A stretch of DNA of 55,653 nucleotides, from positions 53,978 through 109,630 of IMG/VR virus record IMGVR_UViG_3300039098_000023; one strand, written 5' to 3'. Made by a program: the position numbers and the translations under genes. Source of the stretch: a virus. Position 1 is the stretch's first letter. Every line of letters begins with the position of its first letter. A model generated the notes under the pieces. That model was not told where the DNA came from and did no database searches. It worked only from the letters and a program-made list of their open reading frames with translations. Below are positions 1-55,653 of the stretch, piece after piece.

Positions 1-447
1 GAACCCGCCATAGCCGCGATTAGTCTCTGGAAGTTTAAGCACTACTGGTGTGTACGCTCGTGCTACTGGCGCAAATACAATCTGAGCAATCTTGTCTCCA
101 CTACTGATAACGATAGCTTCTGAGGATGTATTATATAGAATAACACCTACATCCCCAGTGAAATCCGCATCAATAGTGCCTGGAGTATTTAGTACGGTTA
201 ACCCTTTCTTGTATGCGTTACCACTACGAGGTCTTACTTGCCCCTCGAAACCTACTGGGATAGCCATAGCGATACCTGTCTTAACTAATTTACGTGACAT
301 AGGGTGAATAACTACTGCATTATCCCCAGCTGTGCGCTCTTCATCAGTAACTAATGCTACTAGATCCATTCCAGATGCGAAGTCTGTCTCGTACACTGGA
401 AATACTGCGTCCTCGTGTAATTTCTTCATAGGTACTACGATGTCCAT
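1..447 (-). CDS. dut: dUTPase (dUTP diphosphatase), 3' end beyond window
   Basis: Hydrolyses dUTP to dUMP and pyrophosphate, keeping uracil out of phage DNA and supplying dUMP. The translated 149 residues show the trimeric dUTPase motifs in order: ASGMDL (motif 1), PRSGNAYKKG (motif 2), NTPGTIDADFTGDVGV (motif 3), SSGDKIAQIVFAPV (motif 4) and the start of motif 5, RGYGGF, at the window edge. Only the last few residues are therefore missing. The ATG at 447 has GGAGG upstream and overlaps the stop of the Mom-like gene by one base (TAATG). It belongs to the nucleotide metabolism set with dNMP kinase. Assignment is firm. Confidence 0.95.
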   Translation of the reverse strand, partial: MDIVVPMKKLHEDAVFPVYETDFASGMDLVALVTDEERTAGDNAVVIHPMSRKLVKTGIAMAIPVGFEGQVRPRSGNAYKKGLTVLNTPGTIDADFTGDVGVILYNTSSEAIVISSGDKIAQIVFAPVARAYTPVVLKLPETNRGYGGF

Positions 448-1076
448 TAATCCTCCTTCTTTGGGTAGGGTTGTTGTTTATACTTTAGTGCTTTAATAGC
501 TTTCTTTTTCCATCTTCGATCTCCTACTAGGTAAATGTATCGATGCTTTCTAGGTCTTGGTGCTAGGTAAAAGTCATCTCCGTACTTATCACGCATAGCT
601 TGTGCCCTGTTAGGTACACCTCTGAACTCATCAGCAATAGTTTGACCGTGTAGGTGTTCTTTTCCTTTCACTTTCCAGTCAGTACGCTTAGCACTAAGGC
701 CGCAGTATAAGAAGTTAGTTGCTTGATAAACAGTACCAGCGTGGCCAACACTAATATCAGCGAAGCTAACTACAATGGATTGACTAGGAATCATCTTTAG
801 GCTAGTACCTATTAAGTAGCTAGCCTCGTTATAGTTGTTTTCTAGTAGACATAACCTATTCAACTCTAGCACACTATCTTTATACTCGACACCAGCAACA
901 CCAATCCTTAGTGGGTGGCTTGGCGGTGTACCGTACGTAATGACCCCGCAAAGTATAGTATTATGGAATAGGCCAAATGCATACGAGATAGAGGGCCACC
1001 GATGAGCGTAGTGGATACCTAAAACGTATGGTTCACATTCAGCTCTGGTGATCTTCTTTACCTCGTAATTTGTCAT
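447..1076 (-). CDS. Mom-like DNA modification protein
   Basis: A 209-residue protein resembling the Mom family of phage Mu, GNAT-fold enzymes that add a carbamoylmethyl group to adenine in phage DNA and so block host restriction. Visible family-like features are YAHRWPSISYAFGLF near the N terminus, a GVITYGTPPS stretch, and LNRLCL followed by NEASYLIGTSL. The C-terminal 40 residues are strongly basic, suiting a DNA-binding enzyme. It starts at an ATG overlapping the previous stop (TAATG) and is translationally coupled to dUTPase. The family call rests on remembered motifs, not a search. A GNAT-like protein of another function is the main alternative. Confidence 0.6.
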   Translation of the reverse strand: MTNYEVKKITRAECEPYVLGIHYAHRWPSISYAFGLFHNTILCGVITYGTPPSHPLRIGVAGVEYKDSVLELNRLCLLENNYNEASYLIGTSLKMIPSQSIVVSFADISVGHAGTVYQATNFLYCGLSAKRTDWKVKGKEHLHGQTIADEFRGVPNRAQAMRDKYGDDFYLAPRPRKHRYIYLVGDRRWKKKAIKALKYKQQPYPKKED

Positions 1077-1366
1077 TAGTCGTACAACTCACCTTGAGCA
1101 CAAGGTACAGCCTTATCGCCCGCAATAGCTGACATAATACGATCACGATCAGCATCTAGTTCTAGGTAAGCTGCTTCATCTTTCATTCGAAGTTTAAAGT
1201 CAGTGTAACCAGCCTTGATACCTGCTACACTCAGTCCAGTTTCTTCCGAGTAAAGCTCAATTGCGTCCTTAATCTCCTTACTGATTGCGTCAGAATACTC
1301 TTTCTTGTCTGCGTCAAGTGCCGCCATTCGGTTAAATAGTCCAGTAGATCGTTCATCAAAGTGCAT
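1076..1366 (-). CDS. Small helical protein, unknown
   Basis: 96 residues, rich in Asp, Glu, Lys and Ala and predicted to be mostly helical, with no cysteine cluster or membrane segment. First gene after the promoter at 1406-1434, with a good AGGAGA ribosome binding site, and followed directly by the Mom-like gene with overlapping stop and start. The layout suggests an operon of this protein, Mom-like and dUTPase. No family recognised. A helper role for the Mom-like enzyme is only a guess from position. Confidence 0.8.
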   Translation of the reverse strand: MHFDERSTGLFNRMAALDADKKEYSDAISKEIKDAIELYSEETGLSVAGIKAGYTDFKLRMKDEAAYLELDADRDRIMSAIAGDKAVPCAQGELYD

Positions 1367-1405
1367 TTAAGTCTCCTTAGTTGTTTATTGTTTAAGTATG
1401 GAACC

Positions 1406-1434
1406 ACTCTAAATCAAGTGGCTCCATTTGTCAA
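1406..1434 (-). promoter_or_regulatory. Sigma70-like promoter overlapped by a hairpin
   Basis: Minus strand TTGACA (1429-1434), 17-base spacer, TAGAGT (1406-1411). The spacer and -10 lie inside an inverted repeat: GGAGCCACT (1417-1425) pairs with AGTGGTTCC (1400-1408), a 9-pair stem with one G-U. The symmetry could be an operator that shuts this promoter. No T-run follows, so a terminator is less likely. Confidence 0.6.
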
Positions 1435-1441
1435 TGATTTT

Positions 1442-2047
1442 CTATACTTGCGGAAGAAAATCTAGCGTTACCGCTTTATCGGCTGAGATCATGTCTGCTA
1501 GATGGACGATTAACTCAGTAGTTGTCAGCTGATCTAGCGTCTTCTCAGGTACTAGTTTACTACTCCACTGCGACATATGGTACATAACAGGAAACGCGAT
1601 AGCGCGCATGTCGTGCTCATCGAGGCCGAACTCTCGCGCAGTCTCCTTAACGAACGTAGCAGAAGTCATATCATGGTCTTTAGTGGTGTACCGCTGCCCT
1701 GCTGGATCTAAACCATACTTCAGAAGATCATGACAGATACATGCAGCTCTAATATGGTCGCAATCACTATCGCTTATCGCGTTCATATCACGCTTACGTG
1801 ACTTCAACATATAAGGTTCTTGCTTATACGCTCTAATTAGTACCTCAGCAAAGTGGCATACTGATTTAGTATGATTAACGAGACCGCCTACTACATTACT
1901 TTGTGGTGGGTGGTATTTACTTGTAGAGCTACTGGGCTTAGTCCAAAAGTATTCAGGAACTTTGCTTAGCGCGAACTCTACGTACTTACGAATGTCATCG
2001 TTTTGGATTCTATTTAGTTCTGTTTCAAACTGGTTCTGGTACGGCAT
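1442..2047 (-). CDS. HD-domain phosphohydrolase
   Basis: 201 residues. The metal-binding pattern of the HD superfamily is visible: an early His in VNHTKSVCHFAEVL, the CHDLLKYG doublet, a downstream His in MYHMSQWS, and a final Asp in VHLADMISADK. Such enzymes remove phosphate from nucleotides or cleave phosphodiesters. In phages they often sit, as here, near dNTP metabolism genes. Substrate cannot be read from sequence. Start is ATG with GGAGAACTA upstream. It ends just before the promoter at 1406-1434, so it belongs to the upstream transcription unit. Confidence 0.75.
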   Translation of the reverse strand: MPYQNQFETELNRIQNDDIRKYVEFALSKVPEYFWTKPSSSTSKYHPPQSNVVGGLVNHTKSVCHFAEVLIRAYKQEPYMLKSRKRDMNAISDSDCDHIRAACICHDLLKYGLDPAGQRYTTKDHDMTSATFVKETAREFGLDEHDMRAIAFPVMYHMSQWSSKLVPEKTLDQLTTTELIVHLADMISADKAVTLDFLPQV

Positions 2048-2056
2048 TAGTTCTCC

Positions 2057-2329
2057 TTATACCCTCACAGGTGTAATTGAAATAGGTTTTCCGTCTTCGC
2101 CTGATACTACTTCTAAGGTGTACTCAGGAGCAGACTCGCCCTCAAGCAATACATCGAATAATTCACTGTAAGCATTAATAACGAAACCTGCTCGGTAGTA
2201 ATTATACTCTACTTTAGTAGGTAGTAAGTCTGCCATCAGGAACGGCATAGCGCTACTAAAGAATAGATCGTCCGTTACTGTAATAACCCCGAATCGACCT
2301 TTAATATTACTAGATATTTCGTAACTCAT
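2057..2329 (-). CDS. Unknown protein, tandem paralogue A
   Basis: 90 residues, no recognised domain. Its C-terminal half (AYSELFDVL, then P-x-Y-T-L-E-V-V-S-G) matches the neighbour at 2326-2634 (ALSELFDVV, then P-K-Y-E-V-T-A-I-Y-G). The N termini also align around GRFGVITV and GRRGRVTV. The pair look like an old tandem duplication. AAAGGAGA binding site, with the start overlapping the upstream stop. Confidence 0.8.
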   Translation of the reverse strand: MSYEISSNIKGRFGVITVTDDLFFSSAMPFLMADLLPTKVEYNYYRAGFVINAYSELFDVLLEGESAPEYTLEVVSGEDGKPISITPVRV

Positions 2330-2634
2330 AGTATCTCCTTTACTATTTTTACGCCTGACATATACCCGTTACCATATATAGCCGTAACCTCATACTTAGG
2401 TATGTAGTAGTCGTCCTCGACTACATCAAAAAGCTCACTTAGCGCTACTAAATGGAACTTATGTGACAAACATTTATCAGTCATAGTAGCTAGTTTAGGC
2501 TCAGTATCGACATGTAGTATGTGCAAGCTAGAGCGTATAGTTCGGAAAAGTTCGGTATAGTACAACCACTGTGATACAGTCACCCTACCCCTACGACCTC
2601 GTAGAGCAACTGGTATTACGTTACACTGTCCCAT
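2326..2634 (-). CDS. Unknown protein, tandem paralogue B
   Basis: 102 residues, tandem paralogue of the product at 2057-2329. Shared pieces are a G-R-x-G-x-V-T-V strand near residue 15 and the SELFDV segment near residue 69, followed by a P-x-Y-x-V/L strand. Probably a small beta-rich fold. It overlaps the phosphoesterase gene by 14 bases, so the three are likely cotranslated. No function assigned. Confidence 0.8.
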   Translation of the reverse strand: MGQCNVIPVALRGRRGRVTVSQWLYYTELFRTIRSSLHILHVDTEPKLATMTDKCLSHKFHLVALSELFDVVEDDYYIPKYEVTAIYGNGYMSGVKIVKEIL

Positions 2635-3400
2635 ATAATCCTTTCATACGATCCATTGAGTAAGGTACAGCATCGTAGCCATCTTTAACGTGATGAACCA
2701 TCCATACCCCACGCCAGAACGCATTGTTAGCGCACTTAACATAATCAGGAGTACCTTCAAAGAAGCAACCACAACTCATTACCTGAGTAAGAGGAGCGTT
2801 GTGTCGTTTTACGTTAGCAACCTCGTACCGATGGAGGTGTCCTACAATAGTAGGGCGTACGCACATGTCTGCTACACGTTGAATAGCGTACTTACCTCCT
2901 GGTGCTTGGTTAGCGCCGTTTAGTAGGATATGTGTAAAGTCTACTCCATCACGAGTAATGACCTCACCGTATGGAATTACAGTAAAAACCTCATCAATGC
3001 CAGTATCCTTCATGAAGTCCATATGGCCCTCCATCTGAGGGTTCTTATCTACGTAGCGCTCAACTCTAAATTCGTGATTGCCGTTAATGTAAATTAACTC
3101 GGGTTTATAAATCTTATCCTTCTGTCGTCGTTGTTTAGCTTGAAGTTCGAGCAGAGGTTCCAACATTAAATTTAGAGCGTCAATAGTTACCTCTACATCT
3201 TTATTGTACCTACGACCCTCCATAGTTAGGCCGTTATGTTGATCCCACGCAGACAACGACTCTACAGTAGCGAAATCTCCTAGCAGGATCACCCTATCAG
3301 GTCGTTCTGCTACGATCATATTACCGAATGTAGTCATTCGACTAAGATCTTGTCCGTACTCTACATGAGCATCAGGCATTATTAGTGATGTTGTATCCAT
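2621..3400 (-). CDS. Calcineurin-like metallophosphoesterase
   Basis: 259 residues with the two-metal phosphoesterase motifs in order: PDAHVEYGQD near residue 9, GDFA near 42, NGNHEFR near 106 and GHLHR near 188. This family covers phosphatases and phosphodiesterases acting on nucleotides, nucleic acids or proteins. The substrate is not evident here. It is smaller than SbcD and lacks its cap region. Neighbours are a RuvC-like resolvase upstream and the tandem paralogues downstream. One of three phosphoesterases of this superfamily in the window, with 8973-9974 and 14565-15239. Confidence 0.88.
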   Translation of the reverse strand: MDTTSLIMPDAHVEYGQDLSRMTTFGNMIVAERPDRVILLGDFATVESLSAWDQHNGLTMEGRRYNKDVEVTIDALNLMLEPLLELQAKQRRQKDKIYKPELIYINGNHEFRVERYVDKNPQMEGHMDFMKDTGIDEVFTVIPYGEVITRDGVDFTHILLNGANQAPGGKYAIQRVADMCVRPTIVGHLHRYEVANVKRHNAPLTQVMSCGCFFEGTPDYVKCANNAFWRGVWMVHHVKDGYDAVPYSMDRMKGLYGTV

Positions 3401-3403
3401 ATA

Positions 3404-3964
3404 TTATTCAAAATCTCCTAGGGTTAACCGTACTTGACCGAGGAAGTAAGCATCCGCAAGGTCGTACATGCAACTCTTTTTAAGTTTATTATCAGAAAGG
3501 TACTTTTCAAAGGTAGATAACACATCAGGAGGTAACTTTGCTACTACTACCTTCTTAAGCGGATCTGTCTTGTGTAGTGCTTTAGCCTCTTTCTGCTCGT
3601 CTCGTGTGACTATCTTAGATCTCCACGACGTAACAGGAATCTTACCTATGAGCAGGTTAGGGTACAAAGTACGTAGTGTAGTTACTACACCCCACCAATT
3701 CGCAGCTATAAGGTCACTTTTTGCTGACTTAGATCCGAAAGACAAGCCCTCTAATACAGTAGCTACTAGTTTGTTACCTTTAGAATAGTCTAAAGCGAAC
3801 TGAGCTACTTGATCCTCCATATACAGCAATAGGTACTCCTCGTCTAACTCTTCTTTCTTCGTAACTATAACGCGCTGACCTACTAGATTACCTTTAAGGT
3901 CTAGCATAACTAGACCTGCGGCTCTCATACTAAGATCAATGCAAAGTAGCAGTTTTTCTTTCAA
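3404..3964 (-). CDS. RuvC-like Holliday junction resolvase
   Basis: 186 residues with an RNase H-like fold typical of RuvC resolvases. Catalytic acids are visible as D10 in LLCIDLS, E72 in VLEGLSFGSKSAKS, and D168/D171 in YDLADAYFLG. It would cut four-way DNA junctions during recombination or before packaging. TTG start with GGAAGGG seven bases upstream, overlapping the preceding P-loop gene by 29 bases. Family-level call is good, but RuvC-like and Pox A22-like resolvases cannot be separated by eye. Confidence 0.75.
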   Translation of the reverse strand: MKEKLLLCIDLSMRAAGLVMLDLKGNLVGQRVIVTKKEELDEEYLLLYMEDQVAQFALDYSKGNKLVATVLEGLSFGSKSAKSDLIAANWWGVVTTLRTLYPNLLIGKIPVTSWRSKIVTRDEQKEAKALHKTDPLKKVVVAKLPPDVLSTFEKYLSDNKLKKSCMYDLADAYFLGQVRLTLGDFE

Positions 3965-4526
3965 TTAAAACCCTTCCATATTTAAGTAAATAGTCTGCAA
4001 GCTCCACAGCACCACCGTCTGTTTCAGTATCCCAAACTATAAAGCTAATACATTCACGCACAAGAAGGTCTTCTATTAACCCGTCTATCTCTACGGCTTG
4101 CTCTTTTGATCCAAATCTACCTTCTGGTACGTACTCCTTCCGTCTAACTAGTAATATATTTATTGAGCTTTCTTCGTGACGCTTGAACTCATCAATTGCG
4201 TATGATTTAAAGTTACTTGTACCGTAGCCTAATGTATCATTATAAATAGCACAAAGTAAAGTAGGGCTGTCAGTTACAGCCCAGTCAACCTTACCCGCTA
4301 CCTGAGCGTGCCTTAAGCACTGTTTAGCGTGGATCATCGGTTGAATAGAGTAAGCCCCAGGATTACCACCGAACTGCCAAGTTAACTCTTTAGCGTACTC
4401 AGGTATGTATTCGGTAAGCTCTTTCCGTAATTTAAACTCCCCAGTTAAGTTAAGCGCCATAGTGCTCTTCCCAACCCCGCCACCACCGAAGAAATTAATA
4501 GTTGTAGTGTTAACCGCATTATCCAC
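3936..4526 (-). CDS. P-loop ATPase/kinase (AAA_28-like)
   Basis: About 196 residues from a GTG at 4526, chosen for GGAG eight bases upstream; an upstream in-frame TTG at 4553 lacks such a site. Walker A is FFGGGGVGKST. The acidic strand DWAVTDSPTLL and later basic loop RRKEYVPEGRFGS fit a nucleoside-kinase-like AAA_28 protein (NadR/kinase type). It lies between dNMP kinase and the resolvase, consistent with nucleotide metabolism, but the substrate is unknown. It overlaps both neighbours. Confidence 0.7.
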   Translation of the reverse strand: MDNAVNTTTINFFGGGGVGKSTMALNLTGEFKLRKELTEYIPEYAKELTWQFGGNPGAYSIQPMIHAKQCLRHAQVAGKVDWAVTDSPTLLCAIYNDTLGYGTSNFKSYAIDEFKRHEESSINILLVRRKEYVPEGRFGSKEQAVEIDGLIEDLLVRECISFIVWDTETDGGAVELADYLLKYGRVLIERKTATLH

Positions 4527-5202
4527 GTAAAGCACTCCTAATGAACGGGCCAAGCTCAGACTCTACTACTTCAGCTAAGTCTTCTATTGTGCCGCTGTTA
4601 TCTAATGTTATGTCAATATCGTCGTAGTTATCTAAGCCAACCTCACTAGCATGATTAGTACCTGTGGTGTCTGAATCAGGTAAGGTTCTGTTTACAATTA
4701 CTAGCCTAGTCGCTACGAAGTTATCATTGATTAGGTTAGCCTCGTTCGGGAACCTAATATCATCTACAATAACTAACTTAACACCTTCTAAGAACTTATC
4801 TTGAATAGCTAAATCTACTATACCTACCCAATAGTTAGCGTCTTGCTTTCGTCTGTAGTCTGTACCGTAGTACTGCATGAACTCTCTTGGAGTTATTACG
4901 ATACAATTCTTGCACCAATCGTACCTAAAGCTAACGCTACCACAAGTAAGTAAACCGGCTAAAGGTGAATTTTCTAAAGACTTAACTTGAATACGTAAAG
5001 GCTGGAGCTTGTCTTTAGTTGATCCGTAGAAGTTACTACGACTAAACTCAACCATATTAGCACCCAACCAATCCATACACTCTTGCTTAAGAGCCTCACC
5101 GAAGCTAATAATAGCTACCTCTTTGTTGCTGTAGCCTTTAATGATGTTAGCTACAGTAGTCTTACCTGACCGTTGCTTACAACCTACTCCTATTAGTCTC
5201 AT
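4519..5202 (-). CDS. Deoxynucleoside monophosphate kinase
   Basis: 227 residues. Resembles phage dNMP kinases (T4 gene 1 and T5 dnk type), which phosphorylate dNMPs to dNDPs. P-loop at the N terminus is GVGCKQRSGKTTVA. The segment QYYGTDYRRKQDANYW and the Walker B-like VIVDDIRFPNEA are typical of this family, followed by NRTL and an HASE motif. Start is the ATG at 5202, overlapping by ATGA the 38-residue membrane protein upstream. Works with dUTPase and the HD protein in the dNTP supply group. Confidence 0.88.
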   Translation of the reverse strand: MRLIGVGCKQRSGKTTVANIIKGYSNKEVAIISFGEALKQECMDWLGANMVEFSRSNFYGSTKDKLQPLRIQVKSLENSPLAGLLTCGSVSFRYDWCKNCIVITPREFMQYYGTDYRRKQDANYWVGIVDLAIQDKFLEGVKLVIVDDIRFPNEANLINDNFVATRLVIVNRTLPDSDTTGTNHASEVGLDNYDDIDITLDNSGTIEDLAEVVESELGPFIRSALRG

Positions 5203-5315
5203 ACGTACCTCGCTTTATCTTCTCCGAAAGCTCGTACAATATTATCATCGGTAACCTTAATTAACACAATACAAACCAAAACAGCCAACCCAATTGTAAT
5301 AATAAATCCTGTCAT
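5199..5315 (-). CDS. 38-residue membrane protein
   Basis: A short gene below usual length cut-offs. Residues 4-19 (FIITIGLAVLVCIVLI) form one membrane segment and the rest is charged. Both ends overlap neighbours by ATGA, the tight coupling seen throughout this strand, which supports its being real. Function unknown. Confidence 0.65.
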   Translation of the reverse strand: MTGFIITIGLAVLVCIVLIKVTDDNIVRAFGEDKARYV

Positions 5316-6826
5316 AAATTACTTACCCTTTCTATGTAGTTTCGATAAACGGTTTCATCTGACTTAAACATGAAGTCTCCGTTATCATTAGATACCACTA
5401 CGTAACCCCTACACATAGGCTCGCAACGGTTTAGTAGGCTAGGTTCCCAACAGGATTCCTCTCTTGACTTTAGTATGTGCGCTCTAGGAGTTATCCACGT
5501 ATCTACACCATCAGCGAAGTATACTGGAATGTTGTTCTCACAAGTCTTACACATACCTCTAGCCTTAGCTATCCTAAGTGCGTTACCACAGAAGCAACAC
5601 TTCTCTATGTAAGCAGAAGAACCTCGTAATCTGTAGTTACGCCAAGTCTTAGTATCCCATCTAATTTCCTTGCCTATCAACGACGTAGTACCACTTATTG
5701 TTATGTAGTACATAGAATACTCTTGCCCACAAAGTTCCTCTGGAGCAAACAGTATTGAGCTTTCTTTACTTGACAGTTCGTGTGGTACATTTTGTAGTAC
5801 ACCATTCAGCCAAGCCTTGACACCTAACACTTTACCTTCCTCGATCCAGAATCGCTCTGCTATACCGTAAGCAATACGTACTTTAACGGTCTTAGCTATC
5901 CCTGTTTTAGGAGTATTCTTATCTGTAATTAGTAAATATTTAGGGCCAACTGTAGGGACTAGTTTAATTAGAGACTCCCGTAGAGTAGCAGGATCTTCTA
6001 CGTACTCCACTAAGGAGTCATCCATTCGAGTGATTAGATTGTCACTCAAGTATTTGTTAAGATTTATAGCCATACCTTTTACGTATTCACTTGTAGCATC
6101 GTCTAAGCTTCTACGGTAGTTTCTGTAGTCAGGCCAGCTTTTGAAGTAGGCGATAGGGTGGAACTTATTAGCTGCTACGAACCCGTATAGTGCAAACAAT
6201 GGGTACGCTGAGAACTTCATATCCCTAGACACGATAACTTTATCTACGTTTCGGTACATGATACCACTAACGCCTTTAGCTACAGTCCCTTCCGTTATGC
6301 CTGTATCTGCGGCTATTCTGCGTATAGTTAGTGGGTACGTTAGCTCATCTAGTTGAACATCTAACTTAGTTACTTGGTATATTTCAGTAGAAATAATCTC
6401 GTCTATGCCTAGGAGCGTCTGCGCCTCAGTCATAGGGAGTCCGTCTATGAAAGTTTTATCTATCAGCGACATATAAAAGGCGCGTAGATCTCCAGCACCA
6501 GCTAAGAACCTAGCTAACTCTCCATCCATGCGCCTCTGTATTGTTACTCTATCATAATGCCTTAAAACGTCTACGAAGTCAAGGAACGTTTTATTAAAAT
6601 CTTTTACTGGGGTTCCGTGTAGTCTAGTTGAGTCTATAGGCTTCAGTCTACTATTGAATAAGCAATGCCACACACAGAAACTAAGTAGCCACTTCTCTTC
6701 TGGAGGTAGTGAGTCTACCGCTAAAGCAAACTCACTACGCTTCATTTTATGATAATTAATAGCCTTGATCCTAGTAACTAACGAGAATACCTTAGAACAG
6801 TGGCAATTCGTTATCTGGTTCCTCAT
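5312..6826 (-). CDS. Unknown protein with C-terminal zinc ribbon
   Basis: 504 residues, family not recognised. Near residue 415 a CCFCG...CKTC pattern forms a four-cysteine zinc ribbon. Around residue 175 an IRRIAADTGITEGTVAKGV stretch looks like a helix-turn-helix. The rest is mixed helix and strand with no nucleotide-binding loop. Start at 6826 has AGGAG upstream and overlaps the SbcC stop by 35 bases. Lying directly behind SbcC/SbcD it may act on DNA (recombination or late transcription), which is inference from position and the two DNA-binding-like features. Confidence 0.85.
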   Translation of the reverse strand: MRNQITNCHCSKVFSLVTRIKAINYHKMKRSEFALAVDSLPPEEKWLLSFCVWHCLFNSRLKPIDSTRLHGTPVKDFNKTFLDFVDVLRHYDRVTIQRRMDGELARFLAGAGDLRAFYMSLIDKTFIDGLPMTEAQTLLGIDEIISTEIYQVTKLDVQLDELTYPLTIRRIAADTGITEGTVAKGVSGIMYRNVDKVIVSRDMKFSAYPLFALYGFVAANKFHPIAYFKSWPDYRNYRRSLDDATSEYVKGMAINLNKYLSDNLITRMDDSLVEYVEDPATLRESLIKLVPTVGPKYLLITDKNTPKTGIAKTVKVRIAYGIAERFWIEEGKVLGVKAWLNGVLQNVPHELSSKESSILFAPEELCGQEYSMYYITISGTTSLIGKEIRWDTKTWRNYRLRGSSAYIEKCCFCGNALRIAKARGMCKTCENNIPVYFADGVDTWITPRAHILKSREESCWEPSLLNRCEPMCRGYVVVSNDNGDFMFKSDETVYRNYIERVSNL

Positions 6827-8762
6827 GTGTCTCCTCGTAGGTTGAGATTCCGTCTTCTTTAACTGCTTTGTATGTAGTATCGTACATAGCTGCTTGGATT
6901 ACTGGAGTGTGCGCGATAGTGTAAATACACTTACCATCGTTACGGAGTTTAGCTAGAACCTTAAATAGACCTTCTCTACCTTCTTCGTCTAGTGACCCGA
7001 ATACCTCATCTAGGAACATGATATTAAGTGAGCACTCACCTTTTAGCTCAAGGATCTCAATCACAGAGAACAAGCAAGCCATCTTAACGCGCTCCTTCTC
7101 ACCATCAGACCAGTTAGCAAAAGGCTTCTTCTTATCTTCATCAGACACTACGAACTCAATCTTCCCTGCTTCGGTTACGTAGAACATACACTTAATCCTA
7201 CCGCCAGAAATGATGTCAGCATACTTAAGCATTGTGCCGTTAAGGAGTTGCAAGAACTCACTCATCTTATGCACTCTGATACCTGTTGGGCCGTAATGAA
7301 TTACCCACTCTTGAGCGCACGACAGTTGTACCTCAGTTACTGTAATCTTTATTTCTAACTCTTCGATCTGATTAGCTAACTTTATGTTGTTAGCAGCAGA
7401 CTCTTGATTGTAATCATTAGCTACACGCTGAATTGTGTTATGCTCTCTAGCGTTAGCTAAGTCACGCTCTAACTGTTTACGCTCATCGGTTAGCTGGTCA
7501 ACACCTTTCTGGTAAGCGTTACACATCGTAGCAGTTGACTCTGCGCGTTCAGTAATTGACGCAGGAGTCGAGTCTGTTAACTCTAGCTCTGCTCTAGCTA
7601 TTGTGGCTAGAAGTTTATCCACAGCATCGAAGCTTTTTAACTCTAGGCTCAGTTCTCGCTGAGAAGGTACTAATTCGTGGTGTTCCTCTGTTAGTTCTTC
7701 TAATAGTTTAGTAGCGTCATCTAAGTCTTTGACCCATTTAGCCATGTCTGTGTTAAACACCGCTAAAGCTTCTTCAGCACCTAAAGATTGACCGCAACGA
7801 GTACAGACAGTTTCTGGCTCAGTGGGCGTACTAAGTTTTAGCTGGCGCTTTACGTGAGTACCTTTATCTATACGTTGACCAAGTACTGCTAACTTTGCAG
7901 TAACTTCGTCGTAAGCCTCTTGGCAAGAGTCCTTGCATACGTGAGTACGGGCAGCTACTTTCAAGTCTATATGAAAATTAGAACTAGCAATCAAAGCTTC
8001 TGCCTCAACAGACTTAACAGCTAGCTCCATATCGTACTCAACCATTTCGAGCTTAGCTTGAACTTCGTGTAGCTTCTTCGTTTCTTTAGGTAGTAACTCA
8101 TCTACCTCAGCTATTTGCGTTTCTAATTGGTTAGTACAGACTACGTCGGCTACTAAACGTGGTTCCGTAATTGCCGCGCGTAATGTAGCAACTGATGAGT
8201 TAAGACTTACTAGCTCTCGCTGGTGATCCTTTACTTTAGCCTTAGCAGCTACTAGCTTATCATCAAGTAGTGAGTAGTCTAATATACCTTCAATGAACTT
8301 CTTACGCTTACTGTCACCAGTTTCCTCAATAAGCTCAAGGATGTTCTTAGGGTGACGGTAGCCAAGGTCTACGAAGTTATTAAAGTCAGACCCAAGCATT
8401 TCAGCTATCATCTTTAACGCCGCCGGCTTACCTTTAGGTGCGATACTGATATCAGAGTCACCCCTAAAGATCTCTACTTTATTGCGAAGCTTAGAGTTAA
8501 CGAATCGGAATGGTTCACCGTCAAGTGTTAGGCTAACCTCAATCTCGAAAGGCTCACCTGTAACGTCATTACTAACATCATCAACTGCGATACCTTTAGG
8601 GTTCTTATTGTATAAGCACTGCGACAGTACCATAAATAGACTAGACTTGCTAGCGCCATTTATACCTGTGATAGCGTGTATACCTTTACTAAACTCAAAA
8701 GTAACGTCCTCGAATGCGAATGAGTGCTTAGCGCGAACCTTAGTGATCTCAATCGCCGCCAT
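6792..8762 (-). CDS. SbcC/Rad50-like nuclease subunit
   Basis: About 656 residues from the ATG at 8762 (MAAIEITKVR). The open frame continues up to 8825 but would overlap the previous gene further. ABC-type ATPase split by a coiled coil: Walker A GINGASKS at 33-40, zinc hook CTRC at about 320-323, signature WSDGEKER, Walker B/D-loop FLDEVFGSLD near the end. The Walker A carries Ser where Gly is usual (G-A-S-K instead of G-A-G-K). A second CKDSC pair lies about 40 residues before the hook. Partner of the SbcD-like nuclease just upstream; together they open DNA ends and hairpins, as T5 D12/D13 do. Confidence 0.92.
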   Translation of the reverse strand: MAAIEITKVRAKHSFAFEDVTFEFSKGIHAITGINGASKSSLFMVLSQCLYNKNPKGIAVDDVSNDVTGEPFEIEVSLTLDGEPFRFVNSKLRNKVEIFRGDSDISIAPKGKPAALKMIAEMLGSDFNNFVDLGYRHPKNILELIEETGDSKRKKFIEGILDYSLLDDKLVAAKAKVKDHQRELVSLNSSVATLRAAITEPRLVADVVCTNQLETQIAEVDELLPKETKKLHEVQAKLEMVEYDMELAVKSVEAEALIASSNFHIDLKVAARTHVCKDSCQEAYDEVTAKLAVLGQRIDKGTHVKRQLKLSTPTEPETVCTRCGQSLGAEEALAVFNTDMAKWVKDLDDATKLLEELTEEHHELVPSQRELSLELKSFDAVDKLLATIARAELELTDSTPASITERAESTATMCNAYQKGVDQLTDERKQLERDLANAREHNTIQRVANDYNQESAANNIKLANQIEELEIKITVTEVQLSCAQEWVIHYGPTGIRVHKMSEFLQLLNGTMLKYADIISGGRIKCMFYVTEAGKIEFVVSDEDKKKPFANWSDGEKERVKMACLFSVIEILELKGECSLNIMFLDEVFGSLDEEGREGLFKVLAKLRNDGKCIYTIAHTPVIQAAMYDTTYKAVKEDGISTYEETHEEPDNELPLF

Positions 8763-8976
8763 ACAGACCATCCTCTCGCCCAATAAACAGTACCAACCAC
8801 CACACTTGTACAAAGATAAGTACATTTTCGCGTGGAGAAGTACGGATGTCTACAGTAGCGATAGCGTCAGTAGTAATACCTACTGCTAAATCAAAGCCTA
8901 ATACACGAAGAGCTACACCGTAAAGCACGTTAGTCCATTGAATACATAAGTTAAATACATCTGTAACTTTAATCAT
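8749..8976 (-). CDS. Small hydrophobic protein between SbcD and SbcC
   Basis: 75 residues with two moderately hydrophobic stretches (CIQWTNVLYGVALRVLGF and VLIFVQVWWLVLFIG), possibly membrane-associated. AAGGAGGAATT precedes its ATG, and it overlaps SbcD by ATGA and SbcC by 14 bases. The position within the nuclease operon is its only functional hint. Confidence 0.65.
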   Translation of the reverse strand: MIKVTDVFNLCIQWTNVLYGVALRVLGFDLAVGITTDAIATVDIRTSPRENVLIFVQVWWLVLFIGREDGLYGGD

Positions 8977-9974
8977 AATTCCTCCTTGTCGTACGTTAGT
9001 AGTTCTACCTTACGTTCTGGTGAAGTACCTAACGCATCTAAATAATTACCTGCCGACTCTTCCCAATTTTCTATAGAGATTTCTACGTGTTTAATGGAGG
9101 CAGTTTCTGGTGCTTCTACTAAGACAGCGTTAGAGTCAACTTTAGTAATCTTTGAGTGGTACGGTTTCTGTAACTTCTTCATTTCATTTAGTGGGCCTGT
9201 GACGTAGATATTGTAGAAATGCCTATCGTCTAACTTAGGAGGGAAATCTTCTAAGTCACAATCAATTCTTATTAGTGATGGGAAGTCTGTTGTCACCCTA
9301 GTATATTTAGATTCTCCAGATTCGGTATCAATGTCTAATACTAAGAATCCGTTCTTAGGATCTCGTTCGAATGAGTTATTTACTGGGCTATTCGTATATA
9401 CTAACCCACTAGGATCAGTAAAGTCAATGTGAATATCGCCAGCTACTTTAAAATCAAAGCCCTCAACTAACTCTGCAATTGGGTACTCTTCTTTAATGAA
9501 GTCGTTTAAGTTAGCTCGTACGTGCGTAGCAATAAGATTTAGGTTATCACCAAGCTCAGTTGGAGTGCCTAAAGAATCGTGGTTAACTAGGTGAATATCT
9601 AGACCTGTACTCTTGTAGTCGCGTACAACAGTTCTGTAGTTGACATTAGGGTAGCTGTCTAGTAGGAAATAGTCTAACAAGCTTTCGTCATCGGAAATAG
9701 TCTCGTGATTGCCCGACACAATGAACGTAGTAATACCTTCTTCGCGTAGTCTATTCATTAGATAAAGAAAAAGCCGAATCTCATGCTTACCTAAGTTGAT
9801 GTCGTCAAACTGGTCACCTAAGAGCATAATGTCGGCTTTGTTGGTTACGCAGTATTTAACGATAGAGTCAATGACACACTTATATCTGCTAACCTGCCAG
9901 CCTGTAGCTATACCTGCTCGTATGCGTAGGTGAATATCACCTACGCACACAAACTTTAATTTGTTAATCTTCAA
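8973..9974 (-). CDS. SbcD/Mre11-like nuclease subunit
   Basis: 333 residues with the Mre11/SbcD phosphoesterase motifs: VGDIHLR at residue 12, GDQFDDIN near 54, SGNHET near 90, and GDIHID near 180. The C-terminal 120 residues fit the capping and SbcC-binding part. Two-metal nuclease partner of the SbcC-like protein encoded downstream. TTG start at 9974 with no clear ribosome binding site, inside the end of the coiled-coil gene upstream, so translation is probably coupled. Confidence 0.92.
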   Translation of the reverse strand: MKINKLKFVCVGDIHLRIRAGIATGWQVSRYKCVIDSIVKYCVTNKADIMLLGDQFDDINLGKHEIRLFLYLMNRLREEGITTFIVSGNHETISDDESLLDYFLLDSYPNVNYRTVVRDYKSTGLDIHLVNHDSLGTPTELGDNLNLIATHVRANLNDFIKEEYPIAELVEGFDFKVAGDIHIDFTDPSGLVYTNSPVNNSFERDPKNGFLVLDIDTESGESKYTRVTTDFPSLIRIDCDLEDFPPKLDDRHFYNIYVTGPLNEMKKLQKPYHSKITKVDSNAVLVEAPETASIKHVEISIENWEESAGNYLDALGTSPERKVELLTYDKEEL

Positions 9975-10374
9975 TTGAAGCTACTACTGAGTCGGATTCA
10001 GTAATAACCTTAGAAGCTAGAGGCTCCTCAAAGATAGCGTTCAAGTTACCTGCGGCGTTCTTGGCACGACGTTGAGCCGTAGTCAATGCTGTATCACGGT
10101 CGAGATTAGCTTGAGTTACGTCTGCACGTTTATTAGCTGCTTTAGATACAGCCTTACCTGCGTCTGTGTTGGCCTTAGTAATTAGCTTATCAGCTTTCTT
10201 ACGAGCCTTTTCAATCTTAGCGGTAGCCTTCTTCTCAGCTTTTTTCTCAGATTTTTCAGTAGCTTTACGGTGAGATTCTAGCTCCTTCTCTAACTTCGAT
10301 TCTGCTTTAGTTAGAGACTTTACGATACCTTCTAGGACAGACAGCATGAAGTTGATGCGGAATACGTTAAACAT
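9964..10374 (-). CDS. Lys/Ala-rich coiled-coil protein
   Basis: 136 residues. Residues 20-75 are a long, highly charged helix of K, E and A repeats (ESHRKATEKSEKKAEKKATA), predicted to be a coiled coil, with an acidic tail. It lies just upstream of SbcD, overlapping it by 11 bases, and follows the hairpin at 10400-10422. AAGGAGAAATTT ribosome binding site. The basic helix could bind nucleic acid. No family recognised. Confidence 0.8.
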   Translation of the reverse strand: MFNVFRINFMLSVLEGIVKSLTKAESKLEKELESHRKATEKSEKKAEKKATAKIEKARKKADKLITKANTDAGKAVSKAANKRADVTQANLDRDTALTTAQRRAKNAAGNLNAIFEEPLASKVITESDSVVASIED

Positions 10375-10399
10375 AAATTTCTCCTTACTTTATTAATTA

Positions 10400-10422
10400 A
10401 GGGGTCGCATTTTACGACCCCT
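10400..10422 (-). terminator. GC-rich hairpin, possible terminator
   Basis: AGGGGTCG pairs with CGACCCCT, an 8-pair stem with a 7-base loop, in the 77-base gap after the SSB-like gene. The following bases (TAATTAATAAAG) are AT-rich without a proper T-run. It may attenuate transcription from the strong SSB-like gene into the SbcD operon. Confidence 0.5.
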
Positions 10423-10450
10423 CGGTGTACAGATACTTGAATACTTTAAG

Positions 10451-11365
10451 TTAGAAGGGTACGGTTTCTTCTGCGCCAAGCACCTCAGGCTCTACTACAA
10501 CAGTAGGCGCTGAACTTGTATCAGCACTAGCCCAAGGATCAGCTTGCTCACCAGAAGCCTTTGGAGCTTCAATCTGAGGAACAGCATGTTGAGCTTTAAA
10601 CTCAAGAACATCCTTATTTAGAGCAGTAACCATATCAATCAACTGTAGATAGGTATCAACATTAGCTTGTCCTACCTCTGAGATGATGTCGTAGTAGGTA
10701 TCTTGATCTTCGGTTGTCAATACTGTAGTTACAGCAGGGAAACCTAGATCACCAGTTGCCGCTTTCAATGTTTTCAAGTAGTCCTTGAACGCCATATAGT
10801 TGATACCTTTAATGTACATCATACCGACTTCTACAGGATTACCTTCAAGATCGACTGTACCTTCTGGAAGTTTCCAGAATGTGACGAACTGGTTAGAGCA
10901 CTTATCGTCTTTCGCTACATCAGTTTTACGGCGAGGGCAGTTGCCGCCAACACACGCCAGACCGCAAGTACCGACTGCTACTTCACCATTATCAAGGCAA
11001 ATCTGTGAGGAGCACTTTGGCCCTTGGATTTGCGACTTATTGTTAGGGAAGAAGCTGTACTGAGTACCAACCATTAACAATGTAGCTTCCAACGTAGAAC
11101 CAAGGTCAATACCTGCCTCGACTAATGTTTTATCAGTCTCGGATACATAATTAACTTCTTGGAACATTACGAAGTTACCTTTAGCAATTTTTTTCTTACT
11201 AGTGGTATCAGCTTTGCCGTTGTAGTTAACGACAATCTTCGGGGTAGCGTTGCCGCCTTGTTGAGCATCTGCACCTGTCATACGCTTAATAGTAGCGAGC
11301 TGACTAGGTGTCATGTTCGCTTGCATTTGCGCCAATAGATCCGCTTGTGTCATTTTCTTTGCCAT
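10451..11365 (-). CDS. Probable single-stranded DNA-binding protein
   Basis: 304 residues from the ATG at 11365; the ATG two codons earlier is too close to AAAGG. The acidic C terminus ends EETVPF, very like the D-D-D-I-P-F tip by which bacterial SSB proteins recruit partners. The middle carries a cluster of six or seven cysteines (CSSQIC...CGLACVGGNC...C), suggesting a bound metal. It has its own strong promoter (11440-11468) and a hairpin after it, fitting a highly expressed gene. Lies between SbcD and exonuclease genes. No OB-fold signature could be proven by eye; another recombination protein is possible. Confidence 0.6.
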   Translation of the reverse strand: MAKKMTQADLLAQMQANMTPSQLATIKRMTGADAQQGGNATPKIVVNYNGKADTTSKKKIAKGNFVMFQEVNYVSETDKTLVEAGIDLGSTLEATLLMVGTQYSFFPNNKSQIQGPKCSSQICLDNGEVAVGTCGLACVGGNCPRRKTDVAKDDKCSNQFVTFWKLPEGTVDLEGNPVEVGMMYIKGINYMAFKDYLKTLKAATGDLGFPAVTTVLTTEDQDTYYDIISEVGQANVDTYLQLIDMVTALNKDVLEFKAQHAVPQIEAPKASGEQADPWASADTSSAPTVVVEPEVLGAEETVPF

Positions 11366-11439
11366 GTTCATTTACCTTTCGAGTAGTTTAGAGTTTTAGA
11401 GTAATTCAGGAGTATTCCTTCTCTCTAACTGATGAGTCC

Positions 11440-11468
11440 ATATTACTACGAACTCACCCCAGTGTCAA
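11440..11468 (-). promoter_or_regulatory. Strong sigma70-like promoter of the SSB-like gene
   Basis: Minus strand TTGACA (11463-11468), 17-base spacer, TAATAT (11440-11445), about 75 bases before the SSB-like start. The long leader between is AT-rich with no clear structure. Confidence 0.75.
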
Positions 11469-11470
11469 GC

Positions 11471-12523
11471 TTATTCGAAAACTTTGATCCATTCATTGTA
11501 GTTCGAAGCAAGCCCTGTTTTACCATCTGCTAACATAATATCTTGGATGGCTTCGTGATCAATGTTTGGCGGTTCAGCTAACTCATCTAATATAGAGTCT
11601 AAGAACTCAATCTTGTCTCCAAAGATCTCAGCTTCCTCTTCTGGCGAGTGAAGTAAGTTCACTAACTTAAGATTTCGCTCGTAGTAAGCTAAATTTTCAT
11701 CGATCAATTCTTGTTTCAGTTTCACAGGGAACCGAGGGATCGTAATGTTGCCTACATTAGCTCTAATCTCCTCAATTGTGCGATACTGTTGCACCAGTGC
11801 CATAGCGCGTTTTTCACCCATACCTTTTGGGCTATACACAGAGTCTCCTGTGTCTCCTGCTACAGCTTTAAAGGTAACGTACTCGCGCGGAGTTAGCTCG
11901 TAAGCATCACCGAACCGCTTTTCGTTTACCCAAACTTTTGCTGGTAACTTAATGTCAGTTGGTTTCAATCTCATTTGTTCTGAGTAAGATCGCTGTACTA
12001 CATTATCTTTGATCAGTTGTAGAATATCACAGTCACTTGAAACAACAGCGAACATAAACTTATCACTGTTACCGTTGCGTGTCAAGTAAGAAATGACATC
12101 ATCGGCTTCAATGTTTGTGCATGTAGCGTCGACGAAGCCGAATAGCTTAGCCTTGTTTGCTACTACATCATTAATCTTGTCGATATACTTACGCTCTGTA
12201 TCGCAAGCTTTCGGGTCACGCTCAAGGCGCTTTGCCTGAGTAACACGCCTATCACCCTTATAAGGTAACTCATCGTAATGTACGTTGTCCAGTAGAATCG
12301 ACTTATCTGTTACATGGTCGCTGATAATACCTGGCTGGATGCCTAAACGATAAGCGCTACCGCCTCTGTCGTTACAAATGATGACCTTGTCGATATTAAG
12401 GTCGCGACACGTTAGATGACAGAAAGGTATAAAGTCCCATAAAGGATTAGCTGATCCGTGGTGCATCATCTGCATCATAACATTCTTACCGTCAATTACT
12501 AGAATTCTTTTCTTTACATCCAA
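11471..12523 (-). CDS. 5'-3' exonuclease / flap endonuclease
   Basis: 350 residues of the PIN-like 5' nuclease family (T5 D15, T4 RNase H, Pol I exonuclease domain). Acidic site residues are visible in ILVIDGKN at the N terminus, ICNDRGG near 50, NIEADDVISYL near 145 and VSSDCDILQL near 165. The helix-three-turn-helix DNA-binding part contains AVAGDTGDSVYSPKGMGEKRA near 225. It would remove Okazaki fragment primers and 5' flaps. It overlaps the next gene upstream by 10 bases and ends just before the SSB-like promoter. Confidence 0.9.
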   Translation of the reverse strand: MDVKKRILVIDGKNVMMQMMHHGSANPLWDFIPFCHLTCRDLNIDKVIICNDRGGSAYRLGIQPGIISDHVTDKSILLDNVHYDELPYKGDRRVTQAKRLERDPKACDTERKYIDKINDVVANKAKLFGFVDATCTNIEADDVISYLTRNGNSDKFMFAVVSSDCDILQLIKDNVVQRSYSEQMRLKPTDIKLPAKVWVNEKRFGDAYELTPREYVTFKAVAGDTGDSVYSPKGMGEKRAMALVQQYRTIEEIRANVGNITIPRFPVKLKQELIDENLAYYERNLKLVNLLHSPEEEAEIFGDKIEFLDSILDELAEPPNIDHEAIQDIMLADGKTGLASNYNEWIKVFE

Positions 12524-12813
12524 TGTATTGTCTCCGTTTCTGGTGCAAGTTTATAATCAGCCTCGAAAACCCAATCAACGAATGATGTTATCTGGTATCG
12601 TTCACAGGTATCAGTGATGTCTTCATCGAACGCTGCATTAAAAAGTTCATCTTTGGCTGCTAAACTATCCTTAAATCTGTAGTCCATATCACCGTCACGA
12701 ACAACATAGATAGGCTTCATAACGCCTTGATTACGTAGACGTACCTCATCGGTTAGTTGGTCAATTAAGCTCTTTAACTGATCAATAGTTAGTTCCTCAG
12801 TTCTGATTCCCAT
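12514..12813 (-). CDS. Unknown small protein
   Basis: 99 residues, acidic. The first 30 form a helix (EELTIDQLKSLIDQLTDEV), then a strand-rich piece YVVRDGDMDYRF. No cysteine cluster or membrane segment and no family recognised. AGGAGGTAACA precedes the ATG, and its end overlaps the exonuclease start. Confidence 0.8.
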   Translation of the reverse strand: MGIRTEELTIDQLKSLIDQLTDEVRLRNQGVMKPIYVVRDGDMDYRFKDSLAAKDELFNAAFDEDITDTCERYQITSFVDWVFEADYKLAPETETIHWM

Positions 12814-12822
12814 TGTTACCTC

Positions 12823-13077
12823 CTATTTATATTTTTTACAGAAAGCGCACATATATACACCACCTCTAAGTATCTCGTTATACCTCTTCATAGGTAGCCT
12901 ACGAGACTCACCGCACGAACACTTAGCAGTAACTACCGTATTGCTGTAAGGAGGTAATGCGTGTACAGGAACGGTAATACACTTCGCACCTTTACGTACA
13001 GCATACCCAGCGTCTATATAATAATTCCGCTGACTGCCATTATAAATCCTAACGAATACCGACTCCTCTACGATCAT
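12823..13077 (-). CDS. Small zinc-ribbon protein
   Basis: 84 residues from the ATG at 13077, which sits after GGAGGTACTA; an in-frame TTG at 13089 is part of that binding site. Cysteines in KCSCGESR and, thirty residues later, MCAFCKKYK make a CxC/CxxC zinc-binding pair. Likely a small nucleic acid or protein binding ribbon. Function unknown. Confidence 0.7.
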   Translation of the reverse strand: MIVEESVFVRIYNGSQRNYYIDAGYAVRKGAKCITVPVHALPPYSNTVVTAKCSCGESRRLPMKRYNEILRGGVYMCAFCKKYK

Positions 13078-13090
13078 TAGTACCTCCAAT

Positions 13091-13195
13091 TTATATAGCT
13101 GGAATTACTACAGCAGCTAGAATGACAACAACTACTGCTGCAACAACTACTGCTGTAGTAATAAACTCTTTACCTAATATTTTAAATGTAACCAT
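13091..13195 (-). CDS. 34-residue membrane protein
   Basis: Short gene overlapping the DNA ligase stop (TGATG). After a nine-residue head (MVTFKILGK), residues 11-34 are almost pure Val, Ala and Ile, one membrane segment. The repetitive GTA/GTT/GCA/GCT codons make a simple-sequence DNA stretch. Function unknown. Accepted because of the tight stop-start overlap and a fully hydrophobic span. Confidence 0.6.
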   Translation of the reverse strand: MVTFKILGKEFITTAVVVAAVVVVILAAVVIPAI

Positions 13196-14565
13196 CAATC
13201 CCAACTAATTTCTGTTTTGTCATCACGAAGGTTCAAGTAACCAGCGTGTCTCAAAGATCCGTCTGGAGTAATATCCATGTAATCTACCTCTAAGATAGCA
13301 CCAACCAAGTCACCGCGCAAGTGTAAAAGTAGTAACTCATCACGTTCCTCCTCTGAACCTAAACTCATCAGCTTACCACGGACACCGCTATTGTCAGTTA
13401 CAAACACTGAGCCGATGTGACCTTCCCACTTAGTATCTACAGTGCCCATCTGAACTTCGTCTACCATAAGGTCAGCTGATTTGAAGTCTTTCATCTTCAA
13501 GATAGCATCTGACCGTTTGAATTCGTAAGGACGATCTAGGCGTTTAACCATCGCACCTTCACCTCGCATAGAACCTTTACGAGCACGAATAGCATCAAAG
13601 ATTGCAATTACTTCTGCTTTACTGTTAGCCATATAAGTAGGCGAAATTAGTAAGTTTCTAAATGTACCTGACTCGAACAGGCCCGCTAATTCAATCTTAC
13701 GAGTTTTTAGGCTTTCTCCGATACCGCGCTTACCTTGAGTTAAGAACCAATCGTAATCAACTAGGTCGAATACCGTCAAAGCGCAATACTCTTGCATATC
13801 AGCTTTAGTATACTTATCGGCAGCTTTAATCATACTTTGCGCTTGCGAGAACTGCCAAGGCTCGTCCTTGTCGTGTGCTTGTTTAGCTTTCTTTACTGCT
13901 AAATTAAGCTTGATACCGCAACCCTCGCAATCAAGTACGAACTTAGTACCAGGTCGTAGAGCTAGTACGTCTTTATCAAATGCTTGTAGGTTAAACTCAT
14001 TACCAGCACTAGACAAGTACTTAACAGATACACCGTCACATACTACAGTAACCCTTAGACCGTCGTACTTTTCCTCTACCACTACTGGATAGTGCAAAGT
14101 TGACCAGTACTCTTTGAAGTTACCTTTCTTATCTGGCTTCTTAGCTACCATAGGCTCGCCCTTTTGAATCTTATATTGCGGGATAAGATCAGGGAATGCT
14201 TTATTGATAGTTGAAGCTGAGAATCCGCACTTAAGATCTTTACGGATACAGCGAGCAACCCACTTAGCACCATTCTCTGTGCCTGACTCCATTAGAGACT
14301 TAATTAGCGCTCTAGCTTGCGTAGGCGTTACCTCTCTAGCATTACAACGATCCATAATTTGAATCAAAGAAATGAATACGTCAGGTTGAGCCTCAGCGAA
14401 CTTAGTAGGATCGTCTAGTTTCACCACGTAAAAGTTCTTGTACGGGTGATATACGTACGTAAGAAGTGTCCTAAGTTCTGGGCTATCGTTGTCAATTAGT
14501 AATTGAACTTTATCGTTCTTACTAGGTGTGATCTCTAGCGTATCAAACAGTTCGAATGTAGTCAT
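13195..14565 (-). CDS. ATP-dependent DNA ligase
   Basis: 456 residues. Nucleotidyltransferase motif I is EEKYDGLR with the AMP-accepting lysine at 166. Motif III is around VLDCEG, motif IV MRGEGAMVKR, motif V ILKMKDFKSAD, followed by an OB-type C-terminal domain. The N-terminal 140 residues match the helical DNA-binding region of T7/T4-like phage ligases. It seals nicks left after primer removal. The gene follows GGAGGTATA and overlaps the small membrane gene downstream. T5 itself uses an NAD-dependent ligase, so this is a difference in an otherwise T5-like set. Confidence 0.93.
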   Translation of the reverse strand: MTTFELFDTLEITPSKNDKVQLLIDNDSPELRTLLTYVYHPYKNFYVVKLDDPTKFAEAQPDVFISLIQIMDRCNAREVTPTQARALIKSLMESGTENGAKWVARCIRKDLKCGFSASTINKAFPDLIPQYKIQKGEPMVAKKPDKKGNFKEYWSTLHYPVVVEEKYDGLRVTVVCDGVSVKYLSSAGNEFNLQAFDKDVLALRPGTKFVLDCEGCGIKLNLAVKKAKQAHDKDEPWQFSQAQSMIKAADKYTKADMQEYCALTVFDLVDYDWFLTQGKRGIGESLKTRKIELAGLFESGTFRNLLISPTYMANSKAEVIAIFDAIRARKGSMRGEGAMVKRLDRPYEFKRSDAILKMKDFKSADLMVDEVQMGTVDTKWEGHIGSVFVTDNSGVRGKLMSLGSEEERDELLLLHLRGDLVGAILEVDYMDITPDGSLRHAGYLNLRDDKTEISWD

Positions 14566-15239
14566 TATACCTCCAATTTTATGAATTTGTTATATACGCA
14601 CGTAAACTTTTCAGTTATCTCTGCGTCTACGTGCATATGCCCGAAGTACCAATGATCGTATAACAACACTTGACTTATATCTCTTAAGTGCTCACCTGTT
14701 AAATCTAAAAACTTGTTAGTTACCATGTACTCTAAAATGTTCGATGGCGGTGTATGGCTAATAACGTAATCAACTTTATGGTGCTTATGTATACTTTTCC
14801 AAGCTAAGTCTAGCTCCTCTGTGGACGCATACTCCCTACTCCACCAATCTACTCCTTCGGTGCGCGTATCCTTATCGATAGACAAGCCACCGCCAAATGT
14901 GAATATTGAAGTACCTAAGATATCATAAACCCTGCCTCTACGCAAGTGATAAATTGAATCTCTAACGTACCCAACATCGTTGCCGTACTTTTCTACTGTA
15001 GGTAGTTTATCTAATAAATCAAAATTCTCGTGATTACCGTCAATAAATAGCGTCGTCCATGGTTTGTTATTTAGCTCAGTCAGTAACTTGCTATCTATAA
15101 GTTCTCCGTACCACAAAAGCCCAAAATCTCCAGCGATAATTAAGATGTCATCTTTAGTTAGCGTTAGTCCTGCTAAGTATTTTATGTGGTTTAATTTTAG
15201 TAGGCTTCTGTGTATGTCGCCTGTTACGTATATAGCCAT
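14565..15239 (-). CDS. Metallophosphoesterase (Ser/Thr phosphatase-like)
   Basis: 224 residues with the calcineurin-like motifs GDIHRS near residue 7, AGDFGLLW near 37, DGNHENFD near 67, VISHTPPS near 160 and FGHMHVD near 205. Related to small protein phosphatases and bis-nucleoside tetraphosphatases of phages. Substrate uncertain. Its stop overlaps the ligase ATG by one base; the two may be regulated together. Confidence 0.85.
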   Translation of the reverse strand: MAIYVTGDIHRSLLKLNHIKYLAGLTLTKDDILIIAGDFGLLWYGELIDSKLLTELNNKPWTTLFIDGNHENFDLLDKLPTVEKYGNDVGYVRDSIYHLRRGRVYDILGTSIFTFGGGLSIDKDTRTEGVDWWSREYASTEELDLAWKSIHKHHKVDYVISHTPPSNILEYMVTNKFLDLTGEHLRDISQVLLYDHWYFGHMHVDAEITEKFTCVYNKFIKLEV

Positions 15240-15246
15240 ATAGTCC

Positions 15247-15528
15247 TCAAATTATCTTTAATTGTTTAGTACCTAACGACCAAACCGAAAGGACTTTAAT
15301 GATGTCATTGATGTACTTTACCGCATCATTGTTAGCTTTGTCAAGAGTTTTATTTTGTAAAGCATCTTTAACTCCTCTAATGAACTTTCCTAGTTCATCT
15401 GGGGTAAGAACCGCGCCAACTGTTAAGAAGTTAGCTTCGTCTGCGCCTACTTTTTGTAGACAGTGGAAGAAGAGGGTCAGACTAACCCAACCACTTCCTT
15501 GGCCTCTCATCATAGATAGCTTAGTCAT
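15247..15528 (-). CDS. Unknown protein
   Basis: 93 residues from the ATG at 15528 after GAAGGAACGCTA; an upstream start would run deep into the HNH gene. It overlaps the HNH-AP2 stop by 8 bases. The sequence is mixed, with a helical C-terminal half containing DELGKFIRGVKDALQNK. No family recognised. Before the endonuclease arrived this would have been the gene next to the polymerase. Confidence 0.65.
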   Translation of the reverse strand: MTKLSMMRGQGSGWVSLTLFFHCLQKVGADEANFLTVGAVLTPDELGKFIRGVKDALQNKTLDKANNDAVKYINDIIKVLSVWSLGTKQLKII

Positions 15529-15982
15529 TAGCGTTCCTTCGGTACGGATGATACAACTCCTCAGCCTCTTTTCTTGCGTTAATAGCTTCATCTTTAGCGT
15601 CGAAGCGTTTACTTAGCTTAACCTCGCCGTTAACAGCAAGTCTAGCTGCCCACATACCTCTACTTTTGTCGTAACTTACACCCTTAACACCACTAGTGTT
15701 ATCTTTACGTTTAAGAGTATTTTGTCCGTTGATTGACTTGTCTGCGTCTCTTAGGTTTGATTTCCTATTGTCTAAAGAGTTGCCGTTCTTGTGGTCAACT
15801 AAGTCATAATTAACTAACTCTTTGTGTAAATACGTACGTCTTCCACTTACCCTACCAGCAACACGCATCACTCCTGTAGGTAATACGTTAATATACCAAT
15901 TGCCAGACTCGTATATATGTAAGTCTTCGTCGTCAATTAAGACTGTGTAGGGAAGACCTTTTCTGTATATAGTAAGTTCCAC
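15521..15982 (-). CDS. HNH homing endonuclease with AP2 domain
   Basis: 153 residues. The N-terminal part holds an HNH nuclease core (YLHKELVN, VDHKNGNSLDNRKSNLR). The C-terminal part is an AP2-type DNA-binding repeat (GVKGVSYDKSRGMWAARL, then F-D-A-K-D-E-A). GTG start overlapping the polymerase stop by one base, after GGAGGAGTA. Such free-standing enzymes spread by cutting alleles that lack them and are copied in during repair. It lies just behind a polymerase gene that also carries an intron endonuclease. Confidence 0.88.
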   Translation of the reverse strand: MELTIYRKGLPYTVLIDDEDLHIYESGNWYINVLPTGVMRVAGRVSGRRTYLHKELVNYDLVDHKNGNSLDNRKSNLRDADKSINGQNTLKRKDNTSGVKGVSYDKSRGMWAARLAVNGEVKLSKRFDAKDEAINARKEAEELYHPYRRNAND

Positions 15983-17115
15983 TACTCCTCCTCTTCCTCG
16001 TAAATATCTTTATAAATTTCGTGTAAGTTTTCGAAGCTCTCAGTAGTACTTGCCCAGTCTAAGCCATGCTCAGTATCTGCTAGCATAGGTATAGTTACGC
16101 CTTTTAAAGGTTCAGGATACTTACACATACAAGTTTCCATAATTTCCTTTGCTTGCATAAGAAATTCTACCTTAGCCTCGCACTCAATGGAGTCATGTAT
16201 AGTGGCAAATACCCGCATAGGACACTCACTATCACTAGCGTAACCGTATTTATGTGCAATGTTAGACCAGTCATCAATGTAGTTCTCTTGTATATCGCAC
16301 AATGAATACATCAAGCAATCCGACGCAAGCGACTGAATTGTAGCGTTAACGGCTTGACGGACTGCCCTCTCAATTACACCTTTATCTGTAGATGATACTG
16401 CTGGTACTCTACGCTTCCTACCTAATAACGACATTGAGTACCCATTCTTCTTAGTAAACTCAATAATATCTTTAATATACTGATCAATACCTGGATACTT
16501 CTCAAAGTAGTTATCTAGTATCTGTTGACATTCCTCCGTGGTCTTTTGGAACGCAGACATTAGAGCATTAACAGGCTTCTTGCTCATTAGCACACGGTTT
16601 GCTAGCAGACTAGGTATCTGGAACTTATCTACAAGCAACTCAGCAGCTTCCTTATTACCCTTAAGTGATGTAAGCTTAGGGTACTCGTACTTAGTTTTAC
16701 CTTTTTTATCAACCTCGCCTGTATCAAGAGCTACGCCTATCTCAACCATAATTTCTTTCAGGATAGCGTCAGCGCGATCAGGCGTAATCTTGATCTTACT
16801 AGATAGCGTCAGCGCCCCACCTCCGTACAGAGATAAAAATTGTATAGTCTTGCTAATGGTTCTAAGCTCAGGGTATTTGTGTTTTACCTCGTTAGCATGA
16901 CAGTCTAGGCTGAATACCTCTTTAGCGATACTCCCGTGTATGTCGATGCCTTGCTGGAAAATCTCTTCCAGCTTCTTATCTCCTGAGCATATCTGACCTA
17001 TACGCATTTCAGCAGAGCTTAAGTCAGAGGCCATAAAGACCCATCCTTCTTTAGCCTTGAAGATTCTTTTTACGTTTACTGCCTCTTCGTTGCGCTGTGG
17101 AACGTTTTGCAAATT
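15982..17115 (-). CDS. DNA polymerase family A, exon 2 (polymerase palm and fingers)
   Basis: 377 residues after splicing. Begins with the family consensus NLQNVPQR, then motif A (DLSSAEMRIGQICSGDK), motif B on the O-helix (RTISKTIQFLSLYGG) and motif C (TIHDSIE) close to the end, so the polymerase active site is complete. The unspliced frame can start at an ATG at 17157, but that 14-residue extension is intron sequence. Joined to exon 1 it restores S-S-S-N-P-N-L-Q-N-V-P without a frame change. Replicates the phage genome with the primase and helicase encoded to the right. Confidence 0.93.
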   Translation of the reverse strand, partial: NLQNVPQRNEEAVNVKRIFKAKEGWVFMASDLSSAEMRIGQICSGDKKLEEIFQQGIDIHGSIAKEVFSLDCHANEVKHKYPELRTISKTIQFLSLYGGGALTLSSKIKITPDRADAILKEIMVEIGVALDTGEVDKKGKTKYEYPKLTSLKGNKEAAELLVDKFQIPSLLANRVLMSKKPVNALMSAFQKTTEECQQILDNYFEKYPGIDQYIKDIIEFTKKNGYSMSLLGRKRRVPAVSSTDKGVIERAVRQAVNATIQSLASDCLMYSLCDIQENYIDDWSNIAHKYGYASDSECPMRVFATIHDSIECEAKVEFLMQAKEIMETCMCKYPEPLKGVTIPMLADTEHGLDWASTTESFENLHEIYKDIYEEEEE

Positions 17116-17846
17116 CATTTGTGTTACGGTACACCCGATTCCGATGTACCTCTGCATGTTTCCATGCAGATCAGACTATATCATGTCTACGTTGCAGTAG
17201 ACCCATGCGCTTCGAACTCTCTTGAGTCCTACTCTACTAGGTTCAGCCTAAGCTGCCGTTCGATAGTCGTTGCGCGTTCAATTAGGATTTACGTAGTAAT
17301 TGATGTAACTTTGTGTGATCACTTGGTGTCATCAATTGCAAGTTTTCGATATCATTGTTAGTAGGGTCTAAATCTATATGGTGGATAACGTATCCTTCGG
17401 GCATCTCAGTTAGACCGTTAGCTTCGCAGTACACTAAGTGGTGTACGAATATATGCTTACTACCAGTTCTACCTGTGAACCATGCGGGCCTTAAATGTAT
17501 TAAATAACCTTTTCCGTCGCTAATTTCACCAATGTACCTTCTACTATCTTTACCGTAGCGCCCAAAACTAGGATTATTAGCTCCAAGTTTTGAATTACGA
17601 TAGTTTTGTTTCTTTCTGATATCTCTGTACTCTTTTGTATAATTTTCAGCAACAAATTTCCATACGATTTTATAAGAAGACCTAGATGCGTCTGCTATTT
17701 TCTGTAATGTTAGTTGTGTATTCTCGTATATATATTTTACTTGTTGCATTTTGTTCTCCTAAAAGCTTCGCTCAGGATCGTCTTAGGCTTCTGCCCTTAG
17801 ATATTCCCTGAGTTCACATGGTTTTATAACCCCAATTTTATAGTTT
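17116..17846 (-). ncRNA. Group I self-splicing intron in the DNA polymerase gene
   Basis: 731 bases. The 5' exon ends AACCCU and pairs with an internal guide GGGGUU about 14 bases into the intron, giving a six-pair P1 with the required U-G wobble at the splice site. The intron ends in G. Core elements near the ends: CTCAGG and CCTGAG pairing as P4 in the 5' part; CGACTAT and ATAGTCT pairing as P7 in the 3' part; then a P9 hairpin TCTGCATG-GAAA-CATGCAGA. Splicing rebuilds the polymerase consensus exactly. The endonuclease gene fills the middle. Confidence 0.9.
17282..17749 (-). CDS. Intron-encoded HNH homing endonuclease
   Basis: 155 residues with a helix-turn-helix-like N terminus (LTLQKIADASRSSYKIVWKF), a NUMOD3-like piece (GANNPSFGRYGKDS), and a C-terminal HNH core: VHHLVYCEANG, GYVIHHIDLDPTNNDIENL, then HTKLHQ. 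It would cut the intronless polymerase gene near the insertion site and promote intron transfer. AGGAGAACAAA precedes its ATG, and the whole gene sits inside the group I intron between the P6 and P7 parts. Confidence 0.9.
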   Translation of the reverse strand: MQQVKYIYENTQLTLQKIADASRSSYKIVWKFVAENYTKEYRDIRKKQNYRNSKLGANNPSFGRYGKDSRRYIGEISDGKGYLIHLRPAWFTGRTGSKHIFVHHLVYCEANGLTEMPEGYVIHHIDLDPTNNDIENLQLMTPSDHTKLHQLLRKS

Positions 17847-19529
17847 AGGGTTAGAGCTTGACAGGCGACCAGTAGCAGCGCCAGTAATATTATAAGTAGG
17901 ATGGATTCTACCGTCAATAGTTTTACTAAGGATACCTTCTACGTATGTACTACGCATCTTACAAAGTTCGTTGTAGTTACTGATCTTATACAAAAGGTCA
18001 GAGTTGGCAGGATAATTATTCTTCCACTCATCTACGCATTCCTTATCTGTTGAAGGAGTAGTTTGCTTTCCTTCTGTGTTCCTAGCTTTAGTGTACTTAA
18101 CAATCGGTAGTCGCAAAGTTTCGAAGAATAGGACACGCTTATGGTTATTAGATGTGAGCTTAAACTTGAACTGGTAAGGCAACTTAGTAATAGGATTAAC
18201 TCGTTTACCGTTTTCCTTCATGATCTCTAATACTTCTAAGACACCCCTAGCCTCTTCAATCTTTGGGTGCTTCATCAATTCTATCTCGTAAGCTTCAATC
18301 TTCTTAGTAAGCTCAATCAAGTACTCGTTAGCGTACTCAACATCTACAGGCCAACCAGTCATTTCCATCTTAGTTGCTGTACGAGAGAACCTCATCAGCA
18401 TATAGAATACGTCTACCATATTCTCTTCTACTAGTTTATCCATGAAATGTAGGTACAATCTAAAGGTAGCATCCGTATCCACTAAAGCGTATTGAGCTAA
18501 TATATCGAACGGAATCAGATCGTAATGAAAATCTCCCATCTTCATTTTATGCTTTTTGCAGTAAGCCTTCTTAAACTTGTCTAGTTCGCTATCATAATCC
18601 CCAAGATCAGTTATGGTACACGCAGCGTACTTAAGGTCGTTAGGTGTATTCTCGTCACACAAGAACGACATATACATCGTATCTGCTGTATTAACAGTAT
18701 CAAGTACAGGAATCTTCCAAGCATGACAGATAAATTTCATATCGAACTTTAGGTTGTGACCAATTACTATAATGTCTTTGCGCTTAAATAGTTTCCTTTT
18801 TTGCTCTAAGATCCACTTCCACTCAGCCTTAGTCCAGTAACCTTTATAGAAGTCAGTGGGTATCAAGTAAGAATACCCTACTTTGTGCGTATACTGACTC
18901 ATCAGGATCTTCTTAGACTTAAAGCAGAATCCTGTTGTCTCTGTATCAAAAGCGAATAGCTTAACAGTTTCCATGTGCTTAAAGAATGCTTTAGCCTTGC
19001 CTATTGTGTCTATGATTGTGTAGTGCGTCTGGATCTTTTTAATCTCAGTAACTACATCTGTTTGTCGCTCAGTAGCTATAAGGTTAAACGTCTCATCTAG
19101 GATAGGCTTAATCTCTGGTTTATACCTAATCATAACTGGATTAGGACTAGGTATGACCTTCTGGTTTTCGTACTTAGTTGACGTTAGGACTTTGGTGAGA
19201 AATTTCTCCATCCCTTTCTGATTCATTATCTTCTCAAACGCTAAAGCTCCAACAGGTACTACTACATTGAATCCACGCTCATTGATAAGCTCTTCAATGT
19301 ATTCAATCTTTTCTTTGAACTCAGCAGCTTTAGGCTTTGGTGCTAACGTATCTGCTAAGCACACGACCGATACTTCATCAGAGGCATTGATTCCTACAGC
19401 TTCAAATTTAGATAGGAACGCTACAATTCCATCGGAAGTAGCTTTACCTTGTGATACCCATTGTTTGTTTTGTGCGTTAGCGAATACCAGTAAGATGTTA
19501 GGCTTTGGTGCTAGGCTAGCCTTGATCAA
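17847..19529 (-). CDS. DNA polymerase family A, exon 1 (N-terminal and 3'-5' exonuclease)
   Basis: 561 residues up to the splice site; without splicing it stops two codons later. The 3'-5' proofreading domain has DTETTG at 195-200, GHNLKFDMKF and the Y-x3-D type YALVDTDATF. The end GAATGRLSSSNP is the start of the polymerase domain. Residues 1-160 resemble a family 4 uracil-DNA glycosylase-like domain (VVVPVGALAFEKI, KVIPSPNPVMIR), as known for the SPO1 polymerase. TTG start at 19529, six bases after GGAGG. Full spliced product about 938 residues. Confidence 0.92.
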
Positions 19530-19559
19530 TATAACCTCCTTATTGTGAAAAGTAGTTTT

Positions 19560-19591
19560 ATTTCAGGAAAAGTAGTATGTTTTTCTGAAAT
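19560..19591 (-). promoter_or_regulatory. Stem-loop ahead of the polymerase start
   Basis: TTTCAGAAAA and TTTTCCTGAAA form a ten-pair stem with one bulged C and an 8-base loop, ending about 30 bases before the TTG start. It has no T-run after it. It may be a translational control site for the polymerase, as known for T4 gp43 autoregulation, which is inference only. Confidence 0.4.
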
Positions 19592-19635
19592 TTTATGAAT
19601 AACTAGCATTGATACAGGCATTTACCTAGCTCACC

Positions 19636-19869
19636 CTAATGCTCAGGAATAGGGTCTGTAAGTTTTGCTACTGTTCTAGTTAATTCAGCGATACGTTCCT
19701 TACGTTTAGCTAGTTCCTCTACGATCTCGTATACCTCTAACTCATCTCCGTGAAAGTTACTTACGTATTCAGATCCTAAGATGTCCATCTGTACTTCGTA
19801 ATCTTTAAACTCCTTATCAATAGAGCCGTAACCTAGTAACCGTTCCTCTTTTAAATCCTTAGTATTCAC
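19636..19869 (-). CDS. Small acidic helical protein
   Basis: 77 residues, mostly charged helix ending in a predicted coiled coil (VEELAKRKERIAELTRTVAK). GTG start after GGAGGGTTAT. First gene after the promoter at 19896-19924 and the only gene between that promoter and the polymerase. No family recognised. Confidence 0.8.
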   Translation of the reverse strand: MNTKDLKEERLLGYGSIDKEFKDYEVQMDILGSEYVSNFHGDELEVYEIVEELAKRKERIAELTRTVAKLTDPIPEH

Positions 19870-19895
19870 ATAACCCTCCTTGTTTAAGTTAACTA

Positions 19896-19924
19896 ATAGT
19901 AAAACACTTTAAGATCAAAGTCAA
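19896..19924 (-). promoter_or_regulatory. Sigma70-like promoter for polymerase operon
   Basis: Minus strand TTGACT (19919-19924), 17-base spacer, TACTAT (19896-19901). It lies directly after hairpin B of the small RNA locus and about 30 bases before the GTG start at 19869. Confidence 0.7.
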
Positions 19925-19929
19925 GACCT

Positions 19930-20078
19930 GTTTTAGAATAAAAACCAATTCTAAAACTCCTAAAGAAGCTTCGCTTTAAGTTCCTTAGAACCCTTGAAGG
20001 TCAAGAGCAAAACCATCTGGTTGCGAACCTTGTCTATAGACGAAACCTTTTTCGGTATTTCTCTATAAAGACGTTTAT
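19930..20078 (-). ncRNA. Putative structured small RNA, copy 1
   Basis: A non-coding stretch of about 150 bases between two promoters, with a second copy at 54382-54531. Visible structure: a 5' hairpin CTATAAA/TTTATAG; a stem CTAAGGAA/TTCTTTAG enclosing AGCGAAGC; and a 3' hairpin GTTTTAGAAT/ATTCTAAAAC with an 8-base loop (19930-19957). The pair just outside the first hairpin is U-A here and G-C in copy 2, a compensating change. No open frame fills it. The 3' end is uncertain because no T-run follows the last hairpin. Confidence 0.6.
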
Positions 20079-20084
20079 AGACTT

Positions 20085-20113
20085 ATACTACACTATTTTG
20101 AGCACAAAGTCAA
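20085..20113 (-). promoter_or_regulatory. Promoter of small RNA copy 1
   Basis: Minus strand TTGACT (20108-20113), 17-base spacer beginning TTGTGCTCAAAATA, TAGTAT (20085-20090). The -35 and most of the spacer are identical to the promoter of copy 2 at 54538-54566. Confidence 0.72.
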
Positions 20114-20144
20114 GCTTTAAATGATTATAAATAATTAATATAGC

Positions 20145-20174
20145 AGATAAAAGAAAAGCCTCAATTAAGAGGCT
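20145..20174 (-). terminator. Rho-independent terminator
   Basis: AGCCTC, loop TTAATT, GAGGCT, followed by TTTCTTTTAT on the minus strand. It closes the long primase-to-bL36 operon, about 70 bases after the bL36-like stop and just before the small RNA promoter. Confidence 0.85.
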
Positions 20175-20242
20175 AAACTAGTAGGAACAATCATCTAAAT
20201 ACTCAATTTTAGTAATTACATCTTACTCAAGTAACTCCGTAA

Positions 20243-20341
20243 TTACTCCGTGTGGTTAGTACATGTAACTATAATCTTTCCTGCTCGTCTATATATTTTG
20301 CAATTAGCACATACGTGTTTATTGTGTAGTTTATATTTCAA
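20243..20341 (-). CDS. Ribosomal protein bL36-like protein
   Basis: 32 residues, below usual length cut-offs. TTG start six bases after AGGAGG, overlapping the upstream gene's stop by 11 bases. It lines up with bacterial bL36 (large ribosomal subunit protein L36, RpmJ) position by position from residue 1: Cys at 11, 14 and 27 match its zinc ligands, and N13, K15, I16, R19, G21, I23 and V25 also agree. The fourth ligand, a His, is at 30 instead of 33, and the basic tail is trimmed. Followed by a terminator. A zinc protein with chance likeness is the alternative, but the register of matches argues against it. Confidence 0.7.
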   Translation of the reverse strand: MKYKLHNKHVCANCKIYRRAGKIIVTCTNHTE

Positions 20342-20696
20342 CAATAACCTCCTTCATCAAAAACCTATAGATGGCAGTTGAAAACCTAGTAGGATTAATA
20401 ATTGATTCTAAGATAGACACTTTACACATAATCCTTGAATAGTCTAAAAAGTCCCGCCACCAATCTTGTTCTTTAGCCCAGTTATATAGTTTAAAGAAGC
20501 TCTCAGGAGTAGCGAAGTTAATAGCAATAGGTAATCTACTTACACCACCTAACGGATTCCCCGATTCGTCAGTACACTTGATGCAACTATGGTCACCCCA
20601 AAAGCAAATACCCATAGCCTCAGTTAAGAATTTATCCTTGTCAGTTCTATCGTAGCATTTATGTGGTCGTTCTAGTTTCTTATCTTCCCAAGTCAT
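20331..20696 (-). CDS. Unknown protein with Cys/His pattern
   Basis: 121 residues. The N-terminal half has scattered Cys and His (PHKCYDRTDKDK, CFWGDHSCIKC) that could bind a metal; the rest is helical with aromatic residues (FKLYNWAKEQDWWRDFL). Ends in a hydrophobic strand. Lies at the end of the primase operon, overlapping the bL36-like gene. No family recognised. Confidence 0.8.
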   Translation of the reverse strand: MTWEDKKLERPHKCYDRTDKDKFLTEAMGICFWGDHSCIKCTDESGNPLGGVSRLPIAINFATPESFFKLYNWAKEQDWWRDFLDYSRIMCKVSILESIINPTRFSTAIYRFLMKEVIVEI

Positions 20697-21376
20697 AGTA
20701 CCTCCTCAGTTAGCTTTAGTGATAGTTTAAGGTGATCAGGCCAAGATTCGTACTCGTTACTAGCTTCTGTAATTACATCAGTTAGCCAGTTACCTTCTAC
20801 AGTATCAGGTTCCTGTTTAAATGACTCTATCAACTCGAACGATTCTGCTACTGATTGAGCGTCCCACAGATTACCGTCAGGCATTTCTGTATTGTTATAT
20901 TCATCACCTACAAAATTAAGCTCTAGGGCTACCCCTACAAGTTTAGCTGAGCACTTAGCTAGATTATTTAGTAAAAGTTCTGCTCTATCAAATTCTTCAC
21001 TATATTGTTGCTTATACAGTTCAGTATCTTCTTTTTGCTCTTCTAATTGCGCCCCAAGTTCCTCTTTTTCGTTTAGTAGGCTCTCATATACAGGTATGCG
21101 CGTAACGTCTAAGTCTGGCCTTTGAGTAAGTACGGCGTTACGGTTCTTCATGTCTTGGTGGTTAGCGGTCATCTGACCTAGAGCACCACTTAATTTAAAA
21201 AGTGTAGCCTCAAGTCTAGCTACTCTATCTTTGTAGTCGTTCTTTTTTACGATGCTACCTTCTAGTTTAGTTAGTAGCTCTTCGTTTTCTTTTCGTAGAG
21301 CTTCCAACTCACAACCAACACATGCACCGTAAATTATCGCAGGACTCTTCTTGTGATTGTCGCATACCTTAGTCAT
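20693..21376 (-). CDS. Coiled-coil protein with N-terminal Cys pair
   Basis: 227 residues. N-terminal CDNHKK...CVGC may bind zinc. Residues 25-130 are coiled coil, including AQLEEQKEDTELYKQQYSEE. That block is nearly repeated in the small protein at 41872-42138 (AQLEEQKEDTLLYKTQYGEE). The C-terminal third is acidic. It overlaps both neighbours. Function unknown; the shared block marks a reused phage module. Confidence 0.82.
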   Translation of the reverse strand: MTKVCDNHKKSPAIIYGACVGCELEALRKENEELLTKLEGSIVKKNDYKDRVARLEATLFKLSGALGQMTANHQDMKNRNAVLTQRPDLDVTRIPVYESLLNEKEELGAQLEEQKEDTELYKQQYSEEFDRAELLLNNLAKCSAKLVGVALELNFVGDEYNNTEMPDGNLWDAQSVAESFELIESFKQEPDTVEGNWLTDVITEASNEYESWPDHLKLSLKLTEEVL

Positions 21377-22142
21377 ACACCTCTTCCTCCACTATTGCAT
21401 ACATGTTGTTGTCGTTAGCGAACGGAGAGCTACACCAAAATTCTCCATTAGTTGGTTTGCACTCTAACCCAGTACCTGTGAACCTAAAATTTAAGCCTGT
21501 TTGGTCTGTAATAATATTGTTATTAGCTAACGCAATCAATGCCTCTTGAGCGTTCAGCTCGTACTTTAGCACGAAAGGATCTTCAGTCGTTAAATACTCC
21601 CAACAGCTAAACTCTTTATATGAAGTATTCTTACATAAATAACTTCCTTCGTACTCAGCGATAAAAATCTTCTTAGTCCAAGTATCTTCTTGCTTATTAC
21701 GAACCCAAACTGTATCGCCCTTACTAGGAGTAGTTGGTTTATCTGTAGCTAAAACTATAAAAGTTTCCTTACTTAGCTCTATTGGTGTTATTGGTGTATA
21801 CTTACCTAAATCTATTAAGTAATTAGCACCAGCGAACCCTACGATAGTTCCTTGTACTCCTCGTTGCCAATCAATCCTAAGAGGCTCAGCAAAGTACGAC
21901 CCAATTAGCTCTATAGAAGCTCCTACCTTATATACATCTGCATCTTTATTAAAGCTAAGAGCCTCTTGTACTAATTCTTGTAAATATAGTAGCTCAGTAC
22001 ATGTTTTGCTTTTTAGTATAGTCAAGTCGATATCCTCTAAACGCTTAAATATCACATCATTTTCTATACAACCCATATCACTACCGCTACAGTCACCCCT
22101 AGATTCGAATAAACATCCGTGTTCTTCAAATTTCTGTTCCAT
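21369..22142 (-). CDS. Unknown protein, paralogue of 42405-42842 product
   Basis: 257 residues. The first 30 hold Cys residues (CLFESRGDCSGSDMGC). The middle is beta-rich with GDTVWVRNK. The C-terminal 90 residues (DPFVLKYELNAQEALIALA, then WCSSPFANDNNMYAIVEE) match the product at 42405-42842 (DPYALRYELTAQQALVAAW, WCASPFQNDDLMYAIVEG). In both places a gene with the EEQKEDT coil block lies downstream. Function unknown. Confidence 0.82.
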   Translation of the reverse strand: MEQKFEEHGCLFESRGDCSGSDMGCIENDVIFKRLEDIDLTILKSKTCTELLYLQELVQEALSFNKDADVYKVGASIELIGSYFAEPLRIDWQRGVQGTIVGFAGANYLIDLGKYTPITPIELSKETFIVLATDKPTTPSKGDTVWVRNKQEDTWTKKIFIAEYEGSYLCKNTSYKEFSCWEYLTTEDPFVLKYELNAQEALIALANNNIITDQTGLNFRFTGTGLECKPTNGEFWCSSPFANDNNMYAIVEEEVYD

Positions 22143-22383
22143 TATTTTCCTCCTTATACCAAATATAGTTAAGCAACTCTGGCGCTACGTCATCTAACGC
22201 TTGAGCCAACCTACCCAACATATCTATAGTTACATCCCTATCCTCTATCAATGTTTTAGCTTGATCTTTAGTAACAGTAACTACTGGATCTATTAGTGTA
22301 GACGACACATCTACTAAACTTTCAGATGAAGTTCCAAACTCGAAGTATCTAGGAAACCTCTCTTCTACGTACTTAGCTTTCAA
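22126..22383 (-). CDS. Unknown small acidic protein
   Basis: 85 residues from a TTG at 22383 (MKAKYVEERFPRYFEF), seven bases after AGGAG. A TTG at 22434 in the same frame would overlap the membrane protein gene and lacks a site. Acidic with a helical C-terminal half (IDMLGRLAQALDDVAPELLN). No family recognised. Confidence 0.65.
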   Translation of the reverse strand: MKAKYVEERFPRYFEFGTSSESLVDVSSTLIDPVVTVTKDQAKTLIEDRDVTIDMLGRLAQALDDVAPELLNYIWYKEENNGTEI

Positions 22384-22513
22384 TGTTTTTCTCCTTTTCA
22401 GTAGATCGTTTAGCCATTTTGCATATAAGAGCAAATGATACTGGTAACACGGATGCTAAAATTAAAAACCAAAATACCGACCCAATGAAGCTACTAAACT
22501 CGCTAAGGCTCAC
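22373..22513 (-). CDS. 46-residue membrane protein
   Basis: GTG start at 22513, six bases after AGGAGG, just inside the primase stop. Residues 10-31 are one hydrophobic span (IGSVFWFLILASVLPVSFAL) followed by a charged, basic tail (KMAKRSTEKEKN). Overlaps the next gene by 11 bases. Signal-anchor type topology. Function unknown. Confidence 0.68.
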   Translation of the reverse strand: MSLSEFSSFIGSVFWFLILASVLPVSFALICKMAKRSTEKEKNIES

Positions 22514-23567
22514 TCTTTACCTCCTTATGCCAAGGTATGTTCATGCATAAGCCATTCATGCTATAAGGGCAATCCTGCATACATAATTCATACGGTTTAT
22601 TATCAAGTCTAGGTTTTACCCCATTAGTACCTTCAAGGCACTTAGGTAGCACTGGTTCGTGTAGATTCTCTATACCATACTGAATTAAGTAGTCAGGTAG
22701 ATCGCCTAGATCCATACCTTCTGGTACGTTATCTGTGTTTGCAATATACACAGGGAAATATTGACTAACCATTGAGCATACGATTTGCTCAGCAACTAAT
22801 CCTGCTTTATCATTGTCACGCCAGAATACTACAAAATCTAAGTCTAAGTCGAGTAGCATTAGTAGCTTTTTTCTAGTAAAGTTGTGGCAACCAAAGAAAT
22901 TTAAGCAAGGGAATCCTTTATCTACAGCGTTCAACGAATGAAAAATTCCCTCGGCTAATATAACGTATCGCTTCTCCAAATGATCTAACATAGGCTTAAC
23001 TACATCGAAAGGGTATAACCAATTATCTTTACACGTAGAGTCTTTAGTTCTAATGTACTTAGCTGTGGCGCTACCTGTTAAGTCTCTAGCATCGACACCA
23101 AGAAGCTCCCCTCTAAGTATAATAGGGAAGCAAATACGATCTGTATAGCGACCTTTAGATACCTTAACTGCGCCAAGCATTTCGTACGTACTTGCTGATA
23201 TCCCACGAAAGTCCTCAGTCCAAGGTGCGCCACTAGGGAAAAAGATTTCTCTCTTCCTAGAGCCAGCTCTAACGTTATCAGATTCTCTGGCTAGGTTCCC
23301 TAGTTGCGCGTTCAAGTTTGTTATAGCGAACTCTTCTTCGTCTAAGTCTTCTCCAAGTAACCACCTAAGAGTCTTATCCCTATTTAAACTATAATTACAG
23401 GAGAAGCAGTGTGCTTGGAATGTGGAACCGTTGATGTTGAAGCTAGGCTTACTATCTCTGCCTCCACTATGACTACCTTGGTTAGGACATACGATCCCTA
23501 CTTCGTCACCGCCTTTGTTTACGTAGTGAATACCTTTTGCTTCTAGCAACGCTCTAAGATCGTACAT
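22503..23567 (-). CDS. DnaG-type DNA primase
   Basis: 354 residues. A CHC2 zinc finger is clear: C27, H33, C54 and C57 with KPSFNI between. A TOPRIM core follows with VILAEGIFHSLNA and WRDNDKAG. It lacks the DnaB-binding C-terminal domain of bacterial DnaG. Instead the last 50 residues carry a second Cys set (CLEG, C, CPYSMNGLC) and may bind zinc. It makes RNA primers for the phage polymerase. ATG start after TTAGGAGTTTAT. Confidence 0.9.
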   Translation of the reverse strand: MYDLRALLEAKGIHYVNKGGDEVGIVCPNQGSHSGGRDSKPSFNINGSTFQAHCFSCNYSLNRDKTLRWLLGEDLDEEEFAITNLNAQLGNLARESDNVRAGSRKREIFFPSGAPWTEDFRGISASTYEMLGAVKVSKGRYTDRICFPIILRGELLGVDARDLTGSATAKYIRTKDSTCKDNWLYPFDVVKPMLDHLEKRYVILAEGIFHSLNAVDKGFPCLNFFGCHNFTRKKLLMLLDLDLDFVVFWRDNDKAGLVAEQIVCSMVSQYFPVYIANTDNVPEGMDLGDLPDYLIQYGIENLHEPVLPKCLEGTNGVKPRLDNKPYELCMQDCPYSMNGLCMNIPWHKEVKSEP

Positions 23568-23575
23568 ATAAACTC

Positions 23576-23812
23576 CTAATCAGTAAGGCCAAGGTCGTCG
23601 TTTACGAAGTCATAGAACTTAACTAAAAGTCTACATAACGATACTATGATACCTATAGGGTAAGCAACACTACCGACAACTACTAGAACCCAAAGACCTT
23701 GCCAACGTTCCCTTTTAGGTTCGTAAGCCTCCATACAAGACATCATACCAAAGAATGCTAAGAACATAAATACTAAATTATATACGATTAGCTTCCCGTA
23801 TACGAGTTCCAT
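23576..23812 (-). CDS. Small membrane protein, two segments
   Basis: 78 residues with two membrane spans (VYNLVFMFLAFFGMMSC and GLWVLVVVGSVAYPIGIIVS) joined by a charged loop, and an acidic C terminus. AGGAGGTAACT binding site. Lies between primase and another single-span membrane gene. Function unknown. Confidence 0.8.
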   Translation of the reverse strand: MELVYGKLIVYNLVFMFLAFFGMMSCMEAYEPKRERWQGLWVLVVVGSVAYPIGIIVSLCRLLVKFYDFVNDDLGLTD

Positions 23813-23821
23813 AGTTACCTC

Positions 23822-23983
23822 CTACTTTAACGCCGACTGTTTTACTAATTCTAGTACCGTTTGTTGAACCATATCCTCATAGAATATAGTGTAACTAACA
23901 GTCTTACATACCCAATACGAGGCATATAAGAACGCACAAGAAATAGCAAACCCAATTAACGTATAAATCCATGTAATTTTCAT
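23822..23983 (-). CDS. 53-residue membrane protein
   Basis: ATG after AAGGACTAAAT. Residues 5-26 form one membrane segment (WIYTLIGFAISCAFLYASYW) and the remainder is a polar helix. Fits exactly in the gap between its neighbours. Function unknown. Confidence 0.7.
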   Translation of the reverse strand: MKITWIYTLIGFAISCAFLYASYWVCKTVSYTIFYEDMVQQTVLELVKQSALK

Positions 23984-23985
23984 AT

Positions 23986-24552
23986 TTAGTCCTTATCGAT
24001 CTTAGTCAAAGTTTCTTCGCACTTACCTAGGATAATTAACCCACCACACCCAGCTTTAGCTTCTTCTGCTGTAGGGTAATGGTTCCATGTTAACTTAATA
24101 TCGCGATTAACTCTGTAAAGCCACAACCAAGCATCAACCAGCTCTTTCGGCTCCTCAATAACAGGCTCCTCGAACTCGTAGAAATCACTATGCTTAAAGC
24201 ACTCAATAATCCCGAATACTGGAACGTTCTTGTCGTTTTCATCAACGAACCTTGTACCTATTAGTTGCACATACTCTGAGTTAGACCAATCTAAATTAGT
24301 CCACTTTTTACCGTTAGTAAGTTTGGTCAGCATAGCCTGTGTTTCAGTAAGCTCCTTAGCGTCTGACAACTTAGCTAACTTAGCCTGTACTTTTCCCTCA
24401 GCTACTGGATCGTACCGTCTATGGCTTGGGCAGTAGCCGTCTTGCGCCTTAGCGTCACAATCACCACCGTTAAACATAGGGCAATTATCACATTCTATAT
24501 CTGTGCATCCACGATCAGTTAAAATTTTCTGTAGTACTTCAATCTCTGGCAT
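23986..24552 (-). CDS. Unknown protein with N-terminal Cys cluster
   Basis: 188 residues. The first 45 hold six Cys (CTDIECDNCPMFNGGDC, GYCPSH), likely one or two zinc sites. The middle is a charged helix; the C-terminal part has strands and Trp residues (AWLWLYRVNRD). Lies just downstream of the helicase-loader-like gene. No family recognised. Confidence 0.8.
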   Translation of the reverse strand: MPEIEVLQKILTDRGCTDIECDNCPMFNGGDCDAKAQDGYCPSHRRYDPVAEGKVQAKLAKLSDAKELTETQAMLTKLTNGKKWTNLDWSNSEYVQLIGTRFVDENDKNVPVFGIIECFKHSDFYEFEEPVIEEPKELVDAWLWLYRVNRDIKLTWNHYPTAEEAKAGCGGLIILGKCEETLTKIDKD

Positions 24553-25353
24553 CTAACCCTCCAATAATAAGTCTGTTAATGATTTCAAAGTTTTCTTTAT
24601 CTTTTCGTCCTTGAACCTTACTGCAGTTGCATCATAGAAGTCAATCTTTTTCTGATAACGACCCTCGAATTCTGAAGGGGACAAGTGTGAGCATAAAATT
24701 GTAGTCCTACCTTGAATCTGACGCTTCTTAATGATGCTGTCCATATGGGACGTAGTGAACTTTGTTGAGTATTCAGTACCGATGAAGTATATAACTAAAA
24801 GATCGACTGAGTCAACCGTTTTAAGTAAAGTTTTGTTCTTCTTATCGAAGTCCTTAACTTCATCCATAATAGATGTAAAATCGATCATATAAACAGAATG
24901 CCTAGACTTCACTAAACTCTCACAGACTTGCGATGCCGCCTTAACTGAGCTAGTACCCTGCTCACTGTGCATATAAAGAGTTAGACCTGCCTTAGCTAAC
25001 TTCTCTGGGCGGTCTAGCATCGCCTTATAGAACGCTTTAGATCCTACGTTCTCACCTTCTGCTTCACTAGTGTCGCCGATGTAGATAGCAGGGACACCGA
25101 CTTTCGTTAATTGCTGAACTCTCATTTGCTGCTCAATCGTGCCGCTAGTCATTCGTTTCCTCCGCATAAGTTCATTAAATTCTTTACAACAATTACCTAA
25201 ATCAGCGGGTGCGTGGAATAAGGTCTTATTGTGCTTCTTAAATATGTACCACAAATACGGAAGAGGAACCCTTAACCTATTTCGGAAGGTATAATAGTCT
25301 CTTTCGTCATCATACCCCAAATGGAATAGTGGATTCCTACCGTAAATAGACAT
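24553..25353 (-). CDS. DnaC/IstB-like helicase loader, degenerate
   Basis: 266 residues laid out like a DnaC-type AAA+ loader: an N-terminal helical part, a strand-loop at YMHSEQGTSSVKAAS where Walker A would be, LLVIYFIGTEYSTKF where Walker B lies in DnaC (LLVIDEIG...), and LCSHLSPSEFEGRYQKK matching the sensor and arginine region. The P-loop Lys/Gly pattern and the Walker B acids are missing, so it may load helicase without ATP hydrolysis or only bind it. Three small genes separate it from the helicase gene in the same operon. Confidence 0.5.
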   Translation of the reverse strand: MSIYGRNPLFHLGYDDERDYYTFRNRLRVPLPYLWYIFKKHNKTLFHAPADLGNCCKEFNELMRRKRMTSGTIEQQMRVQQLTKVGVPAIYIGDTSEAEGENVGSKAFYKAMLDRPEKLAKAGLTLYMHSEQGTSSVKAASQVCESLVKSRHSVYMIDFTSIMDEVKDFDKKNKTLLKTVDSVDLLVIYFIGTEYSTKFTTSHMDSIIKKRQIQGRTTILCSHLSPSEFEGRYQKKIDFYDATAVRFKDEKIKKTLKSLTDLLLEG

Positions 25354-25541
25354 TATCTGCGCACGCGGTAGTATTCTAATTTAGCACCCATTGCTGCGCT
25401 ATTCATAGCTACCTGTAATATAGTTACGTGCTTTAGGTCGCAGTCGTGGCAGTAATAGAATACTGATGGTATACCTAAGTTATCAACTTCTGAGTTAATA
25501 CTTAAATTATTATCACAATTAGGACAGTTAATAGTACTCAT
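25353..25541 (-). CDS. Small zinc-ribbon protein
   Basis: 62 residues with two CxxC knuckles, CPNC near residue 6 and CHDC near 31, a classical four-Cys ribbon, then a short helix and basic end. Start overlaps the upstream stop (TAATG). Probably binds nucleic acid or protein. Function unknown. Confidence 0.75.
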   Translation of the reverse strand: MSTINCPNCDNNLSINSEVDNLGIPSVFYYCHDCDLKHVTILQVAMNSAAMGAKLEYYRVRR

Positions 25542-25807
25542 TACTTATTACTCCTTTTCTTACGTTTAATAGGCTTATATGGAGACTTAGACTTACGCCT
25601 AACACGCCTACTGTAAGGTGCAGGCAACTCTGGGATTCCATACTTCTCTACATAAATCTGAGCTAATGGCTGTCCTGTCTCTACAAGTTTGTCATATACT
25701 TCGTCATATGAAGCGCACCTAATCTTTCTACGCATAGGGCATGTGTATAGACATACTGCTAGGTGCTTGAAGTGTAGTTCCTTTGGGCAGTATAAATAAT
25801 CACTCAC
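25541..25807 (-). CDS. Small basic protein
   Basis: 88 residues, GTG start. Four Cys in the first 31 (CPKE, CLYTCPMRRKIRC) and an extremely basic tail (RRVRRKSKSPYKPIKRKKR). This points to nucleic acid binding. Sits in the helicase operon between the ribbon protein and a 112-residue unknown protein. Confidence 0.72.
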   Translation of the reverse strand: MSDYLYCPKELHFKHLAVCLYTCPMRRKIRCASYDEVYDKLVETGQPLAQIYVEKYGIPELPAPYSRRVRRKSKSPYKPIKRKKRSNK

Positions 25808-26138
25808 TACGACCCCACTTGTTCACTACTACGACAGTTTTAGCTACGAACTCAGTACTAGACTTATCCGCAGCATCTTGCATACTAGTTGCAATAACTA
25901 CCTTATTACCAGTGGCTACGTTAATATAAGTTTCTAAATCCTCTGAGTACTTGTATAGACCACCTTTAGGTACGTATTCAGCGATAGCCTTAGCTATCAA
26001 GTGGTCTTGGTTGTCATGCTCACTCACTAAATATACAACGTCCTGCCCAATCATTAGCATCTTACATACTTTGGTATTAATTTTACTCATCATATCAATT
26101 TTCTTTTTAATATTAGCTAACACTTTATCAACACTCAC
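25800..26138 (-). CDS. Unknown protein in helicase operon
   Basis: 112 residues, GTG start eight bases after GAGGAG. Starts with a basic helix, then alternating strands and helices (VCKMLMIGQDVVYLVSEHD, NKVVIATSMQDAADK, KTVVVVNKW) suggesting a compact alpha/beta fold. Overlaps the helicase stop by one base. No family recognised. Confidence 0.8.
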   Translation of the reverse strand: MSVDKVLANIKKKIDMMSKINTKVCKMLMIGQDVVYLVSEHDNQDHLIAKAIAEYVPKGGLYKYSEDLETYINVATGNKVVIATSMQDAADKSSTEFVAKTVVVVNKWGRSE

Positions 26139-27532
26139 TACATCGGCTCCTCATCTCTAAAGTCAAACTCTAGGTTATTAAATCGTGCTTTATTAAATTC
26201 TTTAAGTAACTTAAAAGGCATAAGCGTTGGCTCTCCATCTATAGACTTAAAGTTACGGTAAGCCTTAAATGTCAGAGTAATAGACCCCATATCCCCTACC
26301 TCGTCGTCGCCTTCCTCAACTGACATAGCGATAACTAAATCTGCTGCGTTTATTGCATTAGATACGAAACGCATTGTCCCAGTTTCGGATGAATACTGCA
26401 TTGGCGCAATAATTCTGCAACCAGTTCTTCGACAGAATGCTTTCAGCTCTTGAATCATTAGGAGATTGTACTCCCAACTTGCGATGTTACTATGCTTATT
26501 TCCTCGCGATACTAAATAAGGATAATCAATTACGAAGACTGTTACGCCTTTAGTTTTATGTAGAAGATCCATCGTTAGAAATAGATCGTCCCAGTTAGGG
26601 CTGGTGTCGATCAAGTATAGTTTATTAGCTTTCTCGTGAGTAGAGAATGTATCCTTAAATAACTCCCAAAACTCAGTATCGTCCATATCTTCTGCGATAT
26701 TGATCATATCAAACATATCGTCGTTGTAGTTATAAGCTAACTTAGCGTGAGCATTCCGTACTGCCTTACGCTCACTATGGTTTAAGTTGTCAGCCATAAC
26801 CTTCCCTATATCAACACCAGACTCGGCAGATAAGGCACGATTAAGTAGCTCCTCTTTACTCTGCTCAAATGTAAAGTAAGCAGCGTCGATGCCATACTTC
26901 TTGAACATGTGCATCTGCATACCTTGAGCCTTGAGACTCTTCCCAGCCTTAGCCTCGCCAGCAATCAGAGTTAACCCTGACTTGATTAAGCCACCTCGAC
27001 GGTCAATACCTTTATAACCCGTTTCCATGAACTCGTATTCTCGCTTACTACCAGCCATACTGATGAGGTCAGAACTAGCAATAGCATCATAGTCACTACT
27101 AGAAGCGGATACTTTTGCGTATAGATTCATAATGGCAGACTTCACTGCGTCTATATCTTTACCTTGGATAGCGTTACCTAGGTCTTGTGCTCCAGATAGA
27201 GCCTCACGAAGCATTGAAGCGTCTATTAGGTCTGATCGTACTGAATCCTCAGATAGTCCACTAATATCACGAGTACGCATTACCTCTACAAGATCAGTAA
27301 GTACCTCTGCTTGATCACCATCTTTTACTCTCGTTACAATTTCAGATACTAAACCATCCCAACCTATGATTTCACCGTGAGTAGCGTAGCAAATCTGAAT
27401 TACTCGGAACATACCAGCTAAATCTTTACTGGCGAAGTAGTCAATACTAAATTTATGTAGTAGTTCAGGGTTTCTTGAATTCATTAGCATAGAAATTGCG
27501 TTGAGTTCTAATTTCGTGTTTATCATTGCCAA
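26138..27532 (-). CDS. DnaB-type replicative helicase
   Basis: 464 residues. RecA-type core with Walker A IAGEAKAGKS (Lys198), a Walker B-like hydrophobic strand ending in Asp (VFVIDYPYLVS), and a MQYSS segment fitting the helicase motif 3 position. The N-terminal 150 residues are helical, like the DnaB N-terminal domain. It unwinds the fork ahead of the polymerase. Start is a TTG nine bases after AGGAGG; an ATG two codons in (27526) is possible. Directly under the promoter at 27573-27601. Confidence 0.85.
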   Translation of the reverse strand: MAMINTKLELNAISMLMNSRNPELLHKFSIDYFASKDLAGMFRVIQICYATHGEIIGWDGLVSEIVTRVKDGDQAEVLTDLVEVMRTRDISGLSEDSVRSDLIDASMLREALSGAQDLGNAIQGKDIDAVKSAIMNLYAKVSASSSDYDAIASSDLISMAGSKREYEFMETGYKGIDRRGGLIKSGLTLIAGEAKAGKSLKAQGMQMHMFKKYGIDAAYFTFEQSKEELLNRALSAESGVDIGKVMADNLNHSERKAVRNAHAKLAYNYNDDMFDMINIAEDMDDTEFWELFKDTFSTHEKANKLYLIDTSPNWDDLFLTMDLLHKTKGVTVFVIDYPYLVSRGNKHSNIASWEYNLLMIQELKAFCRRTGCRIIAPMQYSSETGTMRFVSNAINAADLVIAMSVEEGDDEVGDMGSITLTFKAYRNFKSIDGEPTLMPFKLLKEFNKARFNNLEFDFRDEEPM

Positions 27533-27572
27533 TCGTTAGTGCCTCCTTATATTTAATTGCTGTATTTAATTA

Positions 27573-27601
27573 ACAATACGACATATTTTACTTTTTGTCA
27601 A
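27573..27601 (-). promoter_or_regulatory. Sigma70-like promoter for helicase-primase operon
   Basis: Minus strand TTGACA (27596-27601), 17-base spacer, TATTGT (27573-27578). The -35 lies in the last codons of the upstream helicase gene. About 45 bases ahead of the DnaB-like start, and the only promoter seen for the operon ending at the 20.15 kb terminator. Confidence 0.7.
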
Positions 27602-28925
27602 TAACTTTAAACCCAAGATCCTTGTACCATCTGCACCTATTAAAGAAGAATGTGTCAGCAAGTGACCCGTTATCCCTAAACTCTATAACCACAGGTTTAG
27701 GTTTTCCTTCTAAAGGTCTTCTTGCCCTGCCGCAAATTTGCGTAGTAGTACCTTCATTATTATTAGGTTTGACTATAGCTACAACATCAAGGATAGGAAT
27801 GTCTAATCCCTTCTCAGCTTTCTTGATGGTGATGACAATATCTAAAAGGTCGTTAGCGAAGTCCTCCCTGAGCGCGTTGTCAGCTTTAGTTGTAGTCGTT
27901 CCTACGTACTTCCTAGATCTGTAGCCTTTAGATGTTAGTGCGTTATGTACGTACTCAACTTGGTCATTCGATATAGCAATAACAAGTATCTTTCTGCCAA
28001 CATCTAGCGCTCTAATTAGCTCATCTATAACTATAGCGTTTCGCATAACGTCCTCAGCTAATTGAGTACAAATCGTAGTGAAGTCCATAGGCTTAGTCGA
28101 ACACCAAGTAGTTCCCGTAGGAACTACTTTAACTAGACACTTTAAAGCAGTGTGGTCTACCATAGTGACCGCTACTGGCGCTAACCAATCTTCTAATACG
28201 TCAACTGGAAGCGATTTAATGTAGAATGTAGCAGAACAAGATATTCTGTATTTATTATTTAGGTTAGAAAGAACAAACTTAAAAGTTTCACATTTTATCG
28301 TATGGCTTTCATCGACGCAACAAACCCCGAAGACATTCTTGATTCGATCTAAGAGTCCATTATCGTCTCTAGCTAAAAGTTGGAACGTACAAATACAGAC
28401 ATCATCGAATTTATCAGTGTTCGCTGATAGTTTTTGTATAGGTTTATCATATATACATGATACCGCATCGTTGAAGTTCGGGATAAGGTTAGATTGATCT
28501 ACAAGAATAAGTACCTTCTCACCTAGTTGACCTGCGACGTACGACATTACCCACGACTTACCTGTGCCGCAACCAGCAGAAATTGTAGTGAATTTATCGT
28601 GCTTAGCTGACTTAATTAGTGCTTCTATCGGCTCGGATTGGTGCGCTCTAGGAGTAAAGGCTCCAGTTTCTTTGAAAGGTTCATTTAGGCTTTCGTAATT
28701 GCTTGTTGCGTACACAATTGGTAAATCAAATTTACTGGAAATGTAATCTAACTTGCGCTTGTTTGGCGGTATTCTAAGTATCTTAGTATCAGAGTCGTAG
28801 TAATAGTTAGTGAAGCGTTCCTTCTTACCTTTTTGCTTGTAAGAGAACAACTTCATAATGTCTAGCCTATCCGTGAAAGATAGGCTAGACGTATCGATTA
28901 TGGCTGCGCCATCAACGTAGATCAT
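27588..28925 (-). CDS. Superfamily 2 DNA helicase (T5 D10-like)
   Basis: 445 residues with SF2 motifs: Walker A SAGCGTGKS at about 116-124, motif Ia after LILVDQSN, DESH box in VCCVDESHTIK, motif III SCSAT, and the C-terminal motif VI QICGRARRP. Related to T5 D10 and UvsW-like helicases that drive branch migration and remodel stalled forks. No ribosome binding site is visible at its ATG, which overlaps the upstream stop (ATGA), so translation is coupled. Confidence 0.88.
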   Translation of the reverse strand: MIYVDGAAIIDTSSLSFTDRLDIMKLFSYKQKGKKERFTNYYYDSDTKILRIPPNKRKLDYISSKFDLPIVYATSNYESLNEPFKETGAFTPRAHQSEPIEALIKSAKHDKFTTISAGCGTGKSWVMSYVAGQLGEKVLILVDQSNLIPNFNDAVSCIYDKPIQKLSANTDKFDDVCICTFQLLARDDNGLLDRIKNVFGVCCVDESHTIKCETFKFVLSNLNNKYRISCSATFYIKSLPVDVLEDWLAPVAVTMVDHTALKCLVKVVPTGTTWCSTKPMDFTTICTQLAEDVMRNAIVIDELIRALDVGRKILVIAISNDQVEYVHNALTSKGYRSRKYVGTTTTKADNALREDFANDLLDIVITIKKAEKGLDIPILDVVAIVKPNNNEGTTTQICGRARRPLEGKPKPVVIEFRDNGSLADTFFFNRCRWYKDLGFKVIDKK

Positions 28926-29608
28926 TTTGTAGCGTAGTTACTATATAGAGTTTCTTCGTTGAACTGCTTTAGTGCTGCCTTTGGTAGTCTAAGGTTCGTA
29001 TATAGTAAGTCCTCCTTAGGTACTTTGGTTGCGTACTTCCATACGTAATTAGCTCTACCGTTCAGATTTCCGCACATAAACTTGCATATATCTACTTTTA
29101 TGAACACTTTTACGGTAGAAGTATCTGTATCATCAGTATCGCTTACGTATACTAAGTCACCCTCTTCTAAAGGCTCTGCGTCTTTACCGTCGTAAACAGT
29201 CCACTCTTCCTCTCCCAATACACCTAAAGCTTTCTCTGTTGTTCCGTAATCGTAAGTAAGCACGAACCCTTCACATTCTACAAATGTAACCCTAGCGTCG
29301 TACCCGTACATTGTAGGACGCATAGGTGTCCCGTCTAGGATCATATGTAACGCTTCTTTGTTTGAGTAAACTGTGTCAGTTAGTTCCTCAAGCATTCCGG
29401 AGCTAATAGCAAAATAATTACAACTACAAATAAGATCTCGATCTCGGGATTCTGCAAACACTAATTCACCACATAAATTGCGCATACTGGTACTGAATAT
29501 AAGTGGTGCGTTAATCGATCCGACACTGGTTAATCCGTACTCTTCTTCCATATCGTCCCACTGTCGAATCCGATACTCTTTACCTACAATAATATCTTCC
29601 GCTTTCAT
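28922..29608 (-). CDS. Unknown protein with MKAEDVV domain
   Basis: 228 residues. The first 75 (MKAEDIIVGKEYRIRQWDDM...GMLEEL) repeat the fold of the whole next gene upstream and of the N terminus of the ThyX-like protein at 34816-36081. The rest is beta-rich with LEEGDLVYVSD, a small SH3-like look. Probably a binding module rather than an enzyme. Function unknown. Confidence 0.8.
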   Translation of the reverse strand: MKAEDIIVGKEYRIRQWDDMEEEYGLTSVGSINAPLIFSTSMRNLCGELVFAESRDRDLICSCNYFAISSGMLEELTDTVYSNKEALHMILDGTPMRPTMYGYDARVTFVECEGFVLTYDYGTTEKALGVLGEEEWTVYDGKDAEPLEEGDLVYVSDTDDTDTSTVKVFIKVDICKFMCGNLNGRANYVWKYATKVPKEDLLYTNLRLPKAALKQFNEETLYSNYATK

Positions 29609-29868
29609 TATACCTCCTCAAGCATTCCGCAATCAATTGACCACAATTCATCGTCTGAGCTGCAAACGTTAATAGATCCTGAGAACAGCGATACTACTGT
29701 AGTGCCACATAAGTGCTTCATCTCTGTCGCGAAGTAGTGTGGTGTGTCAATTCCTAAAGCATATTCGTCAGTTGACGAGTCAGCTGGTTCGTACCCAAAC
29801 TCTTCTAGCATAGAGTCCCAAGTTCTAATTCTATAAGTCTTTCCTGCTACTACGTCTTCTGCTTTCAT
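29608..29868 (-). CDS. Single MKAEDVV-domain protein
   Basis: 86 residues, consisting only of the MKAEDVVAGKTYRIRTWDSM domain that is fused to other parts at 28922-29608 and 34816-36081. Conserved features are the first strand pair, a later H-L-C-G-T segment, and a closing W-x-I-x-x-x-M-L-E-E. GGAGGTAGT binding site; tandem with its longer paralogue. Confidence 0.8.
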   Translation of the reverse strand: MKAEDVVAGKTYRIRTWDSMLEEFGYEPADSSTDEYALGIDTPHYFATEMKHLCGTTVVSLFSGSINVCSSDDELWSIDCGMLEEV

Positions 29869-31277
29869 ACTACCTCCAGTTCTAAGTTTAGGTCTTCAGC
29901 TGATTCCATTAACTTATGGTACAAGTTTAGCTCAGGATTGTCAAGGACTTTTTCTAAAAGTGCGTCCAGCACTACACCTAACCGTGGGCCTTTCTTGATA
30001 CCTAGATGAATAAGGTCGTTTCCATCTATCTTCAAGTCTTTTCGCGTAAATGGTGCATGTTCCTCGATACCTTCAAGAATATCGTCGAATACTGCAAACG
30101 TATCTTTAAGAACTTTAACGTAATTACTAGGGCTGTGACCAACAATGTCAGCTACAATAAGATCCTGTAGATCCGTAACTACTTGAACTCTAATGTCTTT
30201 ATCAGTAGAATCAGTTAGCCTACCAACAAGACGACGAATCCCGCCTTTGCGCATCTTAGGACTTCTGTACATATGCTCATAGCATAAATTAGCGACGGTA
30301 TCAGTTAGTTCTGTACTAGCATTTAGACTTCCTAGAACCTCTCTAGCAATTCTTGCGCTAGCCTTATGGTGTCCGTAGAAGTGACCAGCGCCGTCTTCAC
30401 CTACTGAGTAAGTCTCAGGCTTTCCTATGTCATGTAAAAGTGCTGCCCATCGTAAATGTAGTTTACTAGGTATATGGTCAACTACAGCACAAATATGACC
30501 GAAAACATCTAAAGTGTGATGACTACTGTTTTGGTTAAATCCTATTGTAGGTACTAGTTGTGGTATAACAAACTCAAGTAGTCCTGTTTCTTCTAGCAAC
30601 TTTAGCCCTACGCTAGGTGTTGGCGACATTAAAATGTGATCTAGCTCAATCTTAATACGCTCTTTAGCGACGCTGGTGAGTCTATGTGATTTAGACGTTA
30701 TTGCGCACCTTACAGACTCAGATAGTCTTAGGTTATGTTGAGTAGCTTGTCGAATATACCGAAGCATTCTAACAGGATCTTCAATAATCCTATCAACAGC
30801 TAACCCTACAGGTACTACAAGCCCTACAGCCTTAACGTCAAACTCACCACCAAAAGGGTCAACTAAATATTCATGTATAGGATCGTAAGCCATAGCATTC
30901 ATTGTACTATCTCTACGACTAAGATCTTCTAGTAGCGTAACATCTTCGAACTTTACAGATTCAGGTCTACGACCATCTACGTACTCACCATCAACACGGT
31001 AAGTAGCAACCTCAACACTCATATCGCTTAAGTCTGGTACGCTAATAATTACTATACCAAACGCTTTACCTACGCTCTTTGTAATAGTACCATCTGCATC
31101 AAACAGAGCAAGTACCTCGTCAGGGGTAGCGTTAGTACTCATGTCCCAATCCTTCGGCTCTTTACCTAAGATTGAGTCTCTAACTGCGCCACCTACAACA
31201 TACGCATCGTAATCATTTGCGCTCAGTACGCTAGCAATAAAGCTAACTATTTCAGGTACTTCGATTTTAATACTCAT
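29865..31277 (-). CDS. CCA-adding tRNA nucleotidyltransferase
   Basis: 470 residues, a class II CCA-adding enzyme or close relative. Head: VVGGAVRDSILG at 27-38 and DWDMSTNA at 43-50. Further motifs are RRDSTMNAMAYDP and VDRIIEDPVRMLRYIRQA. The C-terminal half has an HD-type domain (LHDIGKPETY, FYGHHKASA). It would add or repair the 3' CCA of tRNAs. Together with the RlaP-like protein and RNA ligase to its right it suggests phage tRNA maintenance or repair. Length and motif order are normal. Confidence 0.92.
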   Translation of the reverse strand: MSIKIEVPEIVSFIASVLSANDYDAYVVGGAVRDSILGKEPKDWDMSTNATPDEVLALFDADGTITKSVGKAFGIVIISVPDLSDMSVEVATYRVDGEYVDGRRPESVKFEDVTLLEDLSRRDSTMNAMAYDPIHEYLVDPFGGEFDVKAVGLVVPVGLAVDRIIEDPVRMLRYIRQATQHNLRLSESVRCAITSKSHRLTSVAKERIKIELDHILMSPTPSVGLKLLEETGLLEFVIPQLVPTIGFNQNSSHHTLDVFGHICAVVDHIPSKLHLRWAALLHDIGKPETYSVGEDGAGHFYGHHKASARIAREVLGSLNASTELTDTVANLCYEHMYRSPKMRKGGIRRLVGRLTDSTDKDIRVQVVTDLQDLIVADIVGHSPSNYVKVLKDTFAVFDDILEGIEEHAPFTRKDLKIDGNDLIHLGIKKGPRLGVVLDALLEKVLDNPELNLYHKLMESAEDLNLELEVV

Positions 31278-31285
31278 AGTATCTC

Positions 31286-32263
31286 CTAGTACGATAACTC
31301 TCCGCTACCTTGCAAATACAGAGAAGGGTTAAATGTAGCTGCCTTTATTAGGTCAGTAGTAATTGCGGCTTTAGTTTGCTCGGAAGCTCGCTTAGGTAAC
31401 TCAGCCTTTACGTATGCTTGGCTACACTGTTGTTGCAGTGAACTACTTAGAACCATAAGCTGATCGTATGTTACTTCGCCAGCTCGGACTGACTGTACTA
31501 GCTCAAGTGTGCGACCTTTTAGTCTAACATTTAACGTACCTTTTATAGCAATATGAGCTGACTGCTCTAATAACCTAATTAAATGTGAGGCTGCTTTACA
31601 GTCGTATCCGTGTTTCCGCTCTAACTCTGCCCTAGCCTCATTCCTATTAGCTTTCCACTGATTATACTCTTCGTAGTTACGTTGCTTAGCGTCGAACTCG
31701 CGCCTAGCATTGATCATTTTAGTTAACGCTTTAACGCCTGCAACGCTACCATTAAAGTCATCGTAAAGCTCGCCTAAAGCGATGAAGGCTCCCTTCTCCA
31801 TCATACCCTCTAGCCCAAACTCAGCAGGTTCTGGCTTTAGAACTACGCCGCCATCGAACCATGCTTTATGCTTATTCATTCTGGATAGTTGTTGCATTGC
31901 GTAACCTTTATACGTATGCTCGCACTGTTTAGTAAGTAAACCGTATTTATGTTTAGTTAGGGTTGAGTAAGCATCTGTAGTATAAGTTATGCACTCCTCA
32001 GGCAAGAATAGAAGCTCTATAATATTAGGATTAGCCTTAACAGCTAACTCAGCAAACTTAATCACGTTCATCGCTACTCTATCTTCTCCGTCTTCCCAGC
32101 TAGTTTTCTGGCCAAACTTCTTCGAAGGATCAAGAAGTACGTCTAAAGGTGGAAGCACTAGCGATCTATAGTCGTAGTCACTTTCAGGAGTGCTATTTCC
32201 GTATGCACGAGAACCTGATATACCCTCAAATATTGTGTAGTTACGTAAGTCTTGTAGTTCCAT
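31286..32263 (-). CDS. RlaP-like nucleotidyltransferase
   Basis: 325 residues. The MNT-type nucleotidyltransferase signature is GSRAYGNSTPESDYDYRS, with acids D29 and D31. This is the family called RNA ligase-associated nucleotidyltransferase (RlaP, Pfam DUF2204-like/PF10127 type; T4 has a relative in the nrdC.11 product). The rest is helical. An RNA ligase gene lies 1.3 kb away in the same operon, the association the family is named for. Probably extends or edits RNA ends before ligation. Substrate unproven. Confidence 0.72.
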   Translation of the reverse strand: MELQDLRNYTIFEGISGSRAYGNSTPESDYDYRSLVLPPLDVLLDPSKKFGQKTSWEDGEDRVAMNVIKFAELAVKANPNIIELLFLPEECITYTTDAYSTLTKHKYGLLTKQCEHTYKGYAMQQLSRMNKHKAWFDGGVVLKPEPAEFGLEGMMEKGAFIALGELYDDFNGSVAGVKALTKMINARREFDAKQRNYEEYNQWKANRNEARAELERKHGYDCKAASHLIRLLEQSAHIAIKGTLNVRLKGRTLELVQSVRAGEVTYDQLMVLSSSLQQQCSQAYVKAELPKRASEQTKAAITTDLIKAATFNPSLYLQGSGELSY

Positions 32264-33382
32264 TTATAGTTGCTCCTTACCGTCGATTGTAATTGTTACT
32301 TCATAAACTTTTTCAGTATCTAATTCGTACTCATTTCTGCTTCGGCTGTAGCTATAACTGTAACGTTGTGGGTCTACTTGTATAGAACTCGCACCTGTTT
32401 CTAGGAGTTCGTTGAAGTTAGTAACCTTGTTTCTGTTAATACTAAACGTTAGTGCTTGATATTTATCTGAGTAAGGCTGAACACAGAACCATGTATCTGT
32501 CATTGTATTAGAGTTAGCCGCAACGTACAACTTATTAGCAACCATATCCTCGTAGTTAACTTTAGTAACTGTAAACATCGTATCAGGTTTAGCTCTATTA
32601 GTTAAGAAGCAGTAATTGTAACATACCTTATTACCAAGATCACTAATAATCGTCGCTAACGAAGTCATATCAACACCCTCTTCTAGCAACTCAATTGCTT
32701 TGAAAGTACTACGAGTCATATCTAGCCGGTGATTTCTTTCTTTATATATTTTGTACGAGAACTTAACCTTAGATTTACTAGGAGTAAGGTCGAATTCACC
32801 AATATGCATAGTTACGCAATGCGAGCTTCCAATAAATACACGCTCAGATCCGTCAACCATCTTATACTTAGAACCTGCGATAAGGTCTTTAGCTTTGATA
32901 ATTGTAGAAGTCCTGTTTGCTGTGTCTATTTTATGTTTAGCGTAAAGATCTGACGTTACAGGCAACAGAACAGGAACTGTACCGCGACCCCATACGCACT
33001 CGCCTTGGATGACACCTTTAATGATATCACAATCAGCTAAGATACCTTCCATGTTACCTGAGTAAATCTCAAGAGTGAACCCGCGAGGATCTTCCACTCT
33101 CCAAACTACATTTTGTGTGGTATAACGAGTAGCGAAAGCAACAATCTTTAGACCTTTAGTAGGGACGTTCTTATAAATACCTAAATCAGCAGGTATAGTT
33201 TCAGACTCGTAAGGACTACCTTGAGGCGAAATCCGTCTAGAAGACGAAGCCCAACCCGCGCCTGTCTTCATCATATTTTTCTTAGTTGGGCTACACATAT
33301 ACGCAAGCGGAGCATCTTCAGTTGCACCTACCTTAGTAGGGTCGTGTTTGTGTGTGAATATTGCTAGTTCTTCGTAAATCAT
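32264..33382 (-). CDS. Unknown protein in RNA repair cluster
   Basis: 372 residues, family not recognised. Beta-rich throughout with no P-loop, zinc site or membrane segment. A middle segment (DLIAGSKYKMVDGSERVFIG) recalls the short strand pair of the MKAEDVV-type domains. The C-terminal 60 residues hold many Tyr and Ser (RYSYSYSRSRNEYE). Placed between the RlaP-like gene and the RNA ligase, so a role in the same process is possible, which is inference from position. Confidence 0.82.
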   Translation of the reverse strand: MIYEELAIFTHKHDPTKVGATEDAPLAYMCSPTKKNMMKTGAGWASSSRRISPQGSPYESETIPADLGIYKNVPTKGLKIVAFATRYTTQNVVWRVEDPRGFTLEIYSGNMEGILADCDIIKGVIQGECVWGRGTVPVLLPVTSDLYAKHKIDTANRTSTIIKAKDLIAGSKYKMVDGSERVFIGSSHCVTMHIGEFDLTPSKSKVKFSYKIYKERNHRLDMTRSTFKAIELLEEGVDMTSLATIISDLGNKVCYNYCFLTNRAKPDTMFTVTKVNYEDMVANKLYVAANSNTMTDTWFCVQPYSDKYQALTFSINRNKVTNFNELLETGASSIQVDPQRYSYSYSRSRNEYELDTEKVYEVTITIDGKEQL

Positions 33383-33393
33383 GTAGCCTCCTC

Positions 33394-33579
33394 TTATTTT
33401 CCGCTAAAGTACTGGTAAGCTAGGTACAATCCGTAAACTACACCTAGAAATACAGCAGCTTTTGCTGTAATAATAGCGCCTGATACGACGATTGCGAATG
33501 ATGTTTTAATTGCCCATGCTGAAATACATACAGCTAATGCTAACATAATACCTACTACGGTTTTAATTTTTGTAAACAT
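33394..33579 (-). CDS. Small membrane protein
   Basis: 61 residues, nearly all hydrophobic with two membrane spans (VVGIMLALAVCISAWAI and FAIVVSGAIITAKAAVFLGV). AGGAGCTATAA site. Sits just downstream of the RNA ligase. Function unknown. Confidence 0.75.
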   Translation of the reverse strand: MFTKIKTVVGIMLALAVCISAWAIKTSFAIVVSGAIITAKAAVFLGVVYGLYLAYQYFSGK

Positions 33580-33592
33580 TTATAGCTCCTTG

Positions 33593-34819
33593 TTAGTCTG
33601 TTACGTTCTTCGCCTCTTCCTTGTCAGCCTTTTTATCAGCCCAAATCAAGAAGTCTGGGTTAATTGCCTTCATCGAAGTTTTACCGTCCAAAGTGCGAAT
33701 AACAACCCCTTCACGCTTAGCTAAATCTCCTACTAACGACCTACCTTTAGCGTACTCTACCAGCTCATCTACTCCTTTGTCAATAGAAAACGACTCTAAG
33801 AAAGGTACGGTATTTAGTCCTAGCAACGCTGATACGTCGTTGATGTCAGACCAACCTTCGTACTGCCTAGTATCTACATTATAAACGGAGAAAATACGAT
33901 ACTGGTGCTCTTTTAGTTTATGCTTGTTGCTGTTACACTTCGGCCCAACCAGTTCTCCTTGAATAGCAAAACCTTTAGGGTATTTAGCCATTAGCAAGTC
34001 AAGAACTCGCTTAGGTAATTCAGCAGGTTTAAGCTTCATCTTATAAGCCATCTTCCAGAAGTCAGTATCTTTCTGGTTAGTACCTTCGTAGTGCGTACCT
34101 TTAAAGAACTTCTTATTTACCCAAAATACCAACTTTTCGAACCAACTCTTTTCTGGTAGCTCATCAAGTAACTCCAGATTACGAGAGCAAACCCCGAACC
34201 GAACTCCTCCGTCTACTTTTGTATCTGGAACGTAGTAACAGGTCATACTAGATCCGTCTAACTTCTCGGTTACGTACACCTCCGTTCCTTGCAGTCTTCG
34301 TATCAACGCTGGCAACTTCTGGATTCTCTGCTCATCAGTTTTAGGGATGAAACTAGGGAACGCTAACGTATAAGGATTAACAGCTATAGCTTTTCCGTTA
34401 GACGTACTAGGCAGGTTCGATTTATCTGTCTCATACTTCTCAACCTTAAGAACCTTAGTTAGGTCTGTTCCTAGCTTATAGAACTTGTAGCCAGTGCCTT
34501 GACAGATAGCTTTAGAGTCGTGTAACTCTTTATCTGTAAGCTGGTTAATCGGCATACAGTAACCTTGAGAATACACACCACGCATTTTGATAGTACGAAC
34601 TCTGCACTTACCTTTAGTATACTCAACGAACTCATCGTGTCGCTCATCAGTATGTGGTAGAAGCGAATCTACTTCAAAATATACAACCATATCGCCTACT
34701 GAGTATAAACCCTTTCGCACTATAACCTTCCACCCTTCAATTTGCGCTAACTCAATTCGGTCTGCGCCATCAATTGGGAATAACTCAGTAATCTCTTGAA
34801 TACTTGCTAAAGCTCTCAT
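33593..34819 (-). CDS. RNA ligase, Rnl5 (DRB0094) type
   Basis: 408 residues. The architecture matches the Deinococcus DRB0094 RNA ligase: an N-terminal OB-like module (MRALASIQEITELFPIDGAD...GDMVVYFEVDSLLP) followed by the adenylyltransferase domain. Motif I is VTEKLDGSS with Lys186, then a CSRN segment, motif III FAIQGELVG, motif IV REGVVIRT, and motif V near KAINPDFLIW. Rnl5-type enzymes seal 3'-OH/5'-phosphate nicks in RNA-containing duplexes. Neighbouring RlaP-like and CCA-adding enzymes point to RNA repair. Confidence 0.88.
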   Translation of the reverse strand: MRALASIQEITELFPIDGADRIELAQIEGWKVIVRKGLYSVGDMVVYFEVDSLLPHTDERHDEFVEYTKGKCRVRTIKMRGVYSQGYCMPINQLTDKELHDSKAICQGTGYKFYKLGTDLTKVLKVEKYETDKSNLPSTSNGKAIAVNPYTLAFPSFIPKTDEQRIQKLPALIRRLQGTEVYVTEKLDGSSMTCYYVPDTKVDGGVRFGVCSRNLELLDELPEKSWFEKLVFWVNKKFFKGTHYEGTNQKDTDFWKMAYKMKLKPAELPKRVLDLLMAKYPKGFAIQGELVGPKCNSNKHKLKEHQYRIFSVYNVDTRQYEGWSDINDVSALLGLNTVPFLESFSIDKGVDELVEYAKGRSLVGDLAKREGVVIRTLDGKTSMKAINPDFLIWADKKADKEEAKNVTD

Positions 34820-36081
34820 TGCACCTCCTCTAAATCTTGTTGGTATACTCCCTGACGTAACCCATCTACAGTGCCAAAGTAGATAAAACCTTCGTCATAT
34901 AGCCTAACGTCTTCTACCTCAAACTCGTCGCCTACGCTGAACTTAAACCACCCAGCTAACTTACTTTTTACACGAACTACGTCTTCGATTAGGAATGCTT
35001 GAGCTTCTCGGTCAATATCAGATGCAAGCTCTAAGTCGTCCTCGTGAACTGACTGTTTCAGTGACCCTATATAACCACTATAGTGCTTGCCAGACTTTCC
35101 CGCAAAGTATTCACTATCGTTAATGCCTATGACTTCGAATTCATCACCTAAGTCAAAGAAATGCTTTATACCATAAGGGCTACCTGAATCATTACCTACT
35201 ACACGAATGATGTCTCCTAATTTAAACTTATTTGCGCTAGGTACTGGTACAGTCTCAGTAGCTACTCGTGAATACTTTGAGAATGTTTTGAATTGATCAA
35301 GGTAGGCGCTATACGTATCCATCATAGTATCAACGCACCCACAACTGCCGTATATTTCTGGGCACAGCCCATTTCTGCTCAAACATTCAGGAACCATGTT
35401 AGTAGCTAAGTCTGGCATAACAGCCTCAACTCCTGCACGAATCGATTTCATAACCTTAACAGTTTCTTTGCTAGACTGCAAGCATAAACGCTTCTTAGCC
35501 ATGCTAATCAAAGACTCAGCATTTAGGAACATCGTATGATCGTGTGGACTCATGCGCCCTTCATCTACGGTGCCACCTCTATCGGTTCGCTGAGTACGTA
35601 CAAAGTGCTCAATGCCAATTGTGTGCCGAAGTAAGTGTGTAGATACAAACAAAGGGATACCTAGCATCTCAACTTTAAACATTACAGTACGAATTGGGCT
35701 GTGGCCACAAGCAGCAGCTTTACCGATACCTGTTTTGATCTCACAACGACTAGTAGCTGCGAATGCTTCGCGCATTACAGTCTCGCCAGTAAGCAAAGTA
35801 ACCTCTACCGTACCACCGCAAACTTCGATCTTGTTAGTAAGTTCCTCAACCATCCACGCCTCAATAGCCCAAGGACTCTCTGATGGCGTTGTTGTATCGG
35901 CGCAGTGAGCTACAATACCTCCGCGAGGTTTTGCAACGATGTCAGTTCCGTGCAAGTATTCCATATGGTGAGAGAATAGACAAGCAACACTATCGTAATC
36001 ATCACTACGCACAAACTCAGCTATATCCTCTTTAGACTTAATTCTGTAGGTCTTACCTTCTACGACATCTTCATATTTCAT
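34816..36081 (-). CDS. ThyX-like protein fused to MKAEDVV and SH3-like domains
   Basis: 421 residues from the ATG at 36081, seven bases after GAGGAG; the frame is open further up without a site. N-terminal 80 residues are an MKYEDVV-type domain. Residues 85-290 resemble flavin-dependent thymidylate synthase ThyX, but the nucleotide motif reads LLRHTIGIEHFVRTQRTDR instead of R-H-R-x7-S. The end has two tandem SH3-like repeats (GDEFEVIGIN..., GDEFEVEDVR...) each closing with a DLE. It may make dTMP or a modified pyrimidine. The altered motif leaves activity open. Confidence 0.5.
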   Translation of the reverse strand: MKYEDVVEGKTYRIKSKEDIAEFVRSDDYDSVACLFSHHMEYLHGTDIVAKPRGGIVAHCADTTTPSESPWAIEAWMVEELTNKIEVCGGTVEVTLLTGETVMREAFAATSRCEIKTGIGKAAACGHSPIRTVMFKVEMLGIPLFVSTHLLRHTIGIEHFVRTQRTDRGGTVDEGRMSPHDHTMFLNAESLISMAKKRLCLQSSKETVKVMKSIRAGVEAVMPDLATNMVPECLSRNGLCPEIYGSCGCVDTMMDTYSAYLDQFKTFSKYSRVATETVPVPSANKFKLGDIIRVVGNDSGSPYGIKHFFDLGDEFEVIGINDSEYFAGKSGKHYSGYIGSLKQSVHEDDLELASDIDREAQAFLIEDVVRVKSKLAGWFKFSVGDEFEVEDVRLYDEGFIYFGTVDGLRQGVYQQDLEEVQ

Positions 36082-36328
36082 TTGCAATCTCCTCTTCAGG
36101 TACATAAATTTCCGGTGCGTTATCATCAAGTACCATAGTCGAGCGAATGTACTTACTATAACGACACGCCCATAACTCAGTGAAGTCACCTGTAAGGATC
36201 TTGTCAGCTAATACAGCACGATTTAAGTCGTTATTCTTGCAGATGTCAATTGCTTGTACGATATACTTATACCATTTGCAACTCTTTAGTTCCTTAGGTA
36301 CTTGTGATACGAATTCGTTTAGTTGCAT
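36071..36328 (-). CDS. Unknown small protein
   Basis: 85 residues from the ATG at 36328, overlapping the upstream stop (TAATG). Helical, with Cys/Trp/Tyr in SCKWYKYIVQAIDICKNND and an acidic, proline-containing tail. Overlaps the ThyX-like start by 11 bases. No family recognised. Confidence 0.75.
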   Translation of the reverse strand: MQLNEFVSQVPKELKSCKWYKYIVQAIDICKNNDLNRAVLADKILTGDFTELWACRYSKYIRSTMVLDDNAPEIYVPEEEIANEI

Positions 36329-36522
36329 TAACATTCCTCCACAATAAGGTTAAGTTCGATACATTTAGATTCTAATAAAGCGCTAATTACGGTACGAGCG
36401 TTGCACGATTTAGGTGTTGGGCATGGATGCTTCTTTTTTGCGTGTGTAATAAGAGCCTTTAGCCTAGCCCTATCTACTGCGTAAGTACTAATGCAAATAT
36501 TCGATGCTTTTTCTTGTGTCAT
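36328..36522 (-). CDS. Unknown small basic protein
   Basis: 64 residues. A basic helix (DRARLKALITHAKKKHPCP) followed by CNARTVISALLESKC. The layout recalls a short DNA-binding helix pair, but no motif is firm. GGAGTTAATTAA site; overlaps neighbours by one and four bases. Confidence 0.72.
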   Translation of the reverse strand: MTQEKASNICISTYAVDRARLKALITHAKKKHPCPTPKSCNARTVISALLESKCIELNLIVEEC

Positions 36523-36797
36523 TTAATTAACTCCTTTATATCCTCACAGTTAGCGTTATACGCTCTAAGTATCTCACCGTGCTCTTTGTATGTGATCTTA
36601 TTATCAGACATTAGCCTCTTAGTTATCTCTGCTACATCTGTGCTTGATGCGGTCATACCTACAAGTTGTAGGTAGTACTCTCTACCTACCTCTGAGTTCT
36701 CAATATCTTTACGCAGTGACTCAGCACCTAAATATAAACCCCAGAGAGCTACAAAAAATATAAATACAGCTAATAGCTTGCCTAATATCTCTGTCAT
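36519..36797 (-). CDS. Membrane-anchored small protein
   Basis: 92 residues. Residues 4-23 are a single N-terminal membrane span (ILGKLLAVFIFFVALWGLYL), the rest a charged helical domain. It could be a signal anchor with the bulk in the periplasm. Function unknown. Confidence 0.78.
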   Translation of the reverse strand: MTEILGKLLAVFIFFVALWGLYLGAESLRKDIENSEVGREYYLQLVGMTASSTDVAEITKRLMSDNKITYKEHGEILRAYNANCEDIKELIK

Positions 36798-36798
36798 A

Positions 36799-37266
36799 CT
36801 AAACTCCTTCTTTATTGATTAGGATCATATTAGGGCAGTAAGATGTTACGTTGTAATGCCCAAAGATTTCGTAGCAAAGTCTAAGTAGTTCTAACTCAGA
36901 CACGCCAGATGCTCTATTAAGTTCTGGGTAGTCAATTATAATAACTCCGTTACTGATACTACTTAGAATAACTAACCTAGTAGCCATTTCTTCTAAACTT
37001 TTAAACTTAGCAAATTGCCCACTACAAAATACGACGTCAAAAGTCATAGCGACCATATTTGCGTAATCTAAGTGATTAGATAAATTCCACTTAATACCTA
37101 AACCGAATGAATATACTCCAGTAAACCCTAACTGCTTTAATAGGTTAGCTTGATCAGCCTCCTTAGTTGCTCCGTAATCAAGGATAGCCATGTCCTTTGT
37201 AGCAACTTTCGCAACTAACTTAGTTACTGCGTTAGCGTCATACTCGAAAAATTTTGTGTCGGTCAT
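36799..37266 (-). CDS. Methyltransferase-like fold protein, degenerate
   Basis: 155 residues laid out like a class I SAM-dependent methyltransferase: AILDYGATKEADQANLLKQL (motif I position), GVYSFGLGIKWN, FDVVFCSGQFAKF, then GVIIIDYPEL. The Gly-rich SAM loop is incomplete, so catalysis is doubtful. A 79-base piece near the 3' end (36886-36964) is repeated in the upstream gene. Function unknown. Confidence 0.6.
   Translation of the reverse strand: MTDTKFFEYDANAVTKLVAKVATKDMAILDYGATKEADQANLLKQLGFTGVYSFGLGIKWNLSNHLDYANMVAMTFDVVFCSGQFAKFKSLEEMATRLVILSSISNGVIIIDYPELNRASGVSELELLRLCYEIFGHYNVTSYCPNMILINKEGV
36886..36964 (-). repeat. 79-bp direct repeat, copy 1
   Basis: Matches 37358-37436 with one visible mismatch (cacgcc here, cacacc there), same strand, 472 bases apart. 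Encodes SISNGVIIIDYPELNRASG and neighbouring residues of the methyltransferase-like protein. Being in the middle of the full-length gene, this is likely the source copy. Confidence 0.9.
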
Positions 37267-37444
37267 AATTAATACCCTCTTCGGCGTCTTGATTGACTTC
37301 TACTTTTCTTTTCTTTAACCAACGCGCTACATTCAAACTTTCTAGCCTCAAGCGCTTTAGTTCTAACTCAGACACACCAGATGCTCTATTAAGTTCTGGG
37401 TAGTCAATTATAATAACTCCGTTACTGATACTACTTGTGCTCAT
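37238..37444 (-). CDS. Chimeric small protein made by partial duplication
   Basis: 68 residues. After four residues (MSTS) it repeats 25 residues of the neighbour at 36799-37266 (SISNGVIIIDYPELNRASGV...ELEL), then continues as an unrelated basic tail (RWLKKRKVEVNQD). AAGGAGGTAATT gives a good start. Either a gene remnant or a new short protein. The near-identical DNA says the duplication is recent. Confidence 0.6.
   Translation of the reverse strand: MSTSSISNGVIIIDYPELNRASGVSELELKRLRLESLNVARWLKKRKVEVNQDAEEGINYDRHKIFRV
37358..37436 (-). repeat. 79-bp direct repeat, copy 2
   Basis: Second copy of the block at 36886-36964, inside the chimeric gene 37238-37444. It ends five codons after the start of that gene. 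Confidence 0.9.
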
Positions 37445-37477
37445 AATTACCTCCTTAATTAGTTAAGAACCCTATAA

Positions 37478-37503
37478 GTTCCTACTAGATATCTAGTAGG
37501 AAC
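37478..37503. repeat. TAGATATCTA palindrome, 26-bp perfect
   Basis: Perfect inverted repeat whose inner 20 bases are CCTACTAGATATCTAGTAGG. Lies after the TerB stop and about 35 bases before the start at 37444. Confidence 0.9.
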
Positions 37504-37524
37504 CTAACGAATCTAAACTAGATG

Positions 37525-37989
37525 TTATAGACCGAACTTGTTAGCACGTAGACCAAGTGCTTGACATACTTCACGAGTAACAGCTTTCTCGAAATCGTCA
37601 TAGTCGCCATCGGCAGCGCCAATCATAGCCATAGTTTGCACAACAAGCTCACGAGCCTCTACGTCTTTATTAGCGATTTTAGTAATAGCTTTCATCGCCT
37701 CTGCTTTACCCATTGCACTATCCATTGTCATAACATCATCGTACAGCTCGAATGCGTCTTTAACGTCATCAGCTGAGAATTTATTTTTGAACATTGGGTG
37801 GGTCTTAGCAAGCTTCAATGCTTTTAGCTTTTCAGAAGACGAAAAATCTCCATCAGCCCAACCACAGATAACTGTACCAGCCATACACGCAGCAAATACG
37901 TCCTTATCCATGTGCTTTTCAGCTACTGCTACGAGCGACTTTGCTTGTGCCTTGAGGTTTGATAGAAACGATTTGAATGATGCGAACAT
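37525..37989 (-). CDS. terB: TerB tellurite resistance/stress protein
   Basis: 154 residues, the full TerB length. Aligns with bacterial TerB over its whole span: a short N-terminal helix, then two acidic repeats, CGWADGDFSSSEKLKAL and IGAADGDYDDFEKAVTREV, ending LGLRANKFGL like cellular TerB (...EFGL). TerB is a cytoplasmic metal-binding helical protein that links TerC-type membrane proteins to TerD proteins. Has its own promoter (38084-38112), and lies downstream of the exchanger and TerD genes. Confidence 0.92.
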   Translation of the reverse strand: MFASFKSFLSNLKAQAKSLVAVAEKHMDKDVFAACMAGTVICGWADGDFSSSEKLKALKLAKTHPMFKNKFSADDVKDAFELYDDVMTMDSAMGKAEAMKAITKIANKDVEARELVVQTMAMIGAADGDYDDFEKAVTREVCQALGLRANKFGL

Positions 37990-38083
37990 AATAGTTCTCC
38001 TTTGTTTGTTGTGAGCTTTATTGCTCAGTTTTAGTTAAGTGTTTCCAAGTACGTCTAGCGTTTATATCATTTACAGTACACCT

Positions 38084-38112
38084 ACTTTAATACAAGCGAG
38101 GTACAATGTCAA
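38084..38112 (-). promoter_or_regulatory. Sigma70-like promoter of terB
   Basis: Minus strand TTGACA (38107-38112), 17-base spacer, TAAAGT (38084-38089), about 95 bases ahead of the TerB ATG. The -35 lies right behind the exchanger stop. Confidence 0.6.
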
Positions 38113-38113
38113 G

Positions 38114-39103
38114 TTAAAAAGTGAATGCAGAATAAATTGTATAACCAGCAAACAATACGTACATACTTAGAAGGAAGTAAGCTACCGTTTTACCTAAAGT
38201 TTTTACAAATAATAGCGTAGCAATAGTAGCGGCTGATACAGTGAAAAGTGCTATCCGTAAGTCAGCTACAGGTTCTGGGTTTGGTAACGTTACTGGGCCG
38301 TGTATTGAGCAGTAAATTAATGAGCAAATACCGTAGATAGCGGCTATATCGAAAATATTAGAGCCAACAGCGTTCGAAACAGCGTCATCAGCGTTACCAG
38401 CCTTAGCATCGTTCATTGATATTAACATATCAGGTACAGATGTAGCAGCGGCAGCTAAGATAACAGCAGAAAAGAAAGGTAATATTCCCGCACTTCCAGA
38501 TATACTAACTACTGCTGTAGCCATAATGAAACACGCTACCGTTAATTCAGTGATTGATAACGCAAGCCAACCTAGTGCTTTTTTGGTTGTCATATCGCCG
38601 AAGTCGTCACCATCCTCAACAGGCTCACCTAAATTAACAGTTAAAGTAAATGTTATGTAAATAGCGTAAGCAAGCAAGAACATTAACCCATGCCAAGCCT
38701 CGATTACACCGTTATACATAAAATAAATAAGCATCGCCTCTACGGTTAGTAATGCTACACCATCCCTAATAACGACCTTCTTGTTTAAGTTGAAGTCGTA
38801 AGCACCTACAGAAAACGACACCATCAGAATACAAACAGCAGGGATGATAAGTATATTGTAAGCACCAGACCCAGCAGTAGTAGCTACACCCTCTGCCATC
38901 CCTGTTCCATCAACAGCAAACAAGAATATCAGTGTAGTAATCAGCTCAGGTGCTGAACTGCCAATTGCGTTGATTGTAGCTCCACGAACTCCTGGCCCGA
39001 GCGACCTACCGAGGTAGTTAGCGCCTAACTCGAACCTATCACAAGAGCAGTAAATCCAGTAGCAAGCGACAATAATCGCTAGCAACGGTAGTACATAATC
39101 CAT
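38114..39103 (-). CDS. Na+/Ca2+ exchanger family (CaCA) membrane protein
   Basis: 329 residues with about ten membrane segments. Both alpha repeats of the CaCA superfamily are clear: GATINAIGSSAPELITTL near residue 40 and AATSVPDMLISMNDAKAGN near 220, the latter followed by AVGSNIFDI. The acidic residues in both (Glu in S-A-P-E-L, Asp in V-P-D-M) are the ion-binding ones. Closest in size to bacterial YrbG-type exchangers. Flanked by ter genes, so it may replace TerC as the membrane partner or set calcium for the TerD proteins. A 26-bp palindrome precedes its ribosome site. Confidence 0.9.
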   Translation of the reverse strand: MDYVLPLLAIIVACYWIYCSCDRFELGANYLGRSLGPGVRGATINAIGSSAPELITTLIFLFAVDGTGMAEGVATTAGSGAYNILIIPAVCILMVSFSVGAYDFNLNKKVVIRDGVALLTVEAMLIYFMYNGVIEAWHGLMFLLAYAIYITFTLTVNLGEPVEDGDDFGDMTTKKALGWLALSITELTVACFIMATAVVSISGSAGILPFFSAVILAAAATSVPDMLISMNDAKAGNADDAVSNAVGSNIFDIAAIYGICSLIYCSIHGPVTLPNPEPVADLRIALFTVSAATIATLLFVKTLGKTVAYFLLSMYVLFAGYTIYSAFTF

Positions 39104-39121
39104 AATAAACTCCTTATTAAT

Positions 39122-39147
39122 AGTATCGTTAGATATCTAACGATACT
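39122..39147. repeat. TAGATATCTA palindrome, 26-bp perfect
   Basis: Perfect inverted repeat centred on TAGATATCTA with flanks ATCGT and ACGAT. It sits 19 bases before the exchanger ATG and touches the stop of the upstream gene. Confidence 0.9.
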
Positions 39148-39797
39148 TATCCTAGGCTTTCGTATATGTTATCCCAGTATTGAATTCCTTGCGGTGTACG
39201 ATCCCAATCGAAAGCTTCAATTAAGCTACCAGTATAATCGAAATCAATATCAGCAGTAGGAGCCTCAACCATTAAGTACGTAGCAGCGTCGGGGTCTAGT
39301 ACTTTTACTTGCGCAACTAACTTTACGTAAGCATCTTGAGCGTCAGCAAGTGAATCGTAATCACTTTTATTGTAGCGACCATTCTCTACAATTCCTTTTG
39401 TATCGATACTGTCACAAATACCACACCAGAATTCGTGTCCTTGCTCAGTGTCAGCGAATATAAACGCACCAGAAAGACCAAGAAAATATGAAGTAGTGAT
39501 GCCAATACTATCTAAGTAATCATCTTGTTCCCATCTATCTTGTGTATTGAACAGTTCAAGTAACGCAGAATACCCTACAACACTTACAGCTTTTACATCT
39601 TCAAGTAGCTTGTCTCTACGCTCAAGAGCTTCGTAATTACAGATAATAACTGACGAAGTTGGTTCCGTTGCTGAATCGCATATAGGACAATTATCATGTA
39701 CGTTATCGGTATCAGATAATACATCTAACTCTAACCCCCAAGTTTCGCCACAACATTCGTAAGTATTAAAAGCTTTACCTACCTCAATATCTTCCAT
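39147..39797 (-). CDS. Cys-containing acidic protein within ter cassette
   Basis: 216 residues, very acidic. N-terminal ECCGETWGLE and CPICDS form a zinc-binding set, with WCGICDS near residue 125. No family recognised. It lies between the exchanger and TerD-like genes in the same orientation, so it may be part of the Ter function, by position only. Confidence 0.8.
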   Translation of the reverse strand: MEDIEVGKAFNTYECCGETWGLELDVLSDTDNVHDNCPICDSATEPTSSVIICNYEALERRDKLLEDVKAVSVVGYSALLELFNTQDRWEQDDYLDSIGITTSYFLGLSGAFIFADTEQGHEFWCGICDSIDTKGIVENGRYNKSDYDSLADAQDAYVKLVAQVKVLDPDAATYLMVEAPTADIDFDYTGSLIEAFDWDRTPQGIQYWDNIYESLG

Positions 39798-39819
39798 AGT
39801 ACCTCCTTTAACGTCTTAT

Positions 39820-40590
39820 TTACGTGTATTCGTTGATGTAATCGTTAATATCTGGCTCAGTAGTACTTGTCTCGTCGATGTTGATGACACGAGGAGTAAG
39901 TCCAGTGAAGTCAATTAGCGCTGCAATCGCCCAAGATCCACGCTCAGTACTAGTAAGTGGAACCTCAATTGAGTCACTACCAGCTTGCACACGAATTACA
40001 CCATCGTAGTTACAGAACTTAGCACGATTATCACCCCAAACGTTTGCTACAATTAAAGCGTACTTGACTTTCTCAGGCTTAACGAATGTTATTAGCTCGT
40101 CCTCTTCACCTTTATTCCCACCAACTCCTTGATCTTCAGATAGCCAAGCATAAGGAACCTCTTGTCCATGCAAATCAGTTTGACCTGACAATGCGCGAGA
40201 ACTTCGTCCATGCTTCCTAAAGGACAAATGGTGTACTTTAGAGTATTTATCTGTAGGCTTAGTCGTTGTGTACTCAGTCTTATCTACAGCGTCAAGTGCA
40301 GCTAATCTAAGCTTTTCAAGTAAACCTTTACCCTCAACCTTAACTCGCTGAGATCGTACCTCAGTTGTAGGAGTTCCCTTCATTACGAAGAATCCATGTA
40401 AGTCAAGATCGACTGTTGCTCGCCAAGCTAGTTGAGCTGTAATTTGATCAGTAACAGATGCGATAGAAGCACTAGTACCTTTTTGCGCTAGAACTAACTT
40501 AGTAGCTAACTGTGGTCGCTGCTTAATATCACAAGGGACAGTATTAATGCGCCCAGTATCACTTGAGTTGAAACTTGTAAAATTATCCAA
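39820..40590 (-). CDS. TerD-like calcium-binding protein A
   Basis: 256 residues with a TerD-type domain: LAWRATVDLDLHGFF matches the W-x-x-x-D-x-DLD start; WLSEDQGVGGNKGEEDELI matches the acidic loop that in TerD binds two calcium ions; ALIVANVWG...FCNYDGVIRV matches the later strands. It has an N-terminal extension and a central basic insert (SFRKHGRSSRA) that usual TerD (about 190 residues) lacks. TTG start after GGAGGTTATT. Paralogue of the next gene. Confidence 0.8.
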   Translation of the reverse strand: MDNFTSFNSSDTGRINTVPCDIKQRPQLATKLVLAQKGTSASIASVTDQITAQLAWRATVDLDLHGFFVMKGTPTTEVRSQRVKVEGKGLLEKLRLAALDAVDKTEYTTTKPTDKYSKVHHLSFRKHGRSSRALSGQTDLHGQEVPYAWLSEDQGVGGNKGEEDELITFVKPEKVKYALIVANVWGDNRAKFCNYDGVIRVQAGSDSIEVPLTSTERGSWAIAALIDFTGLTPRVINIDETSTTEPDINDYINEYT

Positions 40591-40599
40591 AATAACCTC

Positions 40600-41178
40600 C
40601 TACGCAGTTAGTACGTCTGCCGCTGGGATCTTAGCGAAGAACTCTTGTACGTTAAGCACTTCTGAGTTATTAACCAAGTTCATTTTACCGTTAACACGCT
40701 CAAGTTTAGCGATTACCGCAACAAGACCGTTAGAATCTACTGCTTGTAACGGCATAGTGTACTCGTCGCCAGCGTCGGTATTAACGACAACTTGTGCTCC
40801 AAGCGTAGAAAACTTAGCGTTCTGCTCTAGGACACCAGCAGCATCACAACAGAAGCAAGCGATGTACAATTCCTGTACTTGATCGAGGTTAGTAATAAGT
40901 AACTCTTCCTCTTCCATATCACCAGCAACGTTACCGCCAACACCAGCGTCACCAGACAGTTGCATAAATGGGAACTGATTCAAGTTGCCCATACTACCTT
41001 TAGGGTAGTTGTCACTGATTACTGAGAAGTTTTGACCGCTGATAGTACGACCAAATGCCGCTAGGTCAAGGTCAGCATCGTCTTTCCATTGAAGCAAAAC
41101 ACGAGCCTTATTCACTGCGAGTACGGTACTTGTTTTAGACGCTAATACGATCTTTTGTGCTAATTGATTTAGTGACAT
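40600..41178 (-). CDS. TerD-like calcium-binding protein B
   Basis: 192 residues, normal TerD length. LLQWKDDADLDLAAFG and LSGDAGVGGNVAGDMEEEEL carry the acidic calcium-loop pattern, with LYIACFCCDAAG and later strands as in TerD. A tandem paralogue of 39820-40590 (both have DL-D-L and D-x-GVGGN). Preceded by a 12-bp inverted repeat and a palindrome in the upstream gap. Confidence 0.8.
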   Translation of the reverse strand: MSLNQLAQKIVLASKTSTVLAVNKARVLLQWKDDADLDLAAFGRTISGQNFSVISDNYPKGSMGNLNQFPFMQLSGDAGVGGNVAGDMEEEELLITNLDQVQELYIACFCCDAAGVLEQNAKFSTLGAQVVVNTDAGDEYTMPLQAVDSNGLVAVIAKLERVNGKMNLVNNSEVLNVQEFFAKIPAADVLTA

Positions 41179-41218
41179 TTATTATTCTCCTTTATTGATT
41201 TCATGTAATCTAAAGAGT

Positions 41219-41278
41219 CTAGTGGTTGTAGCACTCAAGTAGAGTAGATGGCCCTACCCAGAATGATACAACCACTAG
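41219..41278. repeat. 12-bp inverted repeat ahead of TerD-like B
   Basis: CTAGTGGTTGTA (41219-41230) and TACAACCACTAG (41267-41278) with 36 bases between. The right arm runs into the palindrome at 41276-41285. It could fold the leader of the TerD-like B mRNA. Confidence 0.7.
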
Positions 41279-41305
41279 ATATCTAACGGCTGCGCCGACC
41301 TACGG
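41276..41305 (-). repeat. Composite element: GC mini-hairpin plus TAGATATCTA
   Basis: On the minus strand CCGTAGGTCGGCGCAGCC then GTTAGATATCTA. The mini-hairpin is CGGC-GCA-GCCG. A 30-base copy with two differences lies in the opposite orientation at 55217-55246; a weaker copy is at 50103-50131. Confidence 0.85.
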
Positions 41306-41320
41306 CAATAGCGACAGAGC

Positions 41321-41701
41321 TTACGGACGGAGAGCGTCGATCTCAGAGCAGAAAGTCTCAAACGATACACAGATAGCGTTGGCTTCCTCGTGTAGAGCGT
41401 AAGCAGTCTTACGCTCAAGCTCAGATACGATACCGTCCTCATACACAAGAGACTTAAATACCTCAGTTTCAGCTTCATCAATCTCGACATCACCTTCCCC
41501 GAGGAAGTATGCGATAGAGACTTCGATCATCAATTCCTGTAGAGCGCCGTTTGATTTGTCCTCGCACTCAGCTACTTCGTACACTGCTTGCAGTTCTGGA
41601 AGCTCTACTACGCCATCTGCAAAAATCTCTGTACGAAGCTCAGCTACTTCATGTACCTCAACGATACCGTCCTCAATAATACTTTTTACTAGTTCTTTCA
41701 T
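41321..41701 (-). CDS. TerB-like acidic helical protein
   Basis: 126 residues from the ATG at 41701; the frame extends upstream through the ribosome site. Repeats of an acidic turn, EDGIVEVHEVAELR, ADGVVELPELQAV and GEGDVEIDEAETEVF, look like TerB or EF-hand-like metal loops. First gene of the ter transcript under the promoter at 41794-41821. Family call is moderate: TerB-type fold is favoured by the TerD and TerB genes that follow. Confidence 0.6.
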   Translation of the reverse strand: MKELVKSIIEDGIVEVHEVAELRTEIFADGVVELPELQAVYEVAECEDKSNGALQELMIEVSIAYFLGEGDVEIDEAETEVFKSLVYEDGIVSELERKTAYALHEEANAICVSFETFCSEIDALRP

Positions 41702-41731
41702 AATAATAAATCTCCTTGTTTGTTGCGCCAC

Positions 41732-41741
41732 TAGTTATCTA
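41732..41741. repeat. Palindrome family member (TAGTTATCTA)
   Basis: One-base variant of the core, between the promoter at 41794-41821 and the ribosome site of the TerB-like gene. Confidence 0.75.
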
Positions 41742-41793
41742 ACAGAATGTTCGATTTAAAAGTGACTAGTTAATGTTTTATTTAAGTTGATTA

Positions 41794-41821
41794 ATAATAC
41801 CACACAGCAATTTAATGTCAA
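41794..41821 (-). promoter_or_regulatory. Strong promoter of the ter cassette
   Basis: Minus strand TTGACA (41816-41821), 16-base spacer, TATTAT (41794-41799). Upstream block AAATAAAGTAATAAAAAG is shared with the promoters at 46.68, 52.35 and 54.24 kb. Confidence 0.8.
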
Positions 41822-41871
41822 CACCTTTTTATTACTTTATTTAGTGGCGCAATTAACCGCAACCAATAAGG

Positions 41872-42138
41872 CTATAAGAAAGTGTTCATCCTCATCGTAT
41901 AGCCACATCGCGCCAGTTGGGCTTCAGCTTTATCAGCCCGATCAAACTCTTCACCGTACTGGGTTTTATACAATAAAGTGTCTTCCTTCTGCTCTTCCAG
42001 TTGTGCCCGAAGCTCTGTGTTCTCTTTTTTAAGCTCCTGCCCAACTTCATTTGCCACTTGACGTAGTGCTGTCTGTAGTGATTGGCTGTTTGGCATTCCG
42101 AGCTGATTCATAATGTCTTTATATCGTTCATCGTTCAT
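41872..42138 (-). CDS. Small coiled-coil protein, paralogue of 20693-21376 block
   Basis: 88 residues, coiled coil from residue 25 to 75. Its AQLEEQKEDTLLYKTQYGEE block is almost the same as in the larger protein at 20693-21376. GGAGGGTTAGGTT site. Together with the gene at 42405-42842 it repeats a gene pair found at 20.7-22.1 kb. Function unknown. Confidence 0.8.
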   Translation of the reverse strand: MNDERYKDIMNQLGMPNSQSLQTALRQVANEVGQELKKENTELRAQLEEQKEDTLLYKTQYGEEFDRADKAEAQLARCGYTMRMNTFL

Positions 42139-42177
42139 AACCTAACCCTCCACTGTTGCGGTTTATTAAATACCGTA

Positions 42178-42408
42178 TTAACGATTCATACGCTCTTCTC
42201 TAGTTTCAAACCTATCTATGTGTTTGGCTTTATATATCTTAATGTCTTCGTATATAGCACATCCATAATAGTAGTCTTCGCCTTTATTAATATACAGGCA
42301 ATCTCTGCAACAGTAACCCAACAAAGCCCAAAGTTCATCAATTGGATCTGGATCTTGGTCAATTTCGTCTCCACAAAAAATACATAGGTGCGGTTTTGGT
42401 TGTTTCAT
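42178..42408 (-). CDS. Small zinc-finger protein
   Basis: 76 residues with CIFCGDE near residue 9 and YCCRDCLYI near 33, a four-Cys zinc knuckle pair. Acidic between, basic tail. GTGGAGGGGAT site. It overlaps the next gene by ATGA. Function unknown. Confidence 0.78.
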   Translation of the reverse strand: MKQPKPHLCIFCGDEIDQDPDPIDELWALLGYCCRDCLYINKGEDYYYGCAIYEDIKIYKAKHIDRFETREERMNR

Positions 42409-42842
42409 ATCCCCTCCACTATTGCGTACATGAGGTCATCGTTTTGAAACGGTGACGCACACCATGCCCCACCTTCGACTCTCTTTTTCACTACAGTTGC
42501 CTTGTTAAACTTAAATCTATCACCTAGTTTACTTTCAACAACTTCGCCCCTCCACGCTGCAACCAACGCCTGCTGGGCAGTAAGCTCATACCTCAACGCG
42601 TAAGGGTCGGTGGTGGTCATTTCTTTAAATACATAAACTTCTCCCATGGCGCTCATAGCAAGGAATACTTCTTCGTACGCTGATACAAATAAGCCTTCAA
42701 ACCACCCTCCGCCAGCGCAAAATCTACCAAACACAACATCCCCTTGCTTTGGGCCTGTGCACACCTTAAACCAGTCTTCTTGTGTGAGTAGTTTTATGTC
42801 TTTTGTAACATTCAGTACGTCACCTGCTTTTAATTTCACCAT
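42405..42842 (-). CDS. Unknown protein, paralogue of 21369-22142 product
   Basis: 145 residues from the ATG at 42842, seven bases after GGAGG and overlapping the upstream stop (TGATG). Its second half, DPYALRYELTAQQALVAAW to WCASPFQNDDLMYAIVEG, matches the C-terminal 90 residues of the 21369-22142 product. The N-terminal half (LKAGDVLNV, KQGDVVFGRF) is beta-rich. Function unknown. Confidence 0.8.
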   Translation of the reverse strand: MVKLKAGDVLNVTKDIKLLTQEDWFKVCTGPKQGDVVFGRFCAGGGWFEGLFVSAYEEVFLAMSAMGEVYVFKEMTTTDPYALRYELTAQQALVAAWRGEVVESKLGDRFKFNKATVVKKRVEGGAWCASPFQNDDLMYAIVEGI

Positions 42843-43048
42843 CACGCTACCTCCGGCATCGGCATCCATGCAATTAATTCCTTCGGCTTTTCAAAAGTAT
42901 TTTCAAAATAGTACTCAGCAAAACCCCCTTCATACATATCCGTTTGTGGCAAGGCGATAAACACTGTGCCGTCCTTAGGTGCGGTATCAGCTGGCTGCCA
43001 ATGCATGTTTTGCTTTGCTAGCATCTCGTAGTAGTCTGCTGTACTCAT
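42842..43048 (-). CDS. Unknown small protein
   Basis: 68 residues containing WQPADTAPKDGTVFIALPQ and a closing LIAWMPMPE. This pattern is like the phage DUF551-type small proteins (W-x-P-x-D-x-x-P-x-D-G...W-M-P-x-P). GGAGGTAGTAT site. Function unknown in that family too. Confidence 0.7.
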   Translation of the reverse strand: MSTADYYEMLAKQNMHWQPADTAPKDGTVFIALPQTDMYEGGFAEYYFENTFEKPKELIAWMPMPEVA

Positions 43049-43085
43049 ATACTACCTCCAACTTTATTAATTATGAGATTAACCT

Positions 43086-43625
43086 CTATAGTTTACGCGC
43101 TAGATATCTAGCCATACACGCTAAGCTCTCAATCTGTAGCACAAACATTTTATTGTCGCCGCTACACCTATCGAACCACACCGCTTGTTTAATGTACGCT
43201 ACAGCTGGATACTCAACCTCTGGCTCGTACTTACGGAACTGGTCTTTCACAAAACCATCTGTTACATCCTCCTCAGTAATGTCGCAGTCTAGGTCTACTA
43301 ATTCGCAGAAATTATGGTAGGCGTTAATTATCTCTGAGTTTGATTCAGTGTGGAACGTATGACCAGCAAACCCACCGAATTCCATAAATGCACCATTCCA
43401 AAACTCAACCCATAACCTAAAATGATCTTCCTCAGTATCTAAGTACGCAAAATAAGGGATAGCACTTTCTGTAGGGCTAAAGCGTTCGCACGTATTCTCT
43501 GTAGGAATAGTAGAAGTTAATAAACCGCACCAATCACTCTTGTCTATTAGTGGGTTATTGTGTGAACACGCATCACAATTAGAACAAACCCTATCGATTA
43601 GACTTAATAATGGTATCTTAGTCAT
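43086..43625 (-). CDS. Unknown protein with Cys cluster
   Basis: 179 residues. The N-terminal 45 hold five Cys (VCSNCDACSHN, WCGL, TCERF), probably a zinc site. The rest is acidic and aromatic. The last codons contain a palindrome of the TAGATATCTA family (43099-43112), encoding A-R-Y-L-A. GGAGTAATT site. No family recognised. Confidence 0.8.
   Translation of the reverse strand: MTKIPLLSLIDRVCSNCDACSHNNPLIDKSDWCGLLTSTIPTENTCERFSPTESAIPYFAYLDTEEDHFRLWVEFWNGAFMEFGGFAGHTFHTESNSEIINAYHNFCELVDLDCDITEEDVTDGFVKDQFRKYEPEVEYPAVAYIKQAVWFDRCSGDNKMFVLQIESLACMARYLARKL
43099..43112. repeat. TAGATATCTA palindrome inside a coding end
   Basis: GCTAGATATCTAGC, a perfect 14-bp palindrome, located within the last codons of the gene at 43086-43625 rather than between genes. 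Confidence 0.85.
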
Positions 43626-43627
43626 AA

Positions 43628-43789
43628 TTACTCCGCAGATTTTGTAGCTTTATCCGTCTCAAGAACGCTAGTTGCGCTTGAAGCCATCGAAGAAATAGCT
43701 TCTTTATTAAATCGATAAGGTTTGTCATATGTATTTACACATACCATAACTACGCACCCAATAATAAACCCTACTACTAATTTCATCAT
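43628..43789 (-). CDS. Small exported or membrane protein
   Basis: 53 residues from the ATG at 43789 after AAGGAG. Residues 3-17 form one hydrophobic span (LVVGFIIGCVVMVCV), followed by a polar Ser/Thr-rich tail. Could be an N-terminal anchor. Function unknown. Confidence 0.65.
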   Translation of the reverse strand: MMKLVVGFIIGCVVMVCVNTYDKPYRFNKEAISSMASSATSVLETDKATKSAE

Positions 43790-43808
43790 AATTCTAATCT
43801 CCTTGTTG

Positions 43809-44090
43809 TTAAGCGCCAAACTGAGCGCAAAGTTCTTCGTAAGTGTCGGCTTCGACTACAGTACATGACGATTGTACTGCCCTACTAAGCTGATCGCACA
43901 TAGAGCTAATACCAACGTCACCTAGGTTATCGGTATGTACTTTTACCCTAGACCAACTGTACCCACCTTTAACTCTGGTTAATATATAACAGTTGCCATT
44001 AGTAGGGTGTACCTTTCCGTAACACTTAGTGTGCGTTGTTTGAGCTAAACATACAGAACTAGCAACGTCTGGTACAACTTCCTTAATCAT
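43809..44090 (-). CDS. Unknown small protein (strand-rich, possible family of three)
   Basis: 93 residues. Beta strands (NCYILTRVKGGYSWSRVKV) followed by a helix and a closing ADTYEELCAQF. The order resembles the products at 44455-44742 and 45878-46198, which also end in a short helix after a strand. AGGAGGTATT site. Weak paralogy, no function. Confidence 0.75.
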   Translation of the reverse strand: MIKEVVPDVASSVCLAQTTHTKCYGKVHPTNGNCYILTRVKGGYSWSRVKVHTDNLGDVGISSMCDQLSRAVQSSCTVVEADTYEELCAQFGA

Positions 44091-44098
44091 AATACCTC

Positions 44099-44446
44099 CT
44101 AGTCAACGATCTTGTAAATGTTACCTGCGCCACGAACCTCAGTAGTTCTAGCTAAAGAAATGGAACGCCAACATTGGCGCTTCTCCTGATCAGTTACTTC
44201 TCGACCTTCGGCCTTAGCTAATACACCAGCCTTGGACATTAGTTGCAAATCAACTCGACGGATAGATGTAGTAGTTAGCTTTAACGCGCTACCAGTACCT
44301 TTAACGCCAGAAGTTACTGAATTACGAGTCTCAATTCGTCTAGTAGACTTGTCTGCCTTAGTGAATGTTACACTATAAACACGAGAACCCATATTGTCAA
44401 GCAACGATTTCAGATTTAACCGATTTACTTCAATTACCTTTTCCAC
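44099..44446 (-). CDS. WYL_2-like SH3-barrel protein
   Basis: 115 residues, GTG start after AGGAGGTA. The pattern SVTFTKADKSTRRIETRNSV and later RSISLARTTEVRGAG resembles the phage WYL_2/DUF2693 family of Sm-like SH3 barrels, small proteins thought to bind nucleic acid. Basic overall. Family call from pattern memory only. Confidence 0.5.
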   Translation of the reverse strand: MEKVIEVNRLNLKSLLDNMGSRVYSVTFTKADKSTRRIETRNSVTSGVKGTGSALKLTTTSIRRVDLQLMSKAGVLAKAEGREVTDQEKRQCWRSISLARTTEVRGAGNIYKIVD

Positions 44447-44454
44447 ACTACCTC

Positions 44455-44742
44455 CTATACACTAAAGAATTTTGCAAATTCACTGTAGTTATTAAACTCT
44501 CGTACTTTTATACCGCTATCTATAACGTAGGTAACTATAGCACGTAGCGTACTTTTACCGCTGTTTACATAATTCGATCCACCACCTCTAGCTTGCACGA
44601 CAATATACTTACGAGGATCGATAGAAGTACGCGGGAGTATGAGATAAACATTACAGTCTTTACTGAATGCGTAAACCTTGTCCTCACTTAAAGCGTTTAC
44701 AGATACTACACAGTCATTGTTCTCTACTAGAACTACTCTCAT
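44455..44742 (-). CDS. Unknown small protein (possible family of three)
   Basis: 95 residues. Strand-rich first half (KVYAFSKDCNVYLILPRTS), helix SGKSTLRAIVTYVIDSG, closing FNNYSEFAKFF. Same order of parts as 43809-44090 and 45878-46198. AGGAGGCAAT site. Function unknown. Confidence 0.75.
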   Translation of the reverse strand: MRVVLVENNDCVVSVNALSEDKVYAFSKDCNVYLILPRTSIDPRKYIVVQARGGGSNYVNSGKSTLRAIVTYVIDSGIKVREFNNYSEFAKFFSV

Positions 44743-44750
44743 ATTGCCTC

Positions 44751-45350
44751 CTAATGTTCCTCGAAGATTACACCGTCATTAGTGTCCCAACAGTGTTTAC
44801 ATTTATCACATTTACCAGTACAAACGAACAGGTCATGATCAATCCTAGTGTCAATATTATCAACTGAATGGTAGTACGCTACAGGTAGAGCATGTCTATT
44901 GTCGAAAGGCACGTTTGGCCAAGCCGACATAACTATCTGTAAATTATCAGGTTTTACTTGCGCATCGAAATACTCATTTACTAGCTCATACTTTTTTGTG
45001 TACGCAAGGAATTTCGTATCAGGAAAAAGTTTAGCTACCTTACACATTTGAGCTAAGAAGAACATATCAGGCATATCACCACCAACGAACCAACGAAAGT
45101 ACGGTAACGCTCTAAATTTAGTTAACCCTGCTACTAAATCTTCGATAAAGGCTTTCGGATCATCAGTCCAGTACTTTAGGTTACCCCGCCAAGCGTCCCG
45201 AACGGCTGGGTACTGTATGAATGATTGTAGTGCATAACATTTACCGTTAGCGCAAGGAATACCACTTGCACAAGAAACTATAGGTGTGAACGATATATTA
45301 GGAATCTTACCTATTTTAGTATTACCTTTGCTTAAACATAACTTAGTCAA
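44751..45350 (-). CDS. GP88-family protein
   Basis: 199 residues. Starts LSKGNTKIGKIPNISFTP and has CASGIPCANGKCYA, the hallmark of the phage GP88 family, then WRGNLKYW, RWFVGGDMPD and AYTKKYE. A Cys set at the end (CTGKCDKCKHC) completes a possible metal site. The function of GP88 proteins is not established. TTG start after AGGAGTTGTT. Confidence 0.8.
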   Translation of the reverse strand: MTKLCLSKGNTKIGKIPNISFTPIVSCASGIPCANGKCYALQSFIQYPAVRDAWRGNLKYWTDDPKAFIEDLVAGLTKFRALPYFRWFVGGDMPDMFFLAQMCKVAKLFPDTKFLAYTKKYELVNEYFDAQVKPDNLQIVMSAWPNVPFDNRHALPVAYYHSVDNIDTRIDHDLFVCTGKCDKCKHCWDTNDGVIFEEH

Positions 45351-45373
45351 AACAACTCCTATTAGGTATTTAG

Positions 45374-45769
45374 TTAGCGTCTATCCAGTTCACAATTAAT
45401 AGCGTCGATGTAGCTAGAAAGCATTTTTACTCTTAACCCCTTCCATCGTTGGTTATCGTTCCCTATTCGTAAACCGCATACAGTATCATAGAATCCGTTA
45501 TCACGTTTCCAGTTGGAGCACGTAGTATCCTCAAACAAACTCCAAACACAACCACAACATCCTCCATGTGTTCCGTAGTAGTCGCTACACCCTTGGTTAT
45601 TAGAACTATAGATAAAGTCCTCAACTATCATCTGGCTCATACATACGGAGCAGCTACTCTTACCTTTTGCTGTACTACTGTAGTATTCAAGTAGTTCTTG
45701 GCAAGCCTCAGTCATACCTATTAGTAGATCAGTTGGTAGTTCATGCTTAATCTTATCGAAGTGATTCAT
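45374..45769 (-). CDS. Cys-rich protein, paralogue of 54599-55054 product
   Basis: 131 residues with eleven cysteines. The spacing SCSVC...GCSDYYG...CCGCVWSLFEDTTC is echoed in the protein at 54599-55054 (SCHLC...EC...CIACPWVIFTGDRC). Both have a helical N terminus of about 35 residues. Probably binds zinc or an iron-sulphur cluster. Function unknown. Confidence 0.8.
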   Translation of the reverse strand: MNHFDKIKHELPTDLLIGMTEACQELLEYYSSTAKGKSSCSVCMSQMIVEDFIYSSNNQGCSDYYGTHGGCCGCVWSLFEDTTCSNWKRDNGFYDTVCGLRIGNDNQRWKGLRVKMLSSYIDAINCELDRR

Positions 45770-45804
45770 TTAATCCTCCTATTGTCGAAAGTAGACGTAT
45801 CCGT

Positions 45805-45814
45805 TAGATATCTA
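45805..45814. repeat. TAGATATCTA palindrome
   Basis: Core in CGTTAGATATCTAATG, 35 bases before the ATG at 45769, following the hairpin at 45834-45860. Confidence 0.8.
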
Positions 45815-45833
45815 ATGATTAGTAAAATTAAGT

Positions 45834-45860
45834 CATAGCACGAACAAGGCTCGTGCTATG
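45834..45860 (-). terminator. Strong hairpin, probable terminator or processing site
   Basis: CATAGCACGA and TCGTGCTATG make a perfect 10-pair stem with a 7-base loop. On the minus strand ACTTAATTTTAC follows, a weak T-tract. Confidence 0.6.
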
Positions 45861-45877
45861 GTATTAACAGTACAAAC

Positions 45878-46198
45878 TTAGTTAGGCGCTACTTCATCAA
45901 CGAAAACCGCTACCTCATATAGTGACGTACAAAGTCTAGCCTCGTACCGATCTGGTTGTTTACTTAACTGAGCTACAGCACCGAAGACGCTATTCATATC
46001 GGCAAGTGTGTTAACTGACTCTGTGTTACTTACGTTCACGAATCCATACACGCACGGTTTTGTTTTGGCTACTATCATTACTGTGCCTTTAAATACCGCC
46101 TCCTTATCATGTACGGCGACGTAACCATCGGTTAGCGTTGTAATCTCTGTTGCATGAATACTGACACACTCACGTTGCCTTAGTATAATCTTCTTCAT
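45878..46198 (-). CDS. Unknown small protein (possible family of three)
   Basis: 106 residues. Strands GYVAVHDKEAVFKGTVMIVAK and VYGFVNVSN, a helix, and closing CTSLYEVAVFVDE. Similar layout to 43809-44090 and 44455-44742. Start overlaps the upstream stop (TAATG). Function unknown. Confidence 0.72.
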   Translation of the reverse strand: MKKIILRQRECVSIHATEITTLTDGYVAVHDKEAVFKGTVMIVAKTKPCVYGFVNVSNTESVNTLADMNSVFGAVAQLSKQPDRYEARLCTSLYEVAVFVDEVAPN

Positions 46199-46578
46199 TA
46201 TTTACCTGCTTTCTCTTGCCAGCCGATTACAGTAGTAACCGAGACACCGTGCTCACGGCAAACAGCGGCACGGGCTAGCCCGCTTGAAATCTTACCTAGG
46301 ATCTCAGCTTTTTGGTCTTCGGAGTATCGTTTAGAAGTTCCTGTAATAGGTGCGCTAACACCGTCACCAGTAGGTAACTTATCAGCCTTAGCAACTATCT
46401 TACGTTTTCCACCAAAGAACTCACGAAGCTTATCGGCATCGTCGTTAGACAGTACTTCCTCAACACCGTCACCTTGTTGGACAGTCATAATAGCGTCCAC
46501 CTTTGGGAACTTTTGTGATCTATAAGTAGTTGTCCCGATTTTGACTTCACTTCTGGTAACTTCGTTTGCTTTTGCCAT
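46198..46578 (-). CDS. Helix-turn-helix DNA-binding protein
   Basis: 126 residues from the ATG at 46578 after GGAGCTTATC. The last 45 residues (RYSEDQKAEILGKI, ARAAVCREHGVSVTTVIGW) are a homeodomain-like helix-turn-helix of the IS3 OrfA/transposase-8 type. The N-terminal part is strand-rich and basic. It has its own strong promoter. A regulator of the neighbouring promoters or palindromes is an attractive but untested idea. Confidence 0.75.
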   Translation of the reverse strand: MAKANEVTRSEVKIGTTTYRSQKFPKVDAIMTVQQGDGVEEVLSNDDADKLREFFGGKRKIVAKADKLPTGDGVSAPITGTSKRYSEDQKAEILGKISSGLARAAVCREHGVSVTTVIGWQEKAGK

Positions 46579-46610
46579 GATAAGCTCCTTTGCTAATATC
46601 AACACTTGGT

Positions 46611-46620
46611 TAGATAACTA
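46611..46620. repeat. Palindrome family member (TAGATAACTA)
   Basis: One-base variant of the core in GGTTAGATAACTAGCGG, between the promoter at 46663-46691 and the HTH gene. Confidence 0.7.
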
Positions 46621-46662
46621 GCGGTAAGTTTGTTCGTTACTTGTTTCCTAATTGATGTAAAC

Positions 46663-46691
46663 ATTATAACTTAGATAATATTTAGAGTCAA
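46663..46691 (-). promoter_or_regulatory. Strong promoter of HTH gene
   Basis: Minus strand TTGACT (46686-46691), 17-base spacer, perfect TATAAT (46663-46668). Upstream block AAATAAAGTAATAAAAAG as at 41.8 kb. Confidence 0.85.
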
Positions 46692-46706
46692 CAACTTTTT
46701 ATTACT

Positions 46707-46886
46707 TTATTTACCTAAAAGAGTAGCTACCTTAATAGTCACACCAGCCTCGGACACATCTAAACTCTCAATATCTTCCGTATCCGATAAGTTAGCTTCA
46801 GTTCTAAGTGAGTCCTTCAAACGTTCCCACGAAATAAAAGTGTAGGTAGTCAATTGGCCTTCATTTTCTCGGAATTCTATCTGCAT
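46707..46886 (-). CDS. Unknown small acidic protein
   Basis: 59 residues from the ATG at 46886, about 11 bases after AAGGGAG; a longer frame exists upstream inside the membrane gene. Strand-helix-strand pattern with IEFRENEGQLTTYTFISW and VTIKVATLLGK. Function unknown. Confidence 0.65.
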   Translation of the reverse strand: MQIEFRENEGQLTTYTFISWERLKDSLRTEANLSDTEDIESLDVSEAGVTIKVATLLGK

Positions 46887-47218
46887 AATTGTATTAACTC
46901 CCTTACAGCAAGACCTTCTGGCGCTAAAATGTTCTTCATATGACAAGGTACTACTAAAATACATAATACTAATGCGACCACAGCTACTATATAAGCTGGA
47001 ACTTTGGCGTCAGCACTTAGCTTACTACCGTTTAAGTACGTTAGCGTACCAACAACTAACGAAACTACTAATAACGTAATACCAGCAGCCATAGCGCCAA
47101 TACCATCTGCGTAATGAATCTTAGCTATTTCCTCAAGGCCAACTTTGCTAGTATCACCTAACGAAGTAAGTACACGATTAATTAGGTCGATAATATCTTG
47201 GTCAACTTTTTCAAGCAT
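46877..47218 (-). CDS. Membrane protein, two segments
   Basis: 113 residues. An amphipathic N-terminal helix of 35 residues, then two spans (GITLLVVSLVVGTLTYL and VPAYIVAVVALVLCILVV). AAGGAGGAACT site. Could sense or modify the host membrane. No family recognised. Confidence 0.78.
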   Translation of the reverse strand: MLEKVDQDIIDLINRVLTSLGDTSKVGLEEIAKIHYADGIGAMAAGITLLVVSLVVGTLTYLNGSKLSADAKVPAYIVAVVALVLCILVVPCHMKNILAPEGLAVRELIQLCR

Positions 47219-47682
47219 AGTTCCTCCTTAAATCTAACAGCGTCACTAGTAGCTTTTGCACGTTCGTAGTACGACAACCCTACTGACATTGTAGGAGTAT
47301 CACCACTCATCAGTTCTTCACCGTTTTTGTGTTGATCTTTGGCGCACAAAAGAATCTCAGCGTTTGCCTCTGTAATCACAGAGAAAAGGTCAAACACTTT
47401 TTTAGGTATCATTGCTCGTTCTACTTCGATACTGTTTCCGCTAGTGAAATATGGCTCAAGAGTAGACATAATCGTAGCTAACTCAAGTTCAGCGTCGTTT
47501 GCACGTTTACGCTCAGCATCATACATAGCAGCTGTATATGTGGCCTTAGTGCTACCGTTTAAGCAATCCTGTAGGGTTTTATTTAACTCTAACTGCTCAA
47601 GCGTATCTTCGTAAAGGTCTGTGCATAATACTCTTAAATCTTCAATCGGGATATACTCAATGTTAGAAATTATAGCTTCCAT
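47182..47682 (-). CDS. Helical protein, unknown
   Basis: 166 residues from the ATG at 47682 after GGAGACTAAT. Almost wholly helical (LYEDTLEQLELNKTLQDCLN, MYDAERKRANDAELELATIM), likely coiled coil. Overlaps the membrane gene by 37 bases. No family recognised. Confidence 0.75.
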   Translation of the reverse strand: MEAIISNIEYIPIEDLRVLCTDLYEDTLEQLELNKTLQDCLNGSTKATYTAAMYDAERKRANDAELELATIMSTLEPYFTSGNSIEVERAMIPKKVFDLFSVITEANAEILLCAKDQHKNGEELMSGDTPTMSVGLSYYERAKATSDAVRFKEELCLKKLTKILST

Positions 47683-47683
47683 A

Positions 47684-48016
47684 TTAGTCTCCAAAAGTTT
47701 CGCTAATAACGTCAGATACTAAGTATCTAAAGCTTTCACCATTTTTATTTAAGTTTACGAACTCCCCAGCTTTCCAAGACTTCGCCGCTATGTTCCCAGC
47801 GAAAGACAAGACGAACCCTTCTTTAGTGATCATGTACCGAGGGAAGTAAGGTATCGGTCTTGCGTCTGTTAGGTATCTATAAGTGATACCTATGAAGCAC
47901 AAACATCGATGCCTAATTGACTTTAACTCTTTCCACGGTAGCGTCCTACTATCGTATACCCTCCTTTTGCTGTCTATCTCTCGTTTATTAGCTAAATCTA
48001 TTGATTGGTCTAGCAT
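47684..48016 (-). CDS. Unknown protein
   Basis: 110 residues, basic. Helix-rich start (DLANKREIDSKRRVYDSR) then CLCFIGITYRYLTDARPIPY and a strand-rich end. Its start overlaps the lipoprotein stop without a clear ribosome site, so coupled translation. It could be nucleic-acid binding by charge alone. Confidence 0.7.
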   Translation of the reverse strand: MLDQSIDLANKREIDSKRRVYDSRTLPWKELKSIRHRCLCFIGITYRYLTDARPIPYFPRYMITKEGFVLSFAGNIAAKSWKAGEFVNLNKNGESFRYLVSDVISETFGD

Positions 48017-48618
48017 CAGCGAATCTGCATAAAGTCGTTAGCGTTGTCAATACTTATCGTAGTCGAAGCTTTACCAGCCTTGTATACTCTGTTTGTATTG
48101 TAGTCGACCGTAACTGGGTACGGGTATACAGTTACTTTACCTTCAATATAGATAGGAACCATTTGCCCTGTATCTGAATCAACGCTCATTACCCACGTTG
48201 CTGTAGTATTCTTTGATGCGTATGTACCATTAGGTTCTTGTTGCTCTACAGTTCCTTCGAGTGTGGTATGACTGCCGTACCCTTTAACACGTTTATGGTC
48301 TAGCTGTAGTGGGTTAGTTAAGCTAACGTCATAAGGCAGTCCATAACCGATTGACGGAGTATCACCCTCAATCATACCGTAATCTGAGCGCCATACAGTA
48401 TGTGTAGCTACTTTCTCGTTACGTAATCTGTATAGCTGGATCATGAGATCTCGCTCAAAAGAGTAACTAAATGCTGGAACAGGTTGGCCTTTGGAGAATA
48501 CTGAAAGTTGTCTAGCGACTGCTTGAGACTCTTTCTGAGTAGACGATACTTCTCGCCCACACGCAGTAACAGACATTGTTAGAACACATAGTAATAGTAC
48601 TGTAATTAATTGTTTCAT
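48016..48618 (-). CDS. Putative lipoprotein
   Basis: 200 residues. Signal peptide MKQLITVLLLCVLTMSVTAC ends in a lipobox (S-V-T-A-C), so it should be processed and lipidated at Cys20. The mature part is polar and strand-rich. Phage lipoproteins such as T5 Llp block receptors and prevent superinfection; this one is longer and not visibly related, so that role is only a possibility. Confidence 0.8.
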   Translation of the reverse strand: MKQLITVLLLCVLTMSVTACGREVSSTQKESQAVARQLSVFSKGQPVPAFSYSFERDLMIQLYRLRNEKVATHTVWRSDYGMIEGDTPSIGYGLPYDVSLTNPLQLDHKRVKGYGSHTTLEGTVEQQEPNGTYASKNTTATWVMSVDSDTGQMVPIYIEGKVTVYPYPVTVDYNTNRVYKAGKASTTISIDNANDFMQIR

Positions 48619-48621
48619 TGC

Positions 48622-48915
48622 TTAGTCCTCCTTCGTAGATTTAAGAATAGAGATAGCACTGATCTGTGCTTGAATCTCGTTACGAGCATTAGCTGTCAAT
48701 TGTGGGTTATTTAACCGTTGTTGCAACATAAATAGTTGCGACGAATACATAGTAGAAGCAGTTTTGTCTGCTTGCTTCTTTTGGTACGAGTGCTCAAATA
48801 TAACATTTTCTACTGCCGTCCTACCGATTAAACCTGCTGAGTTCAAAACAAACCCGAAAATACTGATAACAATAATTACACAAACTGCAATAAATACTGC
48901 TTTTGTTGCTCCCAT
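48622..48915 (-). CDS. Membrane-anchored helical protein
   Basis: 97 residues. One N-terminal span (AVFIAVCVIIVISIFGFVLN) then a long polar helix with Gln, Asn and Ala (QQRLNNPQLTANARNEIQAQ). Lies directly upstream of the lipoprotein gene; the two may form an envelope unit. A palindrome precedes its ribosome site. Confidence 0.78.
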   Translation of the reverse strand: MGATKAVFIAVCVIIVISIFGFVLNSAGLIGRTAVENVIFEHSYQKKQADKTASTMYSSQLFMLQQRLNNPQLTANARNEIQAQISAISILKSTKED

Positions 48916-48931
48916 TTCAATTCTCCTTCGT

Positions 48932-48941
48932 TAGATATCTA
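48932..48941. repeat. TAGATATCTA palindrome with mini-hairpin
   Basis: Core flanked by CGT and ACC, immediately next to a GC hairpin CCGC-AGAA-GCGG on the minus strand, 10 bases before the AGGAG of the gene at 48622-48915. Confidence 0.85.
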
Positions 48942-49020
48942 ACCGCTTCTGCGGAAAGATTAATGATATCGGTTAGTTACAAAGAAAATACAATAAAAGT
49001 AAATAAAGTGCATTTTTTAC

Positions 49021-49049
49021 TTGACAAACGTATTTAAATGTAGTAGACT
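49021..49049 (+). promoter_or_regulatory. Plus-strand sigma70-like promoter, opposite to all genes
   Basis: TTGACA (49021-49026), 17-base spacer, TAGACT (49044-49049), preceded by an A-rich block AAAAGTAAATAAAG. The predicted transcript begins with a hairpin CACGTTT-GCTA-AAACGTG and would run antisense into the gene ending at 49097. Confidence 0.55.
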
Positions 49050-49096
49050 AAGGTCACGTTTGCTAAAACGTGAATAGTATAGACTATAGGTGTGTA

Positions 49097-49495
49097 CTAT
49101 GTGTCACCCTTAATAGTTCCATATACTACATCAGACATACAGTAGCAACTAGCTAACCCGTCCTCCTTGAATTTCTTTATATCTGCTACACAACCCTCAC
49201 CGCAAGTATCGTTTCTGTGACAAGTACAGCAACAAGTATCACCCTCACCCTCTGGACACTGATCGGTGGTACATGTAATACTAATAATCTTTTTACTCGT
49301 AGTTACCTCCAGATCAAAAAGTTCTTTCCCACTAATGTCTGTAGCGTAATTACTATAATTAAATCCGTCAGGTTTATCTTTATCGTATACAGTGAATTTA
49401 AGCTGTTTAGACTTTTCTATCGCTTCATCTAAGCTGTTAGCCTCTACTTTTACTGTAGCAGGTACAAGTAAGTCGCCTGAAAGTAAGTATTCCAT
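49097..49495 (-). CDS. Cys-rich unknown protein
   Basis: 132 residues. The first 75 are strand-rich (SLDEAIEKSKQLKFTVYDKD). Then ten cysteines in 45 residues (CTTDQCPEGEGDTCCCTCH, CGEGC, CYC), suggesting metal binding. AGGAGGATTT site. Its 3' end faces the plus-strand promoter at 49021. Confidence 0.78.
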   Translation of the reverse strand: MEYLLSGDLLVPATVKVEANSLDEAIEKSKQLKFTVYDKDKPDGFNYSNYATDISGKELFDLEVTTSKKIISITCTTDQCPEGEGDTCCCTCHRNDTCGEGCVADIKKFKEDGLASCYCMSDVVYGTIKGDT

Positions 49496-49503
49496 AAATC
49501 CTC

Positions 49504-49668
49504 CTAATCTTCTATATAAAGGTCTACATTACGTATTGTGTAGTGGGCGGTTCCTTGTTCCCCGCACTTACCGCAAACGAAGTCTGCGTTTACGAAATTT
49601 TGGTCACTAACTACAGGGTTTGTTATTACTACACGATCAGTTCCGCAGTTTGGGCATGTTGCTGTCAT
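49504..49668 (-). CDS. 54-residue zinc-ribbon protein
   Basis: Below common length cut-offs. CPNC at 5-8 and CGKC at 32-35 form a zinc ribbon, with two strands between. AAAGGAGGATTT site; ATGA overlap with the gene upstream and a nine-base gap to the next. Function unknown. Confidence 0.72.
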   Translation of the reverse strand: MTATCPNCGTDRVVITNPVVSDQNFVNADFVCGKCGEQGTAHYTIRNVDLYIED

Positions 49669-50090
49669 AAATCCTCCTTTAGCTTATTTTTACGTGATAC
49701 GTGCATACGTTTAGGGGATTTGAAGTCTATACCGTTATTAGTGCGAGGTCTGTATGTGCGCTTCTTATTTATTAATTTAGATAGAGTCTTACTTATAGAT
49801 GAAACATGTGCTGTAGCATCTACTGTTACACGGAGTAACTCTAACTCGTTCTTAATTACTCTACGTCGAATGAGCGCTCCCCTAAGCTCGCTGTACACTG
49901 ACAGCCTAACCACAGCATCGTAGCTGCCTAACTCAATCTCGTGGTATAAGTCGGTTACTTCTGAATCTATACATTGCAATTCAGAAGACTTACGGTACTG
50001 TTCTTGTTTAACTGCTTCGGCGGCTTCTTGCATAGTTATCAATACTTGCGGTACTTTAGCCTCATCCATTTTAACAAACGCGTCTGACAT
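49665..50090 (-). CDS. Basic helical protein
   Basis: 141 residues. N-terminal two thirds helical, ending in a strongly basic tail (KKRTYRPRTNNGIDFKSPKR). Probably binds nucleic acid. AGGAGTAGGT site. No family recognised. Confidence 0.78.
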   Translation of the reverse strand: MSDAFVKMDEAKVPQVLITMQEAAEAVKQEQYRKSSELQCIDSEVTDLYHEIELGSYDAVVRLSVYSELRGALIRRRVIKNELELLRVTVDATAHVSSISKTLSKLINKKRTYRPRTNNGIDFKSPKRMHVSRKNKLKEDL

Positions 50091-50102
50091 ACCTACTCCT
50101 AT

Positions 50103-50131
50103 TAGTTATCTATCGGTCGCACCGACATACG
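50103..50131 (-). repeat. Composite element, diverged copy
   Basis: Minus strand reads CGTATGTCGGTGCGACCGA then TAGATAACTA; differs from the 41276-41305 element at about 6 of 29 positions. The mini-hairpin is CGGT-GCG-ACCG. Confidence 0.7.
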
Positions 50132-50956
50132 TTAACCAGCTAATTCAGCCATCTTCATCGCTAACACCATCAGCTCTTGGTTGATCTTATTAGAAGCATC
50201 AACAGCAGCAACGGCACGAGTACTTGTTCTACGTCCAGACGCTGATACACCTCTAAGGCCACCTTTCATGAGATTCTCTTGGACTCTATTATAAGAATCC
50301 CAAAGTGAACACCCACCATCTGAGTGACGACGAACCGTATTCAAATCTTGTATATTACGTAAAGGACTTTTTATGTTGCCTTTATCATCACGACCCCAGC
50401 GCATCGCTGCCGCAGATTCACAGAATACATTCTCCTGACTTTTAGTAAGTTCGATACTTTGCAACATTTCGATCTTATTAGCAATTAAAGGGATAGACTC
50501 AACGATTGATTGTGATCCATTAATTACATCCGCCTCAATATCACCGATATGCTTAATATTAAACTCACCGAAGGTGCTATCAGAAACGATTAGTCCGTTG
50601 CTGCACACTAGCCTGAAAAGTCCACTCATCATTTTGAAGCGAGTACCGCCAGCAGAGTCATTAGTTATCAATAGTTCTGGATACGTTTCATCGTTACCAA
50701 TGGACTTGGCATCTAAATGACGCATACGGACAATATGCTTTTCATGGCCTTTTTTGCCTACGATTCTGGAGCGTGATTGCATTACCTGAGTAACACCGAA
50801 CCCTTGATCACGTAGAACATCTACCATATCAATCGTAGGGATCATGTGATACTTATCAGACATCTTATCGTAAGCGTGTTTAGTAAAGATTGATGGCGCT
50901 TTTCGTTCCATTTCAGCTTGGTCAATGAATCCGTAGGATTTGTAAGGGTTATTCAT
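50132..50956 (-). CDS. DUF932-family protein
   Basis: 274 residues. Features of the phage/plasmid DUF932 family: an early YHMIPTIDMVDVLRDQGF, then RMRHLDAKS, ELLITNDSAGGTRFKMMSGLFRLVCSNGL, and a helical C terminus. Found widely in phages and plasmids, sometimes linked to anti-restriction genes, function not proven. AGGAGTTCAAC site with a palindrome just upstream. Confidence 0.82.
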   Translation of the reverse strand: MNNPYKSYGFIDQAEMERKAPSIFTKHAYDKMSDKYHMIPTIDMVDVLRDQGFGVTQVMQSRSRIVGKKGHEKHIVRMRHLDAKSIGNDETYPELLITNDSAGGTRFKMMSGLFRLVCSNGLIVSDSTFGEFNIKHIGDIEADVINGSQSIVESIPLIANKIEMLQSIELTKSQENVFCESAAAMRWGRDDKGNIKSPLRNIQDLNTVRRHSDGGCSLWDSYNRVQENLMKGGLRGVSASGRRTSTRAVAAVDASNKINQELMVLAMKMAELAG

Positions 50957-50971
50957 GTTGAACTCCTTTGC

Positions 50972-50981
50972 TAGATAACTA
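50972..50981. repeat. Palindrome family member (TAGATAACTA)
   Basis: Core in GCTAGATAACTAGC, immediately before the AAGGAG of the DUF932 gene. Confidence 0.75.
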
Positions 50982-50985
50982 GCGG

Positions 50986-51159
50986 TTAATAGTCTTCTAC
51001 TAGAACTTTAATTAACTGGTCAATGAACGTCTTGAGGTCTGGATCTGTATTATAGTCCATATCTTTTTGAAGTTTCCTTAGGTCACTAAGGGAGAATCCT
51101 ATAATAGGCCCAGCGTGGGACTCCTTTAGTACTTTATAGTAGTAATCTGGGATTGACAT
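50986..51159 (-). CDS. 57-residue unknown protein
   Basis: ATG at 51159, five bases after AAGGA; another ATG two codons earlier sits on that site. Residues include IPDYYYKVLKESHAGPIIGF and an acidic helix. Fits the gap between its neighbours. No family recognised. Confidence 0.65.
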   Translation of the reverse strand: MSIPDYYYKVLKESHAGPIIGFSLSDLRKLQKDMDYNTDPDLKTFIDQLIKVLVEDY

Positions 51160-51175
51160 GCTCATCCTTAATAGG

Positions 51176-51742
51176 TTAAATATCCAAAGATAGTCGGTCT
51201 TTGTTGTACCAGTACTCTACGTCACTATCGTAAGCTACAGCACTTATGCGATAGTGCATATCGAAGCTACAGTCAGGTGTTACTTTGTTGATAACGTAAG
51301 TACCTGAGGCGGGTTGTCTATCGTATACTTCGGACTTTATTGTTACCTTAGTACCTACAGGAACCGTTTCTGGTTTTAGGATGTCTAGTAGCTGTAATGC
51401 GCTAGCATAGTACCACCAAGAGTTTCCATCTGTATCTAATAACTGATACACCTGACTGTAGCTGTTAACGTCAATACTGGTTATACTGTAAATTTCATCT
51501 ATACTATGTGATAAGCTTATGTCGTCGCAATCGTGTCTAATGGTAACTTTAGTACCTACTGGTACAGATAAAGGGTTATCTAAGTTTACAGTATCACGCA
51601 AACGATAACTATCAAGCGCTTCTATAATTTTATCTGAATTATCAGGAAAGCTCTCAATAGCAATACTGCTTGCTTGATTATCTTTTTTATCAACTTTATT
51701 GATAGCAAATAACGCTACACCTTTTTTCTTTAGTTTAGCCAT
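51176..51742 (-). CDS. Protein with VPVGTKV SH3-like repeats
   Basis: 188 residues. Opens MAKLKKKGVALF, like the product at 52376-53137 (MAKQRRNKGVALF). Two beta-barrel-like repeats each start with VPVGTKVTI (LDNPLSVPVGTKVTIRH and KPETVPVGTKVTIKS). These are likely small SH3-like binding domains. Function unknown. Confidence 0.78.
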   Translation of the reverse strand: MAKLKKKGVALFAINKVDKKDNQASSIAIESFPDNSDKIIEALDSYRLRDTVNLDNPLSVPVGTKVTIRHDCDDISLSHSIDEIYSITSIDVNSYSQVYQLLDTDGNSWWYYASALQLLDILKPETVPVGTKVTIKSEVYDRQPASGTYVINKVTPDCSFDMHYRISAVAYDSDVEYWYNKDRLSLDI

Positions 51743-51760
51743 AAACCCTCCTCGTTAGGT

Positions 51761-51770
51761 TAGATATCTA
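51761..51770. repeat. TAGATATCTA palindrome
   Basis: Core followed by a variant TAGTCATCTA at 51801-51810, both in the leader of the gene at 51176-51742, next to the hairpin at 51814-51836. Confidence 0.8.
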
Positions 51771-51800
51771 GTAGCAACTAAGCCTAAACTTAGCTCTTAT

Positions 51801-51810
51801 TAGTCATCTA
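51801..51810. repeat. Palindrome family member (TAGTCATCTA)
   Basis: Two-base variant of the core beside a strong hairpin. Confidence 0.55.
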
Positions 51811-51813
51811 ACA

Positions 51814-51836
51814 GAGGGCTAGCTGCACTAGCCCTC
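51814..51836 (-). terminator. Strong GC hairpin, probable terminator
   Basis: GAGGGCTAG and CTAGCCCTC form a perfect 9-pair stem with a 5-base loop in the gap after the gene ending at 51870. No clear T-run follows. Confidence 0.55.
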
Positions 51837-51869
51837 CGTTGCTTACGTGAATAATTATACTAATATTAC

Positions 51870-52235
51870 CTAACTAACTGTGCGCTCAAAATCTGCTGCG
51901 ATCAAGTTTGGTACGGCGTTAAGAGTAGATTGCTCTAACTGCATCGCCATAATATTGAACGTCATCTGTAGCTTAGGTGGGAATGCCATAGTTGAGTAAG
52001 ACACGCCAGCACCGCCAAATACCTGAGTTTCGATAAGTTCATTCTTAGCTTTTGCTACAAAGAACTGACGGATGGTGTTATCGTTCGGTTGAGTCTCCCC
52101 TACACAGACGAAGTCACTAAGTGTAATTTCTTCGCCGACTTTAGCAAACTGCCCGACGTAAACGATACCGTCGATAACGATGATTTGTGGTTGATTACTC
52201 TTAGTTGCTTTAGTAGTTGTAGTTGTTTTTGCCAT
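51870..52235 (-). CDS. Unknown protein
   Basis: 121 residues. Thr/Lys-rich start (MAKTTTTTKATKSNQ), then strands IIVIDGIVYVGQFAKVGEEI, and a helical end. Has its own strong promoter, a palindrome in the leader and a hairpin after it, so probably well expressed alone. No family recognised. Confidence 0.8.
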   Translation of the reverse strand: MAKTTTTTKATKSNQPQIIVIDGIVYVGQFAKVGEEITLSDFVCVGETQPNDNTIRQFFVAKAKNELIETQVFGGAGVSYSTMAFPPKLQMTFNIMAMQLEQSTLNAVPNLIAADFERTVS

Positions 52236-52250
52236 GATTAATTCTCCTTG

Positions 52251-52264
52251 GTTAGATATCTAAC
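52251..52264. repeat. TAGATATCTA palindrome
   Basis: GTTAGATATCTAAC, perfect 14 bp, nine bases before the AGGAG of the gene at 51870-52235, with a CGG-ATGCG-CCG mini-hairpin next to it. Confidence 0.88.
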
Positions 52265-52330
52265 GGCGCATCCGAACAGCTACCGTTTGCCCTGTAAGTA
52301 GGACGCTTATATTCCCAACTTGTTGTAAAC

Positions 52331-52358
52331 ATTGTACCTTAACGAAATCTTGTGTCAA
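52331..52358 (-). promoter_or_regulatory. Strong promoter of 51870-52235 gene
   Basis: Minus strand TTGACA (52353-52358), 16-base spacer, TACAAT (52331-52336). Upstream block AAAAAGTAATAAATAAG shared with the 41.8, 46.7 and 54.2 kb promoters. Confidence 0.8.
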
Positions 52359-52375
52359 CACTTATTTATTACTTT

Positions 52376-53137
52376 TTAATCTTTCTTGTACTTAGTGTAT
52401 TCTGCATCGGTAGCGAGTTTAAAGTATGATGTACCGCAAGGATGACCTAAGCACTCCCCATCATGCCTACAACAATTACCGCAGTCGCTTTGATTACCTT
52501 CGCCTTTCATGCTTAAATACTTAATACCTTTATAATCGAAGGCGTAGTTAATGTCAGAGTTAATGTCAGCTAAATAAGCTTTCGCAGCATCAACTGAGCT
52601 ACTCTTGAAATCTTGGCATGAATAGTCGCCATCACTATTTAAAGGGCACTCACTACACTTGATCCCATATAAGCATGACCCCTCTATGATTATCTCATTT
52701 GCAATACGCTCATGCTCAGATTCGTCAGTTAAATCATCTAAAGAGCTTACGTTTGTTTGGAGTTCTAAGCTACTGTTATTGTACCATACTCCGCGATCCT
52801 CACTACTTGCGCCGCCGACCTTATAACTCATGCTGTCTGATCTGGTATCTACCTTTACGATGACGTAACTTTTTCCTAGTTTATGCCTAAAATATTCAGC
52901 ATTAATGATACGAACCTTAGTACCAACTGGTACTGATTCAGGGTTGCTTAGATCAACGGGGCCACTATAGACACATCCCAATCCATCTACGACGTTTCTA
53001 TATTCTTCACCAGTTAGCCCTGTAAGGCTATAGTGACAAGCTGAGTTGCCTTGCACAGTACACGCTTGTTTCTCTGTTGGTAGCACATCACCGACTGGGA
53101 ATAAGGCTACCCCTTTGTTCCTACGTTGCTTTGCCAT
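52376..53137 (-). CDS. VPVGTKV-type protein with Cys-rich C terminus
   Basis: 253 residues from the ATG at 53137 after GGAGGCACT. N terminus MAKQRRNKGVALFPVGD and the repeat VDLSNPESVPVGTKVRI mark it as a paralogue of the 51176-51742 product. The second half has many Cys (GSCLYGIKCSECPLNSDG, CGNCCRHDGECLGHPCG), likely metal sites. Function unknown. Confidence 0.78.
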   Translation of the reverse strand: MAKQRRNKGVALFPVGDVLPTEKQACTVQGNSACHYSLTGLTGEEYRNVVDGLGCVYSGPVDLSNPESVPVGTKVRIINAEYFRHKLGKSYVIVKVDTRSDSMSYKVGGASSEDRGVWYNNSSLELQTNVSSLDDLTDESEHERIANEIIIEGSCLYGIKCSECPLNSDGDYSCQDFKSSSVDAAKAYLADINSDINYAFDYKGIKYLSMKGEGNQSDCGNCCRHDGECLGHPCGTSYFKLATDAEYTKYKKD

Positions 53138-53145
53138 AGTGCCTC

Positions 53146-53376
53146 CTAACAAATACAAGCGTGTTGCTTGCGGCCACAAGATGAACATCTTTTATGCTTA
53201 TCAGCATTCTTAACTGCTCGTTTAGTATTAGGTTTTTCGTACTCAACATACTTCCGCATACCTGCTCCTTTAATTACTAACTCAGCGCCGTCAATGTTAC
53301 TCCAATAACTCTTTGCGAACGCCATACTACTTTCTGTAATACCTGTAGGCGAACCTTTAATGTATACGTGTATCAT
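53146..53376 (-). CDS. Small protein with C-terminal Cys ribbon
   Basis: 76 residues. An alpha/beta N terminus (HVYIKGSPTGITESSMAFAK), a basic linker and RCSSCGRKQHACIC at the end, a four-Cys zinc set. Start after GAGGATTCCGAT. Function unknown. Confidence 0.76.
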   Translation of the reverse strand: MIHVYIKGSPTGITESSMAFAKSYWSNIDGAELVIKGAGMRKYVEYEKPNTKRAVKNADKHKRCSSCGRKQHACIC

Positions 53377-53390
53377 ATCGGAATCCTCGT

Positions 53391-53400
53391 TAGATATCTA
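53391..53400. repeat. TAGATATCTA palindrome
   Basis: Core in CGTTAGATATCTAGTA, directly before the ribosome site of 53146-53376 and after the stop of 53405-54139. Confidence 0.82.
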
Positions 53401-53404
53401 GTAC

Positions 53405-54139
53405 TTATTTTTCTATCTCCTCGATAAGCGCGTCTAGCTCCGTTACCGTATTAACGTAGTACCGCCTCAAAACCGAAATCATTGCACTATTAGCAGTACT
53501 TGAGTTAGCAATACAGTAAAGAGTGTTAGTAAGCTCACATAATTCATTCGCTTGATCCTCAGTGATACCCCCAACAATGACAGCGCTATCGTTACAATCT
53601 AAATCTTGAGCTAGCTCAACAGGCACACCTAATTTATCTGTGAAATAGAAAGCTAAATCTTCCTCGCATAATTCACTAGGTTGTATGTAATATAGGTTTG
53701 GGTATTTTGATAGTTGCTCCTTATTTAACGGTTTAAAGTCTTTAGCGACTTCCGTTCGATCATCGTAAGTAATCTCATCCTCAGGGTCGAGTAAGAAGCT
53801 TATACTTACATTGAAGTCGATTTCTGCAATACGTTTAGCCGTTTCGGTTCGTTCAATGTATAAGTTTTGTTTCTCAATGATACCAGCCAACTCAGGATCA
53901 TCTACCGAGAATCGACGAACAGATGTAGCACAAATAAGATCCTTAACTTCCTCAGCAACTTCCTTAGAGAAAATGGGCCACGCCACTACAAAATCCTCAG
54001 GTTTATTAATAAAATTCTTAACGATGTCTCCGTTACCATCGTAAAACACCGAATAAACAAGTGGGTCAGTAATCCCAAAACCTTTTAAAGTAGAAAGGTA
54101 GTCCATTTGTTCTAGTGTTAGCATTTTAGTCTCTAACAT
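53405..54139 (-). CDS. Unknown acidic protein
   Basis: 244 residues, acidic, mixed helix and strand, no cysteine cluster or P-loop. Opens with LTLEQMDYLSTLKGFGITDP. Expressed from the promoter at 54217-54245 with a palindrome in the leader. No family recognised. Confidence 0.82.
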   Translation of the reverse strand: MLETKMLTLEQMDYLSTLKGFGITDPLVYSVFYDGNGDIVKNFINKPEDFVVAWPIFSKEVAEEVKDLICATSVRRFSVDDPELAGIIEKQNLYIERTETAKRIAEIDFNVSISFLLDPEDEITYDDRTEVAKDFKPLNKEQLSKYPNLYYIQPSELCEEDLAFYFTDKLGVPVELAQDLDCNDSAVIVGGITEDQANELCELTNTLYCIANSSTANSAMISVLRRYYVNTVTELDALIEEIEK

Positions 54140-54152
54140 AAAATCTCCTTGC

Positions 54153-54162
54153 TAGTTATCTA
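54153..54162. repeat. Palindrome family member (TAGTTATCTA)
   Basis: Core in GCTAGTTATCTAGC just before the AAGGAG of the gene at 53405-54139. Confidence 0.75.
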
Positions 54163-54216
54163 GCAGAAATGCTCATAATTGAGCCGAGGATTAAGTTGTT
54201 CCTGACTGTTGTAAGT

Positions 54217-54245
54217 AGTATATAACGGTAGAAATTTAGAGTCAA
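54217..54245 (-). promoter_or_regulatory. Strong promoter of 53405-54139 gene
   Basis: Minus strand TTGACT (54240-54245), 17-base spacer, TATACT (54217-54222), with upstream block ATAGTAATAAATAAG. The 460-base gap 54140-54598 holds this promoter, two palindrome variants, the hairpin at 54273-54300 and small RNA copy 2; no further gene was seen. Confidence 0.82.
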
Positions 54246-54272
54246 TGCTTATTTATTACTATATTTCCGTCA

Positions 54273-54300
54273 GTTTCTTAACGGCTCTTTGTTAAGAAAC
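54273..54300. terminator. 10-pair hairpin between small RNA copy 2 and next promoter
   Basis: GTTTCTTAAC and GTTAAGAAAC, perfect stem with an 8-base loop. T-rich sequence follows on the plus strand (AGGTTTTGATTTTATT) but not on the minus strand, so direction is unclear. Confidence 0.5.
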
Positions 54301-54321
54301 AGGTTTTGATTTTATTCTTGC

Positions 54322-54331
54322 TAGGTATCTA
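54322..54331. repeat. Palindrome family member (TAGGTATCTA)
   Basis: One-base variant of the core between the hairpin at 54273-54300 and small RNA copy 2; the only member not close to a gene start. Confidence 0.6.
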
Positions 54332-54381
54332 ACAAATACCATCTAATAAATAGATACAGCACCGCCTTTAGGTCAAAACCT

Positions 54382-54531
54382 GTTTTAGAATACAAACCAA
54401 TTCTAAAACTACCGAATAACGCTTCGCTTAAACTTCTTTAGAACCTTAAAGGTCAAAAGCAAGACCGTCTGAGATACAAAAGACTGTAGTAGAGAAGAGA
54501 GTCTCATTTCTTCGCTATAAAGACTTTTATA
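54382..54531 (-). ncRNA. Putative structured small RNA, copy 2
   Basis: Second copy of the locus at 19930-20078. Conserved: promoter, 5' hairpin GCTATAAA/TTTATAGC, the segment around TTGACCTTTAAGGTTCTAAAGAAG with AAGCGAAGC, and the 3' hairpin GTTTTAGAAT/ATTCTAAAAC (54382-54409). The middle 50 bases differ strongly. Here the outer pair of the first hairpin is G-C instead of U-A. No open frame fills it. The promoter that follows copy 1 is not well preserved after this copy. Confidence 0.6.
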
Positions 54532-54537
54532 GCTCTA

Positions 54538-54566
54538 AAATTAACATATTTTGAGCACAAAGTCAA
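54538..54566 (-). promoter_or_regulatory. Promoter of small RNA copy 2
   Basis: Minus strand TTGACT (54561-54566), spacer starting TTGTGCTCAAAATA (17 bases), TAATTT (54538-54543). Same -35 and spacer as at 20085-20113. Confidence 0.7.
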
Positions 54567-54598
54567 CAGTACAATGACCCTTTTACAAAAGTTTTACA

Positions 54599-55054
54599 TT
54601 AAATAGAGAAAATAAGTGTATCTAGCTTACTAACCCAGTCTGATAGTTGATTAATTCGCAATAACCGCCAACATTCTAGTTCAATGTTGGTAGCCTCTAA
54701 GTCGAAATCGTAGCCAAGCACTTTAGCATCTTCTAAGCTCTGGATTACTTTGCTATTTCTAAGCTCAGACCAGTACGGTCGTTTACCCTTGATTCTAGCT
54801 ATAGGTGCTGAACACCTATCACCAGTAAATATAACCCACGGGCACGCTATACAAGCGTCATCATCTACCGTTAAACATTCGTATGCTAATCTGATAGAAG
54901 GGTGATTCATAGCTACATCGGCTGAGGCGCATAGGTGGCATGAATCTATACTATGGCAATGGTGAGGGTATTTATATTTATTTAGTAATGTTTGGCACGC
55001 AGTTAAGTGCCCTCTCAAAATCTCTTTAGGTACTGACTTTAAATACCGCTCCAT
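54599..55054 (-). CDS. Cys-rich protein, paralogue of 45374-45769 product
   Basis: 151 residues. Helical N terminus, then SCHLCASAD, YECLTVDDDACIACPWVIF and GDRC, the same order of Cys and Trp as in 45374-45769. The C-terminal 50 residues are helical and replace the shorter end of its paralogue. CGGAGGTTCT site. Probably binds a metal. Function unknown. Confidence 0.8.
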   Translation of the reverse strand: MERYLKSVPKEILRGHLTACQTLLNKYKYPHHCHSIDSCHLCASADVAMNHPSIRLAYECLTVDDDACIACPWVIFTGDRCSAPIARIKGKRPYWSELRNSKVIQSLEDAKVLGYDFDLEATNIELECWRLLRINQLSDWVSKLDTLIFSI

Positions 55055-55141
55055 AGAACCTCCGTAGTTTAGTTATTGTTTACTAGCTTCGCTTATCTAC
55101 TATACTCATTAATAGTGCGTTCCTGCTCCAAATCTCAAGTC

Positions 55142-55199
55142 TAAGCTGTTTAAAGCGTGTAACCACCTAACTGCATAGTTTATCGTTTTAAACAGCTTA
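55142..55199. repeat. 13-bp inverted repeat
   Basis: TAAGCTGTTTAAA (55142-55154) and TTTAAACAGCTTA (55187-55199), perfect, 32 bases apart, in the 190-base gap between the last two genes. Could fold the leader of 54599-55054 or bind a protein. Confidence 0.75.
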
Positions 55200-55216
55200 A
55201 ATTCGATATTTGACTT

Positions 55217-55246
55217 CCGTAGGTCGGCGTAGCCATTAGATATCTA
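55217..55246 (+). repeat. Composite element, inverted copy
   Basis: Plus strand copy of the minus-strand element at 41276-41305: 28 of 30 bases agree. Ends in the TAGATATCTA core, which overlaps the stop codon of the gene at 55244. Confidence 0.88.
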
Positions 55247-55653
55247 ATCAAGATACTCAGGAAGTAACCCAACAAATAAGTCAAATTCATTTACGTGACA
55301 CATCACATAACCACTTTGCGACTCGTAACTAAGGTCACAATCGTTCAAGATTTCGCCAAATACGTTCAAATATAGTAACCCTTCTAGTAACTCTTCTTGA
55401 GACTTAGGTGAATCTGGTACATTTAAGTCGCGCTCCCCAATCCCGAAGTCACTAGCTAACCCTTCATTTATTAGAGATTTCCCGTTACTGTAGTCAAAAG
55501 AATCTGAGTAATTACGAAAACTAAAGAAACTTAGACCTTCTAATATTAGAGCGTTGTCGTAATCCTCGTGATAGATGTCATTACTCACAACTACCGAGCA
55601 CATATCTTTGTCGTCGCAATAATTGTACCATTTTAAGCACTCAACAACGAACT
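55244..55653 (-). CDS. Unknown acidic protein, 5' end beyond window
   Basis: At least 136 residues. The frame stays open to the window edge, and the Met at 55603 has no ribosome site, so the true start probably lies outside; the added part reads FVVECLKWYNYCDDKD. Acidic with aromatic residues (SFFSFRNYSDSFDYSNG). No family recognised. Confidence 0.7.
   Translation of the reverse strand, partial: FVVECLKWYNYCDDKDMCSVVVSNDIYHEDYDNALILEGLSFFSFRNYSDSFDYSNGKSLINEGLASDFGIGERDLNVPDSPKSQEELLEGLLYLNVFGEILNDCDLSYESQSGYVMCHVNEFDLFVGLLPEYLD

Follow-up and report, generated by a model that had tools for sequence, protein, structure and literature searches.

The window analysed here is a 55,653-nucleotide stretch that forms part of a 114.7-kb virus record, and its minus strand carries a bL36-like gene (rpmJ homologue) of 32 codons at positions 20243..20341, with a TTG start at 20341 and a stop codon at 20243-20245. 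Translation of this minus-strand frame (20341->20243) from the TTG start to the stop gives MKYKLHNKHVCANCKIYRRAGKIIVTCTNHTE. A Shine-Dalgarno sequence, AAGGAGG (20348..20354, minus strand), lies upstream of the start; the sequence in front of the TTG reads AAGGAGGTTATTG, and six bases separate the end of AGGAGG from the start codon. The earlier note on this DNA, which had described a TTG-started frame six bases after AGGAGG without naming the strand, was thus correct, and the strand is the minus one. AGGAGG at 4-9 bases 5' of the start was found for 13 of the 52 long minus-strand ORFs vs 3 of 298 short ORFs. The codon usage of the gene, with a log-odds value of -0.36, is uninformative at such a short length.

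The gene is tightly embedded among its neighbours. The 3' end of the upstream gene (20331..20696, minus strand; 121 aa, no Pfam match) overlaps the start of the bL36-like gene by 11 bases, an arrangement suggestive of translational coupling between the two. The genes before it, at 20693-21376 (minus strand; 227 aa, no family above cut-off, 4-base overlap with the next gene) and 21369-22142, overlap likewise, so the bL36-like gene forms the end of a compact gene row, which is probably an operon. About 70 bases 3' of its stop codon lies an intrinsic-terminator-like hairpin with a T-rich tail (20157..20174, minus strand; AGCCTC-TTAATT-GAGGCT followed by TTTCTTTT), which matches the consensus. The bL36-like gene is therefore probably the last in its transcription unit; four terminator-like sites were found in the region vs 3.2 expected from shuffled DNA, which makes the hairpin weak evidence alone. 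Within the same gene row, residues 96-143 of the 20693-21376 product recur as a 60% identical 48-residue stretch at window positions 41902-42045, a domain shared within the phage.

We compared the 32-residue product with protein family models. The NCBIfam equivalog model TIGR01022 (rpmJ_bact) matched residues 1-29 with 29.7 bits against a cut-off of 22.7 (E 5e-7), and the cut-off was also passed in a six-frame search, with 25.7 bits for the window gene. Pfam PF00444, the sole Pfam family matched, gave 25.7 bits (E 1.2e-5) and missed its gathering threshold of 26.1 by 0.4 bits. The bL36 profile search proposed in the earlier note thus came out positive with TIGR01022 and just short of the threshold with PF00444. 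A sequence search of the PDB matched bL36 chains from E 7e-5; WD40 matches in the same search were discarded as repeat-score artefacts, worth about 2-3 bits per stretch.

Additionally, we built a custom HMM from 18 bL36s, with the window protein left out. Among the 1358 ORFs of the window, it gave the peptide 33.2 bits (E 3e-9) and the runner-up 8.0 bits, and its top score on 100 Markov-random windows was 15.5 bits. In 20,000 shuffles that held the three cysteines fixed, the top score was 25.2 bits vs 33.2 bits for the real peptide, indicating that the resemblance exceeds the common zinc pattern. The alignment to bL36 is gapless from residue 1 and places C11, C14 and C27 on the zinc ligand positions C-x2-C-x12-C, while K2, K15, R19, G21 and V25 fall on positions that are invariant in the alignment used; identity to cellular bL36s is 34-48%. 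The coincidences with bL36 previously listed by eye (C11, C14, C27, N13, K15, I16, R19, G21, I23 and V25) are all recovered in this alignment, those at N13 and I23 depending on which bL36 is compared. A frame this short with a TTG start might be expected to arise by chance, or the cysteines might belong to a zinc finger other than bL36. Both are contradicted by the TIGR01022 and PF00444 matches, by the ranking of structural matches in Foldseek and by the random windows and cysteine-keeping shuffles, on which we rejected a chance frame or generic zinc finger as exceedingly improbable. Judged from its sequence, the 32-residue frame is almost certainly a homologue of bL36 from residue 1 to about residue 29.

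The C-terminus, in contrast, departs from that of bL36. With the zinc-binding A type of bacterial bL36 the window protein shares residues 1-29 without gaps, the cysteines C11/C14/C27, the residues K2, K15, R19, G21 and V25, and the predicted strands. Yet it has 32 residues instead of 37-38, with S6 and I26 replaced, and it lacks the canonical His and the [KR]H-KQ-[RK]-QG tail of bacterial bL36. The protein ends at E32, so that this conserved tail is missing entirely, and no tail hidden by a frameshift was found in the other two reading frames. The canonical fourth ligand, a His at C27+5 or +6, is missing too, and His30 (C27+3) is the only candidate for a fourth zinc ligand. The earlier note had spoken of a shifted zinc His and a trimmed basic tail; the first observation stands, and the second somewhat understated the change, as the tail is gone altogether.

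Bacterial and archaeal genomes, about 85,000 in number, were scanned for frames that resemble bL36 and carry a His at C27+3. All 16 cellular bL36s with such a His keep both the full tail and the canonical His (16/16), a count limited to pattern-matching proteins, so that a tail-less cellular bL36 could still exist. The endings 'CTDHRHKQRQG', 'CENHRHKQRQG' and 'CKDHSHKQKQV' are cellular examples in which the C27+3 His coexists with the tail. The AlphaFold2 model of the window protein has a mean pLDDT of 72, with strands at 15-19 and 22-26, and a control cellular bL36 (L143) modelled with the same alignment showed the same strands at a pLDDT of 64.7, confidence being modest in both. The best 34 Foldseek matches of the model are all ribosomal bL36 chains, with a lowest E of 0.28 and none significant alone at this length. 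Since the input alignment of the model was itself made of bL36s, the fold brings little evidence in addition to the profile matches. Given the missing canonical His and tail and the narrowly missed Pfam threshold, the protein should be classed as a working bL36 only with reservation.

The loss of the 3' end could also mean that the gene is a remnant in decay, captured as an rpmJ not long ago and now without function. Its truncation and neutral codon usage would fit such decay, and no relatives were found for a selection test. However, the three cysteines have all survived, as have the invariant residues, although identity to cellular bL36s is only 34-48%, the ribosome-binding site is near-perfect, the overlap with the upstream gene is tight, and no trace of the tail remains downstream. 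Neutral decay is not expected to spare the cysteines, the invariant residues, the ribosome-binding site and the overlap, and we regard decay as quite improbable.

The bL36-like gene sits in a genuine viral genome, in its replication region. The virus record encodes a T5-like terminase, capsid, polymerase, primase and helicase, of which the terminase, capsid and polymerase are about 26-35% identical to those of T5-like phages (Demerecviridae); no nucleotide match to sequenced phages was found for 24.9 kb around the gene. A phage DNA primase is encoded upstream (22503..23567, minus strand), and the N-terminal part of a T5-like family A DNA polymerase lies on the other side (17838..19529, minus strand). 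These phage genes on both flanks, together with the overlap with the neighbouring gene, rule out host contamination or a chimera. No ribosomal operon neighbours surround the bL36-like gene, whereas bacterial rpmJ lies in the spc/alpha ribosomal operons. With the profile matches and a T5-like phage genome around the gene, the earlier suggestion of a phage-encoded bL36 homologue is upheld. The virus record also holds ten tRNA genes within less than 3 kb (L035 11627-14393), and in the window an RNA ligase is encoded at 33593-34819 and a tRNA nucleotidyltransferase at 29865-31277, which together look like a tRNA supply and repair kit. We sought bS21 in the same virus record as well and did not find it.

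To place the gene among other phages, 50 records were searched with PF00444; many of them are fragments, and 47 are nearly all T5-like polymerase relatives, including four sequenced phages. Matches occurred in 3 of the 50 records, all three already known from a pattern scan, and the bL36 family was absent from the 47 polymerase-related records (0/47). The nearest relative, a 7.9-kb contig (L044) whose polymerase is 52% identical, lacks the gene within those 7.9 kb, and no other close relative emerged from the polymerase-based search. The bL36-like gene is thus lineage-specific as far as visible. Relatives of the window gene itself were not found in the viral scans and phage searches; the pattern scans covered 2.9 million viral contigs, a set in which records near to the window may be missing.

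Three further phage settings with a bL36 were found: a 735-kb phage and its relative, a 61.6-kb contig, and an actinobacterial prophage. All these proteins exceed the TIGR01022 cut-off and are 28-38% identical to the window protein. The bL36 of the 735-kb huge phage LR756501 came from a GenBank phage protein search (L156 3001-3117 corresponds to LR756501.1 343502-343615, reverse), and its gene adjoins an RtcB-like ligase gene in a GenBank record without annotated genes. This protein is full-length and lacks C11 and the zinc His. An identical protein is encoded in a 108-kb contig (L159); the two genes differ at three synonymous codons and at no replacement codon. The 61.6-kb phage contig, which has phage-type helicase, PhoH and ATPase genes (G001), encodes a canonical bL36. 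The third setting is a prophage of actinobacterial appearance that has integrase and tail genes (G047/L158), whose bL36-like frame (L158 1961-2074) keeps C11 and C14, carries a His at 27 and a Cys six residues later, so that the ligand order is swapped, and ends in a different tail. The earlier note had named a lack of conservation in related phages as a refutation, and this applies in part, as the 47 polymerase-related records lack the gene; its wider idea gains support from the unrelated phages that carry bL36, in one case conserved between two relatives. We consider it possible, though on balance doubtful, that several unrelated phage lineages captured bL36 independently and that some of them trimmed the tail or altered the zinc site, giving function-altered ribosomes in infection.

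A relaxed pattern scan added no new bL36, and a scan with the spacing off by one, an unplanned control, gave 18 matches, none of them a bL36. Several other matches were set aside. The match in an Acinetobacter MD-2021a 'phage' record belongs to an intact bacterial rpsE-secY-rpmJ-rpsM-rpoA operon, and matches in Salmonella WGS, OR84xxxx and similar GenBank 'phage' records are suspected to be host DNA. Prophage contig L034, which adjoins a host infA-rpmJ pair, was discarded. At the end of contig L029 (3864-3956), a run of A links rpmJ to a phage frame, and this junction may be an assembly chimera or reflect phage integration into rpmJ.

Virus-encoded ribosomal proteins have been described before (bS21, bL12, bL9, bL31, bL33 and the PhiMa05 set), and in them, as here, a ribosomal protein gene is carried by a phage. 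Two of them, bS21 and bL12, have been tested by experiment, and the main text of Mizuno et al. reports that the viral forms enter E. coli 70S ribosomes (PMC6375957). The main text of the 735-kb phage paper names S4, S1, S21 and L7/L12 only (PMC7162821), and L36 goes unmentioned in the main texts of Mizuno et al. (PMC6375957) and of the PhiMa05 paper (PMC13157829), supplementary lists aside. Searches of further papers likewise turned up no viral bL36; on the main texts covered, priority is uncertain. Among cellular proteins, the bL36B/YkgO type is likewise an alternative bL36 and is known to be exchanged into ribosomes. It has no zinc motif (PMC9959377) and keeps a tail, whereas the window protein keeps the cysteines and has lost the tail; the NCBIfam type B bL36 model gave the window protein 13.4 bits vs a cut-off of 70.

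We propose that the phage captured a bacterial bL36, which was then trimmed and exapted. The peptide would form a small zinc ribbon in which C11, C14, C27 and probably H30 bind the metal, and would enter the bL36 pocket of the host 50S during infection. Without the tail, contacts with the surrounding 23S rRNA would be incomplete and rRNA packing would be altered, which might shift the behaviour of the ribosome toward the needs of the phage and retune translation, whether by activation, specialisation or partial inhibition. Incorporation of the phage bL36 into the host 50S, with remodelling of the ribosome, seems to us evenly balanced between true and false. In E. coli, bL36 is non-essential, and its A and B forms swap on existing ribosomes (PMC9959377). 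It lies in a pocket of 23S rRNA, and ribosomes that lack it translate about 30% less in vitro (PMC9959377). The entry of viral bS21 and bL12 into E. coli ribosomes and the retention of bL36 by other phages also speak for incorporation. The ten tRNA genes, the RNA ligase and the tRNA nucleotidyltransferase are in keeping with phage investment in translation. Against incorporation count the burial of bL36 in its RNA pocket, which makes exchange sterically difficult (PMC9959377), and the absence of the near-invariant tail, in which the usual fourth zinc ligand and probably contacts to rRNA reside, along with the narrowly missed Pfam threshold, the uninformative codon usage and a search that found no close relative in which to gauge selection.

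That exactly the conserved tail is lost also agrees with a decoy or dominant-negative peptide, which would take the bL36 site or block late 50S assembly, so that host translation or the assembly of new ribosomes falls. The C-terminal part of the prophage relative (L158) is likewise changed, and ribosomes without bL36 are the ~30% less active ones mentioned above (PMC9959377). Moreover, the 50S is the target of the phage protein PhiKZ014, whose pull-down enriches uL30, bL35 and bL36 (PMC10914614). However, a lytic phage also needs translation, poisoning through a non-essential protein such as bL36 would be mild, and the full tail persists in two other bL36 forms from phages; we therefore hold such a decoy to be unlikely. 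The zinc core is retained while the tail is lost, and the gene row lies near replication genes, which would equally suit a zinc-ribbon peptide exapted for binding RNA or DNA off the ribosome, for example as a regulator of the operon mRNA or as a partner of the nearby replication proteins. CxxC...CxxH is a workable zinc knuckle, which counts for such a peptide. Its conservation outside the cysteines is nevertheless that of bL36, including the invariant K2, K15, R19, G21 and V25, and a function off the ribosome appears rather improbable. Among the rivals to incorporation we rank a decoy or assembly block first, then the off-ribosome peptide, with decay last.

The known phage-encoded ribosomal proteins form a modest set and are described as mostly dynamic and easily exchanged. 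With a tail-less bL36, this set would gain a buried protein that contacts rRNA. The gene suggests that some phages remodel the large ribosomal subunit of the host during infection. If incorporation holds true, the peptide, at 32 residues, would act as a ribosome-remodelling effector, and it would provide a very small and easily tested means of finding out whether a phage is able to retune the large subunit of its host. Genes of about 30 codons are readily overlooked by gene finders and can conceal such functions, the bL36 in the unannotated 735-kb phage record being one example.

Other genes of this virus merit mention in their own right. The family A polymerase is split in the window into two frames, 17838-19529 and 15982-17157, which are separated by a 155-codon frame (17282-17749), while the polymerase of the relative L044 is unsplit (954 aa); an intron, an intein-like element or a homing-endonuclease insertion is possible. 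The virus record also encodes PhoH and NAD-salvage-like genes. At L035 6674-9233 (record coordinates, outside the window), a nicotinamide phosphoribosyltransferase-like gene adjoins a nucleotidyltransferase-NUDIX gene, a pair that likely serves NAD salvage and perhaps counter-defence. Finally, window positions 447-1076 encode a Mom-family protein (PF25680, E 1e-40), which suggests a modified adenine in the phage DNA.
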